64,000 nt of DNA from Halolamina salifodinae (GTDB lineage: Archaea; Halobacteriota; Halobacteria; Halobacteriales; Haloferacaceae), in contig NZ_JAGGLC010000004.1 of NCBI RefSeq assembly GCF_017874235.1, positions 62,001 to 126,000 of the forward strand, read 5' to 3'. Position numbers and translations under genes: made by a program. The notes beneath the pieces are model-generated. The model ran no database searches, was not told the origin of the DNA, and saw only the letters and a program-made list of their open reading frames with translations. This document shows, one piece after another, positions 1 to 64,000 of the stretch; the stretch's first letter is position 1; each line of letters starts with the position of its first letter.

Positions 1-2
1 GC

Positions 3-272
3 CCGGAGACGGCTGGACTTGTCGTGGAACTCGACCCCGACGCCGACCCGGCGGCGCTCCAGGAGGCCGTCGACGACGCCGGCGGCGAGGTAGCCGCGGA
101 GTTGCAGTTCGACTGCTGGCTGATTCGCGTACCCGAGGCGGCCCTCGACGACCTCTGTTCGCTCCCGGGGGTCGTGCGCATCGAAACCGAAGCGACGCTG
201 GACCGTAGCGTCGACGAAACACTCGGCGACATCGACGACGAGGGTGATGCGACCCCTAATGGTGGCAACTGA
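3..272 (+). CDS. C-terminal part of an unrecognised protein (5' end outside the window)
   Basis: The frame is open from the first complete codon to a TGA stop, giving about 89 visible residues, so the gene very probably begins before the window. A GTG at 24 could start an 82-residue protein, but the coding-like sequence upstream of it argues against that. The visible part is acidic, with an alternating strand/helix pattern around LQFDCWLIRVPE and LPGVVRIETE and a disordered Asp/Gly/Asn tail. I recognise no catalytic motif. It resembles a small alpha-beta domain at the end of a larger protein, but no function can be given. Confidence 0.55.
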   Translation, partial: PETAGLVVELDPDADPAALQEAVDDAGGEVAAELQFDCWLIRVPEAALDDLCSLPGVVRIETEATLDRSVDETLGDIDDEGDATPNGGN

Positions 273-405
273 CGGCGGGGCCGAGGGCTTTCAGGAGTCG
301 TCGCCGACGCTGGGTATTCGGCGTCGCCGCAAGCGATGACGGCCGCTCGTGAACCGCCTCGGGGTCAAGTGGTTCGAGACGCTTCGCGTCTCGTCTTGAC
401 CTCCT

Positions 406-425
406 CCCGCGCCTAAAGTCGCGGG
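406..425 (-). repeat. Right-end hairpin of the IS200/IS605 element
   Basis: Arms CCCGCG (406-411) and CGCGGG (420-425) enclose an 8-nt loop, 43 nt beyond the tnpB stop codon. Subterminal hairpins of this kind are the TnpA recognition sites, and in the transcript they form part of the omega RNA scaffold. A separate palindrome lies just outside, at 363-402 (arms GGTCAAG/CTTGACC around CGAGACGC/GCGTCTCG), and probably belongs to the flanking DNA. Confidence 0.6.
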
Positions 426-467
426 AATCCCACCATGGGATTTCAGGCCGAGCACGGCCCTAAGGTT

Positions 468-1703
468 TCAAGACGCATACGTTCCAAGCGTCTCTTGCTG
501 GGTGTCAGCATCGGCTTGGCTGTCTTGTGGGACGGTCAAACGTCCCCCTTCCTCAGCCGAGTCATCGCCACTCGTGTGTTCTCTTGAATGGCTCTCTCCG
601 CCGAGGTAGCGGTCTGCAATATTGAGCGCGGCGTTAACGTCTGCTTGGAACTCCGAAACCCAACACTCCGAGTTGGAACACTTGAACGTCGCCTGCTTCG
701 GACGGTAGCCCTGTTTACCGCAACAGTGGCACGTCTTCGAGGTGTACGCGGGATTTACCGTCTCCACACGAATCCCTTTCGCAGCCGCTTTGTAGCGAAT
801 CTGAGCGTGCATCTTCGCAAATCCCCATCCGTGGAGTCGCCGGTTCATGAACGCGCCGTAGTCCATGTTCTCACGGATGTGCGACAAGTCTTCCAGAACC
901 AGCACGGGGCTCTCGAATTGGTCGGCGTAGGTGACGGCCTCCGACGTGACCGTGTGGAGGATGTGGTCGATATGTCGCCACAACTCGTCACCGTAGATTT
1001 CAGCGATACGTTCGCTTCCACGTTTCTGAAGGCGTCGAGTCGCCGTGAAGTACGTCTCACGGAGTTGTCGAACCGTCTTGCCTTCGTCGTTCCAGAGGTT
1101 GGGAGCAGTCGGGGAGCCACGCTCGTCACGGTGACACACCGTTAACAAAGAGGCTTCCCCGATGTCTACCCCAATCGGCGTCTCCGCCGAACTGGTTTCT
1201 CGTTCCTCCACGTCCCGCGTAGCGACGATGTGGAAGTACCACTCACCGCCACGGTCGAACAGACGACACTCACCAATCGTCGCGTCTCCTGCGTGCAACG
1301 CTTCCAACCACTCCCGCTGTTCGGGGTTCGGTTGTGCGGGCAACCAGAGGTGGTAGTCGTCGTGGTGCGGGATTTTGACGTACCACTCGATGGCGTTCTG
1401 TGGCTTGTGGTCGAGCTTCGGCCCTTCGTTCGTGAACCGTACAGGGTGGTCGTCGTGAATCTCTTTCGCGTCGTAGCTTCCGCCACACAGTTGCGGGACG
1501 TACTTCTTGAGCGCGTTCTTCGCGTAGCCGCTCAGGTCGTAGTTGACCACCACGTCGTTGGCCGCCGACTGCGTGGTACAGTTGGCGGTGAACGCCGCTT
1601 CGAGCGCGTCTTGGTACGCCTGTTTCGTCTTGCAGAGTTTCCGATGCTTGTGTGCATTCGGTTCCACAAGCTTCAGTTCCAACGTCTCGGTGAGTTCGGT
1701 CAC
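468..1703 (-). CDS. tnpB: TnpB, RNA-guided nuclease of the IS200/IS605 element
   Basis: 411 residues from a GTG whose bases overlap the tnpA stop (GTGA, 4 bp), so translation is probably coupled; a longer frame upstream only overlaps tnpA. TnpB is an omega-RNA-guided DNA endonuclease that helps the element persist after excision. The split RuvC site is visible: Asp in GVDIGEASL, Glu in VLVLEDLSHI and Asp in QADVNAALNIA, with a four-Cys zinc finger (CHCC, then C-x5-C) between the last two. The N-terminal half is the usual wedge/REC region starting ELKLVEPNA. Length is normal for the family and all three catalytic acids are present, so it looks functional. Confidence 0.93.
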   Translation of the reverse strand: MTELTETLELKLVEPNAHKHRKLCKTKQAYQDALEAAFTANCTTQSAANDVVVNYDLSGYAKNALKKYVPQLCGGSYDAKEIHDDHPVRFTNEGPKLDHKPQNAIEWYVKIPHHDDYHLWLPAQPNPEQREWLEALHAGDATIGECRLFDRGGEWYFHIVATRDVEERETSSAETPIGVDIGEASLLTVCHRDERGSPTAPNLWNDEGKTVRQLRETYFTATRRLQKRGSERIAEIYGDELWRHIDHILHTVTSEAVTYADQFESPVLVLEDLSHIRENMDYGAFMNRRLHGWGFAKMHAQIRYKAAAKGIRVETVNPAYTSKTCHCCGKQGYRPKQATFKCSNSECWVSEFQADVNAALNIADRYLGGESHSREHTSGDDSAEEGGRLTVPQDSQADADTQQETLGTYAS

Positions 1704-2089
1704 TGTTCGTCCTCCTCGTGACGCTGGATGTACTTCTCGACAGTCTCGCTCGAAACGTGTCCTGCTGTTCCTGCGTAGTAGCCGCGTGCCCACTTGATTT
1801 TCTCGCCATCGTGGTCGGCGTAGCGGTGATTGTATTTCCGCGAACTGATGCCTTTGAACCAGTTGGCGAGAAGTGACGGGGCGTGTTTCGGCGGGCTACT
1901 GACGAACAGGTGGATGTGGTCGGGCTGAACGGTGAGGTCGATAATTTCCAAGCCCTTGTCGTCGGCGATTTCGTGGAGGATGGTTCGCACACGGTCGGCG
2001 ACCTCGTTGACGAGTACCGAGTTGCGGTACTTCGGCAACCACACTATGTGATAGTTGAGGTTGTAGGTCGCGTGCCGTGTGGTCTTCAT
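1700..2089 (-). CDS. tnpA: TnpA, Y1 (HUH) transposase of the IS200/IS605 element
   Basis: 129 residues, the usual size for this family. The HUH metal-binding motif is in QPDHIHLFV at about residues 60-68, and the catalytic tyrosine is in VEKYIQRH near the C-terminus. The enzyme cuts and rejoins single-stranded DNA at the subterminal hairpins of the element. It begins with ATG about 105 nt downstream of the left-end hairpin and overlaps tnpB by 4 bp. No frameshift or missing key residue is seen. Confidence 0.95.
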   Translation of the reverse strand: MKTTRHATYNLNYHIVWLPKYRNSVLVNEVADRVRTILHEIADDKGLEIIDLTVQPDHIHLFVSSPPKHAPSLLANWFKGISSRKYNHRYADHDGEKIKWARGYYAGTAGHVSSETVEKYIQRHEEDEQ

Positions 2090-2194
2090 CTGTGTTGCAC
2101 ACTATGGTTCGTCAGCGTCTTAACACCTTCGGTGAAGCGTGGGAAATCCAGTAATGGCGGGACTCGCGGATTGACGCACTATGCCTACCGCTTG

Positions 2195-2216
2195 ACCTCC
2201 GCCTGAAGACGGAGGT
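2195..2216 (-). repeat. Left-end hairpin of the IS200/IS605 element
   Basis: Arms ACCTCCG and CGGAGGT enclose an 8-nt loop. The hairpin lies upstream of tnpA on the minus strand and is followed, reading inward, by the same GGTCAAG motif that follows the right-end hairpin. This position and symmetry fit the TnpA-binding left end. The true cleavage site should lie a few bases further out, above 2216. Confidence 0.5.
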
Positions 2217-2283
2217 ATGCGCTATTGGTCTCCATCAGGGGTCCGTGTGCTTTCGGTGTCGCTATTGGCAGTGCCAAACCCGT

Positions 2284-2467
2284 TCAGGAAGAGATGTAGC
2301 CGATCAACTGGTTTGCCACATCCTCGGTTCGGTCGTCGACCAGAGAGGCCAGATAGTGCTCGACGTCTGCAGCACAGTTGAGGGTCGCGAGCGATCAGGG
2401 GAGGACGTGGCTTTGTTCGCCGAGTGGATCGCCCTCGTACTCGTCGTCCCGGAGTGGGAGTGATTCT
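2284..2467 (-). pseudogene. Degraded remnant of a protein-coding gene
   Basis: On the minus strand one frame at about 2397-2467 reads PLRDDEYEGDPLGEQSHVLP and stops; a second frame at about 2284-2400 continues with acidic coding-like sequence (CAADVEHYLASLVDDRTEDV, then ANQLIGYISS and a stop). The two pieces look like one short haloarchaeal gene broken by a frameshift and lacking its start. It sits between the IS element and the stress-protein gene, so damage linked to transposon activity is plausible. The family is not recognised. Confidence 0.4.
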
Positions 2468-2490
2468 TCGTGATAGGAATCGGTCGTTCG

Positions 2491-2940
2491 CTACTCGTCG
2501 ACTTCGGTTTTCACGACCGTCGCTGGGCGAGTCGTCAGGCGGAGGACGCGGTCGGTGACACTTCCAAGCAGCGCACGATACTCATCCGGCCGCCGCTTCG
2601 TTCCGAGCACGAGCAGATCCGCGTCGTGATCGTCAGCATGCCCCACGATAGTCTCGGCAGGCCGGCCATGCTGCATCGCCGTCTCAACGTCGACGCCGGC
2701 GTCCGATGCGCGGCTTCGAAGCTCCGAGAGCGTCTCCTCGCCGTGTTCTTCGAGGCCGTGTTCGGGGCCTTCAGCTTCGTCGACGTACTCGTCGCCGCTG
2801 TACGCAGTCACGACGTCCTCATCGATGACGTAGAGTACGTGAAGGACAGCATCGTGAGCAGCCGCAAGATCAAGGGAGTGCGTTTCCGCCTCTTCAGACG
2901 CAACTGTCCCATCTGTCGACAGTAAAATCCGGTCGTACAT
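2491..2940 (-). CDS. Universal stress protein, UspA family
   Basis: 149 residues forming one Usp domain. It starts MYDRILLSTDGTVASEEA, the typical first strand with its Asp, and ends with the nucleotide-loop region: LLVLGTKRR, then LGSVTDRVLRLTTRPATVV. The spacing resembles the ATP-binding G-x2-G-x9-G(S/T) signature, but only part of it is kept (GTKRRPDEYRALLGS), so nucleotide binding is uncertain. Usp proteins act in stress physiology in the cytoplasm, often as dimers. The permease gene downstream on the same strand ends about 140 nt past this region, so the two need not be one operon. Confidence 0.9.
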   Translation of the reverse strand: MYDRILLSTDGTVASEEAETHSLDLAAAHDAVLHVLYVIDEDVVTAYSGDEYVDEAEGPEHGLEEHGEETLSELRSRASDAGVDVETAMQHGRPAETIVGHADDHDADLLVLGTKRRPDEYRALLGSVTDRVLRLTTRPATVVKTEVDE

Positions 2941-3082
2941 TCAGCCGAATTTCGAAGGCACCCACAATAAAACCGACTTCCGATTCCCATCGTGCGGAGG
3001 GCCGAGGGGCTTCAGACGGGTCTTCGCACAGATGAGGCGATACCGATCTCTGTACAGCCGAAGCGAATCCCGAGAGCGTAGT

Positions 3083-4477
3083 TCAGTGGTCGTGGCCGTC
3101 CATCACCTTCGGATGTCCGGTGGCGTATTCATCCGGCTCTGTTTCGAACGTCTGCTTGCAGTTCTTCGAGCAGAAGTAGTACGTCTCGCCGTCGTGAGTC
3201 GCCGCCGGCCCGCTGTCGTCGGTCCGCATGCCACACACCGGGTCGCGGTACTGACCCGGCGCACCGAGGCCGCGACGATACACGTACAGGAGAAAGCCGG
3301 AGAGAGCAAAGGCCAGAAGGTTGAGGTAGAAGGTGTAGTTCAGCTCGAAGTACGTCTGTTCGGTCGCGGTCTCCCCACTCGCGAGGTCCGGAACGATACC
3401 CAACGCGTCGAACAGTAGCTCCATGAGGAAGCCTGTGAACGCCATCGTGACGAAGAAGACGCCAAGGATGTACAGCATGATCTTCCAGCCGTAGTACTTC
3501 CGGTAGACGTTCAACACGGGGATCGTGATCAGGTCGGCGTAGACGAACGCGATGACGCCGGCGAAGCTGATGCCGCCGCCCCAGAGCGCGACGGCGAACG
3601 GGACGTTGCCCATGCTCCCGACGAAGCTGATGACGGCGATGGCGACGCCCATGATCGCGTTCTCGGCAGTTACGAGGAGGCCGTCGCCCTGGATGAACAG
3701 GGTGTTCCAGACCCACTGGGGGACGAAGACGATGACGAACCCCGAGATGAGGAAGCCGGCGATGACGTCCTTGTAGATCATCGACCACTCCTTGCGGTAC
3801 TGGTTCCCGACCTTGTACCAGCCGCCCCACGACAGCAACTCCTCGCGCCAGCCACCACGGCTGGACGCCTCCTGCAGGTACGTCTCCATACACCCCTCCG
3901 AGCAGAACTCCAGTGTCTCGCCGCCGTCAGTGGTGAGGGTGTACTCGTCTTTCCCCTCCATCCCACAGGTGGGGTCTTCCATGACGCCCATTTCCCGGTC
4001 GCGCTCGTTGAGCGTTTCTCGGACCTCGTCGAACAGGTTCTCGGGGAGCGTGAGGTGGACGATGACGGCCATGACGGCGATGAGGATGAGGCCACCGAGC
4101 AGTTCCGCGACGAGGAACTCCCAGCCCAGCAGGATGAGGATCATCAACCCGAGTTCGACGATGAGGTTCGTCGACGCGAACATGAAGGCGAGAAAGTTCA
4201 CCGCGTGGGCTCCCTTCTTGAACAGCCCCTTCCCGATAGCGACGGCGCCGAAACTACACCCGCTGCTCGCCGCTCCGAACGCGGTCGCCTTGGTGAGACC
4301 GCTCAGGTCACCATCACCCAGCACCTGTGCCATTCGCTCCTTCGAGACGTAAACCTGGACGAGACTCGTGACCGTGAGGCCCATGATGATCGCCCAGGCC
4401 GCCGTCCACAGGAAGCCGACCCCGATGCGAAGGGCTTCGAGGATACCATCGATCATCGTCTCCACCATAGGTGTCAT
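3083..4477 (-). CDS. Membrane permease (UPF0718/DUF318 type) carrying two YHS metal-binding domains
   Basis: 464 residues with about eight predicted membrane segments in two blocks of four, the pattern of the UPF0718/YraQ permeases. The first block has the typical stretch AASSGCSFGAVAIGKGLFKK. A YHS domain lies in the central loop (about 167-205; DPTCGM, then FCSEGC) and a second at the C-terminus (about 413-453; DPVCGM, then YFCSKNC). YHS domains bind metal ions and are often found with heavy-metal transporters, so metal or metalloid efflux is the likely role, but the substrate cannot be told from sequence. The tail is His-rich (HPKVMDGHDH), also consistent with metal binding. Confidence 0.8.
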   Translation of the reverse strand: MTPMVETMIDGILEALRIGVGFLWTAAWAIIMGLTVTSLVQVYVSKERMAQVLGDGDLSGLTKATAFGAASSGCSFGAVAIGKGLFKKGAHAVNFLAFMFASTNLIVELGLMILILLGWEFLVAELLGGLILIAVMAVIVHLTLPENLFDEVRETLNERDREMGVMEDPTCGMEGKDEYTLTTDGGETLEFCSEGCMETYLQEASSRGGWREELLSWGGWYKVGNQYRKEWSMIYKDVIAGFLISGFVIVFVPQWVWNTLFIQGDGLLVTAENAIMGVAIAVISFVGSMGNVPFAVALWGGGISFAGVIAFVYADLITIPVLNVYRKYYGWKIMLYILGVFFVTMAFTGFLMELLFDALGIVPDLASGETATEQTYFELNYTFYLNLLAFALSGFLLYVYRRGLGAPGQYRDPVCGMRTDDSGPAATHDGETYYFCSKNCKQTFETEPDEYATGHPKVMDGHDH

Positions 4478-4539
4478 TTCGAAGGGACCATCTTTTAGAG
4501 TTGTCCTTCAGGTAGGCAGTCAAAAGGAACGAGACCGCG

Positions 4540-4646
4540 ACCCGCGCCGACGTGGGCACGTCGACCGGGAAGGGGTCGAAATCGCGGGTCCCGACGGCGA
4601 GGGGGACGTCGAGATGGTGGAGTGGACGCCGGTCGAGGCTGAGTAG
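4540..4646 (+). pseudogene. Possible C-terminal remnant of a gene
   Basis: A plus-strand frame ending at a TAG (4644-4646) reads REGVEIAGPDGEGDVEMVEW followed by TPVEAE, with haloarchaeal-like acidic composition, but no start or N-terminal part remains. The permease gene begins just to the left on the other strand. This looks like the tail of a gene whose front was lost when the 2.5-4.5 kb region was acquired. It is short, so a chance open frame is possible. Confidence 0.25.
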
Positions 4647-5042
4647 TCAGCCGGCCGTTTTGATCTCCATCCGGTAGCCGAACGGGTCGCGAACGTAGAG
4701 CGCGGGGGCAGTTCCTGTTGCGCCTTTCAGGTCGCGAGCGCCGCGCTCGATCTCGACGCCCGCGTCGCGGAGCTGCTGCTCGATGGCGCCGATGGAGTCC
4801 TCGACGACGACCGCGACGTGATCGAAGTTCGCCTCCGCGGGCGGGTCGAACTGCTCGCTCGGGCTGAGGTGGATCAGGCTGGTCTCGGACAGGCGGATCG
4901 AGAAGATCGGTCGCTCGCCGGCGCGGTAGGCGTCGAGGTCCTCCAACACGAAGCCGAGCGTGTCGCGATAGAACGCGACGGCGTCGTCGACGCGGTCCGC
5001 GGGGATCCGGAGGTTGACGTGGTCGAGGTGGGCGGCGTTCAT
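4647..5042 (-). CDS. VOC-superfamily (glyoxalase/dioxygenase-like) protein
   Basis: 131 residues forming one vicinal-oxygen-chelate domain of two beta-alpha-beta-beta-beta units. Likely metal ligands are the His of LDHVNLRI near the N-terminus, the His of NFDHVAVVVED in the second unit and the Glu of GYRMEIKTAG at the end. PALYVRDPFGYRME matches the end of glyoxalase-I/fosfomycin-resistance-like proteins. The exact reaction cannot be assigned because this superfamily covers isomerases, dioxygenases and resistance proteins. It is a single gene on the minus strand with tRNA-Gly upstream. Confidence 0.85.
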   Translation of the reverse strand: MNAAHLDHVNLRIPADRVDDAVAFYRDTLGFVLEDLDAYRAGERPIFSIRLSETSLIHLSPSEQFDPPAEANFDHVAVVVEDSIGAIEQQLRDAGVEIERGARDLKGATGTAPALYVRDPFGYRMEIKTAG

Positions 5043-5155
5043 ACGCGGGGGTCGGTGGCGAGGCTACTAAGCAATGTGGGCAGGGATCGTTACGGGGTGT
5101 CGACGCCGACTCGCGGCTCACAAAGCTCGCCGCTCGAACAGTGGCGTCGATAGAA

Positions 5156-5178
5156 ATGCGCTGGCTGGGATTTGAACC
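5156..5178 (-). repeat. Partial copy of the tRNA-Gly 3' end
   Basis: 23 bases here are identical to 5298-5320, the T-arm and acceptor 3' half of tRNA-Gly, in the same orientation and 142 nt further downstream. The bases on the tRNA-proximal side are not tRNA-like. Such 3'-end copies usually mark an integration event at a tRNA gene. Confidence 0.75.
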
Positions 5179-5298
5179 ACGGTCGTTCCGCTTCGCTCCA
5201 CTCCCTGCTTCAGAATCCCAGCGACACGCAGACACGCGTCGCCAGTATCTGGGCCGAGACGAGACTCGGCCCTCAGTAGTTGGCGACGCGGAAAAGTA

Positions 5299-5369
5299 TG
5301 CGCTGGCTGGGATTTGAACCCAGGTTGTGACCATGGCAAGGTCACGTGATACCACTACACTACCAGCGC
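5299..5369 (-). tRNA. tRNA-Gly (anticodon GCC)
   Basis: 71 nt on the minus strand with a closed 7-bp acceptor stem (GCGCTGG/CCAGCGC) and discriminator A. The T-loop is GGTTCAAATCC and the anticodon stem-loop GACCTTGCCATGGTC carries GCC. No intron and no encoded CCA. Confidence 0.95.
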
Positions 5370-5394
5370 GTTCTTCGCATTCTCACCAAGTGGG

Positions 5395-5419
5395 GTTTCG
5401 TTATTAAGCCTTCCGAAAC
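5395..5419 (-). promoter_or_regulatory. Likely promoter of tRNA-Gly
   Basis: On the minus strand CTTAATAA (about 5401-5408) lies about 35 nt before the tRNA-Gly 5' end, the distance expected for an archaeal TATA box. It is flanked by short inverted arms GTTTCG/CGAAAC. Confidence 0.4.
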
Positions 5420-5561
5420 GCTTCCAATCGACTGCCGGCGTCGGGGTACCGTTGACGACTGTCACGGCTCGGCGGCGTCGACGCCCCCGCCGGCGTCAAA
5501 CCCCGACAGCGGGCGTCTCCGTGAGTGTGACGGCCTCACAGGCGGGCCACGAGTCGCTACC

Positions 5562-5569
5562 CTTTTACG
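5562..5569 (+). promoter_or_regulatory. Possible TATA box of the ribosomal operon
   Basis: CTTTTACG is an AT-rich island in GC-rich sequence and would place the transcript start near 5592, a few bases before the first gene of the S10-spc cluster. No better candidate is seen between here and 5611. Confidence 0.35.
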
Positions 5570-5610
5570 GTGGCGTTCGGTAGTTCGGATACAGTCCAGT
5601 GGCGAGGCAC

Positions 5611-6447
5611 ATGACGGACGGCACAACACTCGTCGTTCCGTCGTCGCTCGTCCGAGAGGCCGAGGACAAGCGGGAGGCGACACGGAAGATCGGATACGTC
5701 GCCCGCGCCGCGGCTATCTACCGGGTCGAGCGAATCCTCGTCTTCCCCGACCGGGAAGCCGAGGGCCGCTGGGGCGGGACGTTCGTTCGCACGGTGCTGG
5801 CCTACGCGGCCACACCCCCCTACCTCCGGAAGGCGGTCTGGGACCAACGCGACGAACTGCGCTATGCAGGCGTTCTCCCCCCCATGCGTGTCTCTCCACG
5901 GACCGGCTCCGAGGGTGAAAGCTCGGAGTCGAGAGAAGGAATCGTGACCGAGGTCGGACCTGACGACCGCGTCCGGGTCAATTGCGGACTGCAACACCCG
6001 ATCTCTCTGCTCGTCCCGCCGTCGATGGCGGTCGAGGAGGGGGAGCGCGTCACAGTCAGGGTCTCTTCGAGAGAACCCGTCCGCGCACGCCTCGTCGACG
6101 AGGACCCTTCGGGGTTCACCGTCGAGGCCTGCGGGGACATCAAGGAAGCCCTCGCCCGCGAGAACGCGGGCGTCTGCATCGGCACGTCGCGACACGGTGA
6201 GGAGTTCACCCGATCACGACTGGCCGACATCGCCCCGCGCTACCGGGACGGCGCGACCGTCGTCTTCGGCTCGCCGGGCCGCGGGCTTCCGGAGATCATG
6301 GGGGTATCCCCCGATGATCTCCCCGTCGAACCCGACTCGAACGGGTTCGACCTCTGGCTGAATACGGTTCCGAATCAGGGCAGCGAGGTGGTGCGCACCG
6401 AAGAAGCGGTGTTTGCCACACTCGCCCCGCTCGCGCTCAGGGACTGA
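5611..6447 (+). CDS. SPOUT-family RNA methyltransferase (COG2106/C9orf114-like)
   Basis: 278 residues from ATG; a GTG at 5599 would add four residues. This family is commonly found just upstream of uL3 in archaea and is predicted to be an RNA methyltransferase related to the human C9orf114 (SPOUT1) protein. The N-terminal part (VPSSLVREAEDKREATRKIG, then RVERILVFPD) is the Rossmann-like half. A small OB-like insert (about 110-165) precedes the C-terminal half, where VVFGSPGRGLPEIMG and FDLWLNTVPNQGSEVVRTEE form the knotted cofactor site. Its place as first gene suggests a role in rRNA modification or ribosome assembly; the target base is unknown. Confidence 0.85.
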   Translation: MTDGTTLVVPSSLVREAEDKREATRKIGYVARAAAIYRVERILVFPDREAEGRWGGTFVRTVLAYAATPPYLRKAVWDQRDELRYAGVLPPMRVSPRTGSEGESSESREGIVTEVGPDDRVRVNCGLQHPISLLVPPSMAVEEGERVTVRVSSREPVRARLVDEDPSGFTVEACGDIKEALARENAGVCIGTSRHGEEFTRSRLADIAPRYRDGATVVFGSPGRGLPEIMGVSPDDLPVEPDSNGFDLWLNTVPNQGSEVVRTEEAVFATLAPLALRD

Positions 6448-6465
6448 GCGCGGAGGAAAACGAAC

Positions 6466-7482
6466 ATGCCACAACCAAGCAGACCACGAAAAGGCTCGCT
6501 GGGCTTCGGCCCGCGAACGCGTGCGGCGTCGGAAGTGCCGCGTATTCGCTCGTGGCCGGAAGACGAGGGTTCCCCTGCACTGCAGGGCTTCGCTGGCTAC
6601 AAAGCCGGCATGACCCACGTCGTGATGGTCAACGACGAGGAGGACTCGCCGCGGAACGGGATGGAGGAGTCCGTCCCCGTTACCGTCGTCGAGACCCCCC
6701 CGATGCACGCAATCGCCGTGCGAGCCTACGAAGATACGGCGTACGGATCGAAGCCGGCTACCGAGGTTTGGACGTCCGAGTTCCACGACGAACTCGACCG
6801 CGCGCTGGACCTGCCGGCCGAAAACGACTTCGAGGGCGACGCTGAGGAACTGCGAGCGCTCGTCGAGGAGGGAAAGGTCGATGACCTCCGCGTCATCACC
6901 CACACCACTCCCGCGACGCTGCAGAACGTCCCCAAGAAGGAACCCGACGTGATGGAGACGCGAGTCGGCGGTGGCTCCCTGCAGGAGCGCGCCGAGTTCG
7001 CGCTCGACCTGGTCGAGGACGGCGGCGAACACGAGTTCGGCGACGTCTTCCGAGCGGGCGAGTATCTCGACGCCTCGGGTATCACGAAAGGGAAAGGGAC
7101 GCAGGGTCCCGTCAAGCGCTGGGGCGTCCAGAAGCGGAAGGGCAAGCACGCCCGTCAGGGCTGGCGGCGCCGCATCGGTAACCTCGGCCCGTGGAACCCG
7201 AGCCGCGTTCGCTCGACGGTTCCTCAGCAGGGCCAGACCGGCTACCACCAGCGGACGGAACTCAACAAGCGCCTGATCGACTTCGGCGAGGGCGACGACG
7301 CCTCCGTCGACGGCGGCTTCGTCAACTACGGCGAGGTCGACGGGCACTACGCGCTCGTGAAGGGCTCGCTGCCGGGCCCCGATCAGCGCCTGATTCGCTT
7401 CCGTCCCTCGATTCGGCCGAACGACCAACCGCGCCTCGACCCCGAGGTGCGCTACGTCTCGACGGCCTCCAACCAAGGGTAA
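6466..7482 (+). CDS. rpl3: Ribosomal protein uL3
   Basis: 338 residues, normal for haloarchaea. It binds 23S rRNA early in 50S assembly and its extension reaches toward the peptidyl-transferase centre. The start MPQPSRPRKGSLGFGPR is diagnostic, as is the basic central segment TKGKGTQGPVKRWGVQKRKG. It follows the methyltransferase by 18 nt and precedes uL4 by 6 nt in the operon. Acidic segments interleave with basic ones, as expected for a halophile. Confidence 0.98.
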   Translation: MPQPSRPRKGSLGFGPRTRAASEVPRIRSWPEDEGSPALQGFAGYKAGMTHVVMVNDEEDSPRNGMEESVPVTVVETPPMHAIAVRAYEDTAYGSKPATEVWTSEFHDELDRALDLPAENDFEGDAEELRALVEEGKVDDLRVITHTTPATLQNVPKKEPDVMETRVGGGSLQERAEFALDLVEDGGEHEFGDVFRAGEYLDASGITKGKGTQGPVKRWGVQKRKGKHARQGWRRRIGNLGPWNPSRVRSTVPQQGQTGYHQRTELNKRLIDFGEGDDASVDGGFVNYGEVDGHYALVKGSLPGPDQRLIRFRPSIRPNDQPRLDPEVRYVSTASNQG

Positions 7483-7488
7483 CACACA

Positions 7489-8235
7489 ATGCAAGCAACT
7501 ATCCGAAACCTGGACGGCTCGGACGGCGACTCCCTCGAGCTCCCGGCGGTCTTCGAGACGACGTTCCGCCCGGACCTCATCAAGGGCGCCGTGCACGCCG
7601 CCCAGGCCAACCGAAAGCAGGCCTACGGCGCCGACGAGTTCGCCGGCCTCCGCACCCCCGCCGAGTCGATGGGGTCGGGCCGCGGCATGGCGCACGTGCC
7701 ACAGGAGAACGGACAGGCCCGTCGGGTCCCGCAGGCCGTCGGTGGCCGCGCGGCACACCCGCCGAAAGCCGAGAAGGACCAGGGCAAGAAGGTCAACGAC
7801 AAGGAGCGAAAGCTCGCGACCCGCTCTGCCATCGCCGCCACGACCGACGCAGAGCGCGTCGCCGAGCGCGGGCACGCCTTCGACGACGACCTCGACCTCC
7901 CGCTCGTCGTGAGCGACGAGTTCGAGGACCTCAACAAGACCCAGGAGGCCGTCGAGGCCTTCGAGGCGCTGGGCATCCACGACGACGTCGTGCGTGCCGA
8001 CGAGGGCAAGTCCATCCGCGCCGGCCGCGGGACGACCCGTGGCCGGAAGTACGACGAGCCCAACTCGGTGCTCGTCGTCACCAGCGAGGAGCCTTCGCGT
8101 GCCGCCCGCAACCTCGCGGGCGTCGACATCGCCACCGCGACTGATGTCAACACCGAGGACCTCGCGCCCGGGACCCACGCCGGCCGACTCACGCTCTGGA
8201 CCGAGAGCGCCGTCGAGGAGGTGGCTGACCGATGA
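7489..8235 (+). CDS. rpl4: Ribosomal protein uL4
   Basis: 248 residues. It has the family's extended loop rich in Arg/Gly/Pro (GSGRGMAHVPQENGQARRVP, about 63-82), which lines the nascent-peptide exit tunnel, and a C-terminal nucleotide-like fold (SVLVVTSEEPSRAARNL). Its TGA overlaps the start of uL23 by 4 bp, so the two are probably translationally coupled. Confidence 0.98.
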   Translation: MQATIRNLDGSDGDSLELPAVFETTFRPDLIKGAVHAAQANRKQAYGADEFAGLRTPAESMGSGRGMAHVPQENGQARRVPQAVGGRAAHPPKAEKDQGKKVNDKERKLATRSAIAATTDAERVAERGHAFDDDLDLPLVVSDEFEDLNKTQEAVEAFEALGIHDDVVRADEGKSIRAGRGTTRGRKYDEPNSVLVVTSEEPSRAARNLAGVDIATATDVNTEDLAPGTHAGRLTLWTESAVEEVADR

Positions 8236-8486
8236 GCGGTGTCATCGAGCACCCGCTGGTCACCGAGAAGGCGATGGACCAGATGGACTTCGACAACAAG
8301 CTCCAGTTCATCGTCCACATCGACGCCGACAAGGGTACCGTCAAAGAGGAGATCGAGTCCCGCTACGACGTGGGCGTCGTGTCGATCAACACGATGGTCA
8401 CGCCACGCGGTGAGAAGAAAGCCATCGTGCGTCTGTCCGAGGACGACGACGCAGAGGAGATCGCCTCGCGGATCGGGGTGTTCTGA
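8232..8486 (+). CDS. rpl23: Ribosomal protein uL23
   Basis: 84 residues, the usual archaeal size. It sits at the exit of the peptide tunnel, where signal recognition particle and chaperones dock. Recognised by HPLVTEKAMDQMDFDNKLQF at the start and VVSINTMVTPRGEKKAIVRL near the end. It overlaps uL4 by 4 bp and uL2 starts 2 nt after it. Confidence 0.98.
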   Translation: MSGVIEHPLVTEKAMDQMDFDNKLQFIVHIDADKGTVKEEIESRYDVGVVSINTMVTPRGEKKAIVRLSEDDDAEEIASRIGVF

Positions 8487-8488
8487 TA

Positions 8489-9220
8489 ATGGGACGACGA
8501 ATTCAGGGGCAGCGACGTGGTCGCGGCTCGCCCACGTTCCGGGCGCCGTCGCACCGCTACAAGGCTGACCTCGAACACAAGAAAAGCGAGGAGGAAGACA
8601 CGATCTCCGGCGAGATCGTCGGCATCGAACACGACCCCGCCCGCAGCGCACCGCTGGCGGACGTCGAGTTCGAGGACGGCGACCGCCGTCTCGTGCTTGC
8701 TCCCGAAGGTATCACCGTCGGCGACAGCCTGCAGGTGGGTGTCTCCGCCGAGATCAAGCCCGGTAACACGATGCCACTCGCGGAGATCCCGGAAGGGGTC
8801 CCGATCTGTAACGTCGAGAGCCAGGTGGGCGACGGCGGGAAGTTCGCCCGCGCCTCCGGCGTCTCGGCACAGCTGATGAGCCACGACCGCGACGTCGCGG
8901 TCGTCCAGCTCCCCAGCGGCGAAGTCCGACGCCTGCCGCCGGAGTGTCGTGCCACCATCGGCGTCGTCGCCGGCGGTGGGCGAACGGAGAAGCCGTTCGT
9001 CAAAGCCGGCAACAAACACCACAAGATGAAGGCCCGCGGGACCAAATACCCGCGTGTCCGTGGGGTCGCCATGAACGCCGTCGACCACCCGTTCGGTGGC
9101 GGTGGCCGCCAGCACCCCGGTCAGCCCAAGTCCGTCTCGCGGGACGCCCCGCCGGGACGGAAGGTGGGCGACATCGCCTCCAAGCGCACCGGCCGCGGCG
9201 GTGGCAAGGGAGGGAACTAA
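8489..9220 (+). CDS. rpl2: Ribosomal protein uL2
   Basis: 243 residues. One of the best conserved large-subunit proteins, needed for subunit joining and peptidyl-transferase structure. It begins MGRRIQGQRRGRGSPTFRAP; the central SH3-like barrel is followed by the conserved tail VAMNAVDHPFGGGGRQHPGQ, which contains the His near the active centre. The next gene, uS19, starts 3 nt downstream. Confidence 0.98.
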   Translation: MGRRIQGQRRGRGSPTFRAPSHRYKADLEHKKSEEEDTISGEIVGIEHDPARSAPLADVEFEDGDRRLVLAPEGITVGDSLQVGVSAEIKPGNTMPLAEIPEGVPICNVESQVGDGGKFARASGVSAQLMSHDRDVAVVQLPSGEVRRLPPECRATIGVVAGGGRTEKPFVKAGNKHHKMKARGTKYPRVRGVAMNAVDHPFGGGGRQHPGQPKSVSRDAPPGRKVGDIASKRTGRGGGKGGN

Positions 9221-9223
9221 CCA

Positions 9224-9646
9224 ATGAGCTCGGAATACCGAACCGGCCGCGAGGGTGAGTTCACCTACCGCGGTCACACGCTCGAGGACCTCCAAGAGAT
9301 GGATCTCGACGAGGTCGCGGAACTGCTTCCCGCCCGTGCGCGGCGAACTATCAACCGGGGTCTCGGCATCGACCACCGGAAGCTGGCCGAGGAGGCCCGC
9401 GACGCGGGCGAGGAGGAGACGGCCAACGATCCGCTCCGCACGCATCTGCGTGACATGCCGATCCTCCCGTCGTTCGTCGGCGTCACCTTCGAGGTGTACA
9501 ACGGCCACAGCTTCGACCGCGTGAAGGTCGAGCCCGAGATGATCGGCCACTACCTCGGTGAGTTCCACCTCACCCGATCCACCGTCGAACACGGTCAGGC
9601 CGGCATCGGCGCGACCCGGTCCTCGAAGTTCGTGCCACTCAAGTAA
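9224..9646 (+). CDS. rps19: Ribosomal protein uS19
   Basis: 140 residues. It lies at the head of the small subunit and contacts uS13 and the A-site tRNA. Diagnostic stretches are [19 protein letters not shown] and, near the C-terminus, [17 protein letters not shown] and RSSKFVPLK. uL22 starts 3 nt downstream. Confidence 0.98.
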
Positions 9647-9649
9647 CCT

Positions 9650-10111
9650 ATGGGAATCAGCTACAGCGTCGACGCCGACCCGGAGGAGACGGCGAAAGCC
9701 ATGCTTCGAGAGCGTCAGATCAGCCTGAAGCACAGCAAGGCCATCTCGAAGGCCATCAAAGGCAAGACGGTCACCGAGGCCGAGTCGTACCTCGACGACG
9801 TGATCGAGGGCGACCAGTCGGTGCCGTTCAAGCAGCACAACAGCGGCGTCGGACACCGATCCGACATCGACGGCTGGGACGCCGGCCGTTACCCCGAGAA
9901 GGCCAGCAAGGACTTCCTCAAGCTGCTGACCAACGCCAAGAACAACGCCGACCACCAGGGCTTCGACGGTGCGGAGATGGTTATCTCCCACGTCGCCGCC
10001 CACAAGGTCGGCGAGCAGGTCGGCCGCAACCCCCGTGCGTTCGGGAACGCCGACCCGTGGAACACCGTCGAAGTGGACGTGGAAATGATCCTCGAGGAGG
10101 CCGATAACTGA
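9650..10111 (+). CDS. rpl22: Ribosomal protein uL22
   Basis: 153 residues. It spans the large subunit, with a hairpin in the exit tunnel. The archaeal signature is the N-terminal GISYSVDADPEETAKAMLRE and the later SGVGHRSDIDGWDAGRYPEK. The stop codon shares its last base with the uS3 start codon (TGATG). Confidence 0.98.
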   Translation: MGISYSVDADPEETAKAMLRERQISLKHSKAISKAIKGKTVTEAESYLDDVIEGDQSVPFKQHNSGVGHRSDIDGWDAGRYPEKASKDFLKLLTNAKNNADHQGFDGAEMVISHVAAHKVGEQVGRNPRAFGNADPWNTVEVDVEMILEEADN

Positions 10112-11076
10112 TGGCCGACGAACAGCAGTTCATCGAGAACGGGCTCCAGCGGAGCCAGATCGACGAGTTCTTCGCGGACGAACTCAGCCGCGCCGGCTAC
10201 GGCGGCATGGACATCGCGAAGACGCCGATGGGGACCCAGATCGTCCTCAAAGCCGAGAAGCCCGGTATGGTGATCGGCAAGGGCGGGAAGAACATCCGCA
10301 AGGTCACCACCGAGCTCGAAGACCGCTTCGACATGGAGGACCCGCAGATCGACGTGCAGGAGGTCGACGAGCCGGACCTCAACGCACAGATCGTCGCGGA
10401 CCGACTGGCCAACGCCCTCGAGCGTGGCTGGTACTTCCGCAAGGCGGGCCACACCACCATCGACCGCATGATGGAGGCTGGCGCGCTCGGCGCGGAGATC
10501 GTCCTCAGCGGGAAGGTCACGGGTGCACGCTCGCGCGTGGAGAAGTTCAACCGTGGCTACATCAAGCACAACGGCGAGCCAGCCCAGACCGTCGTCGACG
10601 AGGGTCAGGGCGTCGCCGTGATGAAGCTCGGCACTATCGGCGTCACCGTGAAGGTGATCGGGCCGGACGCCGAGCTTCCCGACGACTTCGAGATCACCGA
10701 GACCTCAGAGCCCCCGGAGGTCGAGCAGGCAGAGACCGGCGAGGGCGTCGAGGAACTGCTCGCGGATGTCGAGGAGGGCGAAGCGCCCGAGGCTCCCCAG
10801 CACGAGGAGCCCGAACTCCCCGACGAGGACCCCGCAGAGGTCATCGACGAGGAGGTCGTCGAGGAAGTCGTCGAGGAGGCCGCCGAGACCGACTCCTCGC
10901 GTGAGACCGCCGAGCCCGGCTCCCCCGAGGAGGAGGACGTCGGCGTCGCTTCCGAGGAGGCCGTCGAGGTCGCCGAGGAGGAGGACCTCGACGAAGTAGT
11001 CGAAGAGGAGGCCGCCGACCTCGTCTCCGAGATGGAGGAGGAGGCCGAATCCGAAGAAGCGGAAACGGAGGAGTAA
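10111..11076 (+). CDS. rps3: Ribosomal protein uS3 with long acidic C-terminal tail
   Basis: 321 residues. Residues 1-190 form the ordinary protein, with a KH domain (GMVIGKGGKNIRKVTTELED, about 51-70) and the C-terminal domain that lines the mRNA entry channel. From about residue 195 the chain becomes a tail of roughly 125 residues made almost only of Glu, Asp, Ala, Val and Ser. Acidic uS3 tails are known in haloarchaea. The repetitive GAG/GAC codons here could expand or contract. uL29 follows 3 nt downstream. Confidence 0.97.
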   Translation: MADEQQFIENGLQRSQIDEFFADELSRAGYGGMDIAKTPMGTQIVLKAEKPGMVIGKGGKNIRKVTTELEDRFDMEDPQIDVQEVDEPDLNAQIVADRLANALERGWYFRKAGHTTIDRMMEAGALGAEIVLSGKVTGARSRVEKFNRGYIKHNGEPAQTVVDEGQGVAVMKLGTIGVTVKVIGPDAELPDDFEITETSEPPEVEQAETGEGVEELLADVEEGEAPEAPQHEEPELPDEDPAEVIDEEVVEEVVEEAAETDSSRETAEPGSPEEEDVGVASEEAVEVAEEEDLDEVVEEEAADLVSEMEEEAESEEAETEE

Positions 11077-11079
11077 TAC

Positions 11080-11301
11080 ATGGCGATTCTCTACACCGAA
11101 GAGATCCGAGACATGACACCCGCCGAGCGGGACGCCGAGCTCGAGGAGCTCGAAACCGAGCTGCTCAACGCTCGTGCCGTCCAGGCGGCGGGTGGCGCGC
11201 CGGAGAACCCCGGCCGCGTCGGCGAGCTTCGCCGCACGATCGCGCGGATCAAGACGATCCAGCACGAGGAAGGCGACGAAGCCGCCGAAGACGCGGAGTA
11301 A
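11080..11301 (+). CDS. rpl29: Ribosomal protein uL29
   Basis: 73 residues forming the usual pair of long helices at the outer edge of the peptide exit. Recognised by the motif [20 protein letters not shown] and by the run [20 protein letters not shown] typical of archaeal L29. The C-terminus carries a short acidic tail. Rpp29 starts 6 nt downstream in the same operon. Confidence 0.97.
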
Positions 11302-11307
11302 CGCACG

Positions 11308-11805
11308 ATGGCACTCACACCCGACACCCTCACGCGACACGAACTCAACGGCCTGCCCGTCCGGGTAGCCGACGCCGCCAACCCCGATCTCGTCGGGATC
11401 AGCGGCCGTGTCGTGGTCGAGACGATGAAGACGTTTCACGTCGACGACGGGCGTCGGGTGCGGCAGATCCCCAAGGAGGGGAGCCGATTCGAGTTCGCTA
11501 TCACGAACGCGGAGGACGCTCAGAGAGCGAGCGTCACTCCCGCTGCAGATGAAGCCGCGGACGCCCGAGAGGCGTCCGGGTCCGTATCTCAACTCGGGAC
11601 GGAAACTGCCGGGGTCCGCCCCGGCAAGTCTGGCCCGTCCGCCGCGCCCCGGAGTCAGGGTCGCGCCACGAGCCAGCACGACGGGGAGTGTTCCCCGGAC
11701 GCGGGCGAGTGCCAGGATACGGTCTACGTAACGGTGGATGGCGCGAGACTGCTCTCACGACCCGCCGCGCGAACCGAGCGCGGGGGTGATTCGACATGGC
11801 AATAG
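11308..11805 (+). CDS. rnp1: RNase P protein subunit Rpp29 with a hairpin-rich internal insert
   Basis: 165 residues. Rpp29 is one of the protein subunits of archaeal RNase P, which matures tRNA 5' ends. The Sm-like core is split: residues 1-70 ([33 protein letters not shown]) and the end ([19 protein letters not shown]), with about 70 low-complexity residues between. The DNA of this insert holds three consecutive palindromes (11559-11577, 11608-11625, 11682-11697). Haloarchaeal Rpp29 proteins generally have a shorter linker here. The gene overlaps uS17 by 10 bp. Confidence 0.9.
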
Positions 11806-12125
11806 GACTGAACGTAGCAGAACCGGAGGAGGCCTGCTCCGACGAGAACTGTCCGTTCCACGGGGATCTCTCCGTGCGGGGACAGACGCTCGAGGGTGAA
11901 GTCGCTTCCACCGACATGGACAAGACCGTCGTCGTGGAGCGGGAGTACGACGTTCGTGTACCGAAGTACGACCGGTACATGAAACGCCGATCCCGCGTCC
12001 CGGCCCACCTGCCGCCGTGTGTCGACACGGAAGAGGGTGACACGGTCCGTATCGCAGAGACACGACCGCTCTCGAAGACCAAATCACACGTCGTCGTCGA
12101 CGTCGTCGACGACGGGGGTGACTGA
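11796..12125 (+). CDS. rps17: Ribosomal protein uS17
   Basis: 109 residues with an OB-fold core that binds 16S rRNA early in assembly. The N-terminal motif [17 protein letters not shown] is typical of archaeal S17, and the core is recognised by [20 protein letters not shown]. It begins inside the end of Rpp29 and shares one base with the uL14 start. Confidence 0.97.
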
Positions 12126-12523
12126 TGGAGGCACTGAAAGCCGACGTCACGCAGGGTCTCGAGAAGGGCTCGAAGATCACGTGCGCCGACAACACCGGCG
12201 CCCGCGAGCTCAAGGTCATTAGCACCGCCGGCTACTCGGGGACGAAGAACCGTCACCCGAAAGCCGGTATCGGCGACAAGATCACCGTCTCGGTCACCAA
12301 GGGCACGCCCGAAATGCGCCGCCAAGTGCTCGAGGCAGTGGTCGTTCGCCAGCGCAAGTCGATCCGCCGACCGAACGGCGAGCGCCTCAAGTTCGAGGAC
12401 AACGCCGCCGTCATCATCGACGAGAACGAGGAGCCCCGCGGCACGGAGATCAAGGGGCCCGTCGCTCGTGAGGTCGCAGAGCGGTTCGGCACCATCGCCA
12501 GCACGGCGACGATGATCGTCTAA
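12125..12523 (+). CDS. rpl14: Ribosomal protein uL14
   Basis: 132 residues, normal length. It lies at the subunit interface near the factor-binding site. Diagnostic segments are [20 protein letters not shown] near the N-terminus and [20 protein letters not shown] in the middle. uL24 starts 2 nt after the stop codon. Confidence 0.98.
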
Positions 12524-12525
12524 GT

Positions 12526-12882
12526 ATGACACGACAGCCACGCAAACAACGAAACCAGAAGCGAGACGCCCCCCTGCACCAGAAGCAAAAGCAGGTTCGG
12601 GCCACGCTCACGGCCGACCTCCGCGAGGAGTACGGCCAGCGGAACGTCCGCGTCAACGCGGGCGACACCGTCGAGGTGCTTCGCGGCGACCACGCCGGCA
12701 CGGAGGGTGAAGTCCTGGAGGTCGACCTCCGGGAGGAAGTCATCCACGTCGAGGAGGTTACCGTGGAGAAGACGGACGGGGAGGAGGTTCCCCGGCCGCT
12801 CGACGCCTCGAACGTGCGCGTGACCGACCTGGACCTCGAGGACGAGGTCCGGCAGGAACGTCTCGAGGAGGACAACGAATGA
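12526..12882 (+). CDS. rpl24: Ribosomal protein uL24
   Basis: 118 residues with a KOW motif ([20 protein letters not shown], about 43-62) that binds rRNA and helps start 50S assembly. The basic N-terminus [20 protein letters not shown] is typical of archaeal L24. It overlaps eS4 by 4 bp. Confidence 0.98.
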
Positions 12883-13583
12883 CGAACCACCAGAAGCGAC
12901 TCTCGGTACCGAACTCCTGGCCGGTCGAACGCAAAGAGGAGACGTTCACGGTCAAGGCCGACGCGGGTCCGCACGGCGAGAAGGGGGTTCCCCTGCTCAT
13001 CGTCCTGCGCGACGTGCTCGGCTACGTGGACTCCCGCAAGGAGGCCCGCTACGCACTGAACAACGACGCGGTGCTCGTCAACGGCGACGCTGTCGCCGAC
13101 GAGGCCCGGCCTATCGGGATGTTCGACATCCTGGCGTTCCCGGCCCGTGACGAGTACTTCCGTGTGTTCCCCGGCGAGGGCGGCCGCCTCGCGCTCACCC
13201 CGATCGACGAGGAGAGCGCGGCGTCCCGTCTCGGCAAGATCACCGGCAAGCGTCAGGTCAGCGGCGGAGCGTTCCAGCTCTCGCTGCACGACGGTTCGAC
13301 CATCCAGATCGAGGACGCCGACGACTACAGTGTCGGCGACTCGCTGGTCGTTGGCAACGAGGACAAGGAGATCGTTGCCCACTTCGAGTACGGCGAGGAC
13401 GCGCTCGTCACCGCCGTCGACGGCCAACACGCCGGCGAGATCGGCGAGGTCGAGGATATCCTCGTCACCCCCGGCTCCGGCAGTAACGCCGTGACCGTCT
13501 CGACCGACGACGACTCCTTCGAGACCGTCGAGGAGTACGTCGTCACCATCGACGAGAACTTCGTGGGTGATGAGGATGAGTGA
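12879..13583 (+). CDS. rps4e: Ribosomal protein eS4
   Basis: 234 residues, a protein shared by archaea and eukaryotes. It has an S4-like RNA-binding segment ([20 protein letters not shown], about 49-68), a central domain and a C-terminal KOW-like segment ([20 protein letters not shown]). The start [20 protein letters not shown] is conserved. It overlaps uL24 by 4 bp and uL5 by 8 bp. Confidence 0.97.
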
Positions 13584-14100
13584 GGCAGAGTCCGAGTTCC
13601 ACCCGATGCGCGAACCGAGCATCGAGAAGGTCGTCGTCCACATGGGCGTCGGCCAGGGTGGCCGCGACCTCGGGAACGCCGAGGAGATCATCGGGGAGAT
13701 CACGGGCCAGCAGTCGGTCCGAACGAGCGCCAAGCGCACCGTGCAGGCGTTCGACATCCGCGAGGGCGACCCCATCGGCACGAAGGTCACGCTGCGTGAC
13801 GAGAACGCCGAGGAGTTCCTTGCGACCGCGCTCCCCCTCGCAGACATCTCGGCTTCGCAGTTCGACAACGCCGGCAACGTCAGCTTCGGCGTCGACGAAC
13901 ACACCGCGTTCCCGAGTCAGGAGTACGACCCCCAGACGGGTATCTACGGGCTCGACGTGACCGTCACGCTGGTCCGACCGGGCTACCGCGTCGCCAAGCG
14001 CGACCAGGTTTCCCGCTCGATCCCCGATGGGCACCGCATGACCGCCGAGGACGCAATCGCGTTCCTCGAGACCGAATTCGACGTGGAGATCGACGAATGA
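13576..14100 (+). CDS. rpl5: Ribosomal protein uL5
   Basis: 174 residues from the ATG at 13576; upstream in-frame codons at 13567 and 13570 are also possible starts but lie deeper in eS4. The protein binds 5S rRNA and the P-site tRNA elbow. Diagnostic motifs are [20 protein letters not shown], the basic [20 protein letters not shown] and the C-terminal [20 protein letters not shown]. Its stop overlaps the uS14 start by 4 bp. Confidence 0.97.
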
Positions 14101-14288
14101 GTGAGCTAGACGGCGAACACACCGGCAACGAAGAAACCGGCGAGCACGCCACCCAGGGTAGCACGCAGGAGCGGGAGTGCCGACGCTGCGAGCGCACCGA
14201 GGGTCTGGTGAGCAAGTACGGCGTCTTCGTCTGCCGACAGTGTTTCCGAGAGATTGCCCGCAGCATGGGCTTCCGGAAGTATCGATAA
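14097..14288 (+). CDS. rps14: Ribosomal protein uS14 (zinc-binding form)
   Basis: 63 residues. The last 40 form the ordinary archaeal S14 with zinc ligands C-x2-C ([10 protein letters not shown]) and C-x2-C ([20 protein letters not shown]). The first 24 residues are an acidic, Gly/Thr-rich extension not needed for the fold; archaeal S14 is usually about 50 residues. It lies between uL5 (4-bp overlap) and uS8 (2-nt gap). Confidence 0.96.
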
Positions 14289-14290
14289 CT

Positions 14291-14683
14291 ATGGCAGGAA
14301 ACGACCCACTGGTGAGTGCCCTCTCCGGCATCGACAACGCCGAGAGCGTCGGGCACCTCGACCACACGGTAGCACCCGCCTCGAACGTGATCGGCCAGAT
14401 TCTCGAGGTCTTCTACGACCGCGGGTATATCGGCGGCTTCGAGTTCGTCGAAGACGGCCGAGCAGGCAAGTTCGAGGTCGAACTGAGTGGCGCCATCAAC
14501 GACTGCGGGGCGGTCAAGCCCCGCTACTCGGTCGGCGCTGACGAGTACGAGCAGTGGGAGAAGCGGTTCCTCCCGGCCCGGGACTACGGGTCGCTCATCG
14601 TCACGACCAGCCACGGCGTCATGAGCCACTACGAGGCCCGCGAACAGGGCATCGGTGGCCAAGTCATCGCATACGTCTACTGA
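14291..14683 (+). CDS. rps8: Ribosomal protein uS8
   Basis: 130 residues from ATG 14291, chosen because [20 protein letters not shown] is the conserved beginning; the open frame further upstream only shadows uS14. It binds the central domain of 16S rRNA. The end [20 protein letters not shown] followed by a short tail is typical. The stop shares one base with the uL6 start. Confidence 0.97.
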
Positions 14684-15219
14684 TGAGTAGAACAGAACTC
14701 ACTATCCCGGACGACGTCTCCGCGGAGATCGACCACCTCGACCTCACCGTCGAGGGCCCCAACGGAACCGTCACGCGACGGCTCTGGTACCCCGACGTGA
14801 CCGTTAGCGTCGCGGAGGGCAGCGTGGCTATCGAGGCGCCCGATGAGTCGGACGCCAAGACCCGCGCCACAGTCGGTACCTTCGAGAGTCACATCCGGAA
14901 CATGTTCCACGGCGTAACCGAGGGATGGACCTACGAGATGGAGGTCTTCTACGCCCACTTCCCGATGCAGGTGGAAGTGCAGGGCGAGGAGATCGTCATC
15001 GAGAACTTCCTCGGCGAGCGCGCCCCGCGGCGGACGCCCATCCGGGGCGACACGCAGGTCGAGATCGACGGCGAGGAGCTCACGCTTTCGGGCTCCGACA
15101 AGGAGGCCGTCGGTCAGACCGCAGCGGACATCGAACAGCTCACGCGGGTCAGCGACAAGGACAACCGCGTGTTCCAGGACGGCGTCTACATCACGCAGAA
15201 ACCCACGGGTGATGCCTGA
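14683..15219 (+). CDS. rpl6: Ribosomal protein uL6
   Basis: 178 residues from the ATG that shares its first base with the uS8 stop. Two similar alpha-beta domains bind near the factor-binding site of the large subunit. Diagnostic segments are [20 protein letters not shown] and [20 protein letters not shown], ending GVYITQKP. The open frame before 14683 is a shadow of uS8. Confidence 0.97.
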
Positions 15220-15926
15220 TGGCTGACGACGCACCTGACAACATCGAGGACATCAGCGGTGTCGGCCCGTCGAAGGCCGAGACCCTAAGCGAGGCCGGCT
15301 ACGACTCCGTCGAGGACCTCAAGGCCGCTTCGCAGTCCGAACTGGCGGAAGTCGAGGGCATCGGCAACGCGCTGGCTGCCCGTATCAAGGCCGACGTCGG
15401 TGGCCTCGAAGTCGAAGAGGAGACCGAGGCCGAGATCGAGGAAGAGGTCGAGGAGGAGGCCGAGGAGGAAGAGGAAGAAGTGGAGACGGAGCTCCAGCCT
15501 CGCGGCCACGCCGACAAGACCCCGGACCTCGACGACGAAACTGCGGCCGCACTCGCCCAGAAGCACCGCGAGGGCAAGCCGCAGTTCAACCGACAGGACT
15601 ACCACAAGAAAAAGCGCGTTCCCACCTCGTGGCGACGCCCGCGCGGCACCCTCTCGAAGCAGCGCCGCGGCATCAAGGGGAAGGGCGACACGGTGCAGGC
15701 GGGCTTCCGCTCGCCGAAGGCGGCCCGTGGGCTCCACCCCAGCGGCTTCGAGGAGGTTCGCGTCCACAACGTCGACGACCTCGACGGCGTCGACGGCGAC
15801 ACGCAGGCGGTCCGCATCTCCTCGAAGGTCGGTGCTCGCAAGCGCGAGCGCATCGAGGACGAATGTGAGGACGCCGAGATTCGCGTGCTCAACCCCACCT
15901 ACGTCGAAGTGGAGGTAGAGGAATGA
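15219..15926 (+). CDS. rpl32e: Ribosomal protein eL32 with N-terminal helix-hairpin-helix extension
   Basis: 235 residues. The ribosomal part is the last 130 ([20 protein letters not shown] onward, then [20 protein letters not shown]). In front are a helix-hairpin-helix pair ([20 protein letters not shown] and [12 protein letters not shown], about 9-60) and a Glu-rich linker. This extension is known in haloarchaeal L32e and is absent from other archaea. HhH motifs usually bind DNA or RNA backbones. It overlaps eL19 by 4 bp. Confidence 0.96.
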
Positions 15927-16390
15927 CGGATCTGAGCGCACAGAAGCGACTCGCCGCCGAGGAGCTCGATGTCGGCGAGAACCGCATCTGGTTCGACCCG
16001 GAGGAACAGGACGAGCTCGCGGAAGCGATCACCCGCGAGGACATCCGCGATCTGATCGCGGACGGAACGATCCGCACGGAAGAGCCCAAGTCCAACTCCC
16101 GTGGCCGCGCCCGCGAACGCGAGGAGAAGCGCGACTACGGCCACCGCACCGGCGCCGGCTCCCGCAAAGGGAAAGCCGGCGCGCGGCGCAGTGAGAAAGA
16201 CGAGTGGGTCAGTCGGATCCGCGCACAGCGCGCCCGACTGAAGGAGCTTCGCGACGACGAGGAGGTCCTCGACCGGACCCAGTACCGCGAGCTCTACAAC
16301 AAGGCCAGTGGCGGCGAGTTCGACAGCGTCGCCCGACTCGAGGCCTTCGCGGAGAACAACTACGACGTCGACATCGGAGGCGACGACTAA
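15923..16390 (+). CDS. rpl19e: Ribosomal protein eL19
   Basis: 155 residues, mostly helical, bridging the two subunits. Typical segments are [20 protein letters not shown] at the start and [20 protein letters not shown] in the basic middle. It overlaps eL32 by 4 bp and shares one base with the uL18 start. Confidence 0.97.
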
Positions 16391-16947
16391 TGGCAACAGG
16401 ACCACGATACAAAGTGCCGATGCGTCGTCGCCGTGAAGTTCGGACGGACTACCATCAGCGGTTGCGCCTGCTGAAATCCGGCAAGCCTCGCCTGGTCGCC
16501 CGGGTGAGCAACAAGCACGTCAGGGCGCAGCTGGCCAGTCCCGGACCGGACGGCGACGAGATCCACGCCGCAGCGTCCAGCGAGGACCTGGCGGAGTATG
16601 GCTGGGAGGCCCCCACGGGCAATCTCCCGAGCGCGTACCTCACCGGGTTCCTGGCGGGTCTGCGAGCCGTCGACGCCGGCCTCTCGGAGGCCGTGCTCGA
16701 CATCGGTCTCAACACGGCGACGCCCGGCAACAAGGTGTTTGCAGTACAGGAAGGTGCAATCGACGCAGGGCTCGAAATCCCCCACAGCGACAGCGTGCTG
16801 GCGGACTGGTCGCGTAACCGCGGCGAGCATATCGCCGACTACGCCGAGCAGGTAGAGGGTGACCTCTACAGCGGGGAGTTCGACGCCGCGGAGCTACCCG
16901 CACACTTCGACGACGTGCGCGAGGCGCTCCAGGAGGACTACGAATGA
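16390..16947 (+). CDS. rpl18: Ribosomal protein uL18
   Basis: 185 residues from the ATG at 16390; earlier codons in this frame only shadow eL19. It binds 5S rRNA together with uL5. The N-terminal [20 protein letters not shown] and the middle [20 protein letters not shown] are diagnostic. The archaeal C-terminal extension includes an acidic segment. It overlaps uS5 by 4 bp. Confidence 0.97.
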
Positions 16948-17597
16948 GCCACAACGACGGCTGGGAGCCGGTAACCCGGCTCGGAAAGAAGGTACAGGAA
17001 GGCGAGATCACCTCGATGCAGGAGGCCCTGGAGTCGGGGCTCCCCCTGAAGGAACACGAGATCGTGGACCAGCTCCTCCCCGGCATGGAGGACGAGGTCC
17101 TCGACATCAACATGGTCCAGCGCATGACCGACTCGGGCCGGCGGGTGAAGTTCCGCTGTGTCTGTGTGGTCGGCAACCGCGACGGCTACCTCGGCTACGC
17201 CGAGGGTCGTGACGACCAGGTCGGCGGTGCGATCCAGAAGGCCATCGAGGTCGCCAAGATGAACATCATCAGCGTGGACCGCGGCTCGGGCTCCTGGGAG
17301 GACCAGGCCGGCGGCGTGAACTCGCTGACCCGGAAGGCCGAGGGGAAGGCCGGTTCGGTCGAAGTCGAAGTCATCCCGGCCCCGCAGGGGCTCGGGCTGG
17401 CCGGCGCCGAGACCGTCCGGAACATCCTCGAGCTTGCGGGCATCCAGGACGCGTGGACCCGTTCGGACGGCAACACGCGCACCACGGTCAACCTCGCGAA
17501 AGCGACGTTCAACGCACTCGAGAACGCCTCGCAGGCACGCACCCCGCGGCGCGCGCGGCGCGTCCAGCGCGAGGCAGAAGGTGAGGTGGGCAACTGA
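16944..17597 (+). CDS. rps5: Ribosomal protein uS5
   Basis: 217 residues with the double-stranded-RNA-binding half ([20 protein letters not shown], about 72-91) followed by the S5 C-terminal domain ([20 protein letters not shown]). It helps form the mRNA entry channel and affects decoding accuracy. The stop shares one base with the uL30 start. Confidence 0.98.
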
Positions 17598-18055
17598 TGC
17601 GGGCGATCATCCAGCTCCGCGGCGAGGTCGACATGACCGCGGGCCAGCGAGACACCCTCGAGATGCTCAACCTCGGTCGCGTCAACCACGCCACCCTCGT
17701 CCCCGAGGCCGACACGTACGACGGGATGGTGGCGAAGGTCAACGACTTCGTCGCCTTCGGCGAGCCGTCCGTGGAGACGCTGGCGCTCGTCCTCGAGAAG
17801 CGTGCGGACGTCCTCGAGAGCGACGCCGCCGTCGACGAGGCGTTCGTCGCCGAGGAGACCGAGTACGACAGCTTCGAGGCGCTTGCCGAAGCGCTGCTCG
17901 ACGAGGAGACGACCCTGCGAGAGCAGGGTATCTCCCCGACGCTCCGTCTGCACCCGCCGCGTGGCGGCCACGACGGGATCAAGCACCCCGACAGCACGGG
18001 CGGTGAACTCGGTCCGCACGAGGACATCGACCCGCTCCTGGAGGCGATGCGATAA
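17597..18055 (+). CDS. rpl30: Ribosomal protein uL30
   Basis: 152 residues, the long archaeal form. The L30 core lies at the N-terminus (QLRGEVDMTAGQRDTLEMLN, then NHATLVPEADTYDGMVAKVN), and the C-terminal extension ends LRLHPPRGGHDGIKHPDSTG. It shares one base with uL15 at its stop. Confidence 0.97.
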   Translation: MRAIIQLRGEVDMTAGQRDTLEMLNLGRVNHATLVPEADTYDGMVAKVNDFVAFGEPSVETLALVLEKRADVLESDAAVDEAFVAEETEYDSFEALAEALLDEETTLREQGISPTLRLHPPRGGHDGIKHPDSTGGELGPHEDIDPLLEAMR

Positions 18056-18558
18056 TGACCAGTAAGAAACGACGCCAGCGCGGATCCCGCACCCACAGCG
18101 GCGGTAGCCACAAGAACCGGCGCGGCGCCGGACACCGTGGCGGCCGCGGCAAGGCCGGGAGCCGCAAACACGAGATGCACCACTACGGGCCCTGGGCGAA
18201 GCACGGCTTCACCCAGCCCGAGGAGGTACAGGACAACGTCGCCGAAGTGCGCGTCCAGAAGATCGACGAGGACGCCGCGCTACTGGCGGCGGAGGGCGTC
18301 GCCGAGAACGACGACGGCGCCTACACCATCGACGCACGCGACGTCGCCGAGGACGGCTGGGAGGTCGACGTGGTGAAGGTGCTCGGCAACGGGCAGGTCC
18401 GACAGGAGCTGCACGTCACCGCCGACGACTTCAGCGACTCAGCGACGGGGCTCATCGAGGCAGCTGGTGGCTCGACGACCGTCTCCGAGCGCGCCGAGGA
18501 GCGCGCCGAGCGGGAGGCCGAGCAGGCCGCCGAGTCAGAAGAAGCCAGCGAGGACTGA
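18055..18558 (+). CDS. rpl15: Ribosomal protein uL15
   Basis: 167 residues. The Gly/Arg/His-rich start SKKRRQRGSRTHSGGSHKNR threads into 23S rRNA, and the globular part ends before an acidic, Ala/Glu-rich tail (about 145-167). secY begins 3 nt after the stop, so the two are probably one transcript. Confidence 0.97.
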   Translation: MTSKKRRQRGSRTHSGGSHKNRRGAGHRGGRGKAGSRKHEMHHYGPWAKHGFTQPEEVQDNVAEVRVQKIDEDAALLAAEGVAENDDGAYTIDARDVAEDGWEVDVVKVLGNGQVRQELHVTADDFSDSATGLIEAAGGSTTVSERAEERAEREAEQAAESEEASED

Positions 18559-18561
18559 CAG

Positions 18562-20046
18562 ATGGGTTGGAAGGAGACCGCCGAACCGGTGCTCACGCGG
18601 ATGCCCACGGTCGCGCGGCCGGAGGGCCACGTCCCGTTCAAGCGCAAGCTAACGTGGACCGCCGGCATCCTCGTGATGTACTTCTTCCTGACGAACGTCA
18701 CGCTCTACGGGCTCCAGACCGGCGGGACTGACTTCTACGGGCAGTTCCGGTCGATCCTCGCCGGCGCATCCGGATCGATCCTACAGCTCGGGATCGGGCC
18801 AATCGTCACCGCGTCGATTGTCCTCCAGCTACTGGGCGGGGCCGACCTGCTCGGGCTGGACACCGAGAACGACCCGCGTGATCAGGTGCTCTACCAGGGG
18901 CTCCAGAAGCTGCTGGTCGTCGTGATGTGTATCCTGACCGGCGCACCGATGGTGTTCGCGAGCCCGCTGCTCAACGCCGACCCGATGGTCGCACAGTCCC
19001 TCGGGATCGGCCAGCGAGGCGTCGAAGGGCTGCTGTTCGCCCAGATCTTCGTCGGGGGGATCCTCCTCCTGTTCATGGACGAGATCGTGAGCAAGTGGGG
19101 GGTCGGCTCCGGGGTGGGCCTGTTCATCATCGCTGGTGTGAGCCAGCGGCTGGTGGGCGGGCTGTTCTCCTGGAGCGGGCTGACCGCCAACTCCACGGAC
19201 GGCTTCCTCGCCGTCTGGATCGGGATCATCACCGGGAGCACCGATCTTCCGGGTTCGCCGCTGACCAGCGAAGGGCTCTCGGCGATCTTCCTCGGCCAGG
19301 GGATGATCCTCGCGATGATCACGACGGTGCTGATCTTCGTCGTGGTCGTCTACGCCGAGAGCGTCCGGATCGAGATCCCGCTCTCGCACGCCCGCGTCAA
19401 GGGTGCTCGCGGGAAGTTCCCCGTGAAGCTCATCTACGCGAGCGTCCTGCCGATGATCCTCGTTCGGGCGCTGCAGGCGAACCTGCAGTTCCTTGGACAG
19501 ATCCTCCACAGCCAGTGGACCGGTATGCCCACCTGGCTCGGGGAGTACAGCGATCAGGGGCAGGTGACTGAGGGGCTGTTCTGGTACCTCAAGCCGATCC
19601 AGAGCCCCCAGGAGTGGATGTGGTTCGCGGGCGCGACCGTCACCCAGGACTGGTGGCAGGTGCTCGCCCGGATCGGCGTCGACCTGACGTTCATGATCGT
19701 CGGGGGCGCCGTGTTCGCGATCTTCTGGGTCGAGACCACCGGGATGGGCCCGGAGGCGACCGCCCAGCAGATCCAGAACTCGGGGATGCAGATCCCCGGG
19801 TTCCGACGGAACCCGCAGGTGATCGAGAAGGTGATGGAGCGGTACATCCCGCAGGTCACCGTCATCGGCGGCGCCCTCGTTGGGCTGCTGGCGGTGATGG
19901 CGAACATGCTCGGCACCATCGGGCAGGTCTCCGGAACGGGGCTGCTGCTGACGGTCTCCATTACGTACAAGCTGTACGAGGAGATCGCCGAGGAGCAGCT
20001 GATGGAGATGCATCCGATGATGCGCCAGATGTTCGGCTCGGAGTAG
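18562..20046 (+). CDS. secY: Protein translocase subunit SecY
   Basis: 494 residues with ten predicted membrane segments, the channel of the Sec translocon. The N-terminal amphipathic part (GWKETAEPVLTRMPTVARPE) is typical of archaeal SecY, as is the cytoplasmic loop ESVRIEIPLSHARVKGARGK. The loop between TM7 and TM8 (about residues 315-370) is longer than in bacterial SecY. It is the last gene of the S10-spc cluster; no adenylate kinase gene follows. Confidence 0.97.
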   Translation: MGWKETAEPVLTRMPTVARPEGHVPFKRKLTWTAGILVMYFFLTNVTLYGLQTGGTDFYGQFRSILAGASGSILQLGIGPIVTASIVLQLLGGADLLGLDTENDPRDQVLYQGLQKLLVVVMCILTGAPMVFASPLLNADPMVAQSLGIGQRGVEGLLFAQIFVGGILLLFMDEIVSKWGVGSGVGLFIIAGVSQRLVGGLFSWSGLTANSTDGFLAVWIGIITGSTDLPGSPLTSEGLSAIFLGQGMILAMITTVLIFVVVVYAESVRIEIPLSHARVKGARGKFPVKLIYASVLPMILVRALQANLQFLGQILHSQWTGMPTWLGEYSDQGQVTEGLFWYLKPIQSPQEWMWFAGATVTQDWWQVLARIGVDLTFMIVGGAVFAIFWVETTGMGPEATAQQIQNSGMQIPGFRRNPQVIEKVMERYIPQVTVIGGALVGLLAVMANMLGTIGQVSGTGLLLTVSITYKLYEEIAEEQLMEMHPMMRQMFGSE

Positions 20047-20169
20047 CCGAGCGACCCGCGGCTCCTTCTACATTCGTTTCTCGACGGCGAGTGCCGACAG
20101 CGTCGACGCCAGCGTGGCGTCAGCTGCGGCCACACTCCGTGAGTCATGGTACACCGGCTCAGAGTAAGG

Positions 20170-20177
20170 TTATAACC
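20170..20177 (+). promoter_or_regulatory. TATA box of the UPF0058 gene
   Basis: TTATAACC is centred about 30 nt before the ATG at 20203, so transcription should begin at or within a few bases of the start codon (leaderless). It separates this gene from the ribosomal operon. Confidence 0.55.
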
Positions 20178-20202
20178 CTCCAGCCGATACAGTCGTTGTC
20201 CT

Positions 20203-20445
20203 ATGAAAAAGCAGGAGCTCATCCACCTGCACGGCCTTCTCGCCGAACTACAGTCCCAGTTCGACGCTGCGGGTGAGACCGTCTCCGAGGAGTATCGAGA
20301 GCTCGGCGTCCAGCCGACGTCGATTCACCGGTCGAAAACTGACCACAAGGCAGCCGTGTTCGCGCTGATCCACGGTGTCACTGACGAACTCGAAAGCGGC
20401 GACGGCGACGCGGAGGCCGAGACCGTCTCGGCCACCGCCGACTGA
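20203..20445 (+). CDS. UPF0058-family small protein
   Basis: 80 residues. The sequence MKKQELIHLHGLLAELQSQF and the middle GVQPTSIHRSKTDHKAAVFA match the archaeal UPF0058 family, small helical proteins with conserved His residues whose function is unknown. The C-terminus is an acidic halophilic tail. It has its own TATA box and a single-gene context between secY and a small unknown gene. Confidence 0.85.
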   Translation: MKKQELIHLHGLLAELQSQFDAAGETVSEEYRELGVQPTSIHRSKTDHKAAVFALIHGVTDELESGDGDAEAETVSATAD

Positions 20446-20593
20446 CTCCGCTACGGCAGTTCGGTTCCTGACCAGAATCCCCGAGCGACGGCGTCGCCGT
20501 CCCGGCAACGAATCAGTTCATCGACTGAAGCGTTTATCCCTCTCGCACTCGTAGTTGAATTATGGCGCGCCGGGTAACCGCGCCGGTGAGATC

Positions 20594-20779
20594 ATGAGTG
20601 TACGACAGTCACAATCGGGCGACCTGCTGGCATCGTACCCCGACTTCGGGCTTAGCTGTCTGTACGACGACGAAGACGACCCCGCGGAGGTGACCGTCTT
20701 CCCGGGCGAGGAGCGCTCGACGACGGAGTGGCTCACCGCCGATGTGGAGAGCGCGGTCGCCCTCGAAGACGTGCGGTAA
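20594..20779 (+). CDS. Small haloarchaeal protein (DUF7511-like)
   Basis: 61 residues from ATG 20594; an upstream ATG at 20555 is less likely because sequence before [10 protein letters not shown] is not conserved-looking. The end [17 protein letters not shown] resembles the haloarchaeal DUF7511 group as I remember it; the function of that group is unknown. A TATA-like element near 20533 could serve it with a short leader. Confidence 0.6.
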
Positions 20780-20900
20780 CGGTGCGGTCCCAGTTTTTCG
20801 GCTACGTCGACGACCACCCAGAGTAGTCAGGGGAGAGTCCCCGGTTCTGAGCCAACACCACGGAGGTAGCGTTAAACGAGCGGCGCCAGTACGCCGACCC

Positions 20901-21326
20901 ATGACCGACGACCCGACAGCATCGCTTCTCTCACACCTGCTCGTTCCGGTGGCAACCGAGACCGACGCCCGTGAGACGGCAGTCGCGCTCGCTCCCTACG
21001 CCCCCGACCGCGTGACGGTCGTTCACGTCGTCGAGAAAGGCGAGGGCGTGCCCGACGAGACGCCGGTCGAACAGTCCGAGTCCGTCGCCGAAGCGGCGTT
21101 CACGGCGTTCCGCGAGCAGTTCCCCGAGGCCGAAACGGAGACAGCCTACCGCCGCGATGTCGTTGCGGGCGTCATCGACGTCGCCGCCACGCTCGGGGTG
21201 AGCGCCATCGCGTTCCAGCCCCGGGAGGGGAGCCGACTCAAACAGTTCCTCGCGGGGGACCGAACCCTCCGGCTCGTGACCGAGGCCGACCGCCCCGTGA
21301 TCACGCTGCCGGGGCGCACCGATTGA
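20901..21326 (+). CDS. Universal stress protein-like, UspA family
   Basis: 141 residues from ATG 20901, chosen because the Usp fold begins there ([20 protein letters not shown]). The end [20 protein letters not shown] and [18 protein letters not shown] matches the last strands of a Usp domain, but the glycine-rich ATP loop is mostly replaced, so it may not bind nucleotide. It is unrelated in position to the other stress protein at 2491-2940. Confidence 0.8.
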
Positions 21327-21369
21327 GGGGAGAGCTCACGGCGGGCTTCGACGGCCGCTCGGCCGATAG

Positions 21370-22251
21370 CTACGCCGCGAGCAGTTCTGTCTCGACGACC
21401 GTCACGTCCTCGTCGATGACCAGGCGGAGCACGTCGTCGTCGATCCGACAGCGCACTTCGACACGCCACGGGTCGCGTGAGAGCACCTCGTCCTCGGCGT
21501 ACTGATAGATCGACCAGGGGTAGCGCTCGAAGATAGCGATCCCGTGGTCGTGGAAGAAGCTGATCACCGCCGGCTCGATGTTCATCGCGAACGGGACGCC
21601 CGAATGCATCGACCAGCCACACCGTTTGCAGACGAACTTCGCCACCGAGGAGTACACCCGTTCGTTGAACTCCTCCAACTCCCCGCCCTCCTCGATCAGG
21701 TCGCGGTCGACCGTCCCCGCACAGTAGGGACAGATCCCCTGGCGCATGGATAGCTGATCCCTAAAGATGTACGTCCCGCCCGCCCGGAGCAGCGACTCGG
21801 GCTTCTCACGGTCGAAGCTTGCCGGCGGGATGGCATACCGGATGACGAGGTTGTCACAGACGCTACAGCCGAGGTGGAACCGGCTGTCCCCGTACCACGC
21901 CGCCGCCTCCGCGCCACAGTACGGGCAGTGCTCGTCCTCGACGGGCACGGGGTCGGTCCCCTCGTCGGCGGTGTACGCCCCCGAGACGATGGCCTGGTAG
22001 ATGTTGCTCCCGGGGGGGTTCAGTTCGTATCCCTCCTCCTGTTTGGCGACTAGCCGACCGGTCAGCTCCGAGAGGTGGTAGTTGAACCGTCCGTTGTCCT
22101 CGACGCCGACGCGGCGCTGGAGGCCGGTGAAGGAGACGGGCATCTCCTCGCCGGCCGCCTCCGCCTCCCCGAGTGCTCGCAGGATGTCGAGTCGGACCTC
22201 GGTCGAAAGGAGGTCGAACGCCTCGATTGACCCGTCGACGTCGTCACGCAT
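21370..22251 (-). CDS. Winged-helix transcription regulator with two zinc ribbons
   Basis: 293 residues from ATG 22251. Residues 10-75 form an ArsR-like winged helix (AFDLLSTEVRLDILRALGEA, then FTGLQRRVGVEDNGRFNYHL). The remainder has two zinc-ribbon pairs (CPYCGAEAAAW with GCSVCDN; CPYCAGTVDRD with VCKRCG). Haloarchaea encode many such proteins of unknown regulon. The TATA box lies 31 nt before the ATG, so the start is well supported and the message is probably leaderless. The open frame upstream of this ATG is not coding. Confidence 0.82.
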   Translation of the reverse strand: MRDDVDGSIEAFDLLSTEVRLDILRALGEAEAAGEEMPVSFTGLQRRVGVEDNGRFNYHLSELTGRLVAKQEEGYELNPPGSNIYQAIVSGAYTADEGTDPVPVEDEHCPYCGAEAAAWYGDSRFHLGCSVCDNLVIRYAIPPASFDREKPESLLRAGGTYIFRDQLSMRQGICPYCAGTVDRDLIEEGGELEEFNERVYSSVAKFVCKRCGWSMHSGVPFAMNIEPAVISFFHDHGIAIFERYPWSIYQYAEDEVLSRDPWRVEVRCRIDDDVLRLVIDEDVTVVETELLAA

Positions 22252-22277
22252 CCCTCCGGACTGGAACCCCAAGATGC

Positions 22278-22286
22278 TTATAATTT
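22278..22286 (-). promoter_or_regulatory. TATA box of the winged-helix regulator
   Basis: AATTATAAG on the minus strand lies about 31 nt before the start codon at 22251. It is one of the clearest TATA matches in the window. Confidence 0.55.
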
Positions 22287-22595
22287 CTGCGCTGTCAGCA
22301 GTGAACGGGAGCCGCGAAACGCGTGTCGATCCCGGTGGACTGTCGCGATTTCTCTCACCACAGGAAGTGAAACGTCGTTCACCGAGCGTTTTTGAGAGGG
22401 TAGGACGAAAAGGGCCACGCGTGCGAGAGGATGGATCTGCCTCTGACACACGGTCGCCTCCGCACGAGACCGGCTCCTCACCCACCTTCCGGTGAGGAGC
22501 GTTTCGGATTACGGGAACGCTTTACTCCCCGCCAGCGCAAGCGCCCGCATGCACCGACTCCGTCCTGACTGCCCTGCCTGGCCCAGCGAGCAGCC

Positions 22596-23585
22596 GTGAC
22601 CGGGGGGTACGCCCGCCGCGAGAAGCCGAGTCGCTACGCGTTCTCCACCCGCGAGATCACGTTCGACGACCGGCAGGGCCACCTCTTCGTCCCCGACCGC
22701 CCGGAGACGCCGCCGGTCGTCGTCCTCGCACCCGGCGCGGGCCTGCGCTGGCGCGCGGCGCTCGAACCGACCGCCGAGCGACTCGCGGCCCGGGGCTACG
22801 CCGTCTTCGCATTCGACCACCGCGGCTTTGGCGGCAGCGAGGAGCCACGCTCCTCGAGCAACCGGGCAAATCCCGGTGAAGTCGACGAGGAACGACTGCT
22901 CTCGCCCGCGCGCCAGCGCGCTGACCTCGACGCCGCCATCGAGGCGATGCAGGACGACCCGGCAGTCGATGGCGACCGCCTCGCGCTCTGGGGGATGGAC
23001 CTCTCTGCTGGCACCGCACTCGCGGCCGCCGCCGATTCGTTCCGCGTCGACGCCGTCGTCGCCCGGTTCCCCGTGCTCGCAGGGAAAACGCTGCTTCCCG
23101 GCTGGGTCCGCCCCCGACTCCGCGGGCTGGTCCGCGGGGTCGCCGATTACCCCATCTCCGCGCTGGGGCGCCTGCGTGGCGTCGAGGCAAGTGAGCGAGG
23201 GCACCACGTCCCACTGTTCGGCGAACCGGGGGAGACCGCAGCCATCGTCGCCCCCGGCGCCGAACGCAGTGTGCGGACCGCGCTCGGGCGCGATCCGGGG
23301 ACGACGCCCGCACGCTCGTTCGTGACGCTTCAACGTCACGACTGCCGAGACGTGCTCGCCGATCTCTCCTGCCCGGCGCTGTTCGTCGCCGGCGCCCACG
23401 ACGAGGTGGCGCCCGCCGAGCGCGTCGCCGCCGCCAGCGAGGAGGCCCCCGACGCCTCGCTCGTCCGGGTGCCGGCCGACCATTACAGCGCCCTCGACGG
23501 CGAGGGGCTGGAGCGCACGCTGAACCACGAACTCGCCTTTCTCGACGCCGAACTCCGCCGAGATGCCAGCACAAAGCACTTGTAG
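22596..23585 (+). CDS. Alpha/beta-hydrolase-fold protein with an Asp in the nucleophile position
   Basis: 329 residues from GTG. The oxyanion region VVVLAPGAGLRWRAALEPTA and YAVFAFDHRGFGGSEEP mark an alpha/beta hydrolase. At the nucleophile elbow the sequence is ALWGMDLSAGTALA, which aligns Asp where serine hydrolases have Ser. The acid (LFVAGAHDEVAP) and His (ADHYSALD) of a triad are present. An Asp nucleophile is known in dehalogenases and epoxide hydrolases, so the enzyme may be active with different chemistry. Substrate unknown. The next gene starts 21 nt downstream. Confidence 0.75.
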   Translation: MTGGYARREKPSRYAFSTREITFDDRQGHLFVPDRPETPPVVVLAPGAGLRWRAALEPTAERLAARGYAVFAFDHRGFGGSEEPRSSSNRANPGEVDEERLLSPARQRADLDAAIEAMQDDPAVDGDRLALWGMDLSAGTALAAAADSFRVDAVVARFPVLAGKTLLPGWVRPRLRGLVRGVADYPISALGRLRGVEASERGHHVPLFGEPGETAAIVAPGAERSVRTALGRDPGTTPARSFVTLQRHDCRDVLADLSCPALFVAGAHDEVAPAERVAAASEEAPDASLVRVPADHYSALDGEGLERTLNHELAFLDAELRRDASTKHL

Positions 23586-23606
23586 GCTAGCAGCGACCGA
23601 TACGGT

Positions 23607-24611
23607 ATGGACAGCAAACGCGTCCTCGCCGCCGGCGCCATCGTGGTCGTCGTCGGCACCCTCCTCGCCGCGGCAGCGGTGCCCGCGGCGATCTCCGACC
23701 CCGGCGACGACGGGCCGATCCGCCCCGGACCGGTGCGGGTCGTCGACGCCGACATCGCGACAGGGGAGATCACGGGACAGACCGCCGACCTCAGACTGTA
23801 CGCCACGCTCGACCACCGCGGCAACCCCGCGGAGAACGTCTCGGTTCACTTCAAAGCGACCGACGCCGAGTCCGGCCTGCTCGTCGCCGAGCGGGAACTC
23901 TCGGTCGGGAACCTCACCGCCGAGGGCGAGCGCCGCGTCTCCACGGTGCTCTCGGTGCCCCGTGAGGGCGGCTACGTACTGGAAGGGATCGTCTACCGGA
24001 ACGGCACGCGCGTCGACGAGTTCAGCCGCGAAGTCAGCGGCGTCGAGGCGCTGACGCCCAACTACGCCCGCTCGAACGTGAGCTTCGTCGAGGACCCCGT
24101 GCTCGAACCGGTGACCGTCTCCATCGCCGACGCCGGCGAGAACCGCACCACGCTCGAACTCGGCGGCTGGCTCACCGCCACCGGGCCCAGCGAGGCCGAC
24201 TCGCTCTCGGTGACGTTCATCGTCCGGCAGGCCGAGTCGAACGTCGTCGCCGCCCGGACCACCGTCGACGCCGGCGGCCTGCGTGAGGGGCGCAGTGAGA
24301 CGGCCACCGCCGACGTGACGGTGCCCAGCGAGTACAACTACTACGTCGACGCGGTGCTCTCTCGGGACGGCGTCATCATCGACACCGCCGCCGGCGTGGT
24401 CAACCTGGACCCGACGGAGACCATCGAGCGCAACCAGACCAGACGCGAGGTCGAGTTCGACGCCAGCGACTTCGACAGCGACGACGGCGAGGGCCAACCG
24501 CCCGAGCGGACCGAGGCCGCCCAGACGGTGACCCAGACGCCCGGCTTCGGGCCCGGCGTCGCCGCCGTGGCGCTGCTCGGGGCTGGCCTGCTGGCACGGA
24601 GGCGACGATGA
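23607..24611 (+). CDS. Exported surface protein with PGF-CTERM anchor (DUF7490-like)
   Basis: 334 residues. An N-terminal signal/anchor (SKRVLAAGAIVVVVGTLLAA, about 3-22) is followed by a beta-rich exported region with several N-glycosylation sites (NVS, NLT, NRT). The end is a PGF-CTERM sorting signal: TPGFGPG, a hydrophobic stretch and RRRR. In haloarchaea this signal is processed by an archaeosortase and the protein is attached to lipid at the cell surface. The next gene overlaps by 4 bp and encodes a membrane protein, suggesting a surface pair. Confidence 0.85.
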   Translation: MDSKRVLAAGAIVVVVGTLLAAAAVPAAISDPGDDGPIRPGPVRVVDADIATGEITGQTADLRLYATLDHRGNPAENVSVHFKATDAESGLLVAERELSVGNLTAEGERRVSTVLSVPREGGYVLEGIVYRNGTRVDEFSREVSGVEALTPNYARSNVSFVEDPVLEPVTVSIADAGENRTTLELGGWLTATGPSEADSLSVTFIVRQAESNVVAARTTVDAGGLREGRSETATADVTVPSEYNYYVDAVLSRDGVIIDTAAGVVNLDPTETIERNQTRREVEFDASDFDSDDGEGQPPERTEAAQTVTQTPGFGPGVAAVALLGAGLLARRRR

Positions 24612-24991
24612 GCGACGACCAGTCGAGCGACGACCAACCGAGAGACAAGCGGCCACAGACGGAGGATCCCATGACCGACACCACCGACACCGACATCGAA
24701 CCGGCAGGCGGGAGCGAATCGGCTACCGGAACCGACCCAGCCGAGAACCGCACCGACGAGGGGAGCGACGACCGCAGCGACCTGCGGCGCACGCTCAACT
24801 ACGCGCTGCTGGGTGGGCTGTCGCTGCTGGCGCTGATCGCGACGATCCAACTGTACCTCAACGTCTCGTCGGCGATCAACCAGTGGGTTACCTACGAGTA
24901 CCGCTCGCTGTTCCAGGCGGCGTTCAACCTCACGGTGCTACTGCTGGTGAGCACGGGGATGGTCTGGCAGGTCCGCCGACTCCGGGAATAG
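24608..24991 (+). CDS. Membrane protein with disordered acidic N-terminus (DUF8060-like)
   Basis: 127 residues. The first 55 are acidic and Ser/Thr-rich with no predicted fold; two membrane helices follow (YALLGGLSLLALIATIQLYL and AAFNLTVLLLVSTGMVWQV) with a short basic end. It overlaps the PGF-CTERM gene by 4 bp and is probably co-translated with it. The family assignment is from memory and tentative; no function is known. Confidence 0.65.
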   Translation: MSDDQSSDDQPRDKRPQTEDPMTDTTDTDIEPAGGSESATGTDPAENRTDEGSDDRSDLRRTLNYALLGGLSLLALIATIQLYLNVSSAINQWVTYEYRSLFQAAFNLTVLLLVSTGMVWQVRRLRE

Positions 24992-25837
24992 CTACGCGGT
25001 CGCCAGCCACCAGGCGGCGACCACCGCAAGCCCGCCGACTGCCGTCGACGCGACGGCGTGCAGCCGCAGGCGGTCGAGCATCGCGTGGGCGTCGTCGTCG
25101 ACGCTCAGCGCGTCGTGCACGTCGCTCCCTAACTCACAGCGCGGGAGGAAGTCCATCGCGACGTGGAGGAACACCCCGGTCGCGAAGCCGAACACCAGAG
25201 CGTTGAACCGCGGGTCCGCGGGGAGCGTGACCGAACTCGCCAGCACCGCCACGACCCCGACGCCGGCCGCCGGGAGCAGTACCGGGTGCCAGGAGCGCCC
25301 GTTTCGGGTGAGTCGCCCGGCGGCCGCATAGCCCGCGGGCCCCTTGTGCGAGACGATAGCCACCCCGAGTAGCCGCCCCAACTCCGGCATGTTGCCGTAG
25401 ACGATACCGATGATCGCGCCAGCGGCAGCCGCGTGAGCGGTTAACTGTGCGACCGTCGAGTCCATCGGGAGGTTCACGTGTGAGAGTCGGTGGCCGACCG
25501 TGTGGGCGCCGAAGCCGACGATGACGCCGGCCGCGACGCCGAGGCCGCCAAAGCGGAGGTGGTGGCCGAGCGCGTCGGGTAAAAGGAACACCCCGACGCT
25601 GACGACCATCGCGCCGCTGGCGAGCCCCGAGCCCCAGACGAGGGTACGCGGGCGCTCGTTGCCGGCCCGGAGCGACAACCACACGCCGCCGACCATGGCC
25701 ACGAACGCGACCCAGCCGATCTGTATCGGTTTCCACGCGCCCGTCGCGGCCGCCAGCGCCGTCGCCGCGAGCAGGAGCAGGACGCCGGCGACGCCGAGGG
25801 CACGCTCCCCCCGCAGTTCACGATCCGCTGTATCCAT
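24992..25837 (-). CDS. ZIP-family metal transporter
   Basis: 281 residues with about eight predicted membrane helices. ZIP features are the helix with His residues (AHTVGHRLSHVNLPMD), GAIIGIVYGN in TM4 and HKGPAGYAAAG in TM5, which form the metal path in this family. It probably imports zinc or another divalent metal into the cytoplasm. Its stop is adjacent to the stop of the preceding plus-strand gene (convergent, no gap). Confidence 0.85.
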   Translation of the reverse strand: MDTADRELRGERALGVAGVLLLLAATALAAATGAWKPIQIGWVAFVAMVGGVWLSLRAGNERPRTLVWGSGLASGAMVVSVGVFLLPDALGHHLRFGGLGVAAGVIVGFGAHTVGHRLSHVNLPMDSTVAQLTAHAAAAGAIIGIVYGNMPELGRLLGVAIVSHKGPAGYAAAGRLTRNGRSWHPVLLPAAGVGVVAVLASSVTLPADPRFNALVFGFATGVFLHVAMDFLPRCELGSDVHDALSVDDDAHAMLDRLRLHAVASTAVGGLAVVAAWWLATA

Positions 25838-25887
25838 CTACTGGGACTCATGCCGTTCCCGTTGAAAAGTGCTGGTAGTCGGCCGGC

Positions 25888-27186
25888 TCAGCGCGGGAGT
25901 TTCTCGAGGTCGCCGTCGTGGCGGATGTACTCGACCGCGATACCCGTGATCGGCGCGTTCGAGGCCGCTGCGGCGTCGCGGGCGGCGTCGAGGTACGACT
26001 CAGCGATGGCGACGACCTCCCCGTAGGCCTCGGAATCACTGTCGGCGAGCAGGTACTCCGCGGTGACGGGGGTGAGCTGGCCCTCGCGCACGTCGGCCGC
26101 GAAGTCGTCGACATCGTCGAGCCAGATCTGGGCGCCGATGATCGAGAGCACGACCGCGCGCTCGAACTCCGGCGAGAGGTCGATGCCGGCCTCGCGGAAC
26201 ATCTCCACCATCCCGTGGTAGATGACGCCGACACGGCCGTACTGGGTGACGAGATACGGCAGATCGAGTTCGGCTTCCTCGAACAGCGCGGGCGGGTCGT
26301 CGAAGGCGGGGTGTTTGTACTCCTCGCGAAGCGCCTCGCGGGCGGCCGCGGCGTCGAGATCGTCGCGGTCGCTCTCGTCGGTTTCGATGGCGGCCTCCTC
26401 GACCGCCTCTGTCTCGGCCGCTGCGACGTCACCAGAACTCGCAGAGTTCTGGTTGGCAGCCGAGAACCATCGGTTCTCGGCGAGGGCGTCGGCCATTAAC
26501 TCTCGGAAATGCGGGTCCCGGTCCTGATGGGCTTCCGATCGGTCGACGGCGGCGTCGTACGCCGCCCGTACTTCGTCGGGGAACGCCGCGAACTGCTCCT
26601 GCACGGCGGCTTGCAGCACTTCTTGGGCGATGCTGGCGACGCGGGCGCGGTCCTCCGGCGCCAACTCGAAGTCGACGCCGAAGTCCTCGTACTCGCCGTC
26701 GTTGATCGCGTCGCGCATGTCGCCGTCGAGCAGGGCGACGACGACCAACTCCGCCACCTCGCGGGCGCGGCGGGTCTCGCGAACCAGTTCTACCGGGTCG
26801 GCCTCGGCGTCGGCGCGGCGCCGACGGAACTTCGAGATGGGGTCGGTCGCGCGCCGGCCCGAGACGGGGTCGATTCCGGGCGGCGCCGCGGCCGTCGCCC
26901 GCCGGTAGACGTGTGCCAACGTGAGTTCGACCGGGAGGGTGAGCTTGGTGTCGTAGGAGAACGCGACCGATTCGCGGCCGAACTCGTCGGCGAGTGCAGC
27001 CTCAACGTCGGCGTAGGCGTCCTCGACGATGCGTTCGATCTCGTCTTCGACGCGCTGTTGGAGACGGATCGCGGCGAGTTCGAGCGATCCGCCCGCCGCG
27101 TAGTGACTGAACACCGCGCGGGCGGGCGTCGGTAGCGCGTCGACGCCCGCGAGGCTGTCTGCGAGCCCACGGAGCGGTCCGGACAT
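25888..27186 (-). CDS. Unrecognised mostly helical protein carrying a palindromic in-frame insert
   Basis: 432 residues from ATG 27186. The sequence is acidic and looks all-helical. The C-terminal half has an Asp-rich motif IIGAQIWLDDVDDFAADVRE followed by GQLTPVTAEYLL, which recalls the second Asp-rich motif of class I isoprenoid synthases, but no clear first motif is seen, so this is only a hint. Residues about 236-254 (ENRWFSAANQNSASSGDV) come from the double-palindrome insert at 26425-26480. It is divergent from the GGGP-synthase-like gene; its ATG and an upstream ATG of that gene overlap as CATG. Confidence 0.7.
   Translation of the reverse strand: MSGPLRGLADSLAGVDALPTPARAVFSHYAAGGSLELAAIRLQQRVEDEIERIVEDAYADVEAALADEFGRESVAFSYDTKLTLPVELTLAHVYRRATAAAPPGIDPVSGRRATDPISKFRRRRADAEADPVELVRETRRAREVAELVVVALLDGDMRDAINDGEYEDFGVDFELAPEDRARVASIAQEVLQAAVQEQFAAFPDEVRAAYDAAVDRSEAHQDRDPHFRELMADALAENRWFSAANQNSASSGDVAAAETEAVEEAAIETDESDRDDLDAAAAREALREEYKHPAFDDPPALFEEAELDLPYLVTQYGRVGVIYHGMVEMFREAGIDLSPEFERAVVLSIIGAQIWLDDVDDFAADVREGQLTPVTAEYLLADSDSEAYGEVVAIAESYLDAARDAAAASNAPITGIAVEYIRHDGDLEKLPR
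26425..26480 (-). repeat. Double-palindrome coding insert, copy A
   Basis: 56 bp. Reading on the minus strand, hairpin 1 has 9-bp arms CCGAGAACC/GGTTCTCGG with loop GAT; after a 7-nt linker, hairpin 2 has arms CCAGAACTC/GAGTTCTGG with loop TGC; the unit ends TGACGTC. It is in frame in the host gene. Related copies lie at 38183-38234 and 53650-53705. Confidence 0.85.
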
Positions 27187-27271
27187 GCGTTTCCGTGGGC
27201 CGACCAGCGGTTTGAAGCTGTCCATCCCCGAACCGACCGGGTTTTTGCCGCCCGCGGGCGAGACGCAGTAT

Positions 27272-28534
27272 ATGCGACGGCATCTCGCGGCGCGGGGCGA
27301 GCGGGTCGCGGACCTCGCTCGGCTGCTCGCCCGGAGTGCGCTCGACACCAACCCGGTGCCCGACTGGGACCACGTCACGAAGGTCGACCCCGAGGCGGCC
27401 AAGAAGCTCCCGCTGCTCTACCCGCTCTGGCTCTCGGAGACCGACGCCGTCTCCGTCGGCGGATCGGCGGACGTGACGCCGGAAAACACCGCGGCGGCCT
27501 TTGACCTGCTCACGCCGCTCTCGACGCCGGTCTGTCACGAACCCAGCGGCGCCGACCACGTCACCAAGCAGAGCCACGAGGCTGCGGACCTGCTGCTCGT
27601 TCCGGAAGTGCTGAACGGCGATAGCGAGGCGCTCGTTGGCACCCTCGGCGCCGCCGTCGAGAGCGTTCGCGAGGACCTCGCGCCCGCCCTGATCGACGAG
27701 AAGGCGCCGTGGCTGCCGGGCAGCGTCGCCGACTGGCTGGCTAACGTCGCCACGTCGGCGCTGCTCGCGGACGCCGCCTTCGAGGCGTACATCGTCCAGA
27801 ACCCCGACAGCGCGGCGGCCCGCGAGGCCGGCGTCGGTTCCGAGGACGTGCTCTCGCCGGGCGAGGCCAAGCGCCGGGCGATGGCCGCGGACCGGCATCT
27901 GGAGTCGGAAATCCTCTATCTCGAGTACTCGGGCACGTTCGGCGACGACGAGGCCGTCGAGGCGCTCTCCCGGATGGACGACGCGCTGGTGCGCTCGCGG
28001 GTCTGGTACGGCGGCGGCCTCTCGAACGGCGAGGACGTGCAGGCGGTACGAGAAGCCGGCGCCGACACCGTCGTCGTCGGCGACGCGTTCCACCGCGTGG
28101 CCGAGCGCGAGGCCGAAATTCTACAAGCCGCTGAGGAGCGCCTCGACGCCGGCGCCGATCCCGAGACGATCCGCGAATGGGTCGACGACCGCGTGGCCCC
28201 GGACGGGCCGGGTGCGCGCTTCCTCTCGACGGTGCCGGGCGTCGACGACCCGCTTGCGCTGGCTTGCGAGTACACCGGCGCGACCGTCCGCGCGTGGCTC
28301 GAACTCCGTGATCGGCGGGAGCGAGCCAGCGAGCGCGACGAAGGGATTCCCGTCATCGACATCCAGCGCACCGCGCTCCGGGCCGCGCTGGCACCGGTCG
28401 TCGACGACCCCGACCGGCTAGCGGCGACGGTCGCCCGCGCGGCGCTCTCCGGGCGTGAGGAGGGAGTGGGCGACGGCTCTCGGGGGAGCGAACAGCTCAG
28501 CCTCTCGCTGTTCGACGGCGGAGCGTCACACTAA
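27272..28534 (+). CDS. Geranylgeranylglyceryl-phosphate-synthase-like protein with C-terminal extension
   Basis: 420 residues from ATG 27272 (an ATG at 27185 would add 29). GGGP synthase makes the first ether bond of archaeal lipids from GGPP and glycerol-1-phosphate. Family motifs in order: WDHVTKVDPE, TDAVSVGGSADVTPENT, LVPEVLNGDSEAL, EAYIVQNPDSAAA, LYLEYSGTFGD, WYGGGLSNGED and TVVVGDAFHR. Ordinary archaeal GGGPS is about 230-250 residues; here the N-terminus is longer and about 125 helical residues follow the barrel. It may be a paralogue with a changed role. It is transcribed away from the unknown gene at 25888-27186. Confidence 0.72.
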   Translation: MRRHLAARGERVADLARLLARSALDTNPVPDWDHVTKVDPEAAKKLPLLYPLWLSETDAVSVGGSADVTPENTAAAFDLLTPLSTPVCHEPSGADHVTKQSHEAADLLLVPEVLNGDSEALVGTLGAAVESVREDLAPALIDEKAPWLPGSVADWLANVATSALLADAAFEAYIVQNPDSAAAREAGVGSEDVLSPGEAKRRAMAADRHLESEILYLEYSGTFGDDEAVEALSRMDDALVRSRVWYGGGLSNGEDVQAVREAGADTVVVGDAFHRVAEREAEILQAAEERLDAGADPETIREWVDDRVAPDGPGARFLSTVPGVDDPLALACEYTGATVRAWLELRDRRERASERDEGIPVIDIQRTALRAALAPVVDDPDRLAATVARAALSGREEGVGDGSRGSEQLSLSLFDGGASH

Positions 28535-28561
28535 CGTACTCGCGGCTACCCACCAGCGAGT

Positions 28562-28738
28562 ATGGTCGAACCAGCGGAAGCCGGATTCGTGCTCGGGTCG
28601 GGACTGCTCGCGTGGGTCGCGGTCGTCACGGCGACCGACGGCTGGAGCGAGCCAGTGATCGCTGTCTGGGCCGCGTTCATCAGCCTCGGCGTCGCCGGCG
28701 CGTTCCTGGCGGCCGAGGCGTTCGAACTGCCGGTCTGA
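28562..28738 (+). CDS. Small membrane protein
   Basis: 58 residues from ATG. Two hydrophobic helices (FVLGSGLLAWVAVVTA and VIAVWAAFISLGVAGAFLAA) are separated by an acidic turn, with almost no soluble part. It lies 27 nt after the GGGPS-like gene and 60 nt before the uridine kinase gene on the same strand, so it may share a transcript. Codon composition fits the neighbours. Family not recognised. Confidence 0.6.
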   Translation: MVEPAEAGFVLGSGLLAWVAVVTATDGWSEPVIAVWAAFISLGVAGAFLAAEAFELPV

Positions 28739-28798
28739 GCCCGCAGCAGCGCGGCGGAAACAGCAGTTTGAAACGCGACGCTCACTTCGGATCGGTCG

Positions 28799-29488
28799 AT
28801 GACTATCCCCTCGTTCGTGGTCGGCATCGCCGGCGGCACCGGCGCCGGCAAGACCACGGTCTCCCGACTCATCACCGAGAGCGTCGGGGAGTCCGTGACA
28901 CGGATCCCACTCGACAACTACTACGAGGATCTGAGCCACCTCGACATGGAAGCGCGCCAGGAGGTCAACTACGACCACCCGGAGGCGTTCGAGTGGGAGC
29001 TACTCCGTGACCATCTGCGCGCGCTCTCGGAGGGGCAGGCAGTGGAGATGCCCCAGTACGACTTCGAGATCCACAACCGCAAGGACGAGCGCGTGACGGT
29101 GCTCCCGACCGACGTGATCATCGTCGAAGGAATTCTTTCCCTGTACGACGAGGCGATCAACGACATGCTCGATCTGCGGCTCTACGTCGAGACGGACGCC
29201 GACGTGCGGATCCTCCGACGGATCAAGCGCGACGTGATCCAACGCGGCCGCGAACTGGAGGACGTGATCGACCAGTATCTCTCGACGGTGAAGCCGATGC
29301 ACGAGCAGTTCATCGAACCGACGAAGAAACACGCCGACCTGATCATCCCCGAGGGGGCCAACTCCGTGGCGGTGAACCTGCTCGAGGAGAAGATCCAGGC
29401 CGAAATCGAGGGCGAGGGGACCCGGACGTGGGAGCGCGGGTCAATCGAACAGCAGTTGGGCGAGCGGATGTCCTTAGAGGAGGAGTAA
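28799..29488 (+). CDS. udk: Uridine kinase
   Basis: 229 residues. It phosphorylates uridine and cytidine to the monophosphates in pyrimidine salvage. The Walker A loop GIAGGTGAGKTTVSRLI is at the N-terminus, PLDNYYEDLSHLDMEARQEV is the nucleoside-binding DNYY segment, and VIIVEGILSLYDE is the Walker B region; RIKRDVIQRGRELEDVIDQY forms the lid. The length is near that of bacterial udk, with a short acidic C-terminal tail. Confidence 0.95.
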   Translation: MTIPSFVVGIAGGTGAGKTTVSRLITESVGESVTRIPLDNYYEDLSHLDMEARQEVNYDHPEAFEWELLRDHLRALSEGQAVEMPQYDFEIHNRKDERVTVLPTDVIIVEGILSLYDEAINDMLDLRLYVETDADVRILRRIKRDVIQRGRELEDVIDQYLSTVKPMHEQFIEPTKKHADLIIPEGANSVAVNLLEEKIQAEIEGEGTRTWERGSIEQQLGERMSLEEE

Positions 29489-29521
29489 CGTAGTCGCGGC
29501 GCCGGTCCGGTCAGCGGTTTC

Positions 29522-30313
29522 TCACACCCGATGCGTCAGGCGATCCCGGACCGCGCGCTGACAGTCAGCCAGCAGGTCGTAGAGCCGCGTGAGCGTCGAC
29601 AGCACCGGGTAGACGACCGGGAACGGCTGGTAGAGATAACGCACCAGCGAACGGTGGCTCACGTCGGCGGCCGCGTTCCGGCCAGTCGTTCGGTGCAGGA
29701 GCGCCTGTCGCTCGGCGAGCAGGCGCTCACACCGTTCCCGGTACTCTGTGAGGCGGTCGTGGCGCTCGTGCAGCGTCTCGAACCCAAACGACGACAGCGG
29801 CGTCTCCTCGGCCATCGTCATCCAGTCGGTGATCGCACCCACTGTCTCGCCGACAGCCTCGAGCGACTTAGCCTCGCTTTCGAGCGAGTCAGTCGTCGCG
29901 TCGATGCCGCACCGGCGGTCGTGGACCGCCGAGAGCACTGCCCGCTTGGTCCGGGGCGTGAACACTGGGTCGGTCGTCGGCGCCACCGCCAGCGCGACCC
30001 CGTCCCCGAGCTCCTCGCGGATCGTCTCCAGTAACGGCTCGTCGTTGCCGATGTCGTCGACGCTGTAGGGCCGAACTGTCTCCGCGAACGCCTCCCGGAC
30101 CTTCGCGCATGCCGAATCACCCGTGTCGCCGCCGGTCCGGGCTGCCACAGCGCCGAGCGCAGTCCCGCTGCCTCCCATCGCCGGGCGAGCCTCGGTCGCC
30201 GACAGCGACTCGACGCGGCGGCGGAACCGCCCGTAGGCCGCACGCTCCTCCGCGAGCGCTTCGCGTTCCCGCTCGACGGTCTCCAGGGCGCTGTCGACGT
30301 GAGTCTCGATCAC
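29522..30313 (-). CDS. Haloarchaeal helical protein (DUF7260-like)
   Basis: 263 residues from a GTG that overlaps the stop of the upstream gene (GTGA, 4 bp). The long helical N-terminus ETHVDSALETVEREREALAE suggests a coiled coil, and the rest is helical with a Cys pair (CERLLAE, DCQRAV). It resembles the haloarchaeal DUF7260 group, known only as conserved hypothetical proteins. It is the second gene of an operon behind a DtxR-type operator, which suggests control by iron or manganese. Confidence 0.65.
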   Translation of the reverse strand: MIETHVDSALETVEREREALAEERAAYGRFRRRVESLSATEARPAMGGSGTALGAVAARTGGDTGDSACAKVREAFAETVRPYSVDDIGNDEPLLETIREELGDGVALAVAPTTDPVFTPRTKRAVLSAVHDRRCGIDATTDSLESEAKSLEAVGETVGAITDWMTMAEETPLSSFGFETLHERHDRLTEYRERCERLLAERQALLHRTTGRNAAADVSHRSLVRYLYQPFPVVYPVLSTLTRLYDLLADCQRAVRDRLTHRV

Positions 30314-30612
30314 CGGCCCACCCCGGGTTTCGACCCGTCGGCGCCCGGCGAACTGTCCACGCCCCCAGTCCCGGGCGTCTGTGAGACGACGATGTCGTAC
30401 TGCGGAAGGGCGGGGTCGTAGTTCCGGAGCGCCGCGCGGTACTCCTCGGTCACGCGCGCTGCTCGACGGGCCGCCGTACGGCTCTCGAACCGACAGGTGT
30501 CGGCCGGCACGGGTCGGTCGCCGTAGCGCCCACAGATCAGGTAGTACTCCCCGCGGTCGCTCGCGAGCGCCTCGATACGCTCCCGAAGGCGACAGAGCCG
30601 TCTTTCGGTCAT
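30310..30612 (-). CDS. Small haloarchaeal protein (DUF7552-like)
   Basis: 100 residues from ATG 30612; an upstream start at 30633 would add seven residues. The core YYLICGRYGDRPVPADTCRF and ESRTAARRAARVTEEYRAAL matches the haloarchaeal DUF7552 type as I remember it; function unknown. It is the first gene of a two-gene operon and lies about 110 nt downstream of the promoter with DtxR-type sites. Confidence 0.65.
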   Translation of the reverse strand: MTERRLCRLRERIEALASDRGEYYLICGRYGDRPVPADTCRFESRTAARRAARVTEEYRAALRNYDPALPQYDIVVSQTPGTGGVDSSPGADGSKPGVGR

Positions 30613-30729
30613 CGGCCCACCTCGCGCCGACACCGGACCGGCTCCCCGGCCGAGTCACGTCGGGGGCGGCCGCCCCGGGACCCGGTTCCGCGCCACGATC
30701 CGTTTCGGCTGTCTGTGGTTCGCATACTA

Positions 30730-30781
30730 TTTAGGCTGGCCTAAACCCATATAGTCGTTATGGCTTTTCGGCCAGCCTAAA
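30730..30781 (-). promoter_or_regulatory. Promoter with two DtxR/SirR-type operator sites
   Basis: Site 1 (30730-30745) is TTTAGGCTGGCCTAAA. Site 2 (30766-30781), read on the minus strand, is TTTAGGCTGGCCGAAA. The arms TTAGGC/GCCTAA match the binding pattern of DtxR/IdeR/SirR metalloregulators, represented in haloarchaea by proteins such as Idr1/Idr2. An AT-rich stretch that could hold the TATA box lies between the sites. The only gene pair positioned to be controlled is 30612 to 29522 on the minus strand. Confidence 0.7.
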
Positions 30782-30838
30782 ACTGAGCAATCGCGAGGGG
30801 CGGGGCTCCGAGCCAAGCGTCGACGGGGAGAGAGCTGA

Positions 30839-31162
30839 TCAGGCGTCGACGAACTGCTCGGCGCCCTCGTAGAACCAGTAGCCGTTCTCGCGCATCGTCT
30901 CGCCGAGCGTCTGGTGGAACTCGACGAAGTCCTCGAACTCGTCTTGTCCGACGTGTTCGAAGATCTCCGCGACCGAGACGACCTGCTCGTGGCTGATCCG
31001 GACCGGGTCGTCGCCGAACTCCTCGACGTACTCCGCGGCCGAGAGCGGGAAGTCCTCCTCCTCGTCGATCTTCTTTGCGAGCACCGCGTGCCCGTACTTG
31101 CGCCGGCCTTCGCTGCCCTGTTCGCCGTCCGGGTCGTGGGGCCAGTCGTCGACGTCGCTCAT
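30839..31162 (-). CDS. DUF5785-family protein
   Basis: 107 residues, strongly acidic. The beginning DWPHDPDGEQGSEGRRKYGH and the core LAKKIDEEEDFPLSAAEYVE match the haloarchaeal DUF5785 family, small soluble proteins of unknown function. No metal or catalytic motif is evident. It is a single gene between the DtxR-type promoter and the large surface protein. Confidence 0.8.
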   Translation of the reverse strand: MSDVDDWPHDPDGEQGSEGRRKYGHAVLAKKIDEEEDFPLSAAEYVEEFGDDPVRISHEQVVSVAEIFEHVGQDEFEDFVEFHQTLGETMRENGYWFYEGAEQFVDA

Positions 31163-31218
31163 TAGTCGAGCGTTCGCCCGACCGGCCCAAAGCCTTTGCG
31201 TTCGACGCGGTGTGCTCG

Positions 31219-34164
31219 CTACTCGTCCTGCCGGAGCGTGAGCAGCGCCAACAGGAGCAACAGCACCGCCAGCAGCGAGCCGACGACGGAACTCGGAGTG
31301 CCGAGCGTGGTCCGGCGCTCTGCCACCGTTGCTTCCTCGTCCGCGGTCCGGGTCGGCCGCGGCGTCGCCCGGGCCGTGACGGTCGCCGTCGCGGTGTCGG
31401 TCGGCGTGACCGTCGGCGTCTGCGTCACCTCACCGGTGTCACTGCCCGGCGGGGTAGCGGTCTCCTCGGACGTGTTCGGGGTAGCCGTCGGGGTGGCAGT
31501 GGGTGTTGCGGTCGGCGTCGATGACGGCGACAATGCCGGGACAGAACCGGGGTTCGACGTTGGCGTCGAGGTGGGAGCCGGGGTTGCTGTTGGGGTCGGC
31601 GTTGGGGTTGCTGTCGGGGTTGCTGTCGGGGTCGGCGTCGGGGTTGCTGTCGGGGTTGCTGTCGGGGTCGGCGTCGGGGTTGGCGTCGGGGTTGCTGTCG
31701 GGGTCGGCGTCGGGGTTGGAGTCGGGGTTGCTGCCGGGGTTGGAGTCGGGGTTGGCGTCGGCGTCGTCTTCGTCGACTCTTCGACAGTCACGTTCACCGT
31801 CTCACTCTCCGTGTTGCCCGCCGCGTCGGTGGCGGCGTATTGGATCGCGTACTCGCCGGGGGTGTCGTAGCTCCCACTCCAACTGTCGCCGGTGCTGTCC
31901 GGCGCGCCCTCGGCGGTCCAGCGCTGTGACACCACCCGCGTCACGTTGTCGCTCGCGTCGGCCGAGAGCGTGACCGTCGTCCCGGTTGTGACGGTCATAT
32001 CGTCGCTGACCGTGACGGCCGGGGGCGCAGTGTCGAGCGTGATTTCGTTCGTCGTCGCGGTATCGTCGTTCCCCTGGCCGTCGATAGCCGTCACCGTGAC
32101 CGCGTGGGGACCCTGGCTGCCGTTTCCCACATCGACGGTCGCCGCGTAGTCGGCGTCGTCGCCCGCCGCGAGGTCGACGGTGCCGGCGCCGAACGCCGAG
32201 AGATCCGCCCGGACCGCGTTCACGTCGCCGGAGACGTTCGCGGCCACGCGCAGGCGGTCGGACTCGTTGACCACGGCGTTGCCGTCGGTCGCGTCGGTCA
32301 GCGTGGCGTTAAGCAGCGTTGGCGTCCGGTCGTCCAGCGTCGCGTTGGCCGTGAGGTTCTCGTCGTCGACGCGGCCGTCCGCCGCGGTCGCGCTGTCGAG
32401 GGTGAGCGTCCAGTTCCCGTCGGTGCTCACGTTCAGCGTGGTCTCGTAGCGGTACGGATCGGTTCCGACCTCGTCGAACGCGCTGAAGGAGACCGACTCG
32501 TTGCTCGGGCCGGAGAGCGAGAGGGAGGCGCCCGTCACGTCGTGGGTCGCCGAGAACCCGGCCGAGAGGTTCCCGTCCGCGGTCGTCGACAACGTGAGGT
32601 TGTACGCGTCGAACGGCGGGACGTACGCGTCGTCGGTCAGGTTTTCGTCGTCGACGCGCCCGTCCTCGGCGGTCGCGCTGTCGAGCGTGACGGTGTAGTT
32701 ACCGCCCGTCGCGTTCTCGGCGGTGGCGGTGTAGACGTACGGCGCCGAGGAGTCGTTCGTGGTGAAGTCGCTCCCGTCGAGCGTGACGTCGCCCGACCCA
32801 TTGACGACCATGTCGACGCCGTCTGTCGGGTGGGTCGCGTTGAACTGTACCTGGAGTGCGCCGGGGTCGGCGGTGGCGTTCAGCGCGGTGACGTTGTACG
32901 GCTCTTTCACCGTGGCGTTGTCCGTCTTGTCGCTCGTGGTTTCGTCGCCGTCGACTGAGCGTGCGTGGTCGACGCTCGCGGTGTACTCGCCCGTCTCGTT
33001 GGGCCGGTAGGTCGTGGTGTAGTTCCACGAGCCCCCGGACTCGGTCGCGTTGAACGCCGAGAGCGTGAAGTTTCGCGAGTCGGGCCCGGAGACGGTGACT
33101 GATAGTTCCTCGGCCTGCTCGCTTAGCTGTACCGTGAGGGTGAGGTTCCGTGGGTCGCTCTGGAGGTCGACCGTCTCTACGACGAGCGGCTCGTCGGGGG
33201 GGTTTATCCACGCGACGCCCGCTTCGTCTGTCGTATGGAGGTTTTGGCCGTCTTCGTCCGTCAGTGTGACGAGGTTCCCGCCGCCCATCGTTGCGTACTT
33301 CAGGGTTTTACTGTCGGCGTAGACGAACTCTAAGCCGTCCGTGGTATCGAGTTCGACGCCCGCGACGGGACTCTTGTCTATCCCCCCGCTTGCGATGGTC
33401 TCGGTCGTTCCGTCGGCGTTGACCAGCACCATGTTGCTGCCGTCGGTAATTGGCGTCTCGGCGACGCTGTCGCCGTCGAAGTCACGCGGCGCGCCCACGC
33501 CGAGACCGCCGCTGTTGGAGCCGATATCGCTGGTGTAAAACAGCTGTACGTCGCCCCCGGACTCGTTGTAATAACGTAGCCCCGTCGAGGTACCGACGAA
33601 CACGAGTTCGTCGACGCCGTCGCCAGTCACATCAGCGACACCGAGCGCGGCCGTCGCGTCAGCGCCGTTCGCAACGCCGCCCGTCGTGCCGCTGGCGTTT
33701 ACCCACCGGAGTTTGTTGTTTGAGTCGGCGTAGTACAAGCGCGACGTGCCGTCGCCGTCGAGGTCACCGATGGCCATCTTCGTCGTCGTCGAACTGGCGC
33801 TGTTGCTTAGAACCGTCTTCTCGCCCGTCCGGTCGACCACGCCAAGGGTCCCGTCGCTGGTCACGTACGGCACCTCGACGGCCCCGTCGCCGTCGAACTC
33901 GGCGCCATGCCCGACGATCTTCGCCGAGACGCCCGTGTCGATCTGGCTGCCGTTGGCCGTCGACAGCATGACAGTGCCCGAGTTTTGGCCGACGTAGCCG
34001 AAAGTCACAGTCGCGTTGGCGGGCCTGTCGGCGCCCGATGGCGCTGTGGCTGTTTCGAACCCTGTCTCCCCCGTCTCGCCGACGGCGCCACCCACCGCCC
34101 CCGCGGTGATGACGGCTAGCGCCATGGCTACCGCTACGGACGTTGACAGCTTACCGTGTCCCAT
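31219..34164 (-). CDS. Large surface protein: FG-GAP-like region, Ig-like repeats, Thr-Pro stalk, C-terminal membrane anchor
   Basis: 981 residues. A signal peptide (about 1-29, STSVAVAMALAVITAGAVGG) leads to a region of FG-GAP/VCBS-like repeats (GDLDGDGTSRLYYAD, ADVTGDGVDELVFVG, about 90-310), then Ig-like beta domains (about 330-790), two of which share the stretch TLDSATAxDGRVDDENLT. Next comes a Thr/Pro/Ala stalk of nearly pure TPTPTPTATP (about 800-900) and finally a membrane helix SLLAVLLLLLALLTL with a short charged tail. There are many N-glycosylation sequons. It is probably an adhesin-like or scaffold protein outside the cell. It lacks a PGF-CTERM signal. Confidence 0.8.
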   Translation of the reverse strand: MGHGKLSTSVAVAMALAVITAGAVGGAVGETGETGFETATAPSGADRPANATVTFGYVGQNSGTVMLSTANGSQIDTGVSAKIVGHGAEFDGDGAVEVPYVTSDGTLGVVDRTGEKTVLSNSASSTTTKMAIGDLDGDGTSRLYYADSNNKLRWVNASGTTGGVANGADATAALGVADVTGDGVDELVFVGTSTGLRYYNESGGDVQLFYTSDIGSNSGGLGVGAPRDFDGDSVAETPITDGSNMVLVNADGTTETIASGGIDKSPVAGVELDTTDGLEFVYADSKTLKYATMGGGNLVTLTDEDGQNLHTTDEAGVAWINPPDEPLVVETVDLQSDPRNLTLTVQLSEQAEELSVTVSGPDSRNFTLSAFNATESGGSWNYTTTYRPNETGEYTASVDHARSVDGDETTSDKTDNATVKEPYNVTALNATADPGALQVQFNATHPTDGVDMVVNGSGDVTLDGSDFTTNDSSAPYVYTATAENATGGNYTVTLDSATAEDGRVDDENLTDDAYVPPFDAYNLTLSTTADGNLSAGFSATHDVTGASLSLSGPSNESVSFSAFDEVGTDPYRYETTLNVSTDGNWTLTLDSATAADGRVDDENLTANATLDDRTPTLLNATLTDATDGNAVVNESDRLRVAANVSGDVNAVRADLSAFGAGTVDLAAGDDADYAATVDVGNGSQGPHAVTVTAIDGQGNDDTATTNEITLDTAPPAVTVSDDMTVTTGTTVTLSADASDNVTRVVSQRWTAEGAPDSTGDSWSGSYDTPGEYAIQYAATDAAGNTESETVNVTVEESTKTTPTPTPTPTPAATPTPTPTPTPTATPTPTPTPTPTATPTATPTPTPTATPTATPTPTPTATPAPTSTPTSNPGSVPALSPSSTPTATPTATPTATPNTSEETATPPGSDTGEVTQTPTVTPTDTATATVTARATPRPTRTADEEATVAERRTTLGTPSSVVGSLLAVLLLLLALLTLRQDE
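31570..31770 (-). repeat. Low-complexity repeat encoding the Thr-Pro stalk
   Basis: Tandem near-copies of a short GGGGTTGCTGTC/GGGGTCGGCGTC motif on the plus strand encode alternating ATPT and TPTP units. Third-position changes (ACC/ACA/GCA) keep the protein repeat while breaking DNA identity. Length change by slippage is likely. Confidence 0.75.
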
Positions 34165-34283
34165 ATCCCGTATTGAAGAACGCGACAGCGACGGATAAAA
34201 ATCGGGCCCGATTAACGCTGTTCGAAAATCCCACAGTAGCGAGCTACCGGGAGCCGTCGCTTCTCACTATCGTTCGAAGACGA

Positions 34284-34365
34284 CGGTGGGACTGGGATTC
34301 GAACCCAGGAGGCTTGCGCCACCGGTTTTCAAGACCGGCGCAATAGGCCACTCTGCCATCCCACC
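34284..34365 (-). tRNA. tRNA-Ser (anticodon TGA)
   Basis: 82 nt on the minus strand. The acceptor stem is GGTGGGA/TCCCACC with discriminator G, as expected for serine tRNAs. The anticodon stem-loop contains CTTGAAA (TGA), and a long variable arm GGTGGCGCAAGCC is present. T-arm CTGGG TTCGAAT CCCAG. No intron seen. Confidence 0.95.
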
Positions 34366-34418
34366 GCGACGACCCAGGTTTCTCGCCCCGATGGGTTGAA
34401 GCTACCGCTCTCGGGCGG

Positions 34419-35171
34419 TCACCCGTGTCGGACCAGTTCGCCGTCCTCGTCGACGAGCAGGCCGTACTCCTCGATCAGTTCGGTGGTGAACGCCGGCACC
34501 ACACGCTCGGCAGCGACGCGGGCGCGGATCTCCGCGACCACGCTCGCGAGTTCCTCGCCGGTCCGGACTGTCGGCTGGGTCGGGATGAACTCGGTATCGT
34601 GGCCGGCGCCGCGGGCCAACTCCGCGAGCGTGTTCAGCACCGGTGGCGTCATCGACTCCGAGAAGTCGACAGTGTCGGTGAAGCCGGCGTAGTACACCGA
34701 GCCACCGGTGCCGGGGCCGAGCACGACCTCGTTCGCCCGGAGCTTCATCGCCGAGGAGTCGATCACCGTGCGGGTGACAAAGGGGGTGTTGCCGGGGAGT
34801 ACCGCGACGGAGCCGACTTCCTCCTCATCGCGGAGCAGATGGGTGACCGTGTTGCCGACGCGGGCGCTGGCCGTCGAACCGACCTGTGGCTCGAAGCGGA
34901 CGTTTCCCACGTCCTCCAGCGCCTCGGCAGCGAGCGCGCGGATCTCTGCCTCGGTCGGGACCTCGGTCTGGTGCTCCTCGTCGAGCAGTTCGCCCGGGAG
35001 GTAGTTCACCAGCAGGTCGGCGCCGGAGCGCTCGACGGCCCGCATGGCGTCCTTGTCCATCGCGGCCGCGAGTTCGGCGACCTCCTCTGCGTTCAGCGGG
35101 CTTGTCGCAGCGAGGTCCGGGAAGCGAACCCCGGGCCGTGGCGGATCGGCGAGTAGCGCGACGACAGTCAT
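34419..35171 (-). CDS. GT-A-fold transferase-like protein (DUF2064-like)
   Basis: 250 residues from ATG 35171, where coding-like sequence MTVVALLADPPRPGVRFPDL begins. The pattern of an N-terminal nucleotide-binding strand, DKDAMRAVERSGADLLVNYL and the later ANEVVLGPGTGGSVYYAGFT resembles DUF2064/MobA-like nucleotide-sugar or nucleotidyl transferases. The usual Asp-x-Asp metal motif is not obvious, so activity is uncertain. It lies between tRNA-Ser and a small divergent membrane gene. Confidence 0.5.
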   Translation of the reverse strand: MTVVALLADPPRPGVRFPDLAATSPLNAEEVAELAAAMDKDAMRAVERSGADLLVNYLPGELLDEEHQTEVPTEAEIRALAAEALEDVGNVRFEPQVGSTASARVGNTVTHLLRDEEEVGSVAVLPGNTPFVTRTVIDSSAMKLRANEVVLGPGTGGSVYYAGFTDTVDFSESMTPPVLNTLAELARGAGHDTEFIPTQPTVRTGEELASVVAEIRARVAAERVVPAFTTELIEEYGLLVDEDGELVRHG

Positions 35172-35264
35172 GGGCGACTGTCGGCCGGCGACCCGCTTCA
35201 ATCCGGCGGGTCCCGGACGACGACCAGCGCCGCGTTTAAGCGCCCGCCCGCCGACCCTGACAGC

Positions 35265-35468
35265 ATGTTCGGCTCCCGCAGCGCGTTGCTCGTCGCCGGC
35301 GCCGTCTCGGCGCTGTCGCTCGGCGGACTCGCGACGTTCCTCCGACTGCTCCCCGACTCGGCGTCGACGCTCCCCAGCGCGGCGACGTTCGCGCTGGTCG
35401 TCGTCGCCGTCGCGACGGGTGTCGTCGTCGGCAGTCGTGGCGTACCCGACGAAACAAGCTACTGGTAG
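35265..35468 (+). CDS. Small two-helix membrane protein
   Basis: 67 residues. Two hydrophobic helices (ALLVAGAVSALSLGGLATFL and AATFALVVVAVATGVVVGS) are joined by a short loop. Divergent from the DUF2064-like gene with 93 nt between starts. No family is recognised. The IS region begins about 100 nt past its stop. Confidence 0.6.
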   Translation: MFGSRSALLVAGAVSALSLGGLATFLRLLPDSASTLPSAATFALVVVAVATGVVVGSRGVPDETSYW

Positions 35469-35659
35469 CTGGGGCGGCACGACACAGCCGCGGCATCACG
35501 CTCCGTGGCCGGAGCACGGCGGCTCCGGCGGGTCGCGTCGCGGCTGAGTTATACAGAGCAAGGAGAATACCCGCGCCTTTAGGCGCGGGATGAATCCGAC
35601 AATGCTCGCCACGTCCCACCGTGCGATTGCACGGCTGGATATTCCACGCTCTCACGAAA

Positions 35660-35667
35660 ATAAGTAG
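35660..35667. repeat. Target-site duplication of the IS6 element, left copy
   Basis: ATAAGTAG is immediately outside the left inverted repeat and is identical to 36413-36420. Eight bases is the duplication length of the IS6 family. Confidence 0.9.
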
Positions 35668-36412
35668 GGCACTGTCTAGTTAAGCACGGCTTCAGCTGGC
35701 GTTCGTCCGTCAAGTGATTGGTGCGGTCTCTGGCGGTTGTAGTAGTGCATGAACTGTTCAAACCATTCGCGTGCGCTCGCCCGACTGCCGACCCACGAGT
35801 TGTGGAAACGGTCGATACGCATTTTGAGGGTGTGAAACCACTTTTCGATGAGGTTTCGGTCTGTATAGTCAACCCGACCGTTGAGTCCTAAGCGAGAGAG
35901 GGCAGTCCGATAGCCGAACTGGTCAACGAGAAACACAGCGTCTGAGAGGTCGTGTTTCTCACGGAGTCCGTGAATGAACGCAGCCGCTGGATCGGTACCG
36001 TGCCGTCCGAACAGCTCCACGTCAAGGATCAACTTTGTATCGAGGTCTATTGCAGCGTACAGCCAAGACCATTCGCCGTTAATCTTGATAGCGGTCTCGT
36101 CAACCGCGACCCGCGACGGCTGCGCTGTCGGCGGGTCGCCGACGTTATCAGCGACTCGGTGAACCCACTGGCAAATTGCTTGATGTGAACGTTCAACGCC
36201 GAATAATCGGAGAATTTCTTTCGTTTCTCGAAGCGAACAGCCGGTCGCGTGGAGCCGGACGGCGAACGCCCTGACGGGCGTCGCCGTCCGCTCTCGCTCC
36301 CAACATTCAAGATTCGCTGTGTTCAACGTCTCTTTGAGCAGTTCTTGGTCGAGCATAAACACCGAAACCAACGAACTGCTCACTTCTCAAACTGGCTTAA
36401 CTAGACAATGCC
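35668..36412 (-). mobile_element. IS6-family insertion sequence
   Basis: 745 bp, bounded by 18-bp inverted repeats (35668-35685 GGCACTGTCTAGTTAAGC; 36395-36412, GGCATTGTCTAGTTAAGC when read on the minus strand; one mismatch). It carries one transposase gene and is flanked by a perfect 8-bp duplication. This indicates a direct, fairly recent insertion with no later rearrangement. Confidence 0.95.
35676..36356 (-). CDS. IS6-family DDE transposase
   Basis: 226 residues from ATG 36356; a GTG nine codons upstream is possible. The N-terminal part is helix-turn-helix (CSLRETKEILRLFGVERSHQ). The DDE residues are Asp in VAVDETAIKINGEW, Asp in VFLVDQFGYR and Glu in RNLIEKWFHTLKMRI, with the IS6 end YYNRQRPHQSLDGRTPAE. 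The stop codon is within about 8 bp of the left inverted repeat. The gene is complete, so the element may still be active. Confidence 0.93.
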   Translation of the reverse strand: MLDQELLKETLNTANLECWERERTATPVRAFAVRLHATGCSLRETKEILRLFGVERSHQAICQWVHRVADNVGDPPTAQPSRVAVDETAIKINGEWSWLYAAIDLDTKLILDVELFGRHGTDPAAAFIHGLREKHDLSDAVFLVDQFGYRTALSRLGLNGRVDYTDRNLIEKWFHTLKMRIDRFHNSWVGSRASAREWFEQFMHYYNRQRPHQSLDGRTPAEAVLN

Positions 36413-36420
36413 ATAAGTAG
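36413..36420. repeat. Target-site duplication of the IS6 element, right copy
   Basis: ATAAGTAG, identical to 35660-35667, adjoins the right inverted repeat and lies 31 nt before the tnpB start codon. Confidence 0.9.
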
Positions 36421-36451
36421 TATTATGTAAGCCTGACAGCATACGTTATGT

Positions 36452-37735
36452 ATGGCGATAGAGGTCGTGGACAGGACCGTCGTTGCTTCCATTCAGAACC
36501 AGCAACAAGTCCAACCTGACCTCGACGCGCTCGGATTCGCCGCCAGCAAACTCTGGAACGTCGGTCGCTGGACCTGCGACCGCGTTTGGAACGAAACTGG
36601 CCACATCCCCGAAGAAGACGACTTGAAATCCTACCTGAAAGCCCACGAACGCTACGCCGACTTGCACTCGCAATCGAGTCAGCGCGTTCTCGAAGAACTC
36701 GCTGAAGCGTTCGACGGCTGGACCAGCAAACGCCAAAACGGGGACTCGAAAGCGAACCCGCCCGGCTACCGCAAACACAACGACGACCACCCGCGTTCGA
36801 CGGTCACGTTCAAACAGAAAGGCTTCAAAGTCGATACCAAGTTCGGCAGGGTCCGCCTCTCCAAAGGCCGAAACCTGAAAGAACACTACTCCGACTTCAT
36901 CCTCTGCGACATCAAGACACGACCAGACGTGGACTTAGAAGACGTACAAAGCGTCCAACAAGTCCGCGCCGTCTGGAACACGGTGAGGAACGAGTGGAAA
37001 CTCCACCTCGTCTGCAAAATCGAGGTTGAAGTCCCCGAATCGCCCGGCGAGAAAACCGTGGGGATTGACCTCGGCGTGAACAACTTCGCCGCACTCGCCT
37101 ACGAGGACGGCTTCGCGGAGTTGTACCCGTTGGACTGCTTGAAACAGGACGATTACTATTACAGCAAGCATATCGCTCGCTGTGACGACTCATCCTCTGA
37201 ACGGGCCACGCGATTGAACGAGAAGAAAGCCAATCGTCGTACCCATTACTTCCACGCGCTCTCCAAACATATTGTCGAACGATGTGTCGAAGAGGACGTT
37301 GGAACGATTGCCATCGGTGAACTTGGTGGCGTTCGTGAGGATAAGAACGGGAATGTGAAGGATTGGGGCAAGCATGGGAACCTCGACTTGCACTCGTGGG
37401 CGTTTGACCGATTCACGTCACTGCTTGAATACAAGGCTGAAGCCGAGGGCATCACGGTTGAGCGTGTTTCAGAGCGCGATACGTCGAAATCGTGTTCGGG
37501 TTGTGGTCGTTCTCGCAAAGCGAATCGTGTGGAGCGAGGACTGTACGTGTGCGATTCGTGTGAACTGGTGGCTAACGCGGACGTGAATGGAGCGGAGAAC
37601 ATTAGACGGAAAGTACCTCCGAGTCTCGCCTGTGATGGGGGAGATAGGAGTAACGGCTGGTTGGCACAGCCATCGACTTTCGTGTTCGATTCAGAGAGCG
37701 GTTCGTTTGAACCGCGAGAACACGAAGGCTCGTAA
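36452..37735 (+). CDS. tnpB: TnpB, RNA-guided nuclease of the tnpB-only element
   Basis: 427 residues. RuvC residues are Asp in VGIDLGVNNFAALA, Glu in IAIGELGGVRED and Asp in NADVNGAENIRR. The zinc finger has C-x2-C twice (CSGCGRSRKA; VCDSCELV). It is only distantly similar to the TnpB at 468-1703. Codons are less GC-rich than those of neighbouring chromosomal genes. The IS6 insertion ends 39 nt before its ATG and probably removed or replaced its promoter. The sequence just past the right hairpin would supply the omega-RNA guide, which here begins in the 3' end of the udg gene. Confidence 0.93.
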   Translation: MAIEVVDRTVVASIQNQQQVQPDLDALGFAASKLWNVGRWTCDRVWNETGHIPEEDDLKSYLKAHERYADLHSQSSQRVLEELAEAFDGWTSKRQNGDSKANPPGYRKHNDDHPRSTVTFKQKGFKVDTKFGRVRLSKGRNLKEHYSDFILCDIKTRPDVDLEDVQSVQQVRAVWNTVRNEWKLHLVCKIEVEVPESPGEKTVGIDLGVNNFAALAYEDGFAELYPLDCLKQDDYYYSKHIARCDDSSSERATRLNEKKANRRTHYFHALSKHIVERCVEEDVGTIAIGELGGVREDKNGNVKDWGKHGNLDLHSWAFDRFTSLLEYKAEAEGITVERVSERDTSKSCSGCGRSRKANRVERGLYVCDSCELVANADVNGAENIRRKVPPSLACDGGDRSNGWLAQPSTFVFDSESGSFEPREHEGS

Positions 37736-37801
37736 ACCCTAATATCCCAAACCAGCGGCGCGATACCGTGGGATTCCCGCGTGTTCACGCGCGGGAGGAT
37801 G

Positions 37802-38488
37802 TCAACGGCTCTGCCGTCCCTTTGTCTGCCGATAGTCCCGCGAGAAGACGTTCTCTTTCACGTGCTCGACGAACTCGGCTTCCTGGGCGTCGGTCTGCTC
37901 GGCGGGCGGGATCATCGGCACCAACTCGAACCCCCGGCCCCGCACCGTCGTCGCGTGTTCCGCGGCGGCGTCGAAGCTGTCGGGCGCGCGGGTGGTGTAC
38001 TCGACGGCCAACTCCCGCAGCACTCGGTCGCCGATGGGGACGATGATCTCGGGGTTGATCATCCGGAGTTCCGCGTTCAGGAACGGCTCGCAGTTCCGGA
38101 CCTCGTCGTCGCTGGCCGTCCGCTCTGGGTGGCGACAGCGCGAGAGATAGGTCAGGTAGGCGTTCTGAATATCCGGTTCGGAGACGTCACCAGAACTCGG
38201 AGAGTTCTGGTTGCCCGCAGAGCTTCGCTCTGCGACATCGGGCGCCGAGCGCGAGAAGCCGAGTTCGCCGAGAATTCGTTGGATGCGCTCGCCCGCCGCG
38301 TCGCCGGTGAAGGGGACGCCCGTGGCTTCGGCGCCCGCCGAGGGAGCCTCGCCGAGGAAGACGAACTCCCCGCCGGCGTCGCCGTAGCCGTGGACCACGT
38401 GCTCGCGGCAGTCAGCCAGCGCCGGGCAGTTCCGGCAGTCCTCGTCCATGCTGAACGGGTTTGCGAGGGTGTCCTGGTGGGCGTCCAC
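37802..38488 (-). CDS. udg: Family 4-type uracil-DNA glycosylase with palindromic in-frame insert
   Basis: 228 residues. It removes uracil from DNA. The iron-sulphur Cys (DCRNCPALADC and, later, SRCRHPERTASDDEVRNC) and the active-site loop FLGEAPSAGAEATGVPFTGD are present, with PEIIVPIGDRVLRELA further on. Residues about 85-102 (AERSSAGNQNSPSSGDV) come from the double-palindrome unit at 38183-38234, just before the strand AYLTYLSRC. The last codons run into the right end of the tnpB element, whose terminal bases provide the TGA stop. Confidence 0.9.
   Translation of the reverse strand: MDAHQDTLANPFSMDEDCRNCPALADCREHVVHGYGDAGGEFVFLGEAPSAGAEATGVPFTGDAAGERIQRILGELGFSRSAPDVAERSSAGNQNSPSSGDVSEPDIQNAYLTYLSRCRHPERTASDDEVRNCEPFLNAELRMINPEIIVPIGDRVLRELAVEYTTRAPDSFDAAAEHATTVRGRGFELVPMIPPAEQTDAQEAEFVEHVKENVFSRDYRQTKGRQSR
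38183..38234 (-). repeat. Double-palindrome coding insert, copy B
   Basis: 52 bp. Reading on the minus strand, hairpin 1 has 8-bp arms CGCAGAGC/GCTCTGCG with loop GAA; after a 5-nt linker, hairpin 2 has arms CCAGAACTC/GAGTTCTGG with loop TCC; the end is TGACGTC. Arms of hairpin 1 differ from the other copies on both sides, so pairing is preserved. Confidence 0.85.
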
Positions 38489-38899
38489 GATTCGATGTGA
38501 GGTGTGGCGACCGAAAAACGGTTCGCTAATTCGGTGGCTGATTGCTCGGTGGGTGTAATATCGCGTTTGAGGCTACGGAGGACGCCGATTCAGCGACCGC
38601 GAACATCACCGCGGAGTTCCCTTGGCAAATTGGACCGCGCCGCAACCGCTGCCGGCGGTGGCGCGCGAAGCGTTCGCGTCAACGGGCGCGAACCAAGCGC
38701 GAGGGTCCCGCGAGCGGTAGCGAGTGGGGCCACGAGGGAGCTTGCTCCCTCGGAGGGTGAGCGAGGGGTAAGCCCGAGCGAGTCGGCTGGGGAGGCTGTG
38801 GCCTGTGCGGGGCAGTGCGGTCACAAGTGGTCAACGATAGTCCTGCTGTTGCTGGTAGTGTTGCCAGACGCACCCACCAAAACACCCCTCAAAACCGCT
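38489..38899. other. Intergenic region holding copy 1 of a large dispersed repeat
   Basis: No gene is supported. The 168-bp core 38663-38830 matches 59032-59199 in the same orientation and with the same length. Inside it is the palindrome GAGGGAGC/GCTCCCTC. The left arm (38595-38628) matches the reverse complement of the right arm of copy 2, and the right arm (about 38825-38866) matches the reverse complement of the left arm of copy 2. Short open frames here are by-products of the repeat. Confidence 0.75.
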
Positions 38900-39199
38900 C
38901 TACTCGTCATCACGACCGCGATCCAGCCCACCCTGCGCCTTGATGTCCATGATGTGGCGCATGTTCAGGTAGATCTCGGCCGGCGACGTCTCCTCGCCCT
39001 CCTTGTACAGATCCGACACCCGGTACAGGAACGCCGACACCTGCGACGCCTCCGAGGAGTCGTCGCGGGCGCGGATCTCGTCGGCGACCTCCCGGAGCAC
39101 CTCCCGCTTTTCGGTGTCCTCCGGGAACGTCGACTCGGAGTCGGGCGCCATCTGCCAGTCTGGCTCGTCGCCGTCCGTTTCGCCGTTCTCACCAGCCAT
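38900..39199 (-). CDS. Conserved-looking small acidic protein
   Basis: 99 residues. After an acidic disordered start, the stretch KREVLREVADEIRARDDSSE and YLNMRHIMDIKAQGGLDRGR is helical. The gene overlaps the end of the Mrp gene by 11 bp and is surely in its operon. I do not recognise a named family. Its position suggests work linked to iron-sulphur cluster delivery, but that is only inference from context. Confidence 0.7.
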   Translation of the reverse strand: MAGENGETDGDEPDWQMAPDSESTFPEDTEKREVLREVADEIRARDDSSEASQVSAFLYRVSDLYKEGEETSPAEIYLNMRHIMDIKAQGGLDRGRDDE

Positions 39200-40232
39200 G
39201 CTGCTGCACGCTCTGCCGGCGGATCACGCCGACGTTGTTGGCGACGTTCTCGGTCAGCACGCGGAACGCGTCGGCGGTCTCGCCCTCCCGCAGCACGACC
39301 GGCTTCCCCTCGTCGCCGCCCTGGCGGATCGACGGGTCCAGCGGGATGCCGCCGAGGAACGGCAGGTCGTTCTCCTCGGCGAGTTCGCGGCCGCCACCCT
39401 CGCCGAAGATCTGGTGCTGGCTGCCACAGTCCGGGCAGTGGAACGAGGACATGTTCTCGGCGATGCCGAGCACCGGCGTCTCGTGCTTGCCGAACATCCG
39501 CAGCCCCTTCCGCGCGTCGTCGACGGCGACGCCCTGCGGCGTCGTGACGACGACGGAGCCAGTCAGCGGCAGCGTCTGGAGGATGGTCAGCTGCGTGTCA
39601 CCCGTGCCCGGCGGCAGGTCGAGCACCATGTAGTCCAGTTCGCCCCACTCCACGTCCTCGACCAGTTGGGTCAGGAGCTTATGCACCATCGGGCCACGCC
39701 AGATGACGGGGTCGTCCTCGCCGGAGAGGAACGCCATCGACATCAGCTTCACACCGAACTTCTCGGGCGGGATGATGGTGTCCGAGTCCGTGGCACGGGG
39801 CGCCTCGTCGGCGTCGAGCATCCGGGGGACGTTCGGGCCGTAGACGTCGGCGTCGAACAGGCCCACGTTGGCGCCGAGTTTCGAGAGGCCGGCGGCGATG
39901 TTGACCGCCATCGTCGACTTGCCGACCCCACCTTTCCCGGAGGCGACGGCGATGATGTTCTTCACGCCCGGGAGCACCTGATCCTCCTCGGCAGTGTCGT
40001 CCGGGATGTTCGCCGAGAGTTCGACCTCGAGGCCGGCGTCCTGAAGCGTCTCCCGGACCTCGGCGGCGATGGCCGACTCGTGGGGGGCGTACGGCGCACC
40101 CAGCGCGAGCGATATCTTCGCGGTTCCCTCTTCGACCTCGATGGCGTTGACGAGTCCCAGCGAGACGAGGTCGTCGCCCAGCGCCGGGTCCTCGACCTCC
40201 GCGAGCAGGTCGCGTACGGCGGCTTCGTCCAT
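39189..40232 (-). CDS. Mrp/NBP35-family iron-sulphur carrier ATPase
   Basis: 347 residues. An N-terminal DUF59/MIP18-like domain (DEAAVRDLLAEVEDPALGDD, about 2-85) is fused to a MinD-like P-loop ATPase. The deviant Walker A is IAVASGKGGVGKSTMAVNIA (about 95-114), followed by LFDADVYGPNVPRMLD and the switch VLDLPPGTGDTQLTI. The C-x2-C pair FHCPDCGSQHQIFG is the cluster-binding site at the dimer interface. These proteins assemble and transfer 4Fe-4S clusters. It is divergent from moaA, a 4Fe-4S enzyme. Confidence 0.93.
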   Translation of the reverse strand: MDEAAVRDLLAEVEDPALGDDLVSLGLVNAIEVEEGTAKISLALGAPYAPHESAIAAEVRETLQDAGLEVELSANIPDDTAEEDQVLPGVKNIIAVASGKGGVGKSTMAVNIAAGLSKLGANVGLFDADVYGPNVPRMLDADEAPRATDSDTIIPPEKFGVKLMSMAFLSGEDDPVIWRGPMVHKLLTQLVEDVEWGELDYMVLDLPPGTGDTQLTILQTLPLTGSVVVTTPQGVAVDDARKGLRMFGKHETPVLGIAENMSSFHCPDCGSQHQIFGEGGGRELAEENDLPFLGGIPLDPSIRQGGDEGKPVVLREGETADAFRVLTENVANNVGVIRRQSVQQHGW

Positions 40233-40382
40233 AGCTGAGGGAGGTGCGGTCCGCTAATGAGGGTTTTGAAGCCGGCTCCCCGAACCGAACCGCGTCTGGA
40301 ACGATTTCGTACCCATCGACGCCGCCACCGCGAGCGAGATGTAACCATAAGCAGTCACATTTTCGATGCCAGCACCCGGAGG

Positions 40383-40388
40383 CTTAAG
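40383..40388 (+). promoter_or_regulatory. TATA box of moaA
   Basis: CTTAAG is centred about 27 nt before the moaA ATG at 40413, so the message is probably leaderless; this supports the chosen start over earlier codons in the frame. Confidence 0.5.
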
Positions 40389-40412
40389 CCCATCCGGGCG
40401 CTTCCTCTAGCA

Positions 40413-41447
40413 ATGCCGCTCTCGGACGAGTTCGGTCGTGAGGTCACGGGGGTCCGTGTGTCACTCACCGACCGGTGTAACTTCGACTGTGTCTACTGTC
40501 ACAACGAGGGGCTGGGCGACACGCGCGGACCGATGGAGCCGGGCGACGACGAGATGGACACCGACGACGTGGTTCGCTTTCTCGAAGTCGTCGCGGAGTA
40601 CGGCGTCGACTCGGTGAAACTCACCGGCGGCGAACCGATGCTCCGACAGGACTTAGAGGAGATCATCCGGCGCACGCCAGACTCGATGGAGGTCTCCATG
40701 ACCACCAACGGCACGTTCCTCCCCGGGCGCGCCGAGGACCTGAAAGAGGCGGGCCTCGACCGCGTGAACGTCTCCCAGGACGCGCTCGACCCCGACGAGT
40801 TCGCCGAGATCACGAAGTCCGGCGCCTACGACAAGGTGATGGAGGGCGTCCAGGCCGCCGTCGACGCCGACCTCGCACCCGTGAAGCTGAACATGGTCGT
40901 GTTCGAACACACCGCGGGCTTCGTCGAGGGGATGGTCGAACACGTCGCCGAGAACGAGGGGCTCCAGCTCCAGCTCATCGAGTACATGCCCGAACTCACG
41001 GGCCGGCCGGAGTGGAACATCGACATCCAGCGCGTCCACGACTGGCTCGCGGACATCGCCGAGCACGTCGAACACCGCGAGATGCACGACCGCAAGCGCT
41101 ACTTCGTCAACCCCGAGACCGCCGACTCCGTGGCGGCCGCGCCCGAGCCGTCCGACCTCGACGGCTTTCAGGGCGGGATGGTCGAAATCGTCGACCCAGT
41201 CGAGAACGCGAACTTCTGTGCCAACTGCGGCCGGGTCCGGGTGACCCACGAGGGCTACCTCAAGGGCTGTCTCAACCGCAACGACGACCTGCAGTCGATG
41301 GGCGAGATGAGCCGCGAGGAGATCCGCGAGGCGTTCGAGCAGGTCGTCGCCGAACGGGTCCCCTACTACGGCGAGTATCTCGTGGAGAACGACCGCGGCG
41401 AGTACGAGATCAACGAGAAGTACATCTCGACCGGCGCCGCGGACTGA
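40413..41447 (+). CDS. moaA: GTP 3',8-cyclase MoaA (molybdenum cofactor synthesis)
   Basis: 344 residues from ATG 40413. It is a radical-SAM enzyme that converts GTP in the first step of molybdopterin synthesis. The radical-SAM cluster is held by C-x3-C-x2-C ([13 protein letters not shown]); the second cluster by C-x2-C and a later Cys ([20 protein letters not shown]). Between them are [17 protein letters not shown] and [15 protein letters not shown]. It usually ends in two glycines in bacteria, but here ends STGAAD, as in many archaea. Confidence 0.95.
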
Positions 41448-41459
41448 GCCGACCGTTAG

Positions 41460-41717
41460 CTAGTTTTCGGAACCGTCGTCGGCTCCCTCCGCGATCTCTG
41501 CTGCCACGTCTTGGACGTACTGCTTGTGTGCTGCCGAGGTCTGGACGTTCTGTGCGGATTCGAGTTGGTCGTTAACGACGGCGTTCTGCTGGGGCCCCCA
41601 TTTCTCCGGTGGTTCGGACTTGATGTACGCCACCCATCGCTTAACCGCCCCAATGCGCTGCTCTCGGTTCCGCTCGTGTTTCTCGCGCAGGTCGTCAGGC
41701 TCGTTTGAGTCGGTCAT
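41460..41717 (-). CDS. Small charged protein, possible partner of the upstream nucleotidyltransferase-like gene
   Basis: 85 residues, highly charged and helical (EKHERNREQRIGAVKRWVAY, then QLESAQNVQTSAAHKQYVQD). It starts inside the end of the upstream gene (23-bp overlap) and is therefore probably co-expressed with it. No family is recognised. The size and coupling would fit one half of a toxin-antitoxin or similar two-gene system. Confidence 0.65.
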   Translation of the reverse strand: MTDSNEPDDLREKHERNREQRIGAVKRWVAYIKSEPPEKWGPQQNAVVNDQLESAQNVQTSAAHKQYVQDVAAEIAEGADDGSEN

Positions 41718-42297
41718 ACTCGCTCTCGACGCCGAGTCGGCGTACCCACTCTTCGAGCCGTGCGACACTAAGGCTTTGCTCGAAAAGGGTGTACAGATGG
41801 ACCGCGTCTTCGAGGTCTTTCTGGGCTCCCAAGTAGAGCTTGTAGGCAATCTGGAGTTCCAACGGGCCGATGGGGATGCTGTGACCGCCAATCTTCGCGG
41901 TAATCGCGTTTGCGAGGGACGCACGGTCGAACTCGTCGCCCACGAACTTCACTTCGAGATGCGGCGTGACCTGATCCTGTGGCGCCACCCAGAGATTATC
42001 GCCGTGTGAGAGCATTTCGTACATCGACGAAAGCGGCATAGCTGCACCCCAGAACCTCTCCTCGTCGAGTCTGGTAGCGAGTCGCTCGATTCTCGTCTCG
42101 TCGGTTTTCTCGATGAGGACAACGACGTCCTCGGTCGAGCGAGCACGTCCTGCAAGAATCGAGACGTATCCAGCGACGTACACGTGTTCGATATCGAACT
42201 CGTACAGGATCTCGGAGAACTCCATCGCCAGTTCGTCGAGGTGGTTCGGCTCGCGGTCAACGAGTAGCGTGCCCCCTCGAAGCTCGATCCCGCCCAT
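41695..42297 (-). CDS. Nucleotidyltransferase-fold-like protein (AbiEii/DUF6036-like)
   Basis: 200 residues from ATG 42297. FDIEHVYVAGYVSILAGRAR followed by STEDVVVLIEK has the layout of a minimal nucleotidyltransferase (G-x-A...R-x-T-x-D-x-D), but the second catalytic Asp is replaced by Val, and the G-G of the first motif by G-Y. Later IGPLELQIAYKLYLGAQKDL and EDAVHLY match the C-terminal pattern of AbiEii-type proteins (K-x-L-x-x-x-x-K-D-x-x-D). It may be an inactive or altered toxin-type nucleotidyltransferase. The small gene overlapping its 3' end is its likely partner. Confidence 0.6.
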   Translation of the reverse strand: MGGIELRGGTLLVDREPNHLDELAMEFSEILYEFDIEHVYVAGYVSILAGRARSTEDVVVLIEKTDETRIERLATRLDEERFWGAAMPLSSMYEMLSHGDNLWVAPQDQVTPHLEVKFVGDEFDRASLANAITAKIGGHSIPIGPLELQIAYKLYLGAQKDLEDAVHLYTLFEQSLSVARLEEWVRRLGVESEYDRLKRA

Positions 42298-42385
42298 ATA
42301 CGCCTCTCGGTTGTCGGGTGGATAAATCGGTCGGGCGACAGTCTGAGAGGGTTCAACGTATCGAGACGAGAGGCTGGCCGATATC

Positions 42386-43927
42386 CTACCAACCCGGAAC
42401 CAGCTCCCCGTAGCGCTCGGCCAGCGTCGACGCCAGCCGGCGCTCCACCGGCGTGAACCCCAGCACTCGGAGCGTCGCCGCGAACGCCGCCAGCCCCAGC
42501 ACCGTCCCGACGACGGCGCCGACGACACCCGGCGCAAGCGCGCGGGCCATGAGCGCGACGGCTGCGAACGGCACCGCCGCGATGACCGGGAAGCTGTGCC
42601 GTTTCGTGAACGGCTGGAGGCCCTCCAGGTGGTAGAGTACTGCCACCTCGACGCCGTTGTTCAGCGTGAGCATCAGCAGGTAGCTCCAGACGACGCCCAC
42701 GAGGCCGAACTCGATGGTGAGCGGGATGGCGACCACCGCCAACACGGCCGTAATCGCGACGTTCGTGACCAGCAGCGCCTGCTGGTGGTCGGTCATGCGC
42801 AGCAGGATCCCCACGCTCCCGGCCGCGCAGGCAGCGATCTGGGCGAACACGAACAGCACCAGCAGCGGCGCGTACGCGGTGAACGTCGGGCCGAACGCCG
42901 CCATCACCGTCTGACGGTAGATCACCACCGGGACCGCGGCGGCGACGACGCCGACGAGCACGAGGCGGCTGGTGACGTGGTAGAGCCGCGAGAGCGCCGC
43001 CTCGTGGCCCTGCTCGTTGAGCGCGGCCGCGACCGGGGGGATGAACTGATTGATCGCCATGAGGGGGAGCCGGACGAGCTGTGAAACCAGTACGCCGACG
43101 GAGAACACGCCGCCCGCGACGCCCGTGAGGAGCACGGCGATCAGGGGGTAGAACCCCAGTCGCTGGGTCGTGGTGGCGATTCCCCCGAAAAAGAGCGGGA
43201 TCGTGTAGTCGAGATAGCGACGGCGCAGTGCGGCGAGGCCGGGGCCCCTGAGTCGGGGGCGGAACCCGCGCGCTCGGACGATCCAGACTGCGGCGCCGAC
43301 GCCGGTGAGCCCCATCACCGCCAGCACGCCGCCGGCGACGAAGGCGATGTCGCCGACGACGAACGCGCCGACGACGCCGACGAGTAACTGGGCCGCGGGG
43401 TAGAGCAGCCGGAGCGTGAGGTTCAGCGGCGCGACTTCCTCGATCCCCCGCAGGACTTCAGTGACCGTAAAGAGCCAGACGCTCGCGGGCATCCCCAGCG
43501 CGAACACGCGGAGCAGCAGTTCGAACTGCTGGCTCTGGCCGGCCATCGAGGTGGCCCGCGGCGCCACGAGAAACAGGCCCGTCCCGAAGACCGCAGAGAC
43601 CCCGAGCAACAGCAACGCGGCGAACGTCGCCAGCGCGTTGCGCTCCTCCTGATCGGCGGTCGGGAGGAAGCGACTCAGGCCGTTGCGAAAGCCCAGCACG
43701 ATCCGCGAGAGGAAGCGCTGGCTGCGGCGCGCGAGCGCGAACAGGCCGTACGGCGCCGCGCCGAGGCCGTTCGTGAGCGCGGCGGTGAACGCAACCGTGA
43801 GGCCGCGCTGGAGGAGGATGCTCGGCACGGAGACGGCGGCGCCGTGGGCGACTCGCTCCAGCGCATCGTCGAGTCGACGAGTCACGTCGTCGACGGCTTC
43901 GTCCTCGGGTGACTCGTCGGAAGGCAC
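42386..43927 (-). CDS. Polysaccharide/oligosaccharide flippase (Wzx-like, MOP superfamily)
   Basis: 513 residues with about 14 predicted membrane helices. The N-terminus SVPSILLQRGLTVAFTAALT with GLGAAPYGLFALARRSQRFL and the repeated pattern of gated helices match membrane flippases that move lipid-linked sugars across the membrane. In haloarchaea such proteins act in surface-glycan or S-layer glycosylation. No glycosyltransferase neighbours are present, so the substrate is open. Confidence 0.85.
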   Translation of the reverse strand: MPSDESPEDEAVDDVTRRLDDALERVAHGAAVSVPSILLQRGLTVAFTAALTNGLGAAPYGLFALARRSQRFLSRIVLGFRNGLSRFLPTADQEERNALATFAALLLLGVSAVFGTGLFLVAPRATSMAGQSQQFELLLRVFALGMPASVWLFTVTEVLRGIEEVAPLNLTLRLLYPAAQLLVGVVGAFVVGDIAFVAGGVLAVMGLTGVGAAVWIVRARGFRPRLRGPGLAALRRRYLDYTIPLFFGGIATTTQRLGFYPLIAVLLTGVAGGVFSVGVLVSQLVRLPLMAINQFIPPVAAALNEQGHEAALSRLYHVTSRLVLVGVVAAAVPVVIYRQTVMAAFGPTFTAYAPLLVLFVFAQIAACAAGSVGILLRMTDHQQALLVTNVAITAVLAVVAIPLTIEFGLVGVVWSYLLMLTLNNGVEVAVLYHLEGLQPFTKRHSFPVIAAVPFAAVALMARALAPGVVGAVVGTVLGLAAFAATLRVLGFTPVERRLASTLAERYGELVPGW

Positions 43928-43993
43928 GCCGCCGGCTACTGGAAACGCCCGAATAAGCCCGGCGGTCCGTCGCGGATCGTTTCGGCTGCGTGT

Positions 43994-44041
43994 CAGTCCA
44001 GCGTTCGGTCAGTCCAGCGTTCGGTCAGTCCAGCGTTCGGT
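43994..44041. repeat. Three tandem copies of a 16-bp unit across the 3' end of the lyase gene
   Basis: The unit CAGTCCAGCGTTCGGT occurs at 43994-44009, 44010-44025 and 44026-44041 without change. The third copy encodes the last residues of the lyase and its stop codon; the other two lie just past it. Sixteen bases is not a multiple of three, so copies beyond the stop do not alter the protein. Confidence 0.9.
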
Positions 44042-45356
44042 CCACGAGCCGCCCCGCGAGCCCCGTGTAGTCGGTCGGATCGGTGAGTCGGTCGATTTCG
44101 GCGTCAGAGAGGTGCTCGATTACGCGTTCGTCGGCCCTGAGCAGCGCCGCGAACGACTCCTCGCCCTGCATCGCCGCGGTCGCGATCTCGTGGACGATAT
44201 GGTGAGCATCTGCCTTCCCGACGCGTTCGGCCAGCGCCATCGCGACCGCCTCGGAGGCGACGAGGCCGCCGTGGTGCCGGAGGTTCCGTTCGGCGGCGTC
44301 GGCGTCGGTATCCAAGCCTTCGACGACCTCGCGGCCGTTCCGCACGAGGCGGCCGAACGCCATGCAGGCCTCCGGGACGACGGCGAACTCCGGGAGCCAC
44401 GTCGCGTAGTCGCGCTCGTCGTAGCCGGCCTGCAGGCCCGTCATCTCGTGGGCGGCACGCCGGACGCGGCCCGCGAGGCCGACCGCGGCTTGGGAGCGCA
44501 CGGGGTTGCGCTTGTGGGGCATCGTGCTGCTACCGACGGCGCCCTCCGGGATCGGCTCTCGGAGTTCGCCGACCTCGGAACGGTTCCGGAGGAGGACGTT
44601 CCGAGCGATGCGGGCGAGCGTCCCCGCGGCCGTCGCGAGCGCGTTCGTGACCTCGGTGATCCGGTCGCGGGCAGCGAACCACGCCACGTCCGGCACCGAG
44701 AGATCGAGGCGGTCGGCGAGGTTCTGCTGGACTGCGAGGCCATCGCCGCCGAGCGAGGCGAGGGTCCCGGTGGCGCCGAAACACTCGACGACCGAGACCT
44801 GCTCCCGGACGGCGTCGAGGCGGGCGATCCGGCGGTCGATCTCGTCGACCCAGGAGGCGAACTGGAGGCCCATCGTCACGGGTGTTGCATGGACGTGGTG
44901 CGTGCGCCCGACCGCGGGCGTGTCGCGGTGCTCGCGCGCGAGGGCGGCCGCGGCGTCGCGGATTCCGAGCAGGTCATCGAGGAACAGGTCGATGGCCTCG
45001 CGGAGTTGGAGGACCAGCGCGGTGTCGGAGATGTCCTGCGTGGTCGCCCCCCAGTGGACGTAGCGCGCGGCGTCGTCGGGCAGCGTCTCGCGCCACGCGT
45101 CGAGGATCACGACGCTGAAAATCTTTCCCGGGCCGGTGTGGGCCGCGAGGTCGTCGTCGGTCAGATCGGCGTCGAATCCGTCGGCGATGGTCTCGGCGGC
45201 GTCGGCCGGGATCACTCCTGCCTCGGCCTGTGCGAGCGCGAGTTCGGCCTCGACGCGGAGGAATCGCTCGACGAAGCCGGACTGGGAGAAGATGTCACGG
45301 GTCTCAGGCGTGGCGAACGCGTCGCCGAACAGCGCGCCGTCGAGATGGGTGGGCAT
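44025..45356 (-). CDS. Fumarase/aspartase-superfamily lyase (adenylosuccinate-lyase/PcaB-like)
   Basis: 443 residues from ATG 45356. The superfamily signature GSSTMPHKRNPVRSQAAVGL is at about 263-282, and the other conserved regions are YVHWGATTQDISDTALVLQL and GRTHHVHATPVTMGLQFASW. The N-terminus (GDAFATPETRDIFSQSGFVE) is closer to 3-carboxymuconate cycloisomerase-like members than to archaeal PurB. Either adenylosuccinate lyase or an unknown lyase is possible; no purine or aromatic-degradation gene is adjacent. Confidence 0.8.
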   Translation of the reverse strand: MPTHLDGALFGDAFATPETRDIFSQSGFVERFLRVEAELALAQAEAGVIPADAAETIADGFDADLTDDDLAAHTGPGKIFSVVILDAWRETLPDDAARYVHWGATTQDISDTALVLQLREAIDLFLDDLLGIRDAAAALAREHRDTPAVGRTHHVHATPVTMGLQFASWVDEIDRRIARLDAVREQVSVVECFGATGTLASLGGDGLAVQQNLADRLDLSVPDVAWFAARDRITEVTNALATAAGTLARIARNVLLRNRSEVGELREPIPEGAVGSSTMPHKRNPVRSQAAVGLAGRVRRAAHEMTGLQAGYDERDYATWLPEFAVVPEACMAFGRLVRNGREVVEGLDTDADAAERNLRHHGGLVASEAVAMALAERVGKADAHHIVHEIATAAMQGEESFAALLRADERVIEHLSDAEIDRLTDPTDYTGLAGRLVDRTLD

Positions 45357-45521
45357 GGGCGTCGACTCCCGGGCGAGCGGCGTAAATCCACCCCTGCCGG
45401 CCAGGGTGCGTGGTGAAGGCCGCGACCGCCGGCCGATCAGGGCATCGACGCCCCGTCGGCGGGTCGGCCCGCCGCCGTCGTCGGTGTTGGTCCCTCCCAC
45501 ACCCTCCCCCGTTCCGTGATG

Positions 45522-45529
45522 TTTAAGTA
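45522..45529 (+). promoter_or_regulatory. Likely TATA box of the tRNA-Ser/uS13 transcription unit
   Basis: TTTAAGTA is the only strong AT-rich element in the 257-bp gap before tRNA-Ser. It would start transcription near 45555, giving a leader cut away during tRNA maturation and continuing into the ribosomal genes. Confidence 0.4.
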
Positions 45530-45613
45530 GATAGTCCGGAAAGCGAAGGGTGTAGTGAACTGTAGGGGCGCCGGGTCCCGAGTCCGACGACGGGCGACGA
45601 TACCAGCACGCGG

Positions 45614-45698
45614 GTTGCGGTAGCCTAGCCTGGCCCAAGGCGCAGGGTTGCTAACTCTGTGGCGCACAGCCTCCGGGGTTCAAATCCCCGCCGCAACG
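45614..45698 (+). tRNA. tRNA-Ser (anticodon GCT)
   Basis: 85 nt. Acceptor GTTGCGG/CCGCAAC, discriminator G. The anticodon loop GTTGCTAAC carries GCT, followed by a long variable arm (CTGTGGCGCACAG) typical of serine tRNAs. It lies 22 nt before uS13 and is probably processed from the same transcript. Confidence 0.95.
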
Positions 45699-45720
45699 CT
45701 CGCACCGACAACAACCAGAT

Positions 45721-46236
45721 ATGAGTGCAGAAGAACCAGCGGACGGCGAGACGGAGGATGAGGACCTCCAGTACTTCGTCCGGATCGGGCAGACCGACCT
45801 GGATGGTACTAAATCCGTCGAGCGGTCCCTCAGTGAACTCAAAGGAATCGGCAAGCGCATGGCGCGCATCGTCGCCGACAAGGCCGAAGTCAATCGGCAG
45901 GCGACGTTCGGGCGCCTCGACGACGACGAGATCGACAGCGTCGTCGAGGTCGTCGAGAGCCTCGATGAGTACGTTCCCACGTGGATGGCCAACCGGCAGA
46001 AGGACTTCTTCTCCGGCGAGACCACCCACGAGACCGGGAGCGACCTCGAGGAATCCCGGCGCCATGACATCAACCGAATGCAGATGATTAGCTCCTACAA
46101 GGGCATCCGCCACGAGCGCGGCAAGAAGGTCCGCGGCCAGCGGACCAAGTCCACGGGTCGAACCGAGGGGACCATCGGGGTCAACATCGAGGAGATCCGC
46201 GAGGAGATGGAAGAAGAAGGCGGTGAGGAAGAATGA
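45721..46236 (+). CDS. rps13: Ribosomal protein uS13
   Basis: 171 residues. It lies in the head of the small subunit, bridging to the large subunit and tRNA. Diagnostic: [40 protein letters not shown] and, in the basic tail, [20 protein letters not shown] followed by TGRTEGTIG. It overlaps uS4 by 4 bp. Confidence 0.98.
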
Positions 46237-46760
46237 CGACCGGAAACGCAACCAAACGCTACGAGACCCCGAACCACCCGTTCCAGGGCGAGCGCATCGC
46301 CGAGGAGTCCGGGCTGGTCGACCGCTACGGCCTCGAGAGCAAGGAAGAGCTCTGGCGCGCACAGTCGCGTCTGCGCGACTTCCGCCGTGAGGCTCGACGC
46401 CTGCTCGGCGCCGCACAGGGCGACGTCGAGGAAGCGAACGAGCAGGGCGCGGAGTTCGTCGCCCGTCTCAAGAAGATCGGCATTCTCAACGAGGCAGACG
46501 ACATCTCCGAGGTGTTGACCCTCGACGAGACCGACGTGCTCGAGCGTCGTATCCAGACTGTCGTCTACCGAAAGGGGCTGGCGTCGACGCCCCAGCAGGC
46601 CCGTCAGTTCCTCGTCCACGGCCACGTCACCGTCGACGGTGCCCGCGTTACGGCACCCTCGAAGTTCGTGACCGTCGCCGAGGAGGACAGCATCGAGTTC
46701 GACGAGAACTCCGTGCTGGCTGACGAACTCCACCCCGCACGCGCGGAGGAACAAGAATGA
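46233..46760 (+). CDS. rps4: Ribosomal protein uS4
   Basis: 175 residues. It nucleates small-subunit assembly. The S4 RNA-binding domain is at about 105-165 ([20 protein letters not shown], then [20 protein letters not shown]). The N-terminal [20 protein letters not shown] is typical of archaeal S4. It overlaps both neighbours by 4 bp. Confidence 0.98.
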
Positions 46761-47158
46761 GCGAGAGCGAGACCACAGCAGACGGCGAGAAGTGGGGCAT
46801 CGCACACGTGTTCGCGTCGTTCAACAACACGCTGATCACCGTGACGGACGCGACGGGCGCAGAAACCGTCGCCAAGTCCTCCGGTGGGAAGGTCGTGAAG
46901 CAGAACCGCGACGAGGCGTCGCCGTACGCGGCCATGCAGATGGCCGAAGCGGTCGTCGACGACGTGAAGGCCGCCGGCATCGGCGGCGTCCACGTTCGCG
47001 TTCGCGGTCCTGGCGGCAATGACACGAAGTCCCCCGGTCCGGGCGCGCAGGCGACGATTCGCGCGCTCGCCCGGGCAGGGCTGGAGATCGGCCGTATCGA
47101 GGACGTCACTCCGCTCCCGCACGACGGGACGCGCGCACCCAAGAAGAACCGACTGTAA
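46757..47158 (+). CDS. rps11: Ribosomal protein uS11
   Basis: 133 residues. It forms part of the platform near the E site. Diagnostic: [40 protein letters not shown] and the basic end [11 protein letters not shown]. It overlaps uS4 by 4 bp; RpoD starts 3 nt after the stop. Confidence 0.98.
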
Positions 47159-47161
47159 CAC

Positions 47162-47923
47162 ATGGCAGACGAATTCGACGTCGAGTTCATCCAGGGCGAC
47201 GATCGCGAGGCGCGGATCCTCGTGCGTGGGCTGACCCCGGCATTCGCCAACGGGCTTCGCCGGGCGATGGTCGCGGACGTGCCGACGCTCTCGATCGACA
47301 CCGTCCGGATGGTCGAGAACTCCTCGGTGATGTTCGACGAGATGATCGGGCTCCGACTCGGGCTTGTCCCGCTGGCGACGCCCGACGACTTCGAGTACGG
47401 TGACACCGTCACCCTCGCGCTCGACGTCGAGGGACCCGGCACGGCGTACTCCGGGGACATCGAGTCCTCGGACCCTGACGTGCAGCCGGCCGACGAGAAC
47501 ATCCCAATCATCGAACTCAAGGAGAACCCCGGCGGCGAGAACCAGCGCATCGAGCTGGAAGCCGACGCGGTGCTCGACGACGCCAAGAGCCACGCCAAGC
47601 AGTCCGGCGGCGTGGCAGTCGGCTACCGCCACCTGCAGAAGGTGTCGGTCGTCGGCGACCGTGGCGAGTTCGACGACGAGGAGACCAACATCCTCCGCGG
47701 GGTCATCGAGACCGAGGAGGGTGAGCTGGTCCACACCGACGAGTTCGACAACGACCTGACCGAGCGCTACCCCGGCAAGGAACTCGAAGTCGAGGACGTT
47801 CCCGGGGCGTTCGTCTTCCACGTGGAGACGGACGGCTCCATGACGGTCGAGGAACTGGTGCTCCGCGGGATCGACTCCATCGAGGAGCGCGCGGACGAAC
47901 TACAAGAGAAAGTCGCAGTCTGA
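47162..47923 (+). CDS. rpoD: RNA polymerase subunit D (Rpo3)
   Basis: 253 residues, the archaeal counterpart of Rpb3 and half of bacterial alpha; with subunit L it starts RNA-polymerase assembly. Motifs: [20 protein letters not shown] near the N-terminus and [20 protein letters not shown]. The protein contains no cysteine, so the iron-sulphur domain found in some archaeal D subunits cannot hold a cluster here. The name should not be confused with bacterial sigma-70. Confidence 0.96.
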
Positions 47924-48040
47924 TGACCCGACACCCACGACACCCCGACGCCAGCCCCCGAACCGGGAGCCCCGGCGCCGACAGTTCGTGGGGGCGGACC
48001 GAAACCGCTTTCAAGGGACATCCAGTAACTGAGAGTGCAG

Positions 48041-48125
48041 GCAGGGATAGCCAAGTCAGGCCAACGGCGCAGCGTTCAGGGCGCTGTCCTGTAGAGGTCC
48101 GCAGGTTCAAATCCTGCTCCCTGCA
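48041..48125 (+). tRNA. tRNA-Leu (anticodon CAG)
   Basis: 85 nt. Acceptor GCAGGGA/TCCCTGC with discriminator A. The anticodon loop GTTCAGGGC carries CAG, and the long variable arm (GTCCTGTAGAGGTCC region) fits leucine. It lies between RpoD and eL18, inside the second ribosomal cluster. Its 3' end is repeated 111 nt downstream. Confidence 0.95.
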
Positions 48126-48214
48126 TTTCTCGGCTCGACCGAACGGGAGAGCCGTGGCAATGCACGGGGACGGATTCGAACCCTGTGAGACCGAGCGTAG
48201 CGAGGTCTCGCTCC

Positions 48215-48238
48215 GGTTCAAATCCTGCTCCCTGCATT
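48215..48238 (+). repeat. Partial copy of the tRNA-Leu 3' end
   Basis: 24 bases are identical to 48104-48127 (T-arm 3' side, acceptor and two following bases), in the same orientation. Just upstream is an inverted partial match, GGATTCGAACC (near 48170-48182), and the palindrome GAGACC/GGTCTC. A similar arrangement follows tRNA-Gly at 5156-5320. Confidence 0.75.
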
Positions 48239-48278
48239 CTCAGTTTTCCGGAGGCAACTCCACGCTAGAGGTTAATCC

Positions 48279-48635
48279 ATGAGTAGCAACAAGACGAACC
48301 CGAGACTAGGGAGCCTCATCGCTGAGCTCAAGTCGGTCTCGCGTGACGTCGGCGCCAACGTGTGGGCCGACGTAGCAGAGCGGCTCGAGAAGCCGCGTCG
48401 CACGCACGCCGAGGTCAACCTGGGCCGCATCGAGCGCTATGCGCAGGAAGACGAGACCGTCATCGTGCCGGGCAAAGTGCTCGGCAGCGGTGTGCTCCAG
48501 AAGGACGTCACCGTCGCCGCCGTCAGCTTCTCCGGGACCGCCCGGAAGAAGATCGATCAGGTCGGCGAGGCGGTGCAGCTCGAACAGATACTCGAAGACA
48601 ACCCCGAAGGTAGCAACGTGCGGGTGATCCGATGA
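48279..48635 (+). CDS. rpl18e: Ribosomal protein eL18
   Basis: 118 residues, the archaeal/eukaryotic L18e, structurally like uL15. Diagnostic: [40 protein letters not shown] and FSGTARKKI. It overlaps uL13 by 4 bp. In-frame codons before ATG 48279 run through the tRNA copy and are not coding. Confidence 0.97.
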
Positions 48636-49069
48636 GCGTCGCCGAGTGGGAGGCCGACGTCGTCGTCGATGCCCGTGACTGCATCATGGGACGTGTCGCC
48701 AGCGAGGTCGCACAGCGCGCCCTCGACGGCAACCGCGTCGCCATCATCAACGCCGAGGAGGCCGTCATCACAGGCAACGAGGACGCCACGATGGAGACCT
48801 ACCGCACCCGCGTGAACCTCGGCTCGGACTCGGGGCCCTACTACCCCAAGCGTCCGGACCGCATCTTCAAGCGGGCCGTGCGCGGGATGCTGCCGTACAA
48901 GCAGGACCGTGGCCGCGAGGCCTTCGAGAGCGTGCGCGTCTACGTGGGCAACCCCCACGACCGCGACGGTGAGGTGCTCGAGGGTACCTCGCTGAACCGA
49001 CTCTCGAACATCAAGTTCACCTCGCTCGGTGAGATCTCCGAGAACCTCGGCGCCAACAAGACATGGTAA
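48632..49069 (+). CDS. rpl13: Ribosomal protein uL13
   Basis: 145 residues. It acts early in large-subunit assembly. Diagnostic: [20 protein letters not shown] and, in the middle, [20 protein letters not shown]. It overlaps eL18 by 4 bp and uS9 by 7 bp. Confidence 0.98.
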
Positions 49070-49461
49070 CGAACACGTCCGGTAAGAAGAAGACGGCCGT
49101 CGCCCGCGCCACCGTGAGCGAGGGCGAGGGTCGCGTTCGCATCAACTCCCAGCCCGTCGAGCTGGTCGAACCCGAACTCTCGCAGCTGAAGATGCTGGAG
49201 CCGTTCCGCATCGCCGGCGACGACCTCCGCACGCAGGTCGACATCGACGTGTCGATCTCCGGCGGCGGCTTCGCCGGGCAGGCTGACGCCGCCCGCACCG
49301 CCATCGCGCGTGGGCTGGTCCAGCACCTGCAGGACGCCGAACTCCGCGACGCCTACATGGAGTTCGACCGCTCGCTGCTGGTCAACGACTCCCGGCAGTC
49401 CGAGCCGAAGAAGTGGGGCGGGCCCGGTGCGCGTGCCCGTTACCAGAAGTCCTACCGCTGA
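49063..49461 (+). CDS. rps9: Ribosomal protein uS9
   Basis: 132 residues. Its C-terminal tail reaches the P-site tRNA. Diagnostic: [20 protein letters not shown] at the start and [17 protein letters not shown] at the end, including the conserved last Arg. RpoN starts 12 nt downstream. Confidence 0.98.
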
Positions 49462-49473
49462 GGTGATCCACCC

Positions 49474-49668
49474 ATGATGATACCAGTCCGGTGTTTCACG
49501 TGCGGCAACGTCATCGGTGAACACTGGGAAGAGTTCAAAGAGCGCGGTCGCGAAGGCGACGAGGACCCCGCAAAGGTCCTCGACGAGCTGGGCGTCGACC
49601 GGCACTGCTGCCGGCGCATGATGGTCAGCCACCGCGACCTCGTCGACGTGGTCTCACCCTACCAATGA
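49474..49668 (+). CDS. rpoN: RNA polymerase subunit N (Rpo10)
   Basis: 64 residues, full length for this subunit. The zinc site is formed by [14 protein letters not shown] at the start and the adjacent Cys pair in [17 protein letters not shown]. It helps assemble the D-L-N-P subcomplex. Its TGA overlaps the rpoK start (ATGA). Confidence 0.96.
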
Positions 49669-49841
49669 GCACCGAGTTCAACCGGTACGAGAAGGCCCGC
49701 ATCATCGGCGCCCGAGCGCTGCAGCTATCGTACGGCGCTCCGGTGCTGGTGGAGACAGGACGAACCGAGCCGTACCTCATCGCCGCTGAGGAGTACGACG
49801 CCGGTGTCCTGCCCTTCACCGTCCGACGGGAGGGCAAATGA
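49665..49841 (+). CDS. rpoK: RNA polymerase subunit K (Rpo6)
   Basis: 58 residues from ATG 49665, the counterpart of Rpb6/omega. Diagnostic: [20 protein letters not shown] and [19 protein letters not shown]. It stabilises the largest subunit during assembly. It overlaps rpoN and the enolase gene by 4 bp each, so all three are tightly coupled. Confidence 0.95.
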
Positions 49842-51037
49842 CGCGTATCAGCGGCGTCTCGCTCCGGCGCGTGCTCGACTCCCGTGGCAACCCCACGGTC
49901 GAGGCCGACGTGCTCACGGTGTCTGGCGGCTTCGGCCGCGCGACGGCTCCCTCGGGAGCCAGCACCGGCGAGCACGAGGCAATCGAGCTCCCGCCGAACG
50001 AGGCCATCGCCGCGGCCCGCAAGCACGCGGTCCCCCGTCTCGTGGAGACGGTCCACGCGGGGAACCAGCGTGAGGTCGACGCCGCGCTGCGTGGCGCCGA
50101 CGGCACCGAGGAGTTCTCGGAGATCGGCGCCAACAGCGCGGTCGCCATCTCGATGGCGGCCGCGAAGGCCGGCGCCGACGTGCTCGGGGCGCCGCTGTAC
50201 CAGCATCTCGGCGGCGCGTTCCGGGGCGACCAGTTCCCGGTGCCGCTGGGTAACGTCGTGGGCGGCGGCGAGCACGCCGCCGACGCGACCCACATTCAGG
50301 AGTTCCTCGCCGCCCCTGTCGGGGCGCCCTCCGTCGCGGAGGCCGCCTTCGCCAACGCCGCGGTCCACGAGACCGTCGGCGACCTGCTCACCGAGCGCGG
50401 CATCCCCGCCGCCAAAGGTGACGAGGGTGCGTGGGCGCCCGCAATCGACGACTCGGAAGCGTTCGAGATCGTCGCGGCGGCCTGTGACCAGGTCGCCGAG
50501 GAGGTCGGGTTCGACATCAGCTTCGGCCTCGACATCGCCGCCTCGGAGCTCTGGGACGGCGACGCCTACCAGTACGGCGAGACCAGCCGGAGTCCCGAGG
50601 AGCAGATCGACTACGTGGCTGAGTTGGTCCACGAGTACGATCTGGCCTACGTCGAGGACCCGCTGGAGGAGAACGACTACGAGGGCTTCGCGGCACTCAC
50701 CGAGCGAGTGGGTAGCGAGGCGCTCATCTGCGGTGACGATCTGTTCGTCACCAACACCGAGCGCCTCCAGCAGGGCATCGAGCAGGGGGCTGGCAACAGC
50801 ATCCTGATCAAGCCCAACCAGATCGGGACGCTCTCGCTGGCGGTCGACGCCATCGAGACCGCGACCCGCAACGGGTTCACGCCCGTGATCTCCCACCGCT
50901 CGGGAGAGACCGAGGACACGACCATCGCACACCTCGCCGTGGCGACGGGCGCCCCGTTCATCAAGACGGGCACCGTCGGTGGCGAGCGAACCGCCAAACT
51001 CAACGAACTCATCCGCATCGCGGAGGACGCTGTATGA
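49838..51037 (+). CDS. eno: Enolase
   Basis: 399 residues. It interconverts 2-phosphoglycerate and phosphoenolpyruvate. Catalytic signatures: [11 protein letters not shown] near the N-terminus, GDDLFVTN (metal ligand Asp), [20 protein letters not shown] and [20 protein letters not shown]. Its place between rpoK and uS2 is common in archaea. It overlaps uS2 by 4 bp. Confidence 0.98.
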
Positions 51038-51789
51038 GCGAAAGCGAGAACGACGAGACAGAACCCGCCGAGGAGGACGTGACCGACGAGGTCACCGAGT
51101 CCGAAGCGGCGGCAGAGACCGCCTCGGACGCCGAGGCAGAAACAGCAACGGCCGACGAGGCCGACGAGGAGTCCCGGTTCGACGAGAACGTCATGCCGGA
51201 GGGCGAGGAGGCCGACCTCCTCATTCCGGTCGAGGACTACCTCTCCGCTGGGGTCCACATCGGGACCCAGCAGAAGACCAAGGACATGGAGCGGTTCATC
51301 CACCGCGTCCGTGACGACGGTCTGTACGTGCTCGACGTGAGCCAGACCGACGGGCGCATCCGCACCGCCGCGGAGTTCCTGTCCAACTACAACCCCGAGC
51401 AGGTGCTCGTCACCTCCTCGCGGCAGTACGGCCGGTTCCCGGCCGAGAAGTTCGCGGACGCCATCGGCGCCCGCGCACGCACGGGTCGGTTCATCCCGGG
51501 CACCCTGACGAACCCGAAGTACGACGGCTACATCGAGCCGGACGTCGTGGTCGTCACCGACCCGATCGGTGACGCCCAGGCGGTGAAGGAGGCCATCACG
51601 GTCGGCATCCCCGTCATCGCCATGTGTGACTCGAACAACGCCGTCTCGAACGTCGACCTGGTCATCCCGACCAACAACAAGGGTCGACGCGCGCTGTCGG
51701 TCGTCTACTGGCTGCTGGCCAACGAGACGCTCGACCGACGCGGCGCGGAGCCCGGCTACGCCCTCGAAGACTTCGAGGCCGGGCTCTAG
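51034..51789 (+). CDS. rps2: Ribosomal protein uS2 with acidic N-terminal extension
   Basis: 251 residues. The first 45 are an acidic Glu/Ala/Asp stretch; the S2 core begins near [20 protein letters not shown]. Later motifs are [20 protein letters not shown] and [20 protein letters not shown]. It binds late to the small subunit. It ends the ribosomal part of the cluster. Confidence 0.97.
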
Positions 51790-52107
51790 ACCCGCTGTAC
51801 CCCTTCTGCAACTGTTTCGCCAACCGCGTAGCGACAGCGCTCGCTTTCGAGATAGCTACGAACAGTTTGAAAGACGGATGGGAATGCCGGCCGAGGGGGG
51901 CTCGACCGGCGGTAGTGGGGCCGTCGAGCGCGTTGGGGGAGGTAGCGCTCGGCGACGACGCGACGGGGATGTCGCGTCCGGCACGCCGTGGGGCGCGCCG
52001 CCACCGCCCTAGCCGTTCGCAATGGGGCATAAATCTCCCGCCGCATCTTTCAGCGCTGATATCGGTTCCCCCGACGGGCTTTTGCGGGCGCTGGTCAAGG
52101 AGAGAGC
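51790..52107. other. Gap of 318 bases without a supported gene
   Basis: No start codon with coding-like sequence is seen on either strand. GCTTTTGCG (about 52077-52085) could be the TATA box of the cupin gene, at the leaderless distance. The middle is GC-rich with imperfect inverted arms such as GAGCGC/GCGCTC. The remainder shows nothing I can name. Confidence 0.5.
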
Positions 52108-52485
52108 ATGGGCTATCGAACCGTCGGTACCGACGAGATGGAGCCAGCACCGGACCGACCCTGCGAGCTTCGACGACTCACCGAGGCCGCGGGGCTGGAA
52201 CACGTGGCGCTGAACCGCTACAGCGCCGACCCCGGCGAGGAACTCCCGCTGACGTACCACTACCACGAGGAGCAGGAGGAGGCCTTTTTCGTGATCGCCG
52301 GCGAGATCGAGGTCGAGACACCCGAGCGGACGTTCGAACTCGGCGCCGACGAACTGTTCGCCGTCGATGCCGAGAGTCCCCACCGCGCGTACTGCCCGGA
52401 GGACGCCGACGAGACCGCCGAGGTGCTGGCGCTCGGCGCCCCACCCGTCGACGGCGACGCGCGAGCGTACGATCCCGAGGCGTAG
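52108..52485 (+). CDS. Cupin-domain protein
   Basis: 125 residues forming one beta-barrel. The first cupin motif is LTYHYHEEQEEAFFVIAGEI (His-x-His and Glu), and the second, LFAVDAESPHRAYCPED, supplies the third His, so a metal site is likely. Small cupins serve many enzymes or binding roles; no substrate can be given. It stands alone between uS2 and mevalonate kinase. Confidence 0.85.
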   Translation: MGYRTVGTDEMEPAPDRPCELRRLTEAAGLEHVALNRYSADPGEELPLTYHYHEEQEEAFFVIAGEIEVETPERTFELGADELFAVDAESPHRAYCPEDADETAEVLALGAPPVDGDARAYDPEA

Positions 52486-52536
52486 CGCTCGGCCCCAGTC
52501 GGAACTACTGTAACGACCGAGGGCGAGCGTTCGGAC

Positions 52537-53550
52537 ATGACGACTTCGAGCGCCCCCGGGAAGGTGTACCTGTTCGGGGAGCACGCCGTGGTGTACGGCG
52601 AGCCTGCGGTCCCGTGTGCCATCGAGCGCCGGGCGTGGGTGACCGCCGACCCGCGCGCTGACGACCGCGTGCGCGTCGAGGCCGAAGACCTCACGCTGAA
52701 CGGCTTCACCGTCGAGTGGGGCACCGAGACCGACGACCATCCGGATGTCGACGTGCCCTCGAACCTCGTGGAGGCCGCGACGGGCTACCTCGACGAGGCA
52801 GTTGCGCAGGCCCGCGACGCCATCGGCGACCCCGATGCCGGCTTCGAGATTACCGTCGACAGCGACATCCCCCTCGGCGGGGGGCTGGGCTCCTCGGCCG
52901 CCGTTGTCGTCGCCGCCATCGACGCCGCAGTCCGCTCCCGCGGCGAACAGATCGACCCCGAGGAACTGGCCGACCGCGCGTACCAGGCCGAATCAGCCGT
53001 ACAGGGCGGCGAAGCCTCCCGCGCGGACACGTACTGCTCGGCGATGGGCGGCGCCGTCCGCGTCGAGGGCGACAATACCCGACCCATCGAGGCGCCCGAA
53101 CTCCCCCTGGTCATCGGCTACGACGGCGGGGCGGGTGACACAGGAAAACTGGTCGCTGGCGTGCGCGCGCTCAAGGAGGAGTACGAGTTCGCCGCCGACA
53201 CCGTCGAGACCATCGGCGACCTCACCCGAAGAGGCGAGGAACTGTTGGCCGCGGCCGACCCCGACGAGGATCCGAGCCCCGTGCTGCTCGACGAACTCGG
53301 CGACCTGATGGACTTCAACCACGGACTGCTGTCGGCGCTGGGCGTCTCCTCACGCTCACTCGACCGGATGGTCTGGAGCGCACGTGAGGCCGACGCGTTG
53401 GGGGCGAAACTCACCGGCGCGGGTGGTGGCGGCTGTATCGTCGCCCTCGACGAGGGGCAGGCCACCCGGCGCGCGCTGGAGTACTCGCCGGGCTGTGAGC
53501 AGAGCTTCCGGGCCGAACTCGCGACCGAGGGGGTGCGAGCGGAGCGATGA
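52537..53550 (+). CDS. mvk: Mevalonate kinase
   Basis: 337 residues of the GHMP-kinase family. It phosphorylates mevalonate on the way to archaeal lipid isoprenoids. Motif 1 is SAPGKVYLFGEHAVVYGEPA, motif 2 PLGGGLGSSAAVVVAAIDAA and motif 3 KLTGAGGGGCIVALDE. It overlaps the isopentenyl phosphate kinase gene by 4 bp, giving two enzymes of the archaeal mevalonate route in one unit. Confidence 0.97.
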   Translation: MTTSSAPGKVYLFGEHAVVYGEPAVPCAIERRAWVTADPRADDRVRVEAEDLTLNGFTVEWGTETDDHPDVDVPSNLVEAATGYLDEAVAQARDAIGDPDAGFEITVDSDIPLGGGLGSSAAVVVAAIDAAVRSRGEQIDPEELADRAYQAESAVQGGEASRADTYCSAMGGAVRVEGDNTRPIEAPELPLVIGYDGGAGDTGKLVAGVRALKEEYEFAADTVETIGDLTRRGEELLAAADPDEDPSPVLLDELGDLMDFNHGLLSALGVSSRSLDRMVWSAREADALGAKLTGAGGGGCIVALDEGQATRRALEYSPGCEQSFRAELATEGVRAER

Positions 53551-54365
53551 GCCCGACGATTCTCAAACTCGGCGGCTCAGTCATCACCGAGAAGGACCGC
53601 GCGGAGACTCTGGACGGCGAAGCGCTCGACGCCGCCGCCGACGCCATCGCCGAGAACTTTCAGTTCTCGGCTGGCAACCAGAACGCTCCGCGTTCTGGTG
53701 ACATCGCCGACGCGCTGAAGCGCGGCGACGTCTCGGGGCTGGTCGTGGTCCACGGCGGCGGGAGCTTCGGCCACCACCACGCAAGCGAGGCGGGCGTGAC
53801 GACGACCGACGGCAGCGCCGACGCCGGGGACGCCATCGCGATCCACGGCGCGATGAAGACGCTCAATCAGTTCGTGCTCTCGCGCCTCCACGACCGCGGC
53901 GTGCCGGCGCTCCCGGTCCACCCGCTTTCGGCGGGATCCCGGGACGCTGACGGGGGCCTCGACCTGCCGATGAACCAGACGGCGACGATGCTGAACGAGG
54001 GTTTCGTCCCGGTGCTCCACGGCGACGTGATCGCCACCGAGGGCGAGGGCGTGACGGTGCTCTCGGGCGACGAGATCGTCACGACCGCCGCGGAGCACCT
54101 CTCCGCGGATCGCGTCGGCCTCTGTTCGACGGTGCCGGGCGTGCTCGACACCGAGGACGAAGTGATCCCGGAGATCACGGCGTTCGATGACGCTGCGGAC
54201 GCGCTCGGCGGCAGTGATGCCGACGCCGACGTGACTGGCGGGATGGCGGCGAAGGTGCGTGAACTACTGGACCTCGGCGCGCCGGCGTCGGTGTTCGGCC
54301 CCGACGACATCGGGGCGTTTCTGGCCGGTGAGAACCCGGGGACGACGATTCGGAGCGACGACTGA
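53547..54365 (+). CDS. ipk: Isopentenyl phosphate kinase with palindromic in-frame insert
   Basis: 272 residues of the amino-acid-kinase fold. It converts isopentenyl phosphate to IPP, the last step of the alternative mevalonate route. Motifs: ILKLGGSVITEKD, LVVVHGGGSFGHHHASEAGV with the catalytic His, and VTGGMAAKVRELLDLG. Residues about 35-53 (AENFQFSAGNQNAPRSGDI) derive from the double palindrome at 53650-53705 and sit in the loop between the first helix and the strand before HGGGSFGH. The core remains intact, so activity is likely kept. Confidence 0.93.
   Translation: MSPTILKLGGSVITEKDRAETLDGEALDAAADAIAENFQFSAGNQNAPRSGDIADALKRGDVSGLVVVHGGGSFGHHHASEAGVTTTDGSADAGDAIAIHGAMKTLNQFVLSRLHDRGVPALPVHPLSAGSRDADGGLDLPMNQTATMLNEGFVPVLHGDVIATEGEGVTVLSGDEIVTTAAEHLSADRVGLCSTVPGVLDTEDEVIPEITAFDDAADALGGSDADADVTGGMAAKVRELLDLGAPASVFGPDDIGAFLAGENPGTTIRSDD
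53650..53705 (+). repeat. Double-palindrome coding insert, copy C
   Basis: 56 bp. Hairpin 1 has 9-bp arms CCGAGAACT/AGTTCTCGG with loop TTC; after a 7-nt linker, hairpin 2 has arms CCAGAACGC/GCGTTCTGG with loop TCC; the end is TGACATC. It is in frame and in the same orientation relative to the gene as copies A and B. Confidence 0.85.
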
Positions 54366-54414
54366 CAGTCGCCCCGGGACGACGATCCGCGGGCGATGAG
54401 GGGGCTGGCCCGAT

Positions 54415-54422
54415 AGTTAAGT
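54415..54422 (+). promoter_or_regulatory. TATA box of the toxin-antitoxin pair
   Basis: AGTTAAGT lies about 28 nt before the antitoxin ATG at 54446, at the leaderless distance, so the pair has its own promoter although it follows ipk on the same strand. Confidence 0.45.
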
Positions 54423-54445
54423 GTCTTAGCGCCCAACTCCGCACA

Positions 54446-54697
54446 ATGGCTGCTGATCTCACAGAGCGCGTCCAAGAGATCGCCGAGGCGCGCGGCGTTC
54501 CGGAGTCTGAGGTGTTCGAACAGGCGCTGGAGCGGGGGGTCGAGGATATGTGGCTCGATCTCACAACCACGCGGTACCTGAACGGGGAGCTATCCCGTTC
54601 GGAAGCAGTGGAGTCCGTCGGCGAAGAGCGACTCCGCCGTGCGGAGCGAGAGGCCGAGGCCGTCGAGGAGGACGTGCGCTGGGGCTCGACGGCGTGA
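54446..54697 (+). CDS. Antitoxin-like protein of a PIN-domain pair
   Basis: 83 residues. The N-terminal half is a short helical DNA-binding-like segment (LTERVQEIAEARGVPESEVF, then EQALERGVEDMWLDLT) and the rest a charged helix. It is followed, with a 4-bp overlap, by a PIN-domain gene, the usual antitoxin-toxin order. It would neutralise the toxin and repress the shared promoter, by analogy with VapB-type proteins. Confidence 0.75.
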   Translation: MAADLTERVQEIAEARGVPESEVFEQALERGVEDMWLDLTTTRYLNGELSRSEAVESVGEERLRRAEREAEAVEEDVRWGSTA

Positions 54698-55173
54698 TCG
54701 TCGCCGTCACCGATGCCGGACCGCTCATTCATCTCGGAGAGATCGACTCGCTCGAACTTCCGGAGGTCATAGACGAACTGGTGGTTCCGGAGTCCGTGCG
54801 TCGCGAACTGGAGGCCGGCGGCGCTCCTGGAGGGTTCGACGACCGTTCCGTCGAAGTAGCAACAGCCGGCGGGGACGAATCTTGGGTCGAAGCCGGGTTA
54901 GACGCCGGGGAAGCGGCTGCCTTGGCGGTGGCAGCAGATCGAGACGCCATCCTTCTGACAGACGACTTGGCGGCGAGGGATGCCGCGACGGAGACAGGCG
55001 TCGAGGTTCACGGCTCTATCGGAATCATCGCACTCGCGTCAGGGCGCGGTGGACTGACTGAGGACGAAGCCGCTCAGTTGATGCGGTCGCTGCAGACCGA
55101 TACGAGCCTGTTCGTCACCGACGCGGTTGTCGAGCACGGTATCGAGATCCTTCGCGAAGATTCCGACGGGTAG
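54694..55173 (+). CDS. PIN-domain toxin (DUF3368/VapC-like)
   Basis: 159 residues from a GTG overlapping the antitoxin stop. PIN-domain acids: Asp in VTDAGPLIHLGEIDSL, Glu in GLDAGEAAALAVAADRD and Asp in ILLTDDLAARDAA. ELVVPESVRRELEAGGAP and SIGIIALASGRGGLTEDEAA match the DUF3368 subgroup. Such toxins are Mg-dependent RNases that cut tRNA or rRNA; the target here is unknown. The four-acid site looks complete. Confidence 0.82.
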   Translation: MIVAVTDAGPLIHLGEIDSLELPEVIDELVVPESVRRELEAGGAPGGFDDRSVEVATAGGDESWVEAGLDAGEAAALAVAADRDAILLTDDLAARDAATETGVEVHGSIGIIALASGRGGLTEDEAAQLMRSLQTDTSLFVTDAVVEHGIEILREDSDG

Positions 55174-55222
55174 CAACCGGTTCTCAGTACGACACCACTC
55201 CGGTCGGTAACGCTTCGGCAAT

Positions 55223-55230
55223 CCTTTAGC
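55223..55230 (+). promoter_or_regulatory. TATA box of the thymidine kinase gene
   Basis: CCTTTAGC is centred about 27 nt before ATG 55253, consistent with a leaderless transcript. Confidence 0.45.
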
Positions 55231-55252
55231 CGCGCACTTCCCGGGTTCGACC

Positions 55253-55840
55253 ATGCACGAGATCACCGGGAGCGGCTTCGTCGAGGTGGTCACCGGATCC
55301 ATGTTCTCGGGGAAGACCGAGGAGCTACTCCGGCGGCTTCGGCGCGCGGAGATCGCGGGCCAGGACGTCGCGGCGTTCACTCCCGCCGTCGACGACCGCT
55401 ACGGCGAGACGACCATCGGCTCCCACGAGGGCCGCCAGTGGGACGCACGCGTGATCGACAACGAGGGCGACGGCGTCTGGGAGATTCAGGACTACCTCAA
55501 CGGCGAGGAGGTCGTCGCCATCGACGAGTCGAACTTCTTCGACACCGATCTGGTGAACGTCTGCAACGTCCTCGCCAACGACGGGCGCCGGGTGATCGTC
55601 TCCGGCACCGACATCACGTTCCGCGGCGAGCCGTTCAGCCCGCTGCCGGAACTGATGGCCATCGCCGAGTACGTCGACAAGCTACAGGCCATCTGCACCG
55701 TCTGCGGGGAGCCGGCCACTCGGAACCAGCGACTCGTCGACGGCGAGCCAGCCCACATCGACGACCCGACCATCGTCGTCGGCGCCGAGGAGTCCTACGA
55801 GGCACGGTGTCGCAACTGCCACACGCTCCGGACCGACTGA
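55253..55840 (+). CDS. tdk: Thymidine kinase
   Basis: 195 residues of the type II family. It phosphorylates thymidine in nucleotide salvage. The P-loop VTGSMFSGKTEELLRRLRRA is at the N-terminus, VVAIDESNFFDTDLVNVCNV is the Walker B/catalytic Glu region, and zinc Cys are in ICTVCGEPATRNQR and ARCRNCHTLR. Length is normal. Confidence 0.96.
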   Translation: MHEITGSGFVEVVTGSMFSGKTEELLRRLRRAEIAGQDVAAFTPAVDDRYGETTIGSHEGRQWDARVIDNEGDGVWEIQDYLNGEEVVAIDESNFFDTDLVNVCNVLANDGRRVIVSGTDITFRGEPFSPLPELMAIAEYVDKLQAICTVCGEPATRNQRLVDGEPAHIDDPTIVVGAEESYEARCRNCHTLRTD

Positions 55841-55865
55841 TGCACCTGATCGACGAGGTGGACCG

Positions 55866-56468
55866 ATGACCACCTGGGTCGAGGACCCAGAGGGCGGGCG
55901 TGACCGCGGGCCGCGAGCGCTCGCTCGCGCGTGGGCGGAGGTCATGATCCGGCCCCGGCGGTTCTTCCGGAACGGCGTCGCCCCCGCGGATCAGGCGCCG
56001 GGACTGATCTTCGGCGTGCTCGTGGCGCTGGGCGCCGTCGGTGGACGGCTAGCGACTGGAGATTTGCCGAACTTCCAGACCGTCGACGCCATCCCGCCGT
56101 TCGTCCCCGAGGCCGGCGCAGTGCGGGTCCTGCTGGTTCTCATGGGCGTCGGCCTCTTTCTGGCGCCGGCGACGTTCCACTTCGCGGCCGCCATCGAGAC
56201 GGTCGGGCTGACGCTCGTCGCGCCGGATCGGGCGGGCGTGAGCGAGACCGTTCAGCTGATCGCCTACGCGACGGCACCGTGTCTGCTGACCGCCATCCCG
56301 TGGGCGCCGCTGCGGGTGGCGTGCTGTCTGTACGGCGCTGGGCTACTCGTCGTGGGCACCGCGGTCCGGCACCGGACCACGATCCCCCGTGCGGCGCTGG
56401 CGGCCGCGCTACCGGCGGCCATCGTCTTTGGCTACGGCTTCGGCGGGTTCGCGGCCGCAGGGCTCTGA
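55866..56468 (+). CDS. Yip1-type membrane protein
   Basis: 200 residues. After a soluble N-terminal part with AWAEVMIRPRRFFRNGVAPA, the hallmark start of archaeal YIP1-domain proteins, there are about five membrane helices. Function unknown; related proteins are often called Yip1 family. It starts 25 nt after tdk and is probably co-transcribed. Confidence 0.75.
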   Translation: MTTWVEDPEGGRDRGPRALARAWAEVMIRPRRFFRNGVAPADQAPGLIFGVLVALGAVGGRLATGDLPNFQTVDAIPPFVPEAGAVRVLLVLMGVGLFLAPATFHFAAAIETVGLTLVAPDRAGVSETVQLIAYATAPCLLTAIPWAPLRVACCLYGAGLLVVGTAVRHRTTIPRAALAAALPAAIVFGYGFGGFAAAGL

Positions 56469-56493
56469 GCGAGTTGCAGGCGTTTCGACAACA

Positions 56494-56502
56494 CCTTTAG
56501 GG
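56494..56502 (+). promoter_or_regulatory. TATA box of the DHH-like gene
   Basis: CCTTTAGGG is centred about 27 nt before ATG 56525; this favours that start over an in-frame codon at 56513. Confidence 0.45.
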
Positions 56503-56524
56503 CGGACCGCGTTTGTTCTCACAA

Positions 56525-58762
56525 ATGGGTAACTGCATTATCTGTGGCGCCGATACCCAGGGCCACATCTGTCAGTCGCACGAGGAAGACGCGGTGTTCG
56601 AGTTCCGGGGCGACAGCGCCGATCAGCTGGTCGAGAACCGTTTCTACCGCGGCGTCGTCGACGGCTACGCCGACTTCGGCGTGTTCATCGACCTTTCGCC
56701 CAGCGTCACTGGGCTGCTGCACCGTTCGGAGCTCGACGGCCGTCTCGAGAGCCTCGACTGGGAGGCCGGCGACAGCGTGTTCGTCCAAGTGAAGAACGTC
56801 CGGGACAACGGCAACATCGACCTCACCTCCTCCATCCGGCAGGCCGACCGCGAGTTCCGCGGGACGCTCATCCAGGAGGGGACCGAGGAGAAGCTTCCCG
56901 AGGAGGGTGAAGAGGGAAACGGGAGTGAGGAGGCCGACGCGGGAAACGGACATGAGGAGGCCGACGCGGGAAACGGACGTGAGCGGGACGGCGAGTCCGT
57001 GACCGAGGCGTCGACCTCCGACGAGACCCCCGAGGCCGAGGAAGCGACTGAAGAGGAAGCCGAGGCTGCGGAAGCAGCCGAGGCCGAAGAAGCGGAGTCC
57101 GAGGAGGCGGCTGCTGCGGCCGAACCCGAGGAATCCGAGTCCGAGGAGTCCGCGGAGACCACGGAAGCGCCCGGCGCCGAAGCGCGCGAGGCTGCCGCCG
57201 AGGAGACCGAGGAGACGCCCGTCGAAGCGTCCGAGGAGCCGACTCGCCGAAACATCGGCGAACTCTCGGACCGGGTCGGCGAGGCGGTCCGCATCGATGG
57301 CGAAGTCGTCGGTGCCCGTCAGACCGGCGGCCCCACCGTCTTCGAACTCCGCGACGAGACCGGCATCGTCGACTGTGCCGCGTTCATCGAGGCCGGCGTG
57401 CGCGCCTACCCCGAGATCGAGGTGGGCGACATCGTCCGACTCGACGGCGAGGTCGAGGTCCGCCGCGAGGAGCTACAGGTCGAAACCGAGGCGCTGGTCG
57501 AACTCGAGGGCGACGAGGCTGCCACTGTCGAGCGCCGCCTCGCCGACGCCATGACCGAGCGCGCCCGGCCCGACGAACTGACGCTGGTCGCCGAGGACGC
57601 GGCCGTCGACGCCGCGAGCGAGGAACTGCTCGACGCCGCGGAGTCGATCCGCCGCGCAGTCCTCGAATCGCGACCAATCGTCGTCCGACACGCCGCGACC
57701 GCCGACGGCTACGTCGCCGGCGTGGCGCTGGAGCGCGCGGTGCTCCCGATGGTCCGCGAGGAACACGCCGAGAGCGACGCCGAGTACCACTACGTCACCC
57801 GGCGCCCGCTCGAGGAGTCGGTATACGGGATGAACGACGCGACCAACGACGTGACCCGGATGCTGCAGGACCGGGAGCGTCACGACGAGAAACTGCCGCT
57901 CGTGGTGCTTGCGGGCACCGCCTCCACCGTCGAGAGCGAGGACGGTCTGGAGATGCTGGGCATCTACGGCGCCGACCGCGTCGTCGTCGACGCCGCGCCT
58001 GCGGACCCCGAAATCGCCGACGCTGCCGAGGTGCTGGTGAACCCGACCGCCGACGACCTCTCGACGGGCGCGCTCGCCGCGTCGCTGGCGTCGACGGTCA
58101 CCCCCGGGGTGCGCGAGGAGATCGCCCACCTGCCGGCGGTTAGCTACTGGGAGGAGACCCCCGAGTCCTACCTCGCGGCCGCCCGCGAGGCCGGCTTCGA
58201 CGTCGAGGACGTGACCGAACTGCGCGAGGCCATCGCGCTGGAGGCGTTCTACCAGTCCTACGACGAGAAGCGCGAACTGGTCGGCGACCTGCTCTTTGGC
58301 GAGTCCGTCGAGGCTATCTCCGCGGGCGCGCCGGAGGACGCCGCCGAGAGCGAGACGCTGGCGGGCCATATCGCCACCCAGTTCCGCGAGAAGATGGACA
58401 CGGAGGTCGAGACGGCCGAAGCCAACCTCGAGACCAGCGAGGCCGAGGGGATCGAGGTCGCGGTGCTCGACACCGAGGACTACACCCACAAGTACGACTT
58501 CCCGCCGAATTCGCTGCTGATGGACGAACTCCACCGCCGCGGCGACGCGGGCGTGACCGTCGGCGTCGCGATGGACGAACTCTGGGTCCGCGCGGACGCG
58601 GATCCGGACCTGCGTGAGGTCGCACGGGAGGCAGCGTCGAACGCCCCCGGCGCGGGTATCACCGCTGCGGGGCTTCGTGAGGGTCGGATCGAGTTCCTCT
58701 CCGGGGCGCGTGAGGAAGTCGAGATCGCGGTCGTCGGCGCCGTCGTCGAGCAGTTCGACTGA
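56525..58762 (+). CDS. Degenerate DHH/RecJ-like protein with zinc, S1 and OB domains
   Basis: 745 residues. Order: small zinc knuckle (CIICGADTQGHICQSH), S1 domain (about 35-100; VVDGYADFGVFIDLSPSVTG), acidic linker with a 27-bp tandem repeat (56927-56980, EEADAGNGH), OB fold (about 250-340; FELRDETGIVDCAAFIEAG), then the DHH core. In the core, the nuclease motif DADG is TADG (IVVRHAATADGYVAG) and the DHH motif is DAA (RVVVDAAPADPE), so catalytic Asp/His residues are missing. The DHHA1-type end is still folded-looking (PGAGITAAGLREGRIEF). It is probably a non-catalytic RecJ homologue, comparable in idea to Cdc45. Confidence 0.82.
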   Translation: MGNCIICGADTQGHICQSHEEDAVFEFRGDSADQLVENRFYRGVVDGYADFGVFIDLSPSVTGLLHRSELDGRLESLDWEAGDSVFVQVKNVRDNGNIDLTSSIRQADREFRGTLIQEGTEEKLPEEGEEGNGSEEADAGNGHEEADAGNGRERDGESVTEASTSDETPEAEEATEEEAEAAEAAEAEEAESEEAAAAAEPEESESEESAETTEAPGAEAREAAAEETEETPVEASEEPTRRNIGELSDRVGEAVRIDGEVVGARQTGGPTVFELRDETGIVDCAAFIEAGVRAYPEIEVGDIVRLDGEVEVRREELQVETEALVELEGDEAATVERRLADAMTERARPDELTLVAEDAAVDAASEELLDAAESIRRAVLESRPIVVRHAATADGYVAGVALERAVLPMVREEHAESDAEYHYVTRRPLEESVYGMNDATNDVTRMLQDRERHDEKLPLVVLAGTASTVESEDGLEMLGIYGADRVVVDAAPADPEIADAAEVLVNPTADDLSTGALAASLASTVTPGVREEIAHLPAVSYWEETPESYLAAAREAGFDVEDVTELREAIALEAFYQSYDEKRELVGDLLFGESVEAISAGAPEDAAESETLAGHIATQFREKMDTEVETAEANLETSEAEGIEVAVLDTEDYTHKYDFPPNSLLMDELHRRGDAGVTVGVAMDELWVRADADPDLREVAREAASNAPGAGITAAGLREGRIEFLSGAREEVEIAVVGAVVEQFD

Positions 58763-59396
58763 TTCTCGGTATTCGTTTTTGAGGTTCGTTCTGGGTTCCG
58801 GGACAGCGACGGCGTCGGCGTCTTGATCGTTGACTACTGGGACAGCAACAGCATCTCGATCGTTGGCAACTGAGGCAGCAACCGCGACGGCAACAGCATC
58901 TCGAAGCATGACCACTTGCGACCGCAGAGCGCTGGGCACGAGGCCCAGCGCAGCACCGGTTCCCCACCCCTCCCCCCGCGCTCGCCGCCGATGGCGAGCG
59001 CGAGGCGTCCACCCCTCAGCAGCCGGCGGGGGCGCGAAGCGTTCGCGTCGACGGACGCGAACCGAGCGCGAGGGTCCCGCGAGCGAAGCGAGTGGGACCA
59101 CGAGGGAGCTTCGCTCCCTCGGAGGACGAGCGAGGGTTAAGCCCGAGCGAGTCGGCTGGGGAGGCTGTGGCCGCGGTGCGGCGCTGTGCGGTCACAAGTT
59201 GCCAAGGGGAACTCCGCGGTGGTGTTCGCGGTGACGGTAGTCGTCGACGAGAACCCAAATAACGAATCGACTAGCTCACGGCTCACTCCGTTCGCCGTTC
59301 GCGTAACGAGGTGGTTTGCCGTTCGGTCGTTCCACTCGCGACGTTTCCCTGTCTCGCTCGCAACCCTTAACCCCGAAAACCACCCAACCAACACCA
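58763..59396. other. Long intergenic region holding copy 2 of the dispersed repeat
   Basis: 634 bases with no supported gene. About 58830-58923 forms the left arm, with an internal partial duplication (CAACAGCATCTCGA twice). The 168-bp core is 59032-59199, with palindrome GAGGGAGC/GCTCCCTC, and the right arm 59199-59235. About 110 bp of GC-rich sequence without a counterpart in copy 1 lies between left arm and core. CCCTTAAC (59364-59371) is the likely TATA box of elp3. Short open frames here are repeat by-products. Confidence 0.75.
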
Positions 59397-61067
59397 ATGA
59401 GCACGGACGCCGCCACCGACGGCGACCCACCTGCCTTCGCCGACGCCTGTGAGGAGCTCTGCCGCCGCATCATCGAGGAGGGCCTCGAACGCGACGACCT
59501 CGAGGCCGCCAAACGCGAGGTCTGCAGCGACACCGGCGCGCCGAAGGTCCCCACCAACGGCGACATCCTCAGCTACGCGCCCGACGAGTGGCGCGAGGAG
59601 GTCAAGTCCGTCGTCCGGCGCAAGCCCGTCCGGACGGCGTCGGGCGTCTCGCCAATCGCCATCATGACCTCGCCGCACATGTGCCCCCACGGGAAGTGTC
59701 TCTACTGCCCCGGCGGGCCCGCCTCCGAGTTCTCCTCGGCGCAGTCCTACACCGGCCACGAGCCAGCAGCGGCCCGCGGCGAGCAGAACGACTACGACCC
59801 GTATGGGCAGGTCCGACTCCGTCTGGAACAGCTACGGGCCATCGGCCACCCCGTCGACAAGGCCGAACTGATCCTGATGGGCGGCACCATGACCGCCCGC
59901 AGCCACGACTACCAGGAGTGGTTCGTCAAGCGCGCGCTGCAGGCGATGAACGAGTACGACCTCGATTCGGATCCGAACCCCAGCCAGTCCGAGAGCTTCG
60001 CCGAGCCACCGGAGAAGCAGGAGTTCGAATACCTCGAGGACGTCATCGCCCGGAACGAGACCGGCGACATCCGCGTGACGGGCATCACGTTCGAGACCAA
60101 ACCCGACTGGTGCGATCCCGAGCAGATCAACCGCATGCTGGATCTGGGCGGCACGAAGGTCGAAGTGGGCGTTCAGACCACCTACGAGCGCATCAACCGC
60201 GAGATGCACCGCGGGCACGGCACACAGGCCTCCATCGACGCCAATCGGCGCCTCCGGGACTCGGCGTTCAAGGTCGGCTTCCACATGATGCCCGGCCAGC
60301 CCGGGATGAGTCAGGAGATGTGCCGCGAGGACTTCCGACGGCTCTTCGACTCGCCGCAGTGGCGCCCGGACTATCTCAAGATCTACCCCACGCTCGTCGT
60401 CGAGGGCACGCGGGTCTACGACATGTGGAAACGGGGGGACTTCGACCCGCTGGACAACGAGACGGCCGCCGACGTCGTCGCCGACGCGATGAACGAGATC
60501 CCGAAGTACTGCCGGCTCCAGCGCGTCCAGCGGGACATCCCCGCGGACTTCATCGAGGGCGGCGTCTGGAAGTCGAACCTCCGCCAACTGGCCCAGCAGC
60601 GCGCCGAGGAAAAGGGCTACCAGATCCGGGACATCCGCGCCCGCGAAGTCGGCCACAACGACGCCGATCCGGACCCTGCCGAAATCACGCTGGACACGAT
60701 GGAGTACGAGGCCGGCGGCGGCACGGAGCGGTTCATCTCCTTCGAGGACCCCGTCCGGGACCTGCTGATCGGCTTCTGTCGGCTGCGGTTCCCGAACGAC
60801 CCCGTCCGGCGCGAACTGGCGGACGCCGCGCTCGTGCGCGAACTCCACGTCTACGGCTCCGAAGCCTCCTTCGACGGCTCCGACTCGGGGGACGCAGAGT
60901 GGCAGCACCGCGGCTACGGGAAGCGTCTCGTCCGCGAGGCTGAGAAACAGGCCCGCGAGGCCGGCTACGGGAAGCTGAGCATCATCTCGGGCATCGGCGT
61001 CCGGGAGTACTACCGCGAAAAGCTCGGCTACCACCAGGACGGTCCGTACGTCTCGAAGCGCATCTAG
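59397..61067 (+). CDS. elp3: Elp3-family tRNA-modifying enzyme (radical SAM + GNAT)
   Basis: 556 residues from ATG 59397, supported by a TATA box about 29 nt upstream. It installs the carboxymethyl-type group on wobble uridine-34 of tRNAs. The radical-SAM Cys are in SPHMCPHGKCLYCPGGPAS, the core includes VEVGVQTTYERINREMHRGH and KVGFHMMPGQPGMSQEMCRE, and the C-terminal acetyltransferase (about 395-556) has QHRGYGKRLVREAEKQAREA. Length is as in other archaeal Elp3. Confidence 0.96.
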   Translation: MSTDAATDGDPPAFADACEELCRRIIEEGLERDDLEAAKREVCSDTGAPKVPTNGDILSYAPDEWREEVKSVVRRKPVRTASGVSPIAIMTSPHMCPHGKCLYCPGGPASEFSSAQSYTGHEPAAARGEQNDYDPYGQVRLRLEQLRAIGHPVDKAELILMGGTMTARSHDYQEWFVKRALQAMNEYDLDSDPNPSQSESFAEPPEKQEFEYLEDVIARNETGDIRVTGITFETKPDWCDPEQINRMLDLGGTKVEVGVQTTYERINREMHRGHGTQASIDANRRLRDSAFKVGFHMMPGQPGMSQEMCREDFRRLFDSPQWRPDYLKIYPTLVVEGTRVYDMWKRGDFDPLDNETAADVVADAMNEIPKYCRLQRVQRDIPADFIEGGVWKSNLRQLAQQRAEEKGYQIRDIRAREVGHNDADPDPAEITLDTMEYEAGGGTERFISFEDPVRDLLIGFCRLRFPNDPVRRELADAALVRELHVYGSEASFDGSDSGDAEWQHRGYGKRLVREAEKQAREAGYGKLSIISGIGVREYYREKLGYHQDGPYVSKRI

Positions 61068-61107
61068 GGAGGGTGATGTTTTTGTCGGTGTCGTCCAACG
61101 GACAGCT

Positions 61108-61539
61108 ATGAGCGACGCGAGCGGCGAGTCGGACTCGGTCGGCCAACGGCTCCGGGAGAACGCGACGGGCATCGTGAGTACGCTCGTCACCGGCATCTGG
61201 CTGGGCGCGATGTTCTCCGGGCAGGACTGGTGGCTGGCGGCGATGCTCGTGGGCTACGTGGCCGTGGTCCCCATTACGGCGATGCTGTTCGGCGACAACG
61301 AGGAGAGCGAAGTCGCCAAGCGAGCCAAGGAACGGGCCAGTGAGAAGCGGGAGCGCCGTCGGGAGAAGCGAACCGATGACGAGGAGGAGACCGCTCTCGA
61401 AGCCCTCCGCCGGCGCTACGCCGAGGGCGAACTCACCGACGAGCAGTTCGAACGAAAACTGGAGGCGCTACTGGAGACCGAGACAGTCGAGGACGTTGAG
61501 GACCGCGCCAGATCCAAATCGGTCGAGCGGGAGCGCTGA
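61108..61539 (+). CDS. Membrane protein with C-terminal SHOCT-like domain
   Basis: 143 residues. Two membrane helices (about 20-65; STLVTGIWLGAMFSG and WLAAMLVGYVAVVPITAML) are followed by a very charged coiled segment (AKRAKERASEKRERRREKRT) and a short SHOCT motif (ALEALRRRYAEGELTDEQFE, then RKLEALL). SHOCT domains are thought to mediate oligomer or membrane contacts. Function unknown. Confidence 0.78.
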   Translation: MSDASGESDSVGQRLRENATGIVSTLVTGIWLGAMFSGQDWWLAAMLVGYVAVVPITAMLFGDNEESEVAKRAKERASEKRERRREKRTDDEEETALEALRRRYAEGELTDEQFERKLEALLETETVEDVEDRARSKSVERER

Positions 61540-61587
61540 GCTGTCGCTCCGAAACGCCTAACCGCCGGCCGGCCGCAGTCGCCGACG

Positions 61588-61995
61588 ATGGAACCCCGCG
61601 ACGAGGCCGACGTGCTACTGTTCGGCCGGAACCCTGCACTCTCGGCCCAGTTTGCCCGCCTCGCCGGGGGGCTGTTCGTGCTGTCGCTGCTCGCGTACCT
61701 CCCGGTTCGCTACATCGGGAGCGTCTCGCCGACCGATGGGGCGGTCACGACCGTGCTGGCGCTCGCGATGGTGACGGTGGCCGCCGTCGCCGCCTACTCG
61801 AACGACGGGCTGTTGCCCGCCGTGGCGCTCGCGGCCGGCGTCGGCGTCGGCTTCTACGCGCCGGCGATCCTGTTCGAACTCCGTAACCCCGGCGAGGCGG
61901 CGCTGTGGATCCTGGCCGGCGGGTCGCTCTCCTCGCTCATGTTCGGCGCGCTCGGCTTCGCCATCGGCGCCGGGGCGTGGCGGCTGCGTTCGTAG
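61588..61995 (+). CDS. Four-helix membrane protein
   Basis: 135 residues. About four hydrophobic helices follow a soluble start MEPRDEADVLLFGRNPALSA. Typical of DUF-type haloarchaeal membrane proteins without known role; no motif is recognised. Its stop codon is only 9 nt before the first unit of the palindrome array at 62005. Confidence 0.65.
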   Translation: MEPRDEADVLLFGRNPALSAQFARLAGGLFVLSLLAYLPVRYIGSVSPTDGAVTTVLALAMVTVAAVAAYSNDGLLPAVALAAGVGVGFYAPAILFELRNPGEAALWILAGGSLSSLMFGALGFAIGAGAWRLRS

Positions 61996-62004
61996 GACCG
62001 TCAA

Positions 62005-62190
62005 CCGCCGAGCGAGAACGGATCGGCGGCACCGGCCAGCCGCCGAGCGAGAACGGTTCGGCGGTGATTGTCAACCGCCGAGCGAGAACGGATCGGCGGC
62101 ACCGGCCAGCCGCCGAGCGAGAACGGATCGGCGGCACCGGCCAGCCGCCGAGCGAGAACGGATCGGCGGTGATCGTCAACCGCCGAGCGG
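62005..62190. repeat. Array of palindromes with a 35-bp period
   Basis: Five complete 25-bp units and one partial start at 62005, 62040, 62075, 62110, 62145 and 62180. Each unit has arms CCGCCGA/TCGGCGG around GCGAGAACGGA; unit 2 has one base change. Ten-base linkers are of two kinds: CACCGGCCAG (after units 1, 3 and 4) and TGAT(T/C)GTCAA (after units 2 and 5). The array fills the gap between a membrane-protein gene and rqcH. Confidence 0.9.
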
Positions 62191-62224
62191 AACGCCCTTC
62201 CCGGTCGCCCGAGAAATTCGGCGT

Positions 62225-64000
62225 ATGGAGCCGAAACGTGAACTGTCGAGCGTCGACCTCGCGGCGCTCGCAACCGAGCTCTCCCGCTACGAGGGAGCGA
62301 AGCTCGACAAGGCGTACATCTACGACGAGGATCTGCTGCGACTCAAACTCCGGGACTTCGACCGGGGCCGTATCGAACTCCTGATCGAGGTGGGCGAGTA
62401 CAAACAGGCCCACGTCGCCGACCCCAAACGCGTCCCCGACGCGCCCGGGCGGCCACCGGAGTTCGCGATGATGCTGCGCGGGCGCATCGAGAGCGCGGAT
62501 CTCGTCTCGGTCGAGCAGTACGAGTTCGACCGGATCCTCGTGTTCGAGTTCGAGCGCCCCGACCAGAACACCACCCTCGTCGTGGAACTGTTCGGCGACG
62601 GCAACGTCGCCGTGCTGGACGAGAACGGCGAGGTCGTGCGGTCGATGGAGACGGTCCGGCTCAAGTCCCGCACCGTTGCGCCCGGCAGCCAGTACGAGTT
62701 CCCCCAGTCCCGGCTGAACCCGCTCGAGGTCGACTACGACACCCTCGAAGCCCGGATGGAGCAGTCCGACACCGACGTGGTGCGCACCATCGCCACCCAA
62801 CTCAACCTCGGGGGCTTCTGGGGCGAGGAACTCTGTCAGCGCGCCGGAATCGAGAAGGCGATGGCCATCGACGACGCCGGCGAGGCGGAGTACCGCGCGA
62901 TCCACCGCGAACTCGAGTCGCTCTCGGAGGCGCTCAAGAGCGGCCAGTTCGACCCGCGCATCTACGTCGAACCTGACAGCGACGAGGCAACCGAGGAGGA
63001 GAGCGACCAGCCACTCACGGCCCGCGAGAAAGTCGTCGACGTGAGCCCGGTCGCCCTGGAGGAGCGCGCGGACCTCCCCAGTCGCGCGTTCGACTCGTTC
63101 AACCCCGCGCTGGAGGAGTACTTCTACCGCCTCAAGGAGCAGCAGCGCCGCGAGGAGGAGGGTGCCGGCCGCGAGCGCCCGGACTTCGAGGCCGAAATCG
63201 AGAAGGAGAAACGCATCATCGAACAGCAGGAGCAGGCCATCGAGGGGTTCGAGGAGGAGGCCGAGCACCTGCGCCGGAAGGCCGAACTCTGCTACGAGCG
63301 CTACGACCTCATCGACGAGATGCTCTCGACGATCCAGGAGGCCCGCGAGGCGGGCACCTCGTGGGCCGACATTCAGGAGACCCTCGAAGCCGGCGCCGAA
63401 CAGGGCGTCCCCGCCGCCGAGGCCGTCGTCGACATCGACGGCGCCGAGGGGACGGTCACGGTCGACGTGGACAATGAACGTATCACGCTCCACGCCCTGA
63501 CCGGCGTCGAGAAGAACGCCGACCGCCTCTACCGGGAGGCAAAGCGCGTCGAGGGCAAGAAGGAGGGCGCCCACGAGGCCATCGAGGACACCCGCGAACG
63601 CCTCGAAGCCGTCAAGCAGCGCCGCGAAGCGTGGGAGGAAGAGCCCGAACCCGAGCCAGAACCCGAAGAGGGCGAACACGAGGAAATCGACTGGCTCGCC
63701 CGGGAGAACATCCCCGTCCGTCAGCCCGAGCACTGGTACGAGGAGTTCCGGTGGTTCCGCACCAGCGACGGCTACCTCGTGATCGGCGGGCGCAACGCCG
63801 ACCAGAACGAGGATCTGGTGAAGAAGTATCTCGACAAGCACGACCGCTTCTTCCACACGCAGGCCCACGGCGGCCCGGTGACGATTCTGAAAGCCAGCGC
63901 GCCCTCCGAGCCGTCCAGCCCCGTCGACTGGCCCGACTCCAGTCTGGAGGAGGCCGCGCAGTTCGCCGTCGCCTACTCCTCGGTCTGGAAGGACGGCCGC
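62225..64000 (+). CDS. rqcH: RqcH/NEMF-family ribosome-rescue factor (3' end outside the window)
   Basis: 592 residues are visible; the frame stays open to the window edge. Family proteins bind stalled 50S subunits carrying peptidyl-tRNA and direct alanine-tail addition. The NFACT-N domain comes first (LAALATELSRYEGAKLDKAY, then MMLRGRIESADL), followed by a helix-hairpin-helix region, a long coiled coil (about 290-490; EKRIIEQQEQAIEGFEEEAE) and the start of NFACT-R (WYEEFRWFRTSDGYLVIGGR, with the A-D-Q-N-E segment). ATG 62225 lies 35 nt after the palindrome array. Confidence 0.93.
   Translation, partial: MEPKRELSSVDLAALATELSRYEGAKLDKAYIYDEDLLRLKLRDFDRGRIELLIEVGEYKQAHVADPKRVPDAPGRPPEFAMMLRGRIESADLVSVEQYEFDRILVFEFERPDQNTTLVVELFGDGNVAVLDENGEVVRSMETVRLKSRTVAPGSQYEFPQSRLNPLEVDYDTLEARMEQSDTDVVRTIATQLNLGGFWGEELCQRAGIEKAMAIDDAGEAEYRAIHRELESLSEALKSGQFDPRIYVEPDSDEATEEESDQPLTAREKVVDVSPVALEERADLPSRAFDSFNPALEEYFYRLKEQQRREEEGAGRERPDFEAEIEKEKRIIEQQEQAIEGFEEEAEHLRRKAELCYERYDLIDEMLSTIQEAREAGTSWADIQETLEAGAEQGVPAAEAVVDIDGAEGTVTVDVDNERITLHALTGVEKNADRLYREAKRVEGKKEGAHEAIEDTRERLEAVKQRREAWEEEPEPEPEPEEGEHEEIDWLARENIPVRQPEHWYEEFRWFRTSDGYLVIGGRNADQNEDLVKKYLDKHDRFFHTQAHGGPVTILKASAPSEPSSPVDWPDSSLEEAAQFAVAYSSVWKDGR

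Follow-up and report, generated by a model that had tools for sequence, protein, structure and literature searches.

Rickettsia palindromic elements (RPEs) reportedly sit within numerous unrelated protein genes, where they keep the frame, as well as in intergenic regions. REPs of the GTAG type and REPINs are short hairpins which form dimers and mosaic arrays, are presumably handled as single-stranded DNA (ssDNA) and have RAYT as their transposase. Triloops of the GNA type give DNA hairpins an unusual stability. The length of RPEs is given as 105-146 bp in the passages of PMC2229807 used here. Passages of this paper and of PMC2996958 refer to the Methanocaldococcus jannaschii coding palindromes of Suyama 2005 as archaeal palindromes fused into protein genes. 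CGTC-tagged REPs (Di Nocera 2013, PMC3733652) are defined, in the sections of that paper drawn on here, by a stem of 8-9 bp with A-T pairs at the first and second position, a loop of 4-5 nt, a terminal CGTC-like tag (also TGTC or CCTC) and a CCA-like tail. According to the same sections, these small hairpins form dimers mainly head to head, include intragenic copies and occur in five bacterial phyla, with no dedicated transposase known. Inverted repeats of up to 284 bp which lie in coding genes and stay perfect are described for nematomorph mitochondria in parts of PMC6649704. As far as the cited excerpts go, the kind of element is already known from RPEs, Wolbachia repeats, intragenic REPs and the M. 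jannaschii coding palindromes. A literature search for palindromic elements, REPs or in-frame palindromes of haloarchaea, with most subscription papers outside its range, found no description.

Here, we present a family of double-hairpin units in Halolamina salifodinae (assembly of 2.75 Mb, 91.8% complete), three copies of which lie in the window, i.e. the whole stretch of 64 kb analysed (contig C4, positions 62001-126000). New are the haloarchaeal family itself, its dimer of the CGTC-like kind, joined tail to tail and looped by GNA, a rule of orientation and a catalogue of empty sites. With a probability of about 0.6, we take the units to be inserted copies, in frame, of a dispersed REP/RPE-like mobile element, which would be non-autonomous, would spread as folded ssDNA and would be tolerated by genes only in the orientation that encodes a stop-free, polar and acidic loop.

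Each of the three units in the window consists of two perfect hairpins, B followed by A in coding direction, with 4-5 nt between them and loops of 3 nt throughout (Table 1). By direct inspection, the units are present where a sequence-only reading of this DNA had put them and have the arms given there. Its description of two adjacent hairpins with 3-nt loops is borne out by the exact limits of hairpins A and B, and the common orientation, frame and N-Q-N-x-x-x-S-G-D peptide which it had noted hold true for all three host genes. A search of the window for the core pattern with up to three mismatches gave six matches, as compared to 0.03 expected from shuffles, the six being the three palindromic units counted on both strands. 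The double-hairpin fold is formed on either DNA strand with z between -5.7 and -8.6. Homologues of the unit 3 host bear the name isopentenyl phosphate kinase (IPK), and its best Foldseek match is 3k4o. The uracil-DNA glycosylase (UDG) has 228 aa here versus 211 aa in most listed homologues, several of which are called uracil-DNA glycosylase family 4. The gene of the helical protein probably starts some 47 codons further inward, to judge from the point at which the main matches to orthologues set in. In unit 3, the CATC of the right-hand head recurs in GCCATC immediately left of hairpin B, which is possibly a short target duplication.

Table 1. The three double-hairpin units and their host genes, in positions of the window.
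Feature	Position	Strand	Details
IPK gene, host of unit 3	53547..54365	+	272 aa; Pfam AA_kinase, 2.4e-29
Unit 3, hairpin B	53649..53671	+	stem 10, loop TTC
Unit 3, connector TGGCA (tail junction)	53672..53676	+	
Unit 3, hairpin A	53677..53699	+	stem 10, loop TCC
Unit 3, right-hand head GACATC	53700..53705	+	
UDG gene, host of unit 2	37802..38488	-	Pfam UDG, 2.1e-18; start codon uncertain
Unit 2, hairpin B	38216..38234	-	stem 8, CGCAGAGC type
Unit 2, hairpin A	38189..38211	-	stem 10
Unit 2, right head GACGTC	38183..38188	-	GATGTC left of hairpin B
Helical-protein gene, host of unit 1	25888..27402	-	no Pfam match
Unit 1, hairpin B	26459..26481	-	stem 10, CGAGAACC type
Unit 1, hairpin A	26431..26453	-	stem 10
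Unit 1, right head GACGTC	26425..26430	-	

The core of hairpin A, with up to two mismatches, was found at 66 places of the genome (24 + 42; control 0); a lack of further copies, which would have spoken against the earlier reading, was thus not observed. In its exact form, AACCAGAA-N9-TTCTGGTGAC, it occurs in 37 of the 118 genomes searched, H. salifodinae included (reversed control 0), and in all seven Halolamina genomes, with 43 copies in H. salifodinae and 2-20 in each of the others. A scan of the genomes of named species gave at least 86 stretches with the core, and the 80 listed belong to Halobacteria by title, apart from one Euryarchaeota MAG. Among viral contigs there was no exact core match, and carriage of the units by viruses was dropped on this ground. 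Copies were read in 463 kb of H. salifodinae sequence, comprising contig C4 as a whole and elsewhere the surroundings of matches; 93 places resembling hairpin A yielded 84 copies after removal of nine that were hairpin B or look-alikes.

Between genes, monomers are chained into arrays with alternating TGCCA/TGGCA and GACGTC/AACGTC junctions. Because the same hairpins form these long intergenic arrays, the family is REP/BIME-like rather than purely genic. Intergenic mosaics of many hairpin modules were seen in the same genome at C1:543950-544800, C6:146800-147500 and C1:660000-660800 (L007, L224 and L211). Their outer ends carry inverted GCGGTCACAA-like sequences, and they possibly represent larger mobile arrays.

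Copies inside genes were defined by a strict coding test, in which both 300-nt flanks had to be coding and the frame had to be open, without a stop, for 60 nt or more to either side of the unit. This test places 22 of the 84 copies in 19 genes, all on one strand and in one frame, with none in the other five frames. Seven copies in six genes were added by hand, with the unit near the gene end or a flank of poor coding score (hosts: IPK, one Usp, DUF5807, an antiporter subunit, C1:134464/134491 and C1:472756), which gives 29 copies in 25 genes, all sense; the sense copies C2:120914 and C5:242233, with short open frames, were left out. Two copies positive in another frame, C6:44816 (score 27) and C5:259422 (score 13), were not counted, as one flank is negative and the frame closes on one side within 6 and 54 nt, respectively. 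Many non-genic copies are crossed by long open frames in several frames with poor codon scores and were taken as non-coding. The host ORFs submitted match Pfam in 21 of 23 cases. They include anthranilate synthase, shikimate dehydrogenase, M32 carboxypeptidase, DsbA, FtsJ methyltransferase, FAA hydrolase, a phosphomannomutase-type enzyme, DHDPS (DapA), aldo/keto reductase, class-V aminotransferase, GNAT and S9 peptidase as well as two Usp, DUF5807, NIF3, CMD, DUF58 and the antiporter subunit. The strict test is likewise passed by 6 of the 40 units from four further Halolamina genomes, all sense and in the same frame; two high scorers were excluded, as the frame closes 39 nt (L417, sense) or 3 nt (L402, other frame) from the unit. 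The listed records of named species hold 84 units, 75 of them classifiable and four genic, all in the same frame, and one of these four is the H. pelagica FtsJ copy that is also contained in the 6 of 40.

Palindromes in frame in unrelated protein genes, with further copies elsewhere, are what the haloarchaeal units have in common with RPEs, and the RPE-like spread into coding genes that had been suggested from the sequence is supported by the 25 unrelated hosts. In contrast to RPEs, which are taken here from their description, the units measure only 45-51 nt plus a duplication, live in Archaea instead of bacterial Rickettsia, and have one orientation and frame in all open genes counted. The suggested archaeal counterpart of RPEs thus stands with regard to its likeness, but it is not the first archaeal case, as the M. 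jannaschii palindromes were cited earlier; these, too, are palindromic repeats within archaeal protein genes, as described by the citing papers in the parts used. The palindromes of nematomorph mitochondria are likewise perfect in coding genes, but much longer, mitochondrial and not a dispersed unit.

Relatives were queried at 22 genic sites, with up to eight relatives shown per site; the genes for FtsJ and the aminotransferase and the C1:134464 gene were outside this query. At all 21 sites with relatives, at least one relative has an empty orthologous site, the 22nd being outside the relative search. For the three host genes of the window, the segment is missing from the orthologues in the six other Halolamina genomes compared. 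Compared with orthologues of the same genus, the net insert amounts to 57 nt in IPK and the helical protein and to 51 nt in UDG; it is 57 nt in one Usp and 114 nt in DUF58, which carries two tandem units. Together with the dispersed copies and the empty sites, these lengths substantiate the initial impression of a mobile-looking unit inserted in frame. The DapA unit is also present in genome G003, with the loop TTC here and GAA there, and absent in G001 and G005. FtsJ contains two units here versus one in H. pelagica, a difference of 57 nt, and the single H. pelagica unit equals the outer two hairpins of the pair. Inserts common to two species, as in DapA and FtsJ, would also be expected of ancestral loops that were lost in relatives, but with related sequence in 25 unrelated proteins and the site empty in relatives throughout the query, we consider such an origin extremely improbable.

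At the IPK site, a homologue of 93% identity lacks the insert and one of 83% identity has a different version of it at the same place; the peptide motif occurs there in one of the 120 listed homologues. The motif is equally found in one of 120 listed homologues at the UDG site, where the alignment adds a second (2 of 12 aligned), and this site has a decayed copy in a sequence of 97% identity and a longer, array-like segment in one of 66% identity. In the UDG homologues P0144, P0158, P0169 and P0171, a variable loop with inserts of other kinds occupies this site, and the insert of P0158 looks like a series of units.

That the genic copies have one frame is in large part a consequence of the target, because 1360 of the 1713 GACGNC sites in genes are aligned with the codon phase; CG dinucleotides in genes lie over a codon boundary in 60%. 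A target of GACGNC type therefore explains most of the frame rule, and identity of frame as evidence of selection was rejected to this extent. Orientation is not so explained. It is sense in 19 of 19 genes by the strict test (two-sided binomial, 4e-6) and in 25 of 25 with those added by hand (6e-8). The exception, C1:526799-526856, is a double unit which lies antisense and in frame within the gene of a small membrane protein; this gene seems to be broken by an in-frame stop upstream of the unit, which was counted among the non-genic copies. A near-identical double unit lies 1 kb away, in sense direction in FtsJ (C1:527768-527825).

The two strands encode very different peptides. In the sense frame, the 21 genic units with a 51-nt body have no stops, a hydropathy of -1.43 and a net charge of -1.4, as compared to stops in 7 of 21, a hydropathy of +0.33 and a charge of +3.2 in the antisense in-phase frame; a second antisense frame of the same units is as polar as the sense frame (-1.41) but basic (+3.5), with stops in 1 of 21. 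Our reading is that selection against stop-prone, hydrophobic and basic antisense peptides best explains the sense bias, the alternative being a strand-biased insertion mechanism. The AlphaFold model of IPK (mean pLDDT 85) keeps the IPK fold, with the M. jannaschii IPK as the nearest solved fold, and the insert, at 60-64, is a loop between two helix halves. In the UDG model (mean pLDDT 74), residues 88-101 are below 50. From these models, the host proteins would likely tolerate the unit as an extra floppy loop.

The CGAATC type of hairpin B is present in 12 genic copies and in none outside genes among the 84 (Fisher 5e-7), which is suggestive of a subtype confined to genes within this set; outside Halolamina, some units of this type fail the genic test. 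Conversely, a GACCGG right flank is common to 15 non-genic copies and absent from genic ones. In contig C4, 27% of the sequence is outside called ORFs of at least 600 nt. The gene-bound subtype, the sense-only, polar and acidic peptide and the occupation of the UDG and IPK sites in some homologues would agree with a peptide that is beneficial and selected, for instance as a halophilic surface loop. As the motif is so rare among listed homologues at both sites, stems and loops are variable and the inserts are modelled with low confidence, we hold a selected peptide to be improbable.

Hairpin B, in the form 10-3-10 and at a fixed place, accompanies 53 of the 84 copies versus 47 of 20000 random positions. 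A looser finder returns it for 82 of 84, but with a false rate of 22% (4347/20000) and a preference for 3-nt loops, so that only the strict count serves as evidence. Over 52 distinct units (of the 53), 98% of cells are paired compared with 80.5% in shuffles, a percentage that is partly circular since copies were chosen partly by pairing. In these 52 units, 185 cells are altered on both sides of the stem (shuffle maximum 73), so the earlier statement that pairing is conserved rather than sequence is upheld by double changes which leave stems paired. Two of four covariation measures did not rise above shuffles, namely the pairs with a double change (13; maximum 13) and further pair types (24; mean 25.5). 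Where C-G closes the loop, 53 of 81 hairpins A and 49 of 70 hairpins B have GNA or its complement TNC, versus 3765 of 37306 (10.1%) of all cNNNg stretches of contig C4 and 38 of 294 of the other short hairpins on this contig; p-values for loops and covariation are inflated by related copies.

Double changes that keep pairing might equally point to functional RNA elements of the host mRNAs, which control stability or translation and have spread through their usefulness, as might the folding found on both strands. On the other hand, the hosts are unrelated and the positions within them arbitrary, orthologues manage without the unit, the same hairpins occur in intergenic arrays, and Rfam has no family match at the units. 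Nothing in the data favours an RNA element over a DNA element, and we judge this explanation very improbable.

On the strand with the CGTC-like head at the 5'-end, GNA outnumbers TNC by 38 to 14 in hairpin B and by 34 to 22 in hairpin A. Both hairpins therefore look like one kind of monomer, composed of head, stem, GNA, stem and tail. The genic unit is formed by two such monomers tail to tail via TGCCA/TGGCA, with the CGTC-like heads facing outward. This anatomy resembles CGTC-tagged REPs in several respects. Left heads read GACGTT, GACGTC, GATGTC, GCCCTC and others and right heads GACGTC or GACGCC, in a tag that is loose enough to include CGTT, CGGT and CATC; the tails TGCCA, AGCCA and CGCCA contain CCA, with TGGCA, GGGCA or AGGCA instead in part of the copies. 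Dimers and intragenic copies are further common traits, as is a dedicated transposase not found, here by a Y1 search. Unlike in these REPs, stems are mostly 10 bp long, and the foot pairs are G-C followed by A-T or C-G in hairpin B and A-T followed by C-G in hairpin A. The loop of hairpin B has 3 nt in 75 of 82 copies, as returned by the finder that favours 3 nt and has the false rate of 22%; hairpin A was collected at 3-nt-loop geometry only, and its loop length is thus no test. Dimers of genic units are tail to tail instead of head to head, arrays chain both junctions alternately, and the host is archaeal. With GTAG REPs and REPINs, the units share short hairpins, dimers and mosaic arrays, but the tag is CGTC-like here and a RAYT was not found.

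A search for Y1 transposases detected no mobilising enzyme in the H. salifodinae assembly, whose sole Y1 match belongs, together with a TnpB-like gene, to an IS. Two of the seven Halolamina genomes (G001 and G002) have units and no Y1 match. As stated in the portion of PMC6006769 used, Archaea have only the IS200 subclass of Y1 transposases. A Y1 subgroup that is separated from units by about 230 bp in G052 and G059 was considered as a RAYT-like mobiliser and rejected as a REPtron, because the unit is inside the left IS end and the IS occurs without the unit in L296. In L291-L294 (G059 and G052), the left end that contains the unit belongs to an IS which encodes TnpA and OrfB, unit and IS being together in three G059 contigs, and from this arrangement the units near these Y1 genes are read as passengers of an IS end. 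REP-associated Y1 genes flanked by hairpins, the mark of RAYT-mobilised REPs, were not seen. With regard to MITEs, which have terminal inverted repeats of one element and a target duplication, the two unit ends are different hairpins, and the duplication of 2-6 nt is ambiguous. Insert boundaries are ragged and rich in microhomology, and a clean target-site duplication, sought at the genic sites against relatives, was not obtained.

Such boundaries would suit a process without any transposase, in which template switching during replication or repair copies hairpin modules to new sites at GAC/CGTC microhomologies. The near-identical double unit 1 kb from that of FtsJ, the FtsJ module number differing by a whole unit, the loop flipped between species in DapA and the outcome of the Y1 search point in the same direction. 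Against it, a mostly constant body of 51 nt with conserved ends in unrelated, distant genes looks like a defined element, and the units are spread across Halobacteria; we rate template switching as unlikely, though well ahead of a useful RNA or peptide. Under the preferred mobile element, a trans-acting enzyme would recognise the hairpins and insert the dimer at CG, mostly within GAC-GNC. The frame would be kept because this motif is in codon phase and the unit plus the short duplication is a multiple of three, and antisense and other-frame insertions would be purged. Later, copying within a hairpin at replication may keep stems perfect and flip loops. A more specific version is doubtful but worth stating: a coding-adapted selfish DNA of haloarchaea, in which a CGTC-REP-like ssDNA dimer with GNA loops is moved by a putative archaeal enzyme, the GAC-GNC target keeps phase, the sense strand has come to encode a linker peptide that is acidic, free of stops and compatible with salt, and the CGAATC sublineage is now gene-dwelling.

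If the units are mobile, they provide a dense and datable record of how selfish DNA makes its way into core enzymes, with 25 genes in one small archaeal genome and empty sites in relatives for 21 of them, in a genus with named species. The case makes testable how short palindromes move without a known transposase, as in CGTC REPs and RPEs, and whether proteins regularly gain new loops through the insertion of hairpins. Caution is also called for in haloarchaeal protein alignments and structure work, where foreign segments of 17-19 residues are to be met.

Some other repeats were observed besides the family. By eye, 12 of 14 haloarchaeal tnpA-type genes shown contain two paired hairpins with short loops, in frame and close to the N-terminus (L290-L292, L294-L300, L302 and L305; not seen in L301 and L304), with differing stem sequences at an about constant place. 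The window itself contains an IS200/605-type element with Y1 and TnpB-like genes at 396-2089 and, 35 kb from it, an inverted copy of the terminal repeat of this element at 37611-37805, beside an Rfam sot0042 match. A repeat array with 12-nt spacing lies inside a long open frame at 31476-31800, and five palindromic repeats with 35-nt spacing (CCGCCGAGCGAGAACGGNTCGGCGG), apparently intergenic and unlike the unit in sequence, are located at 62002-62189.
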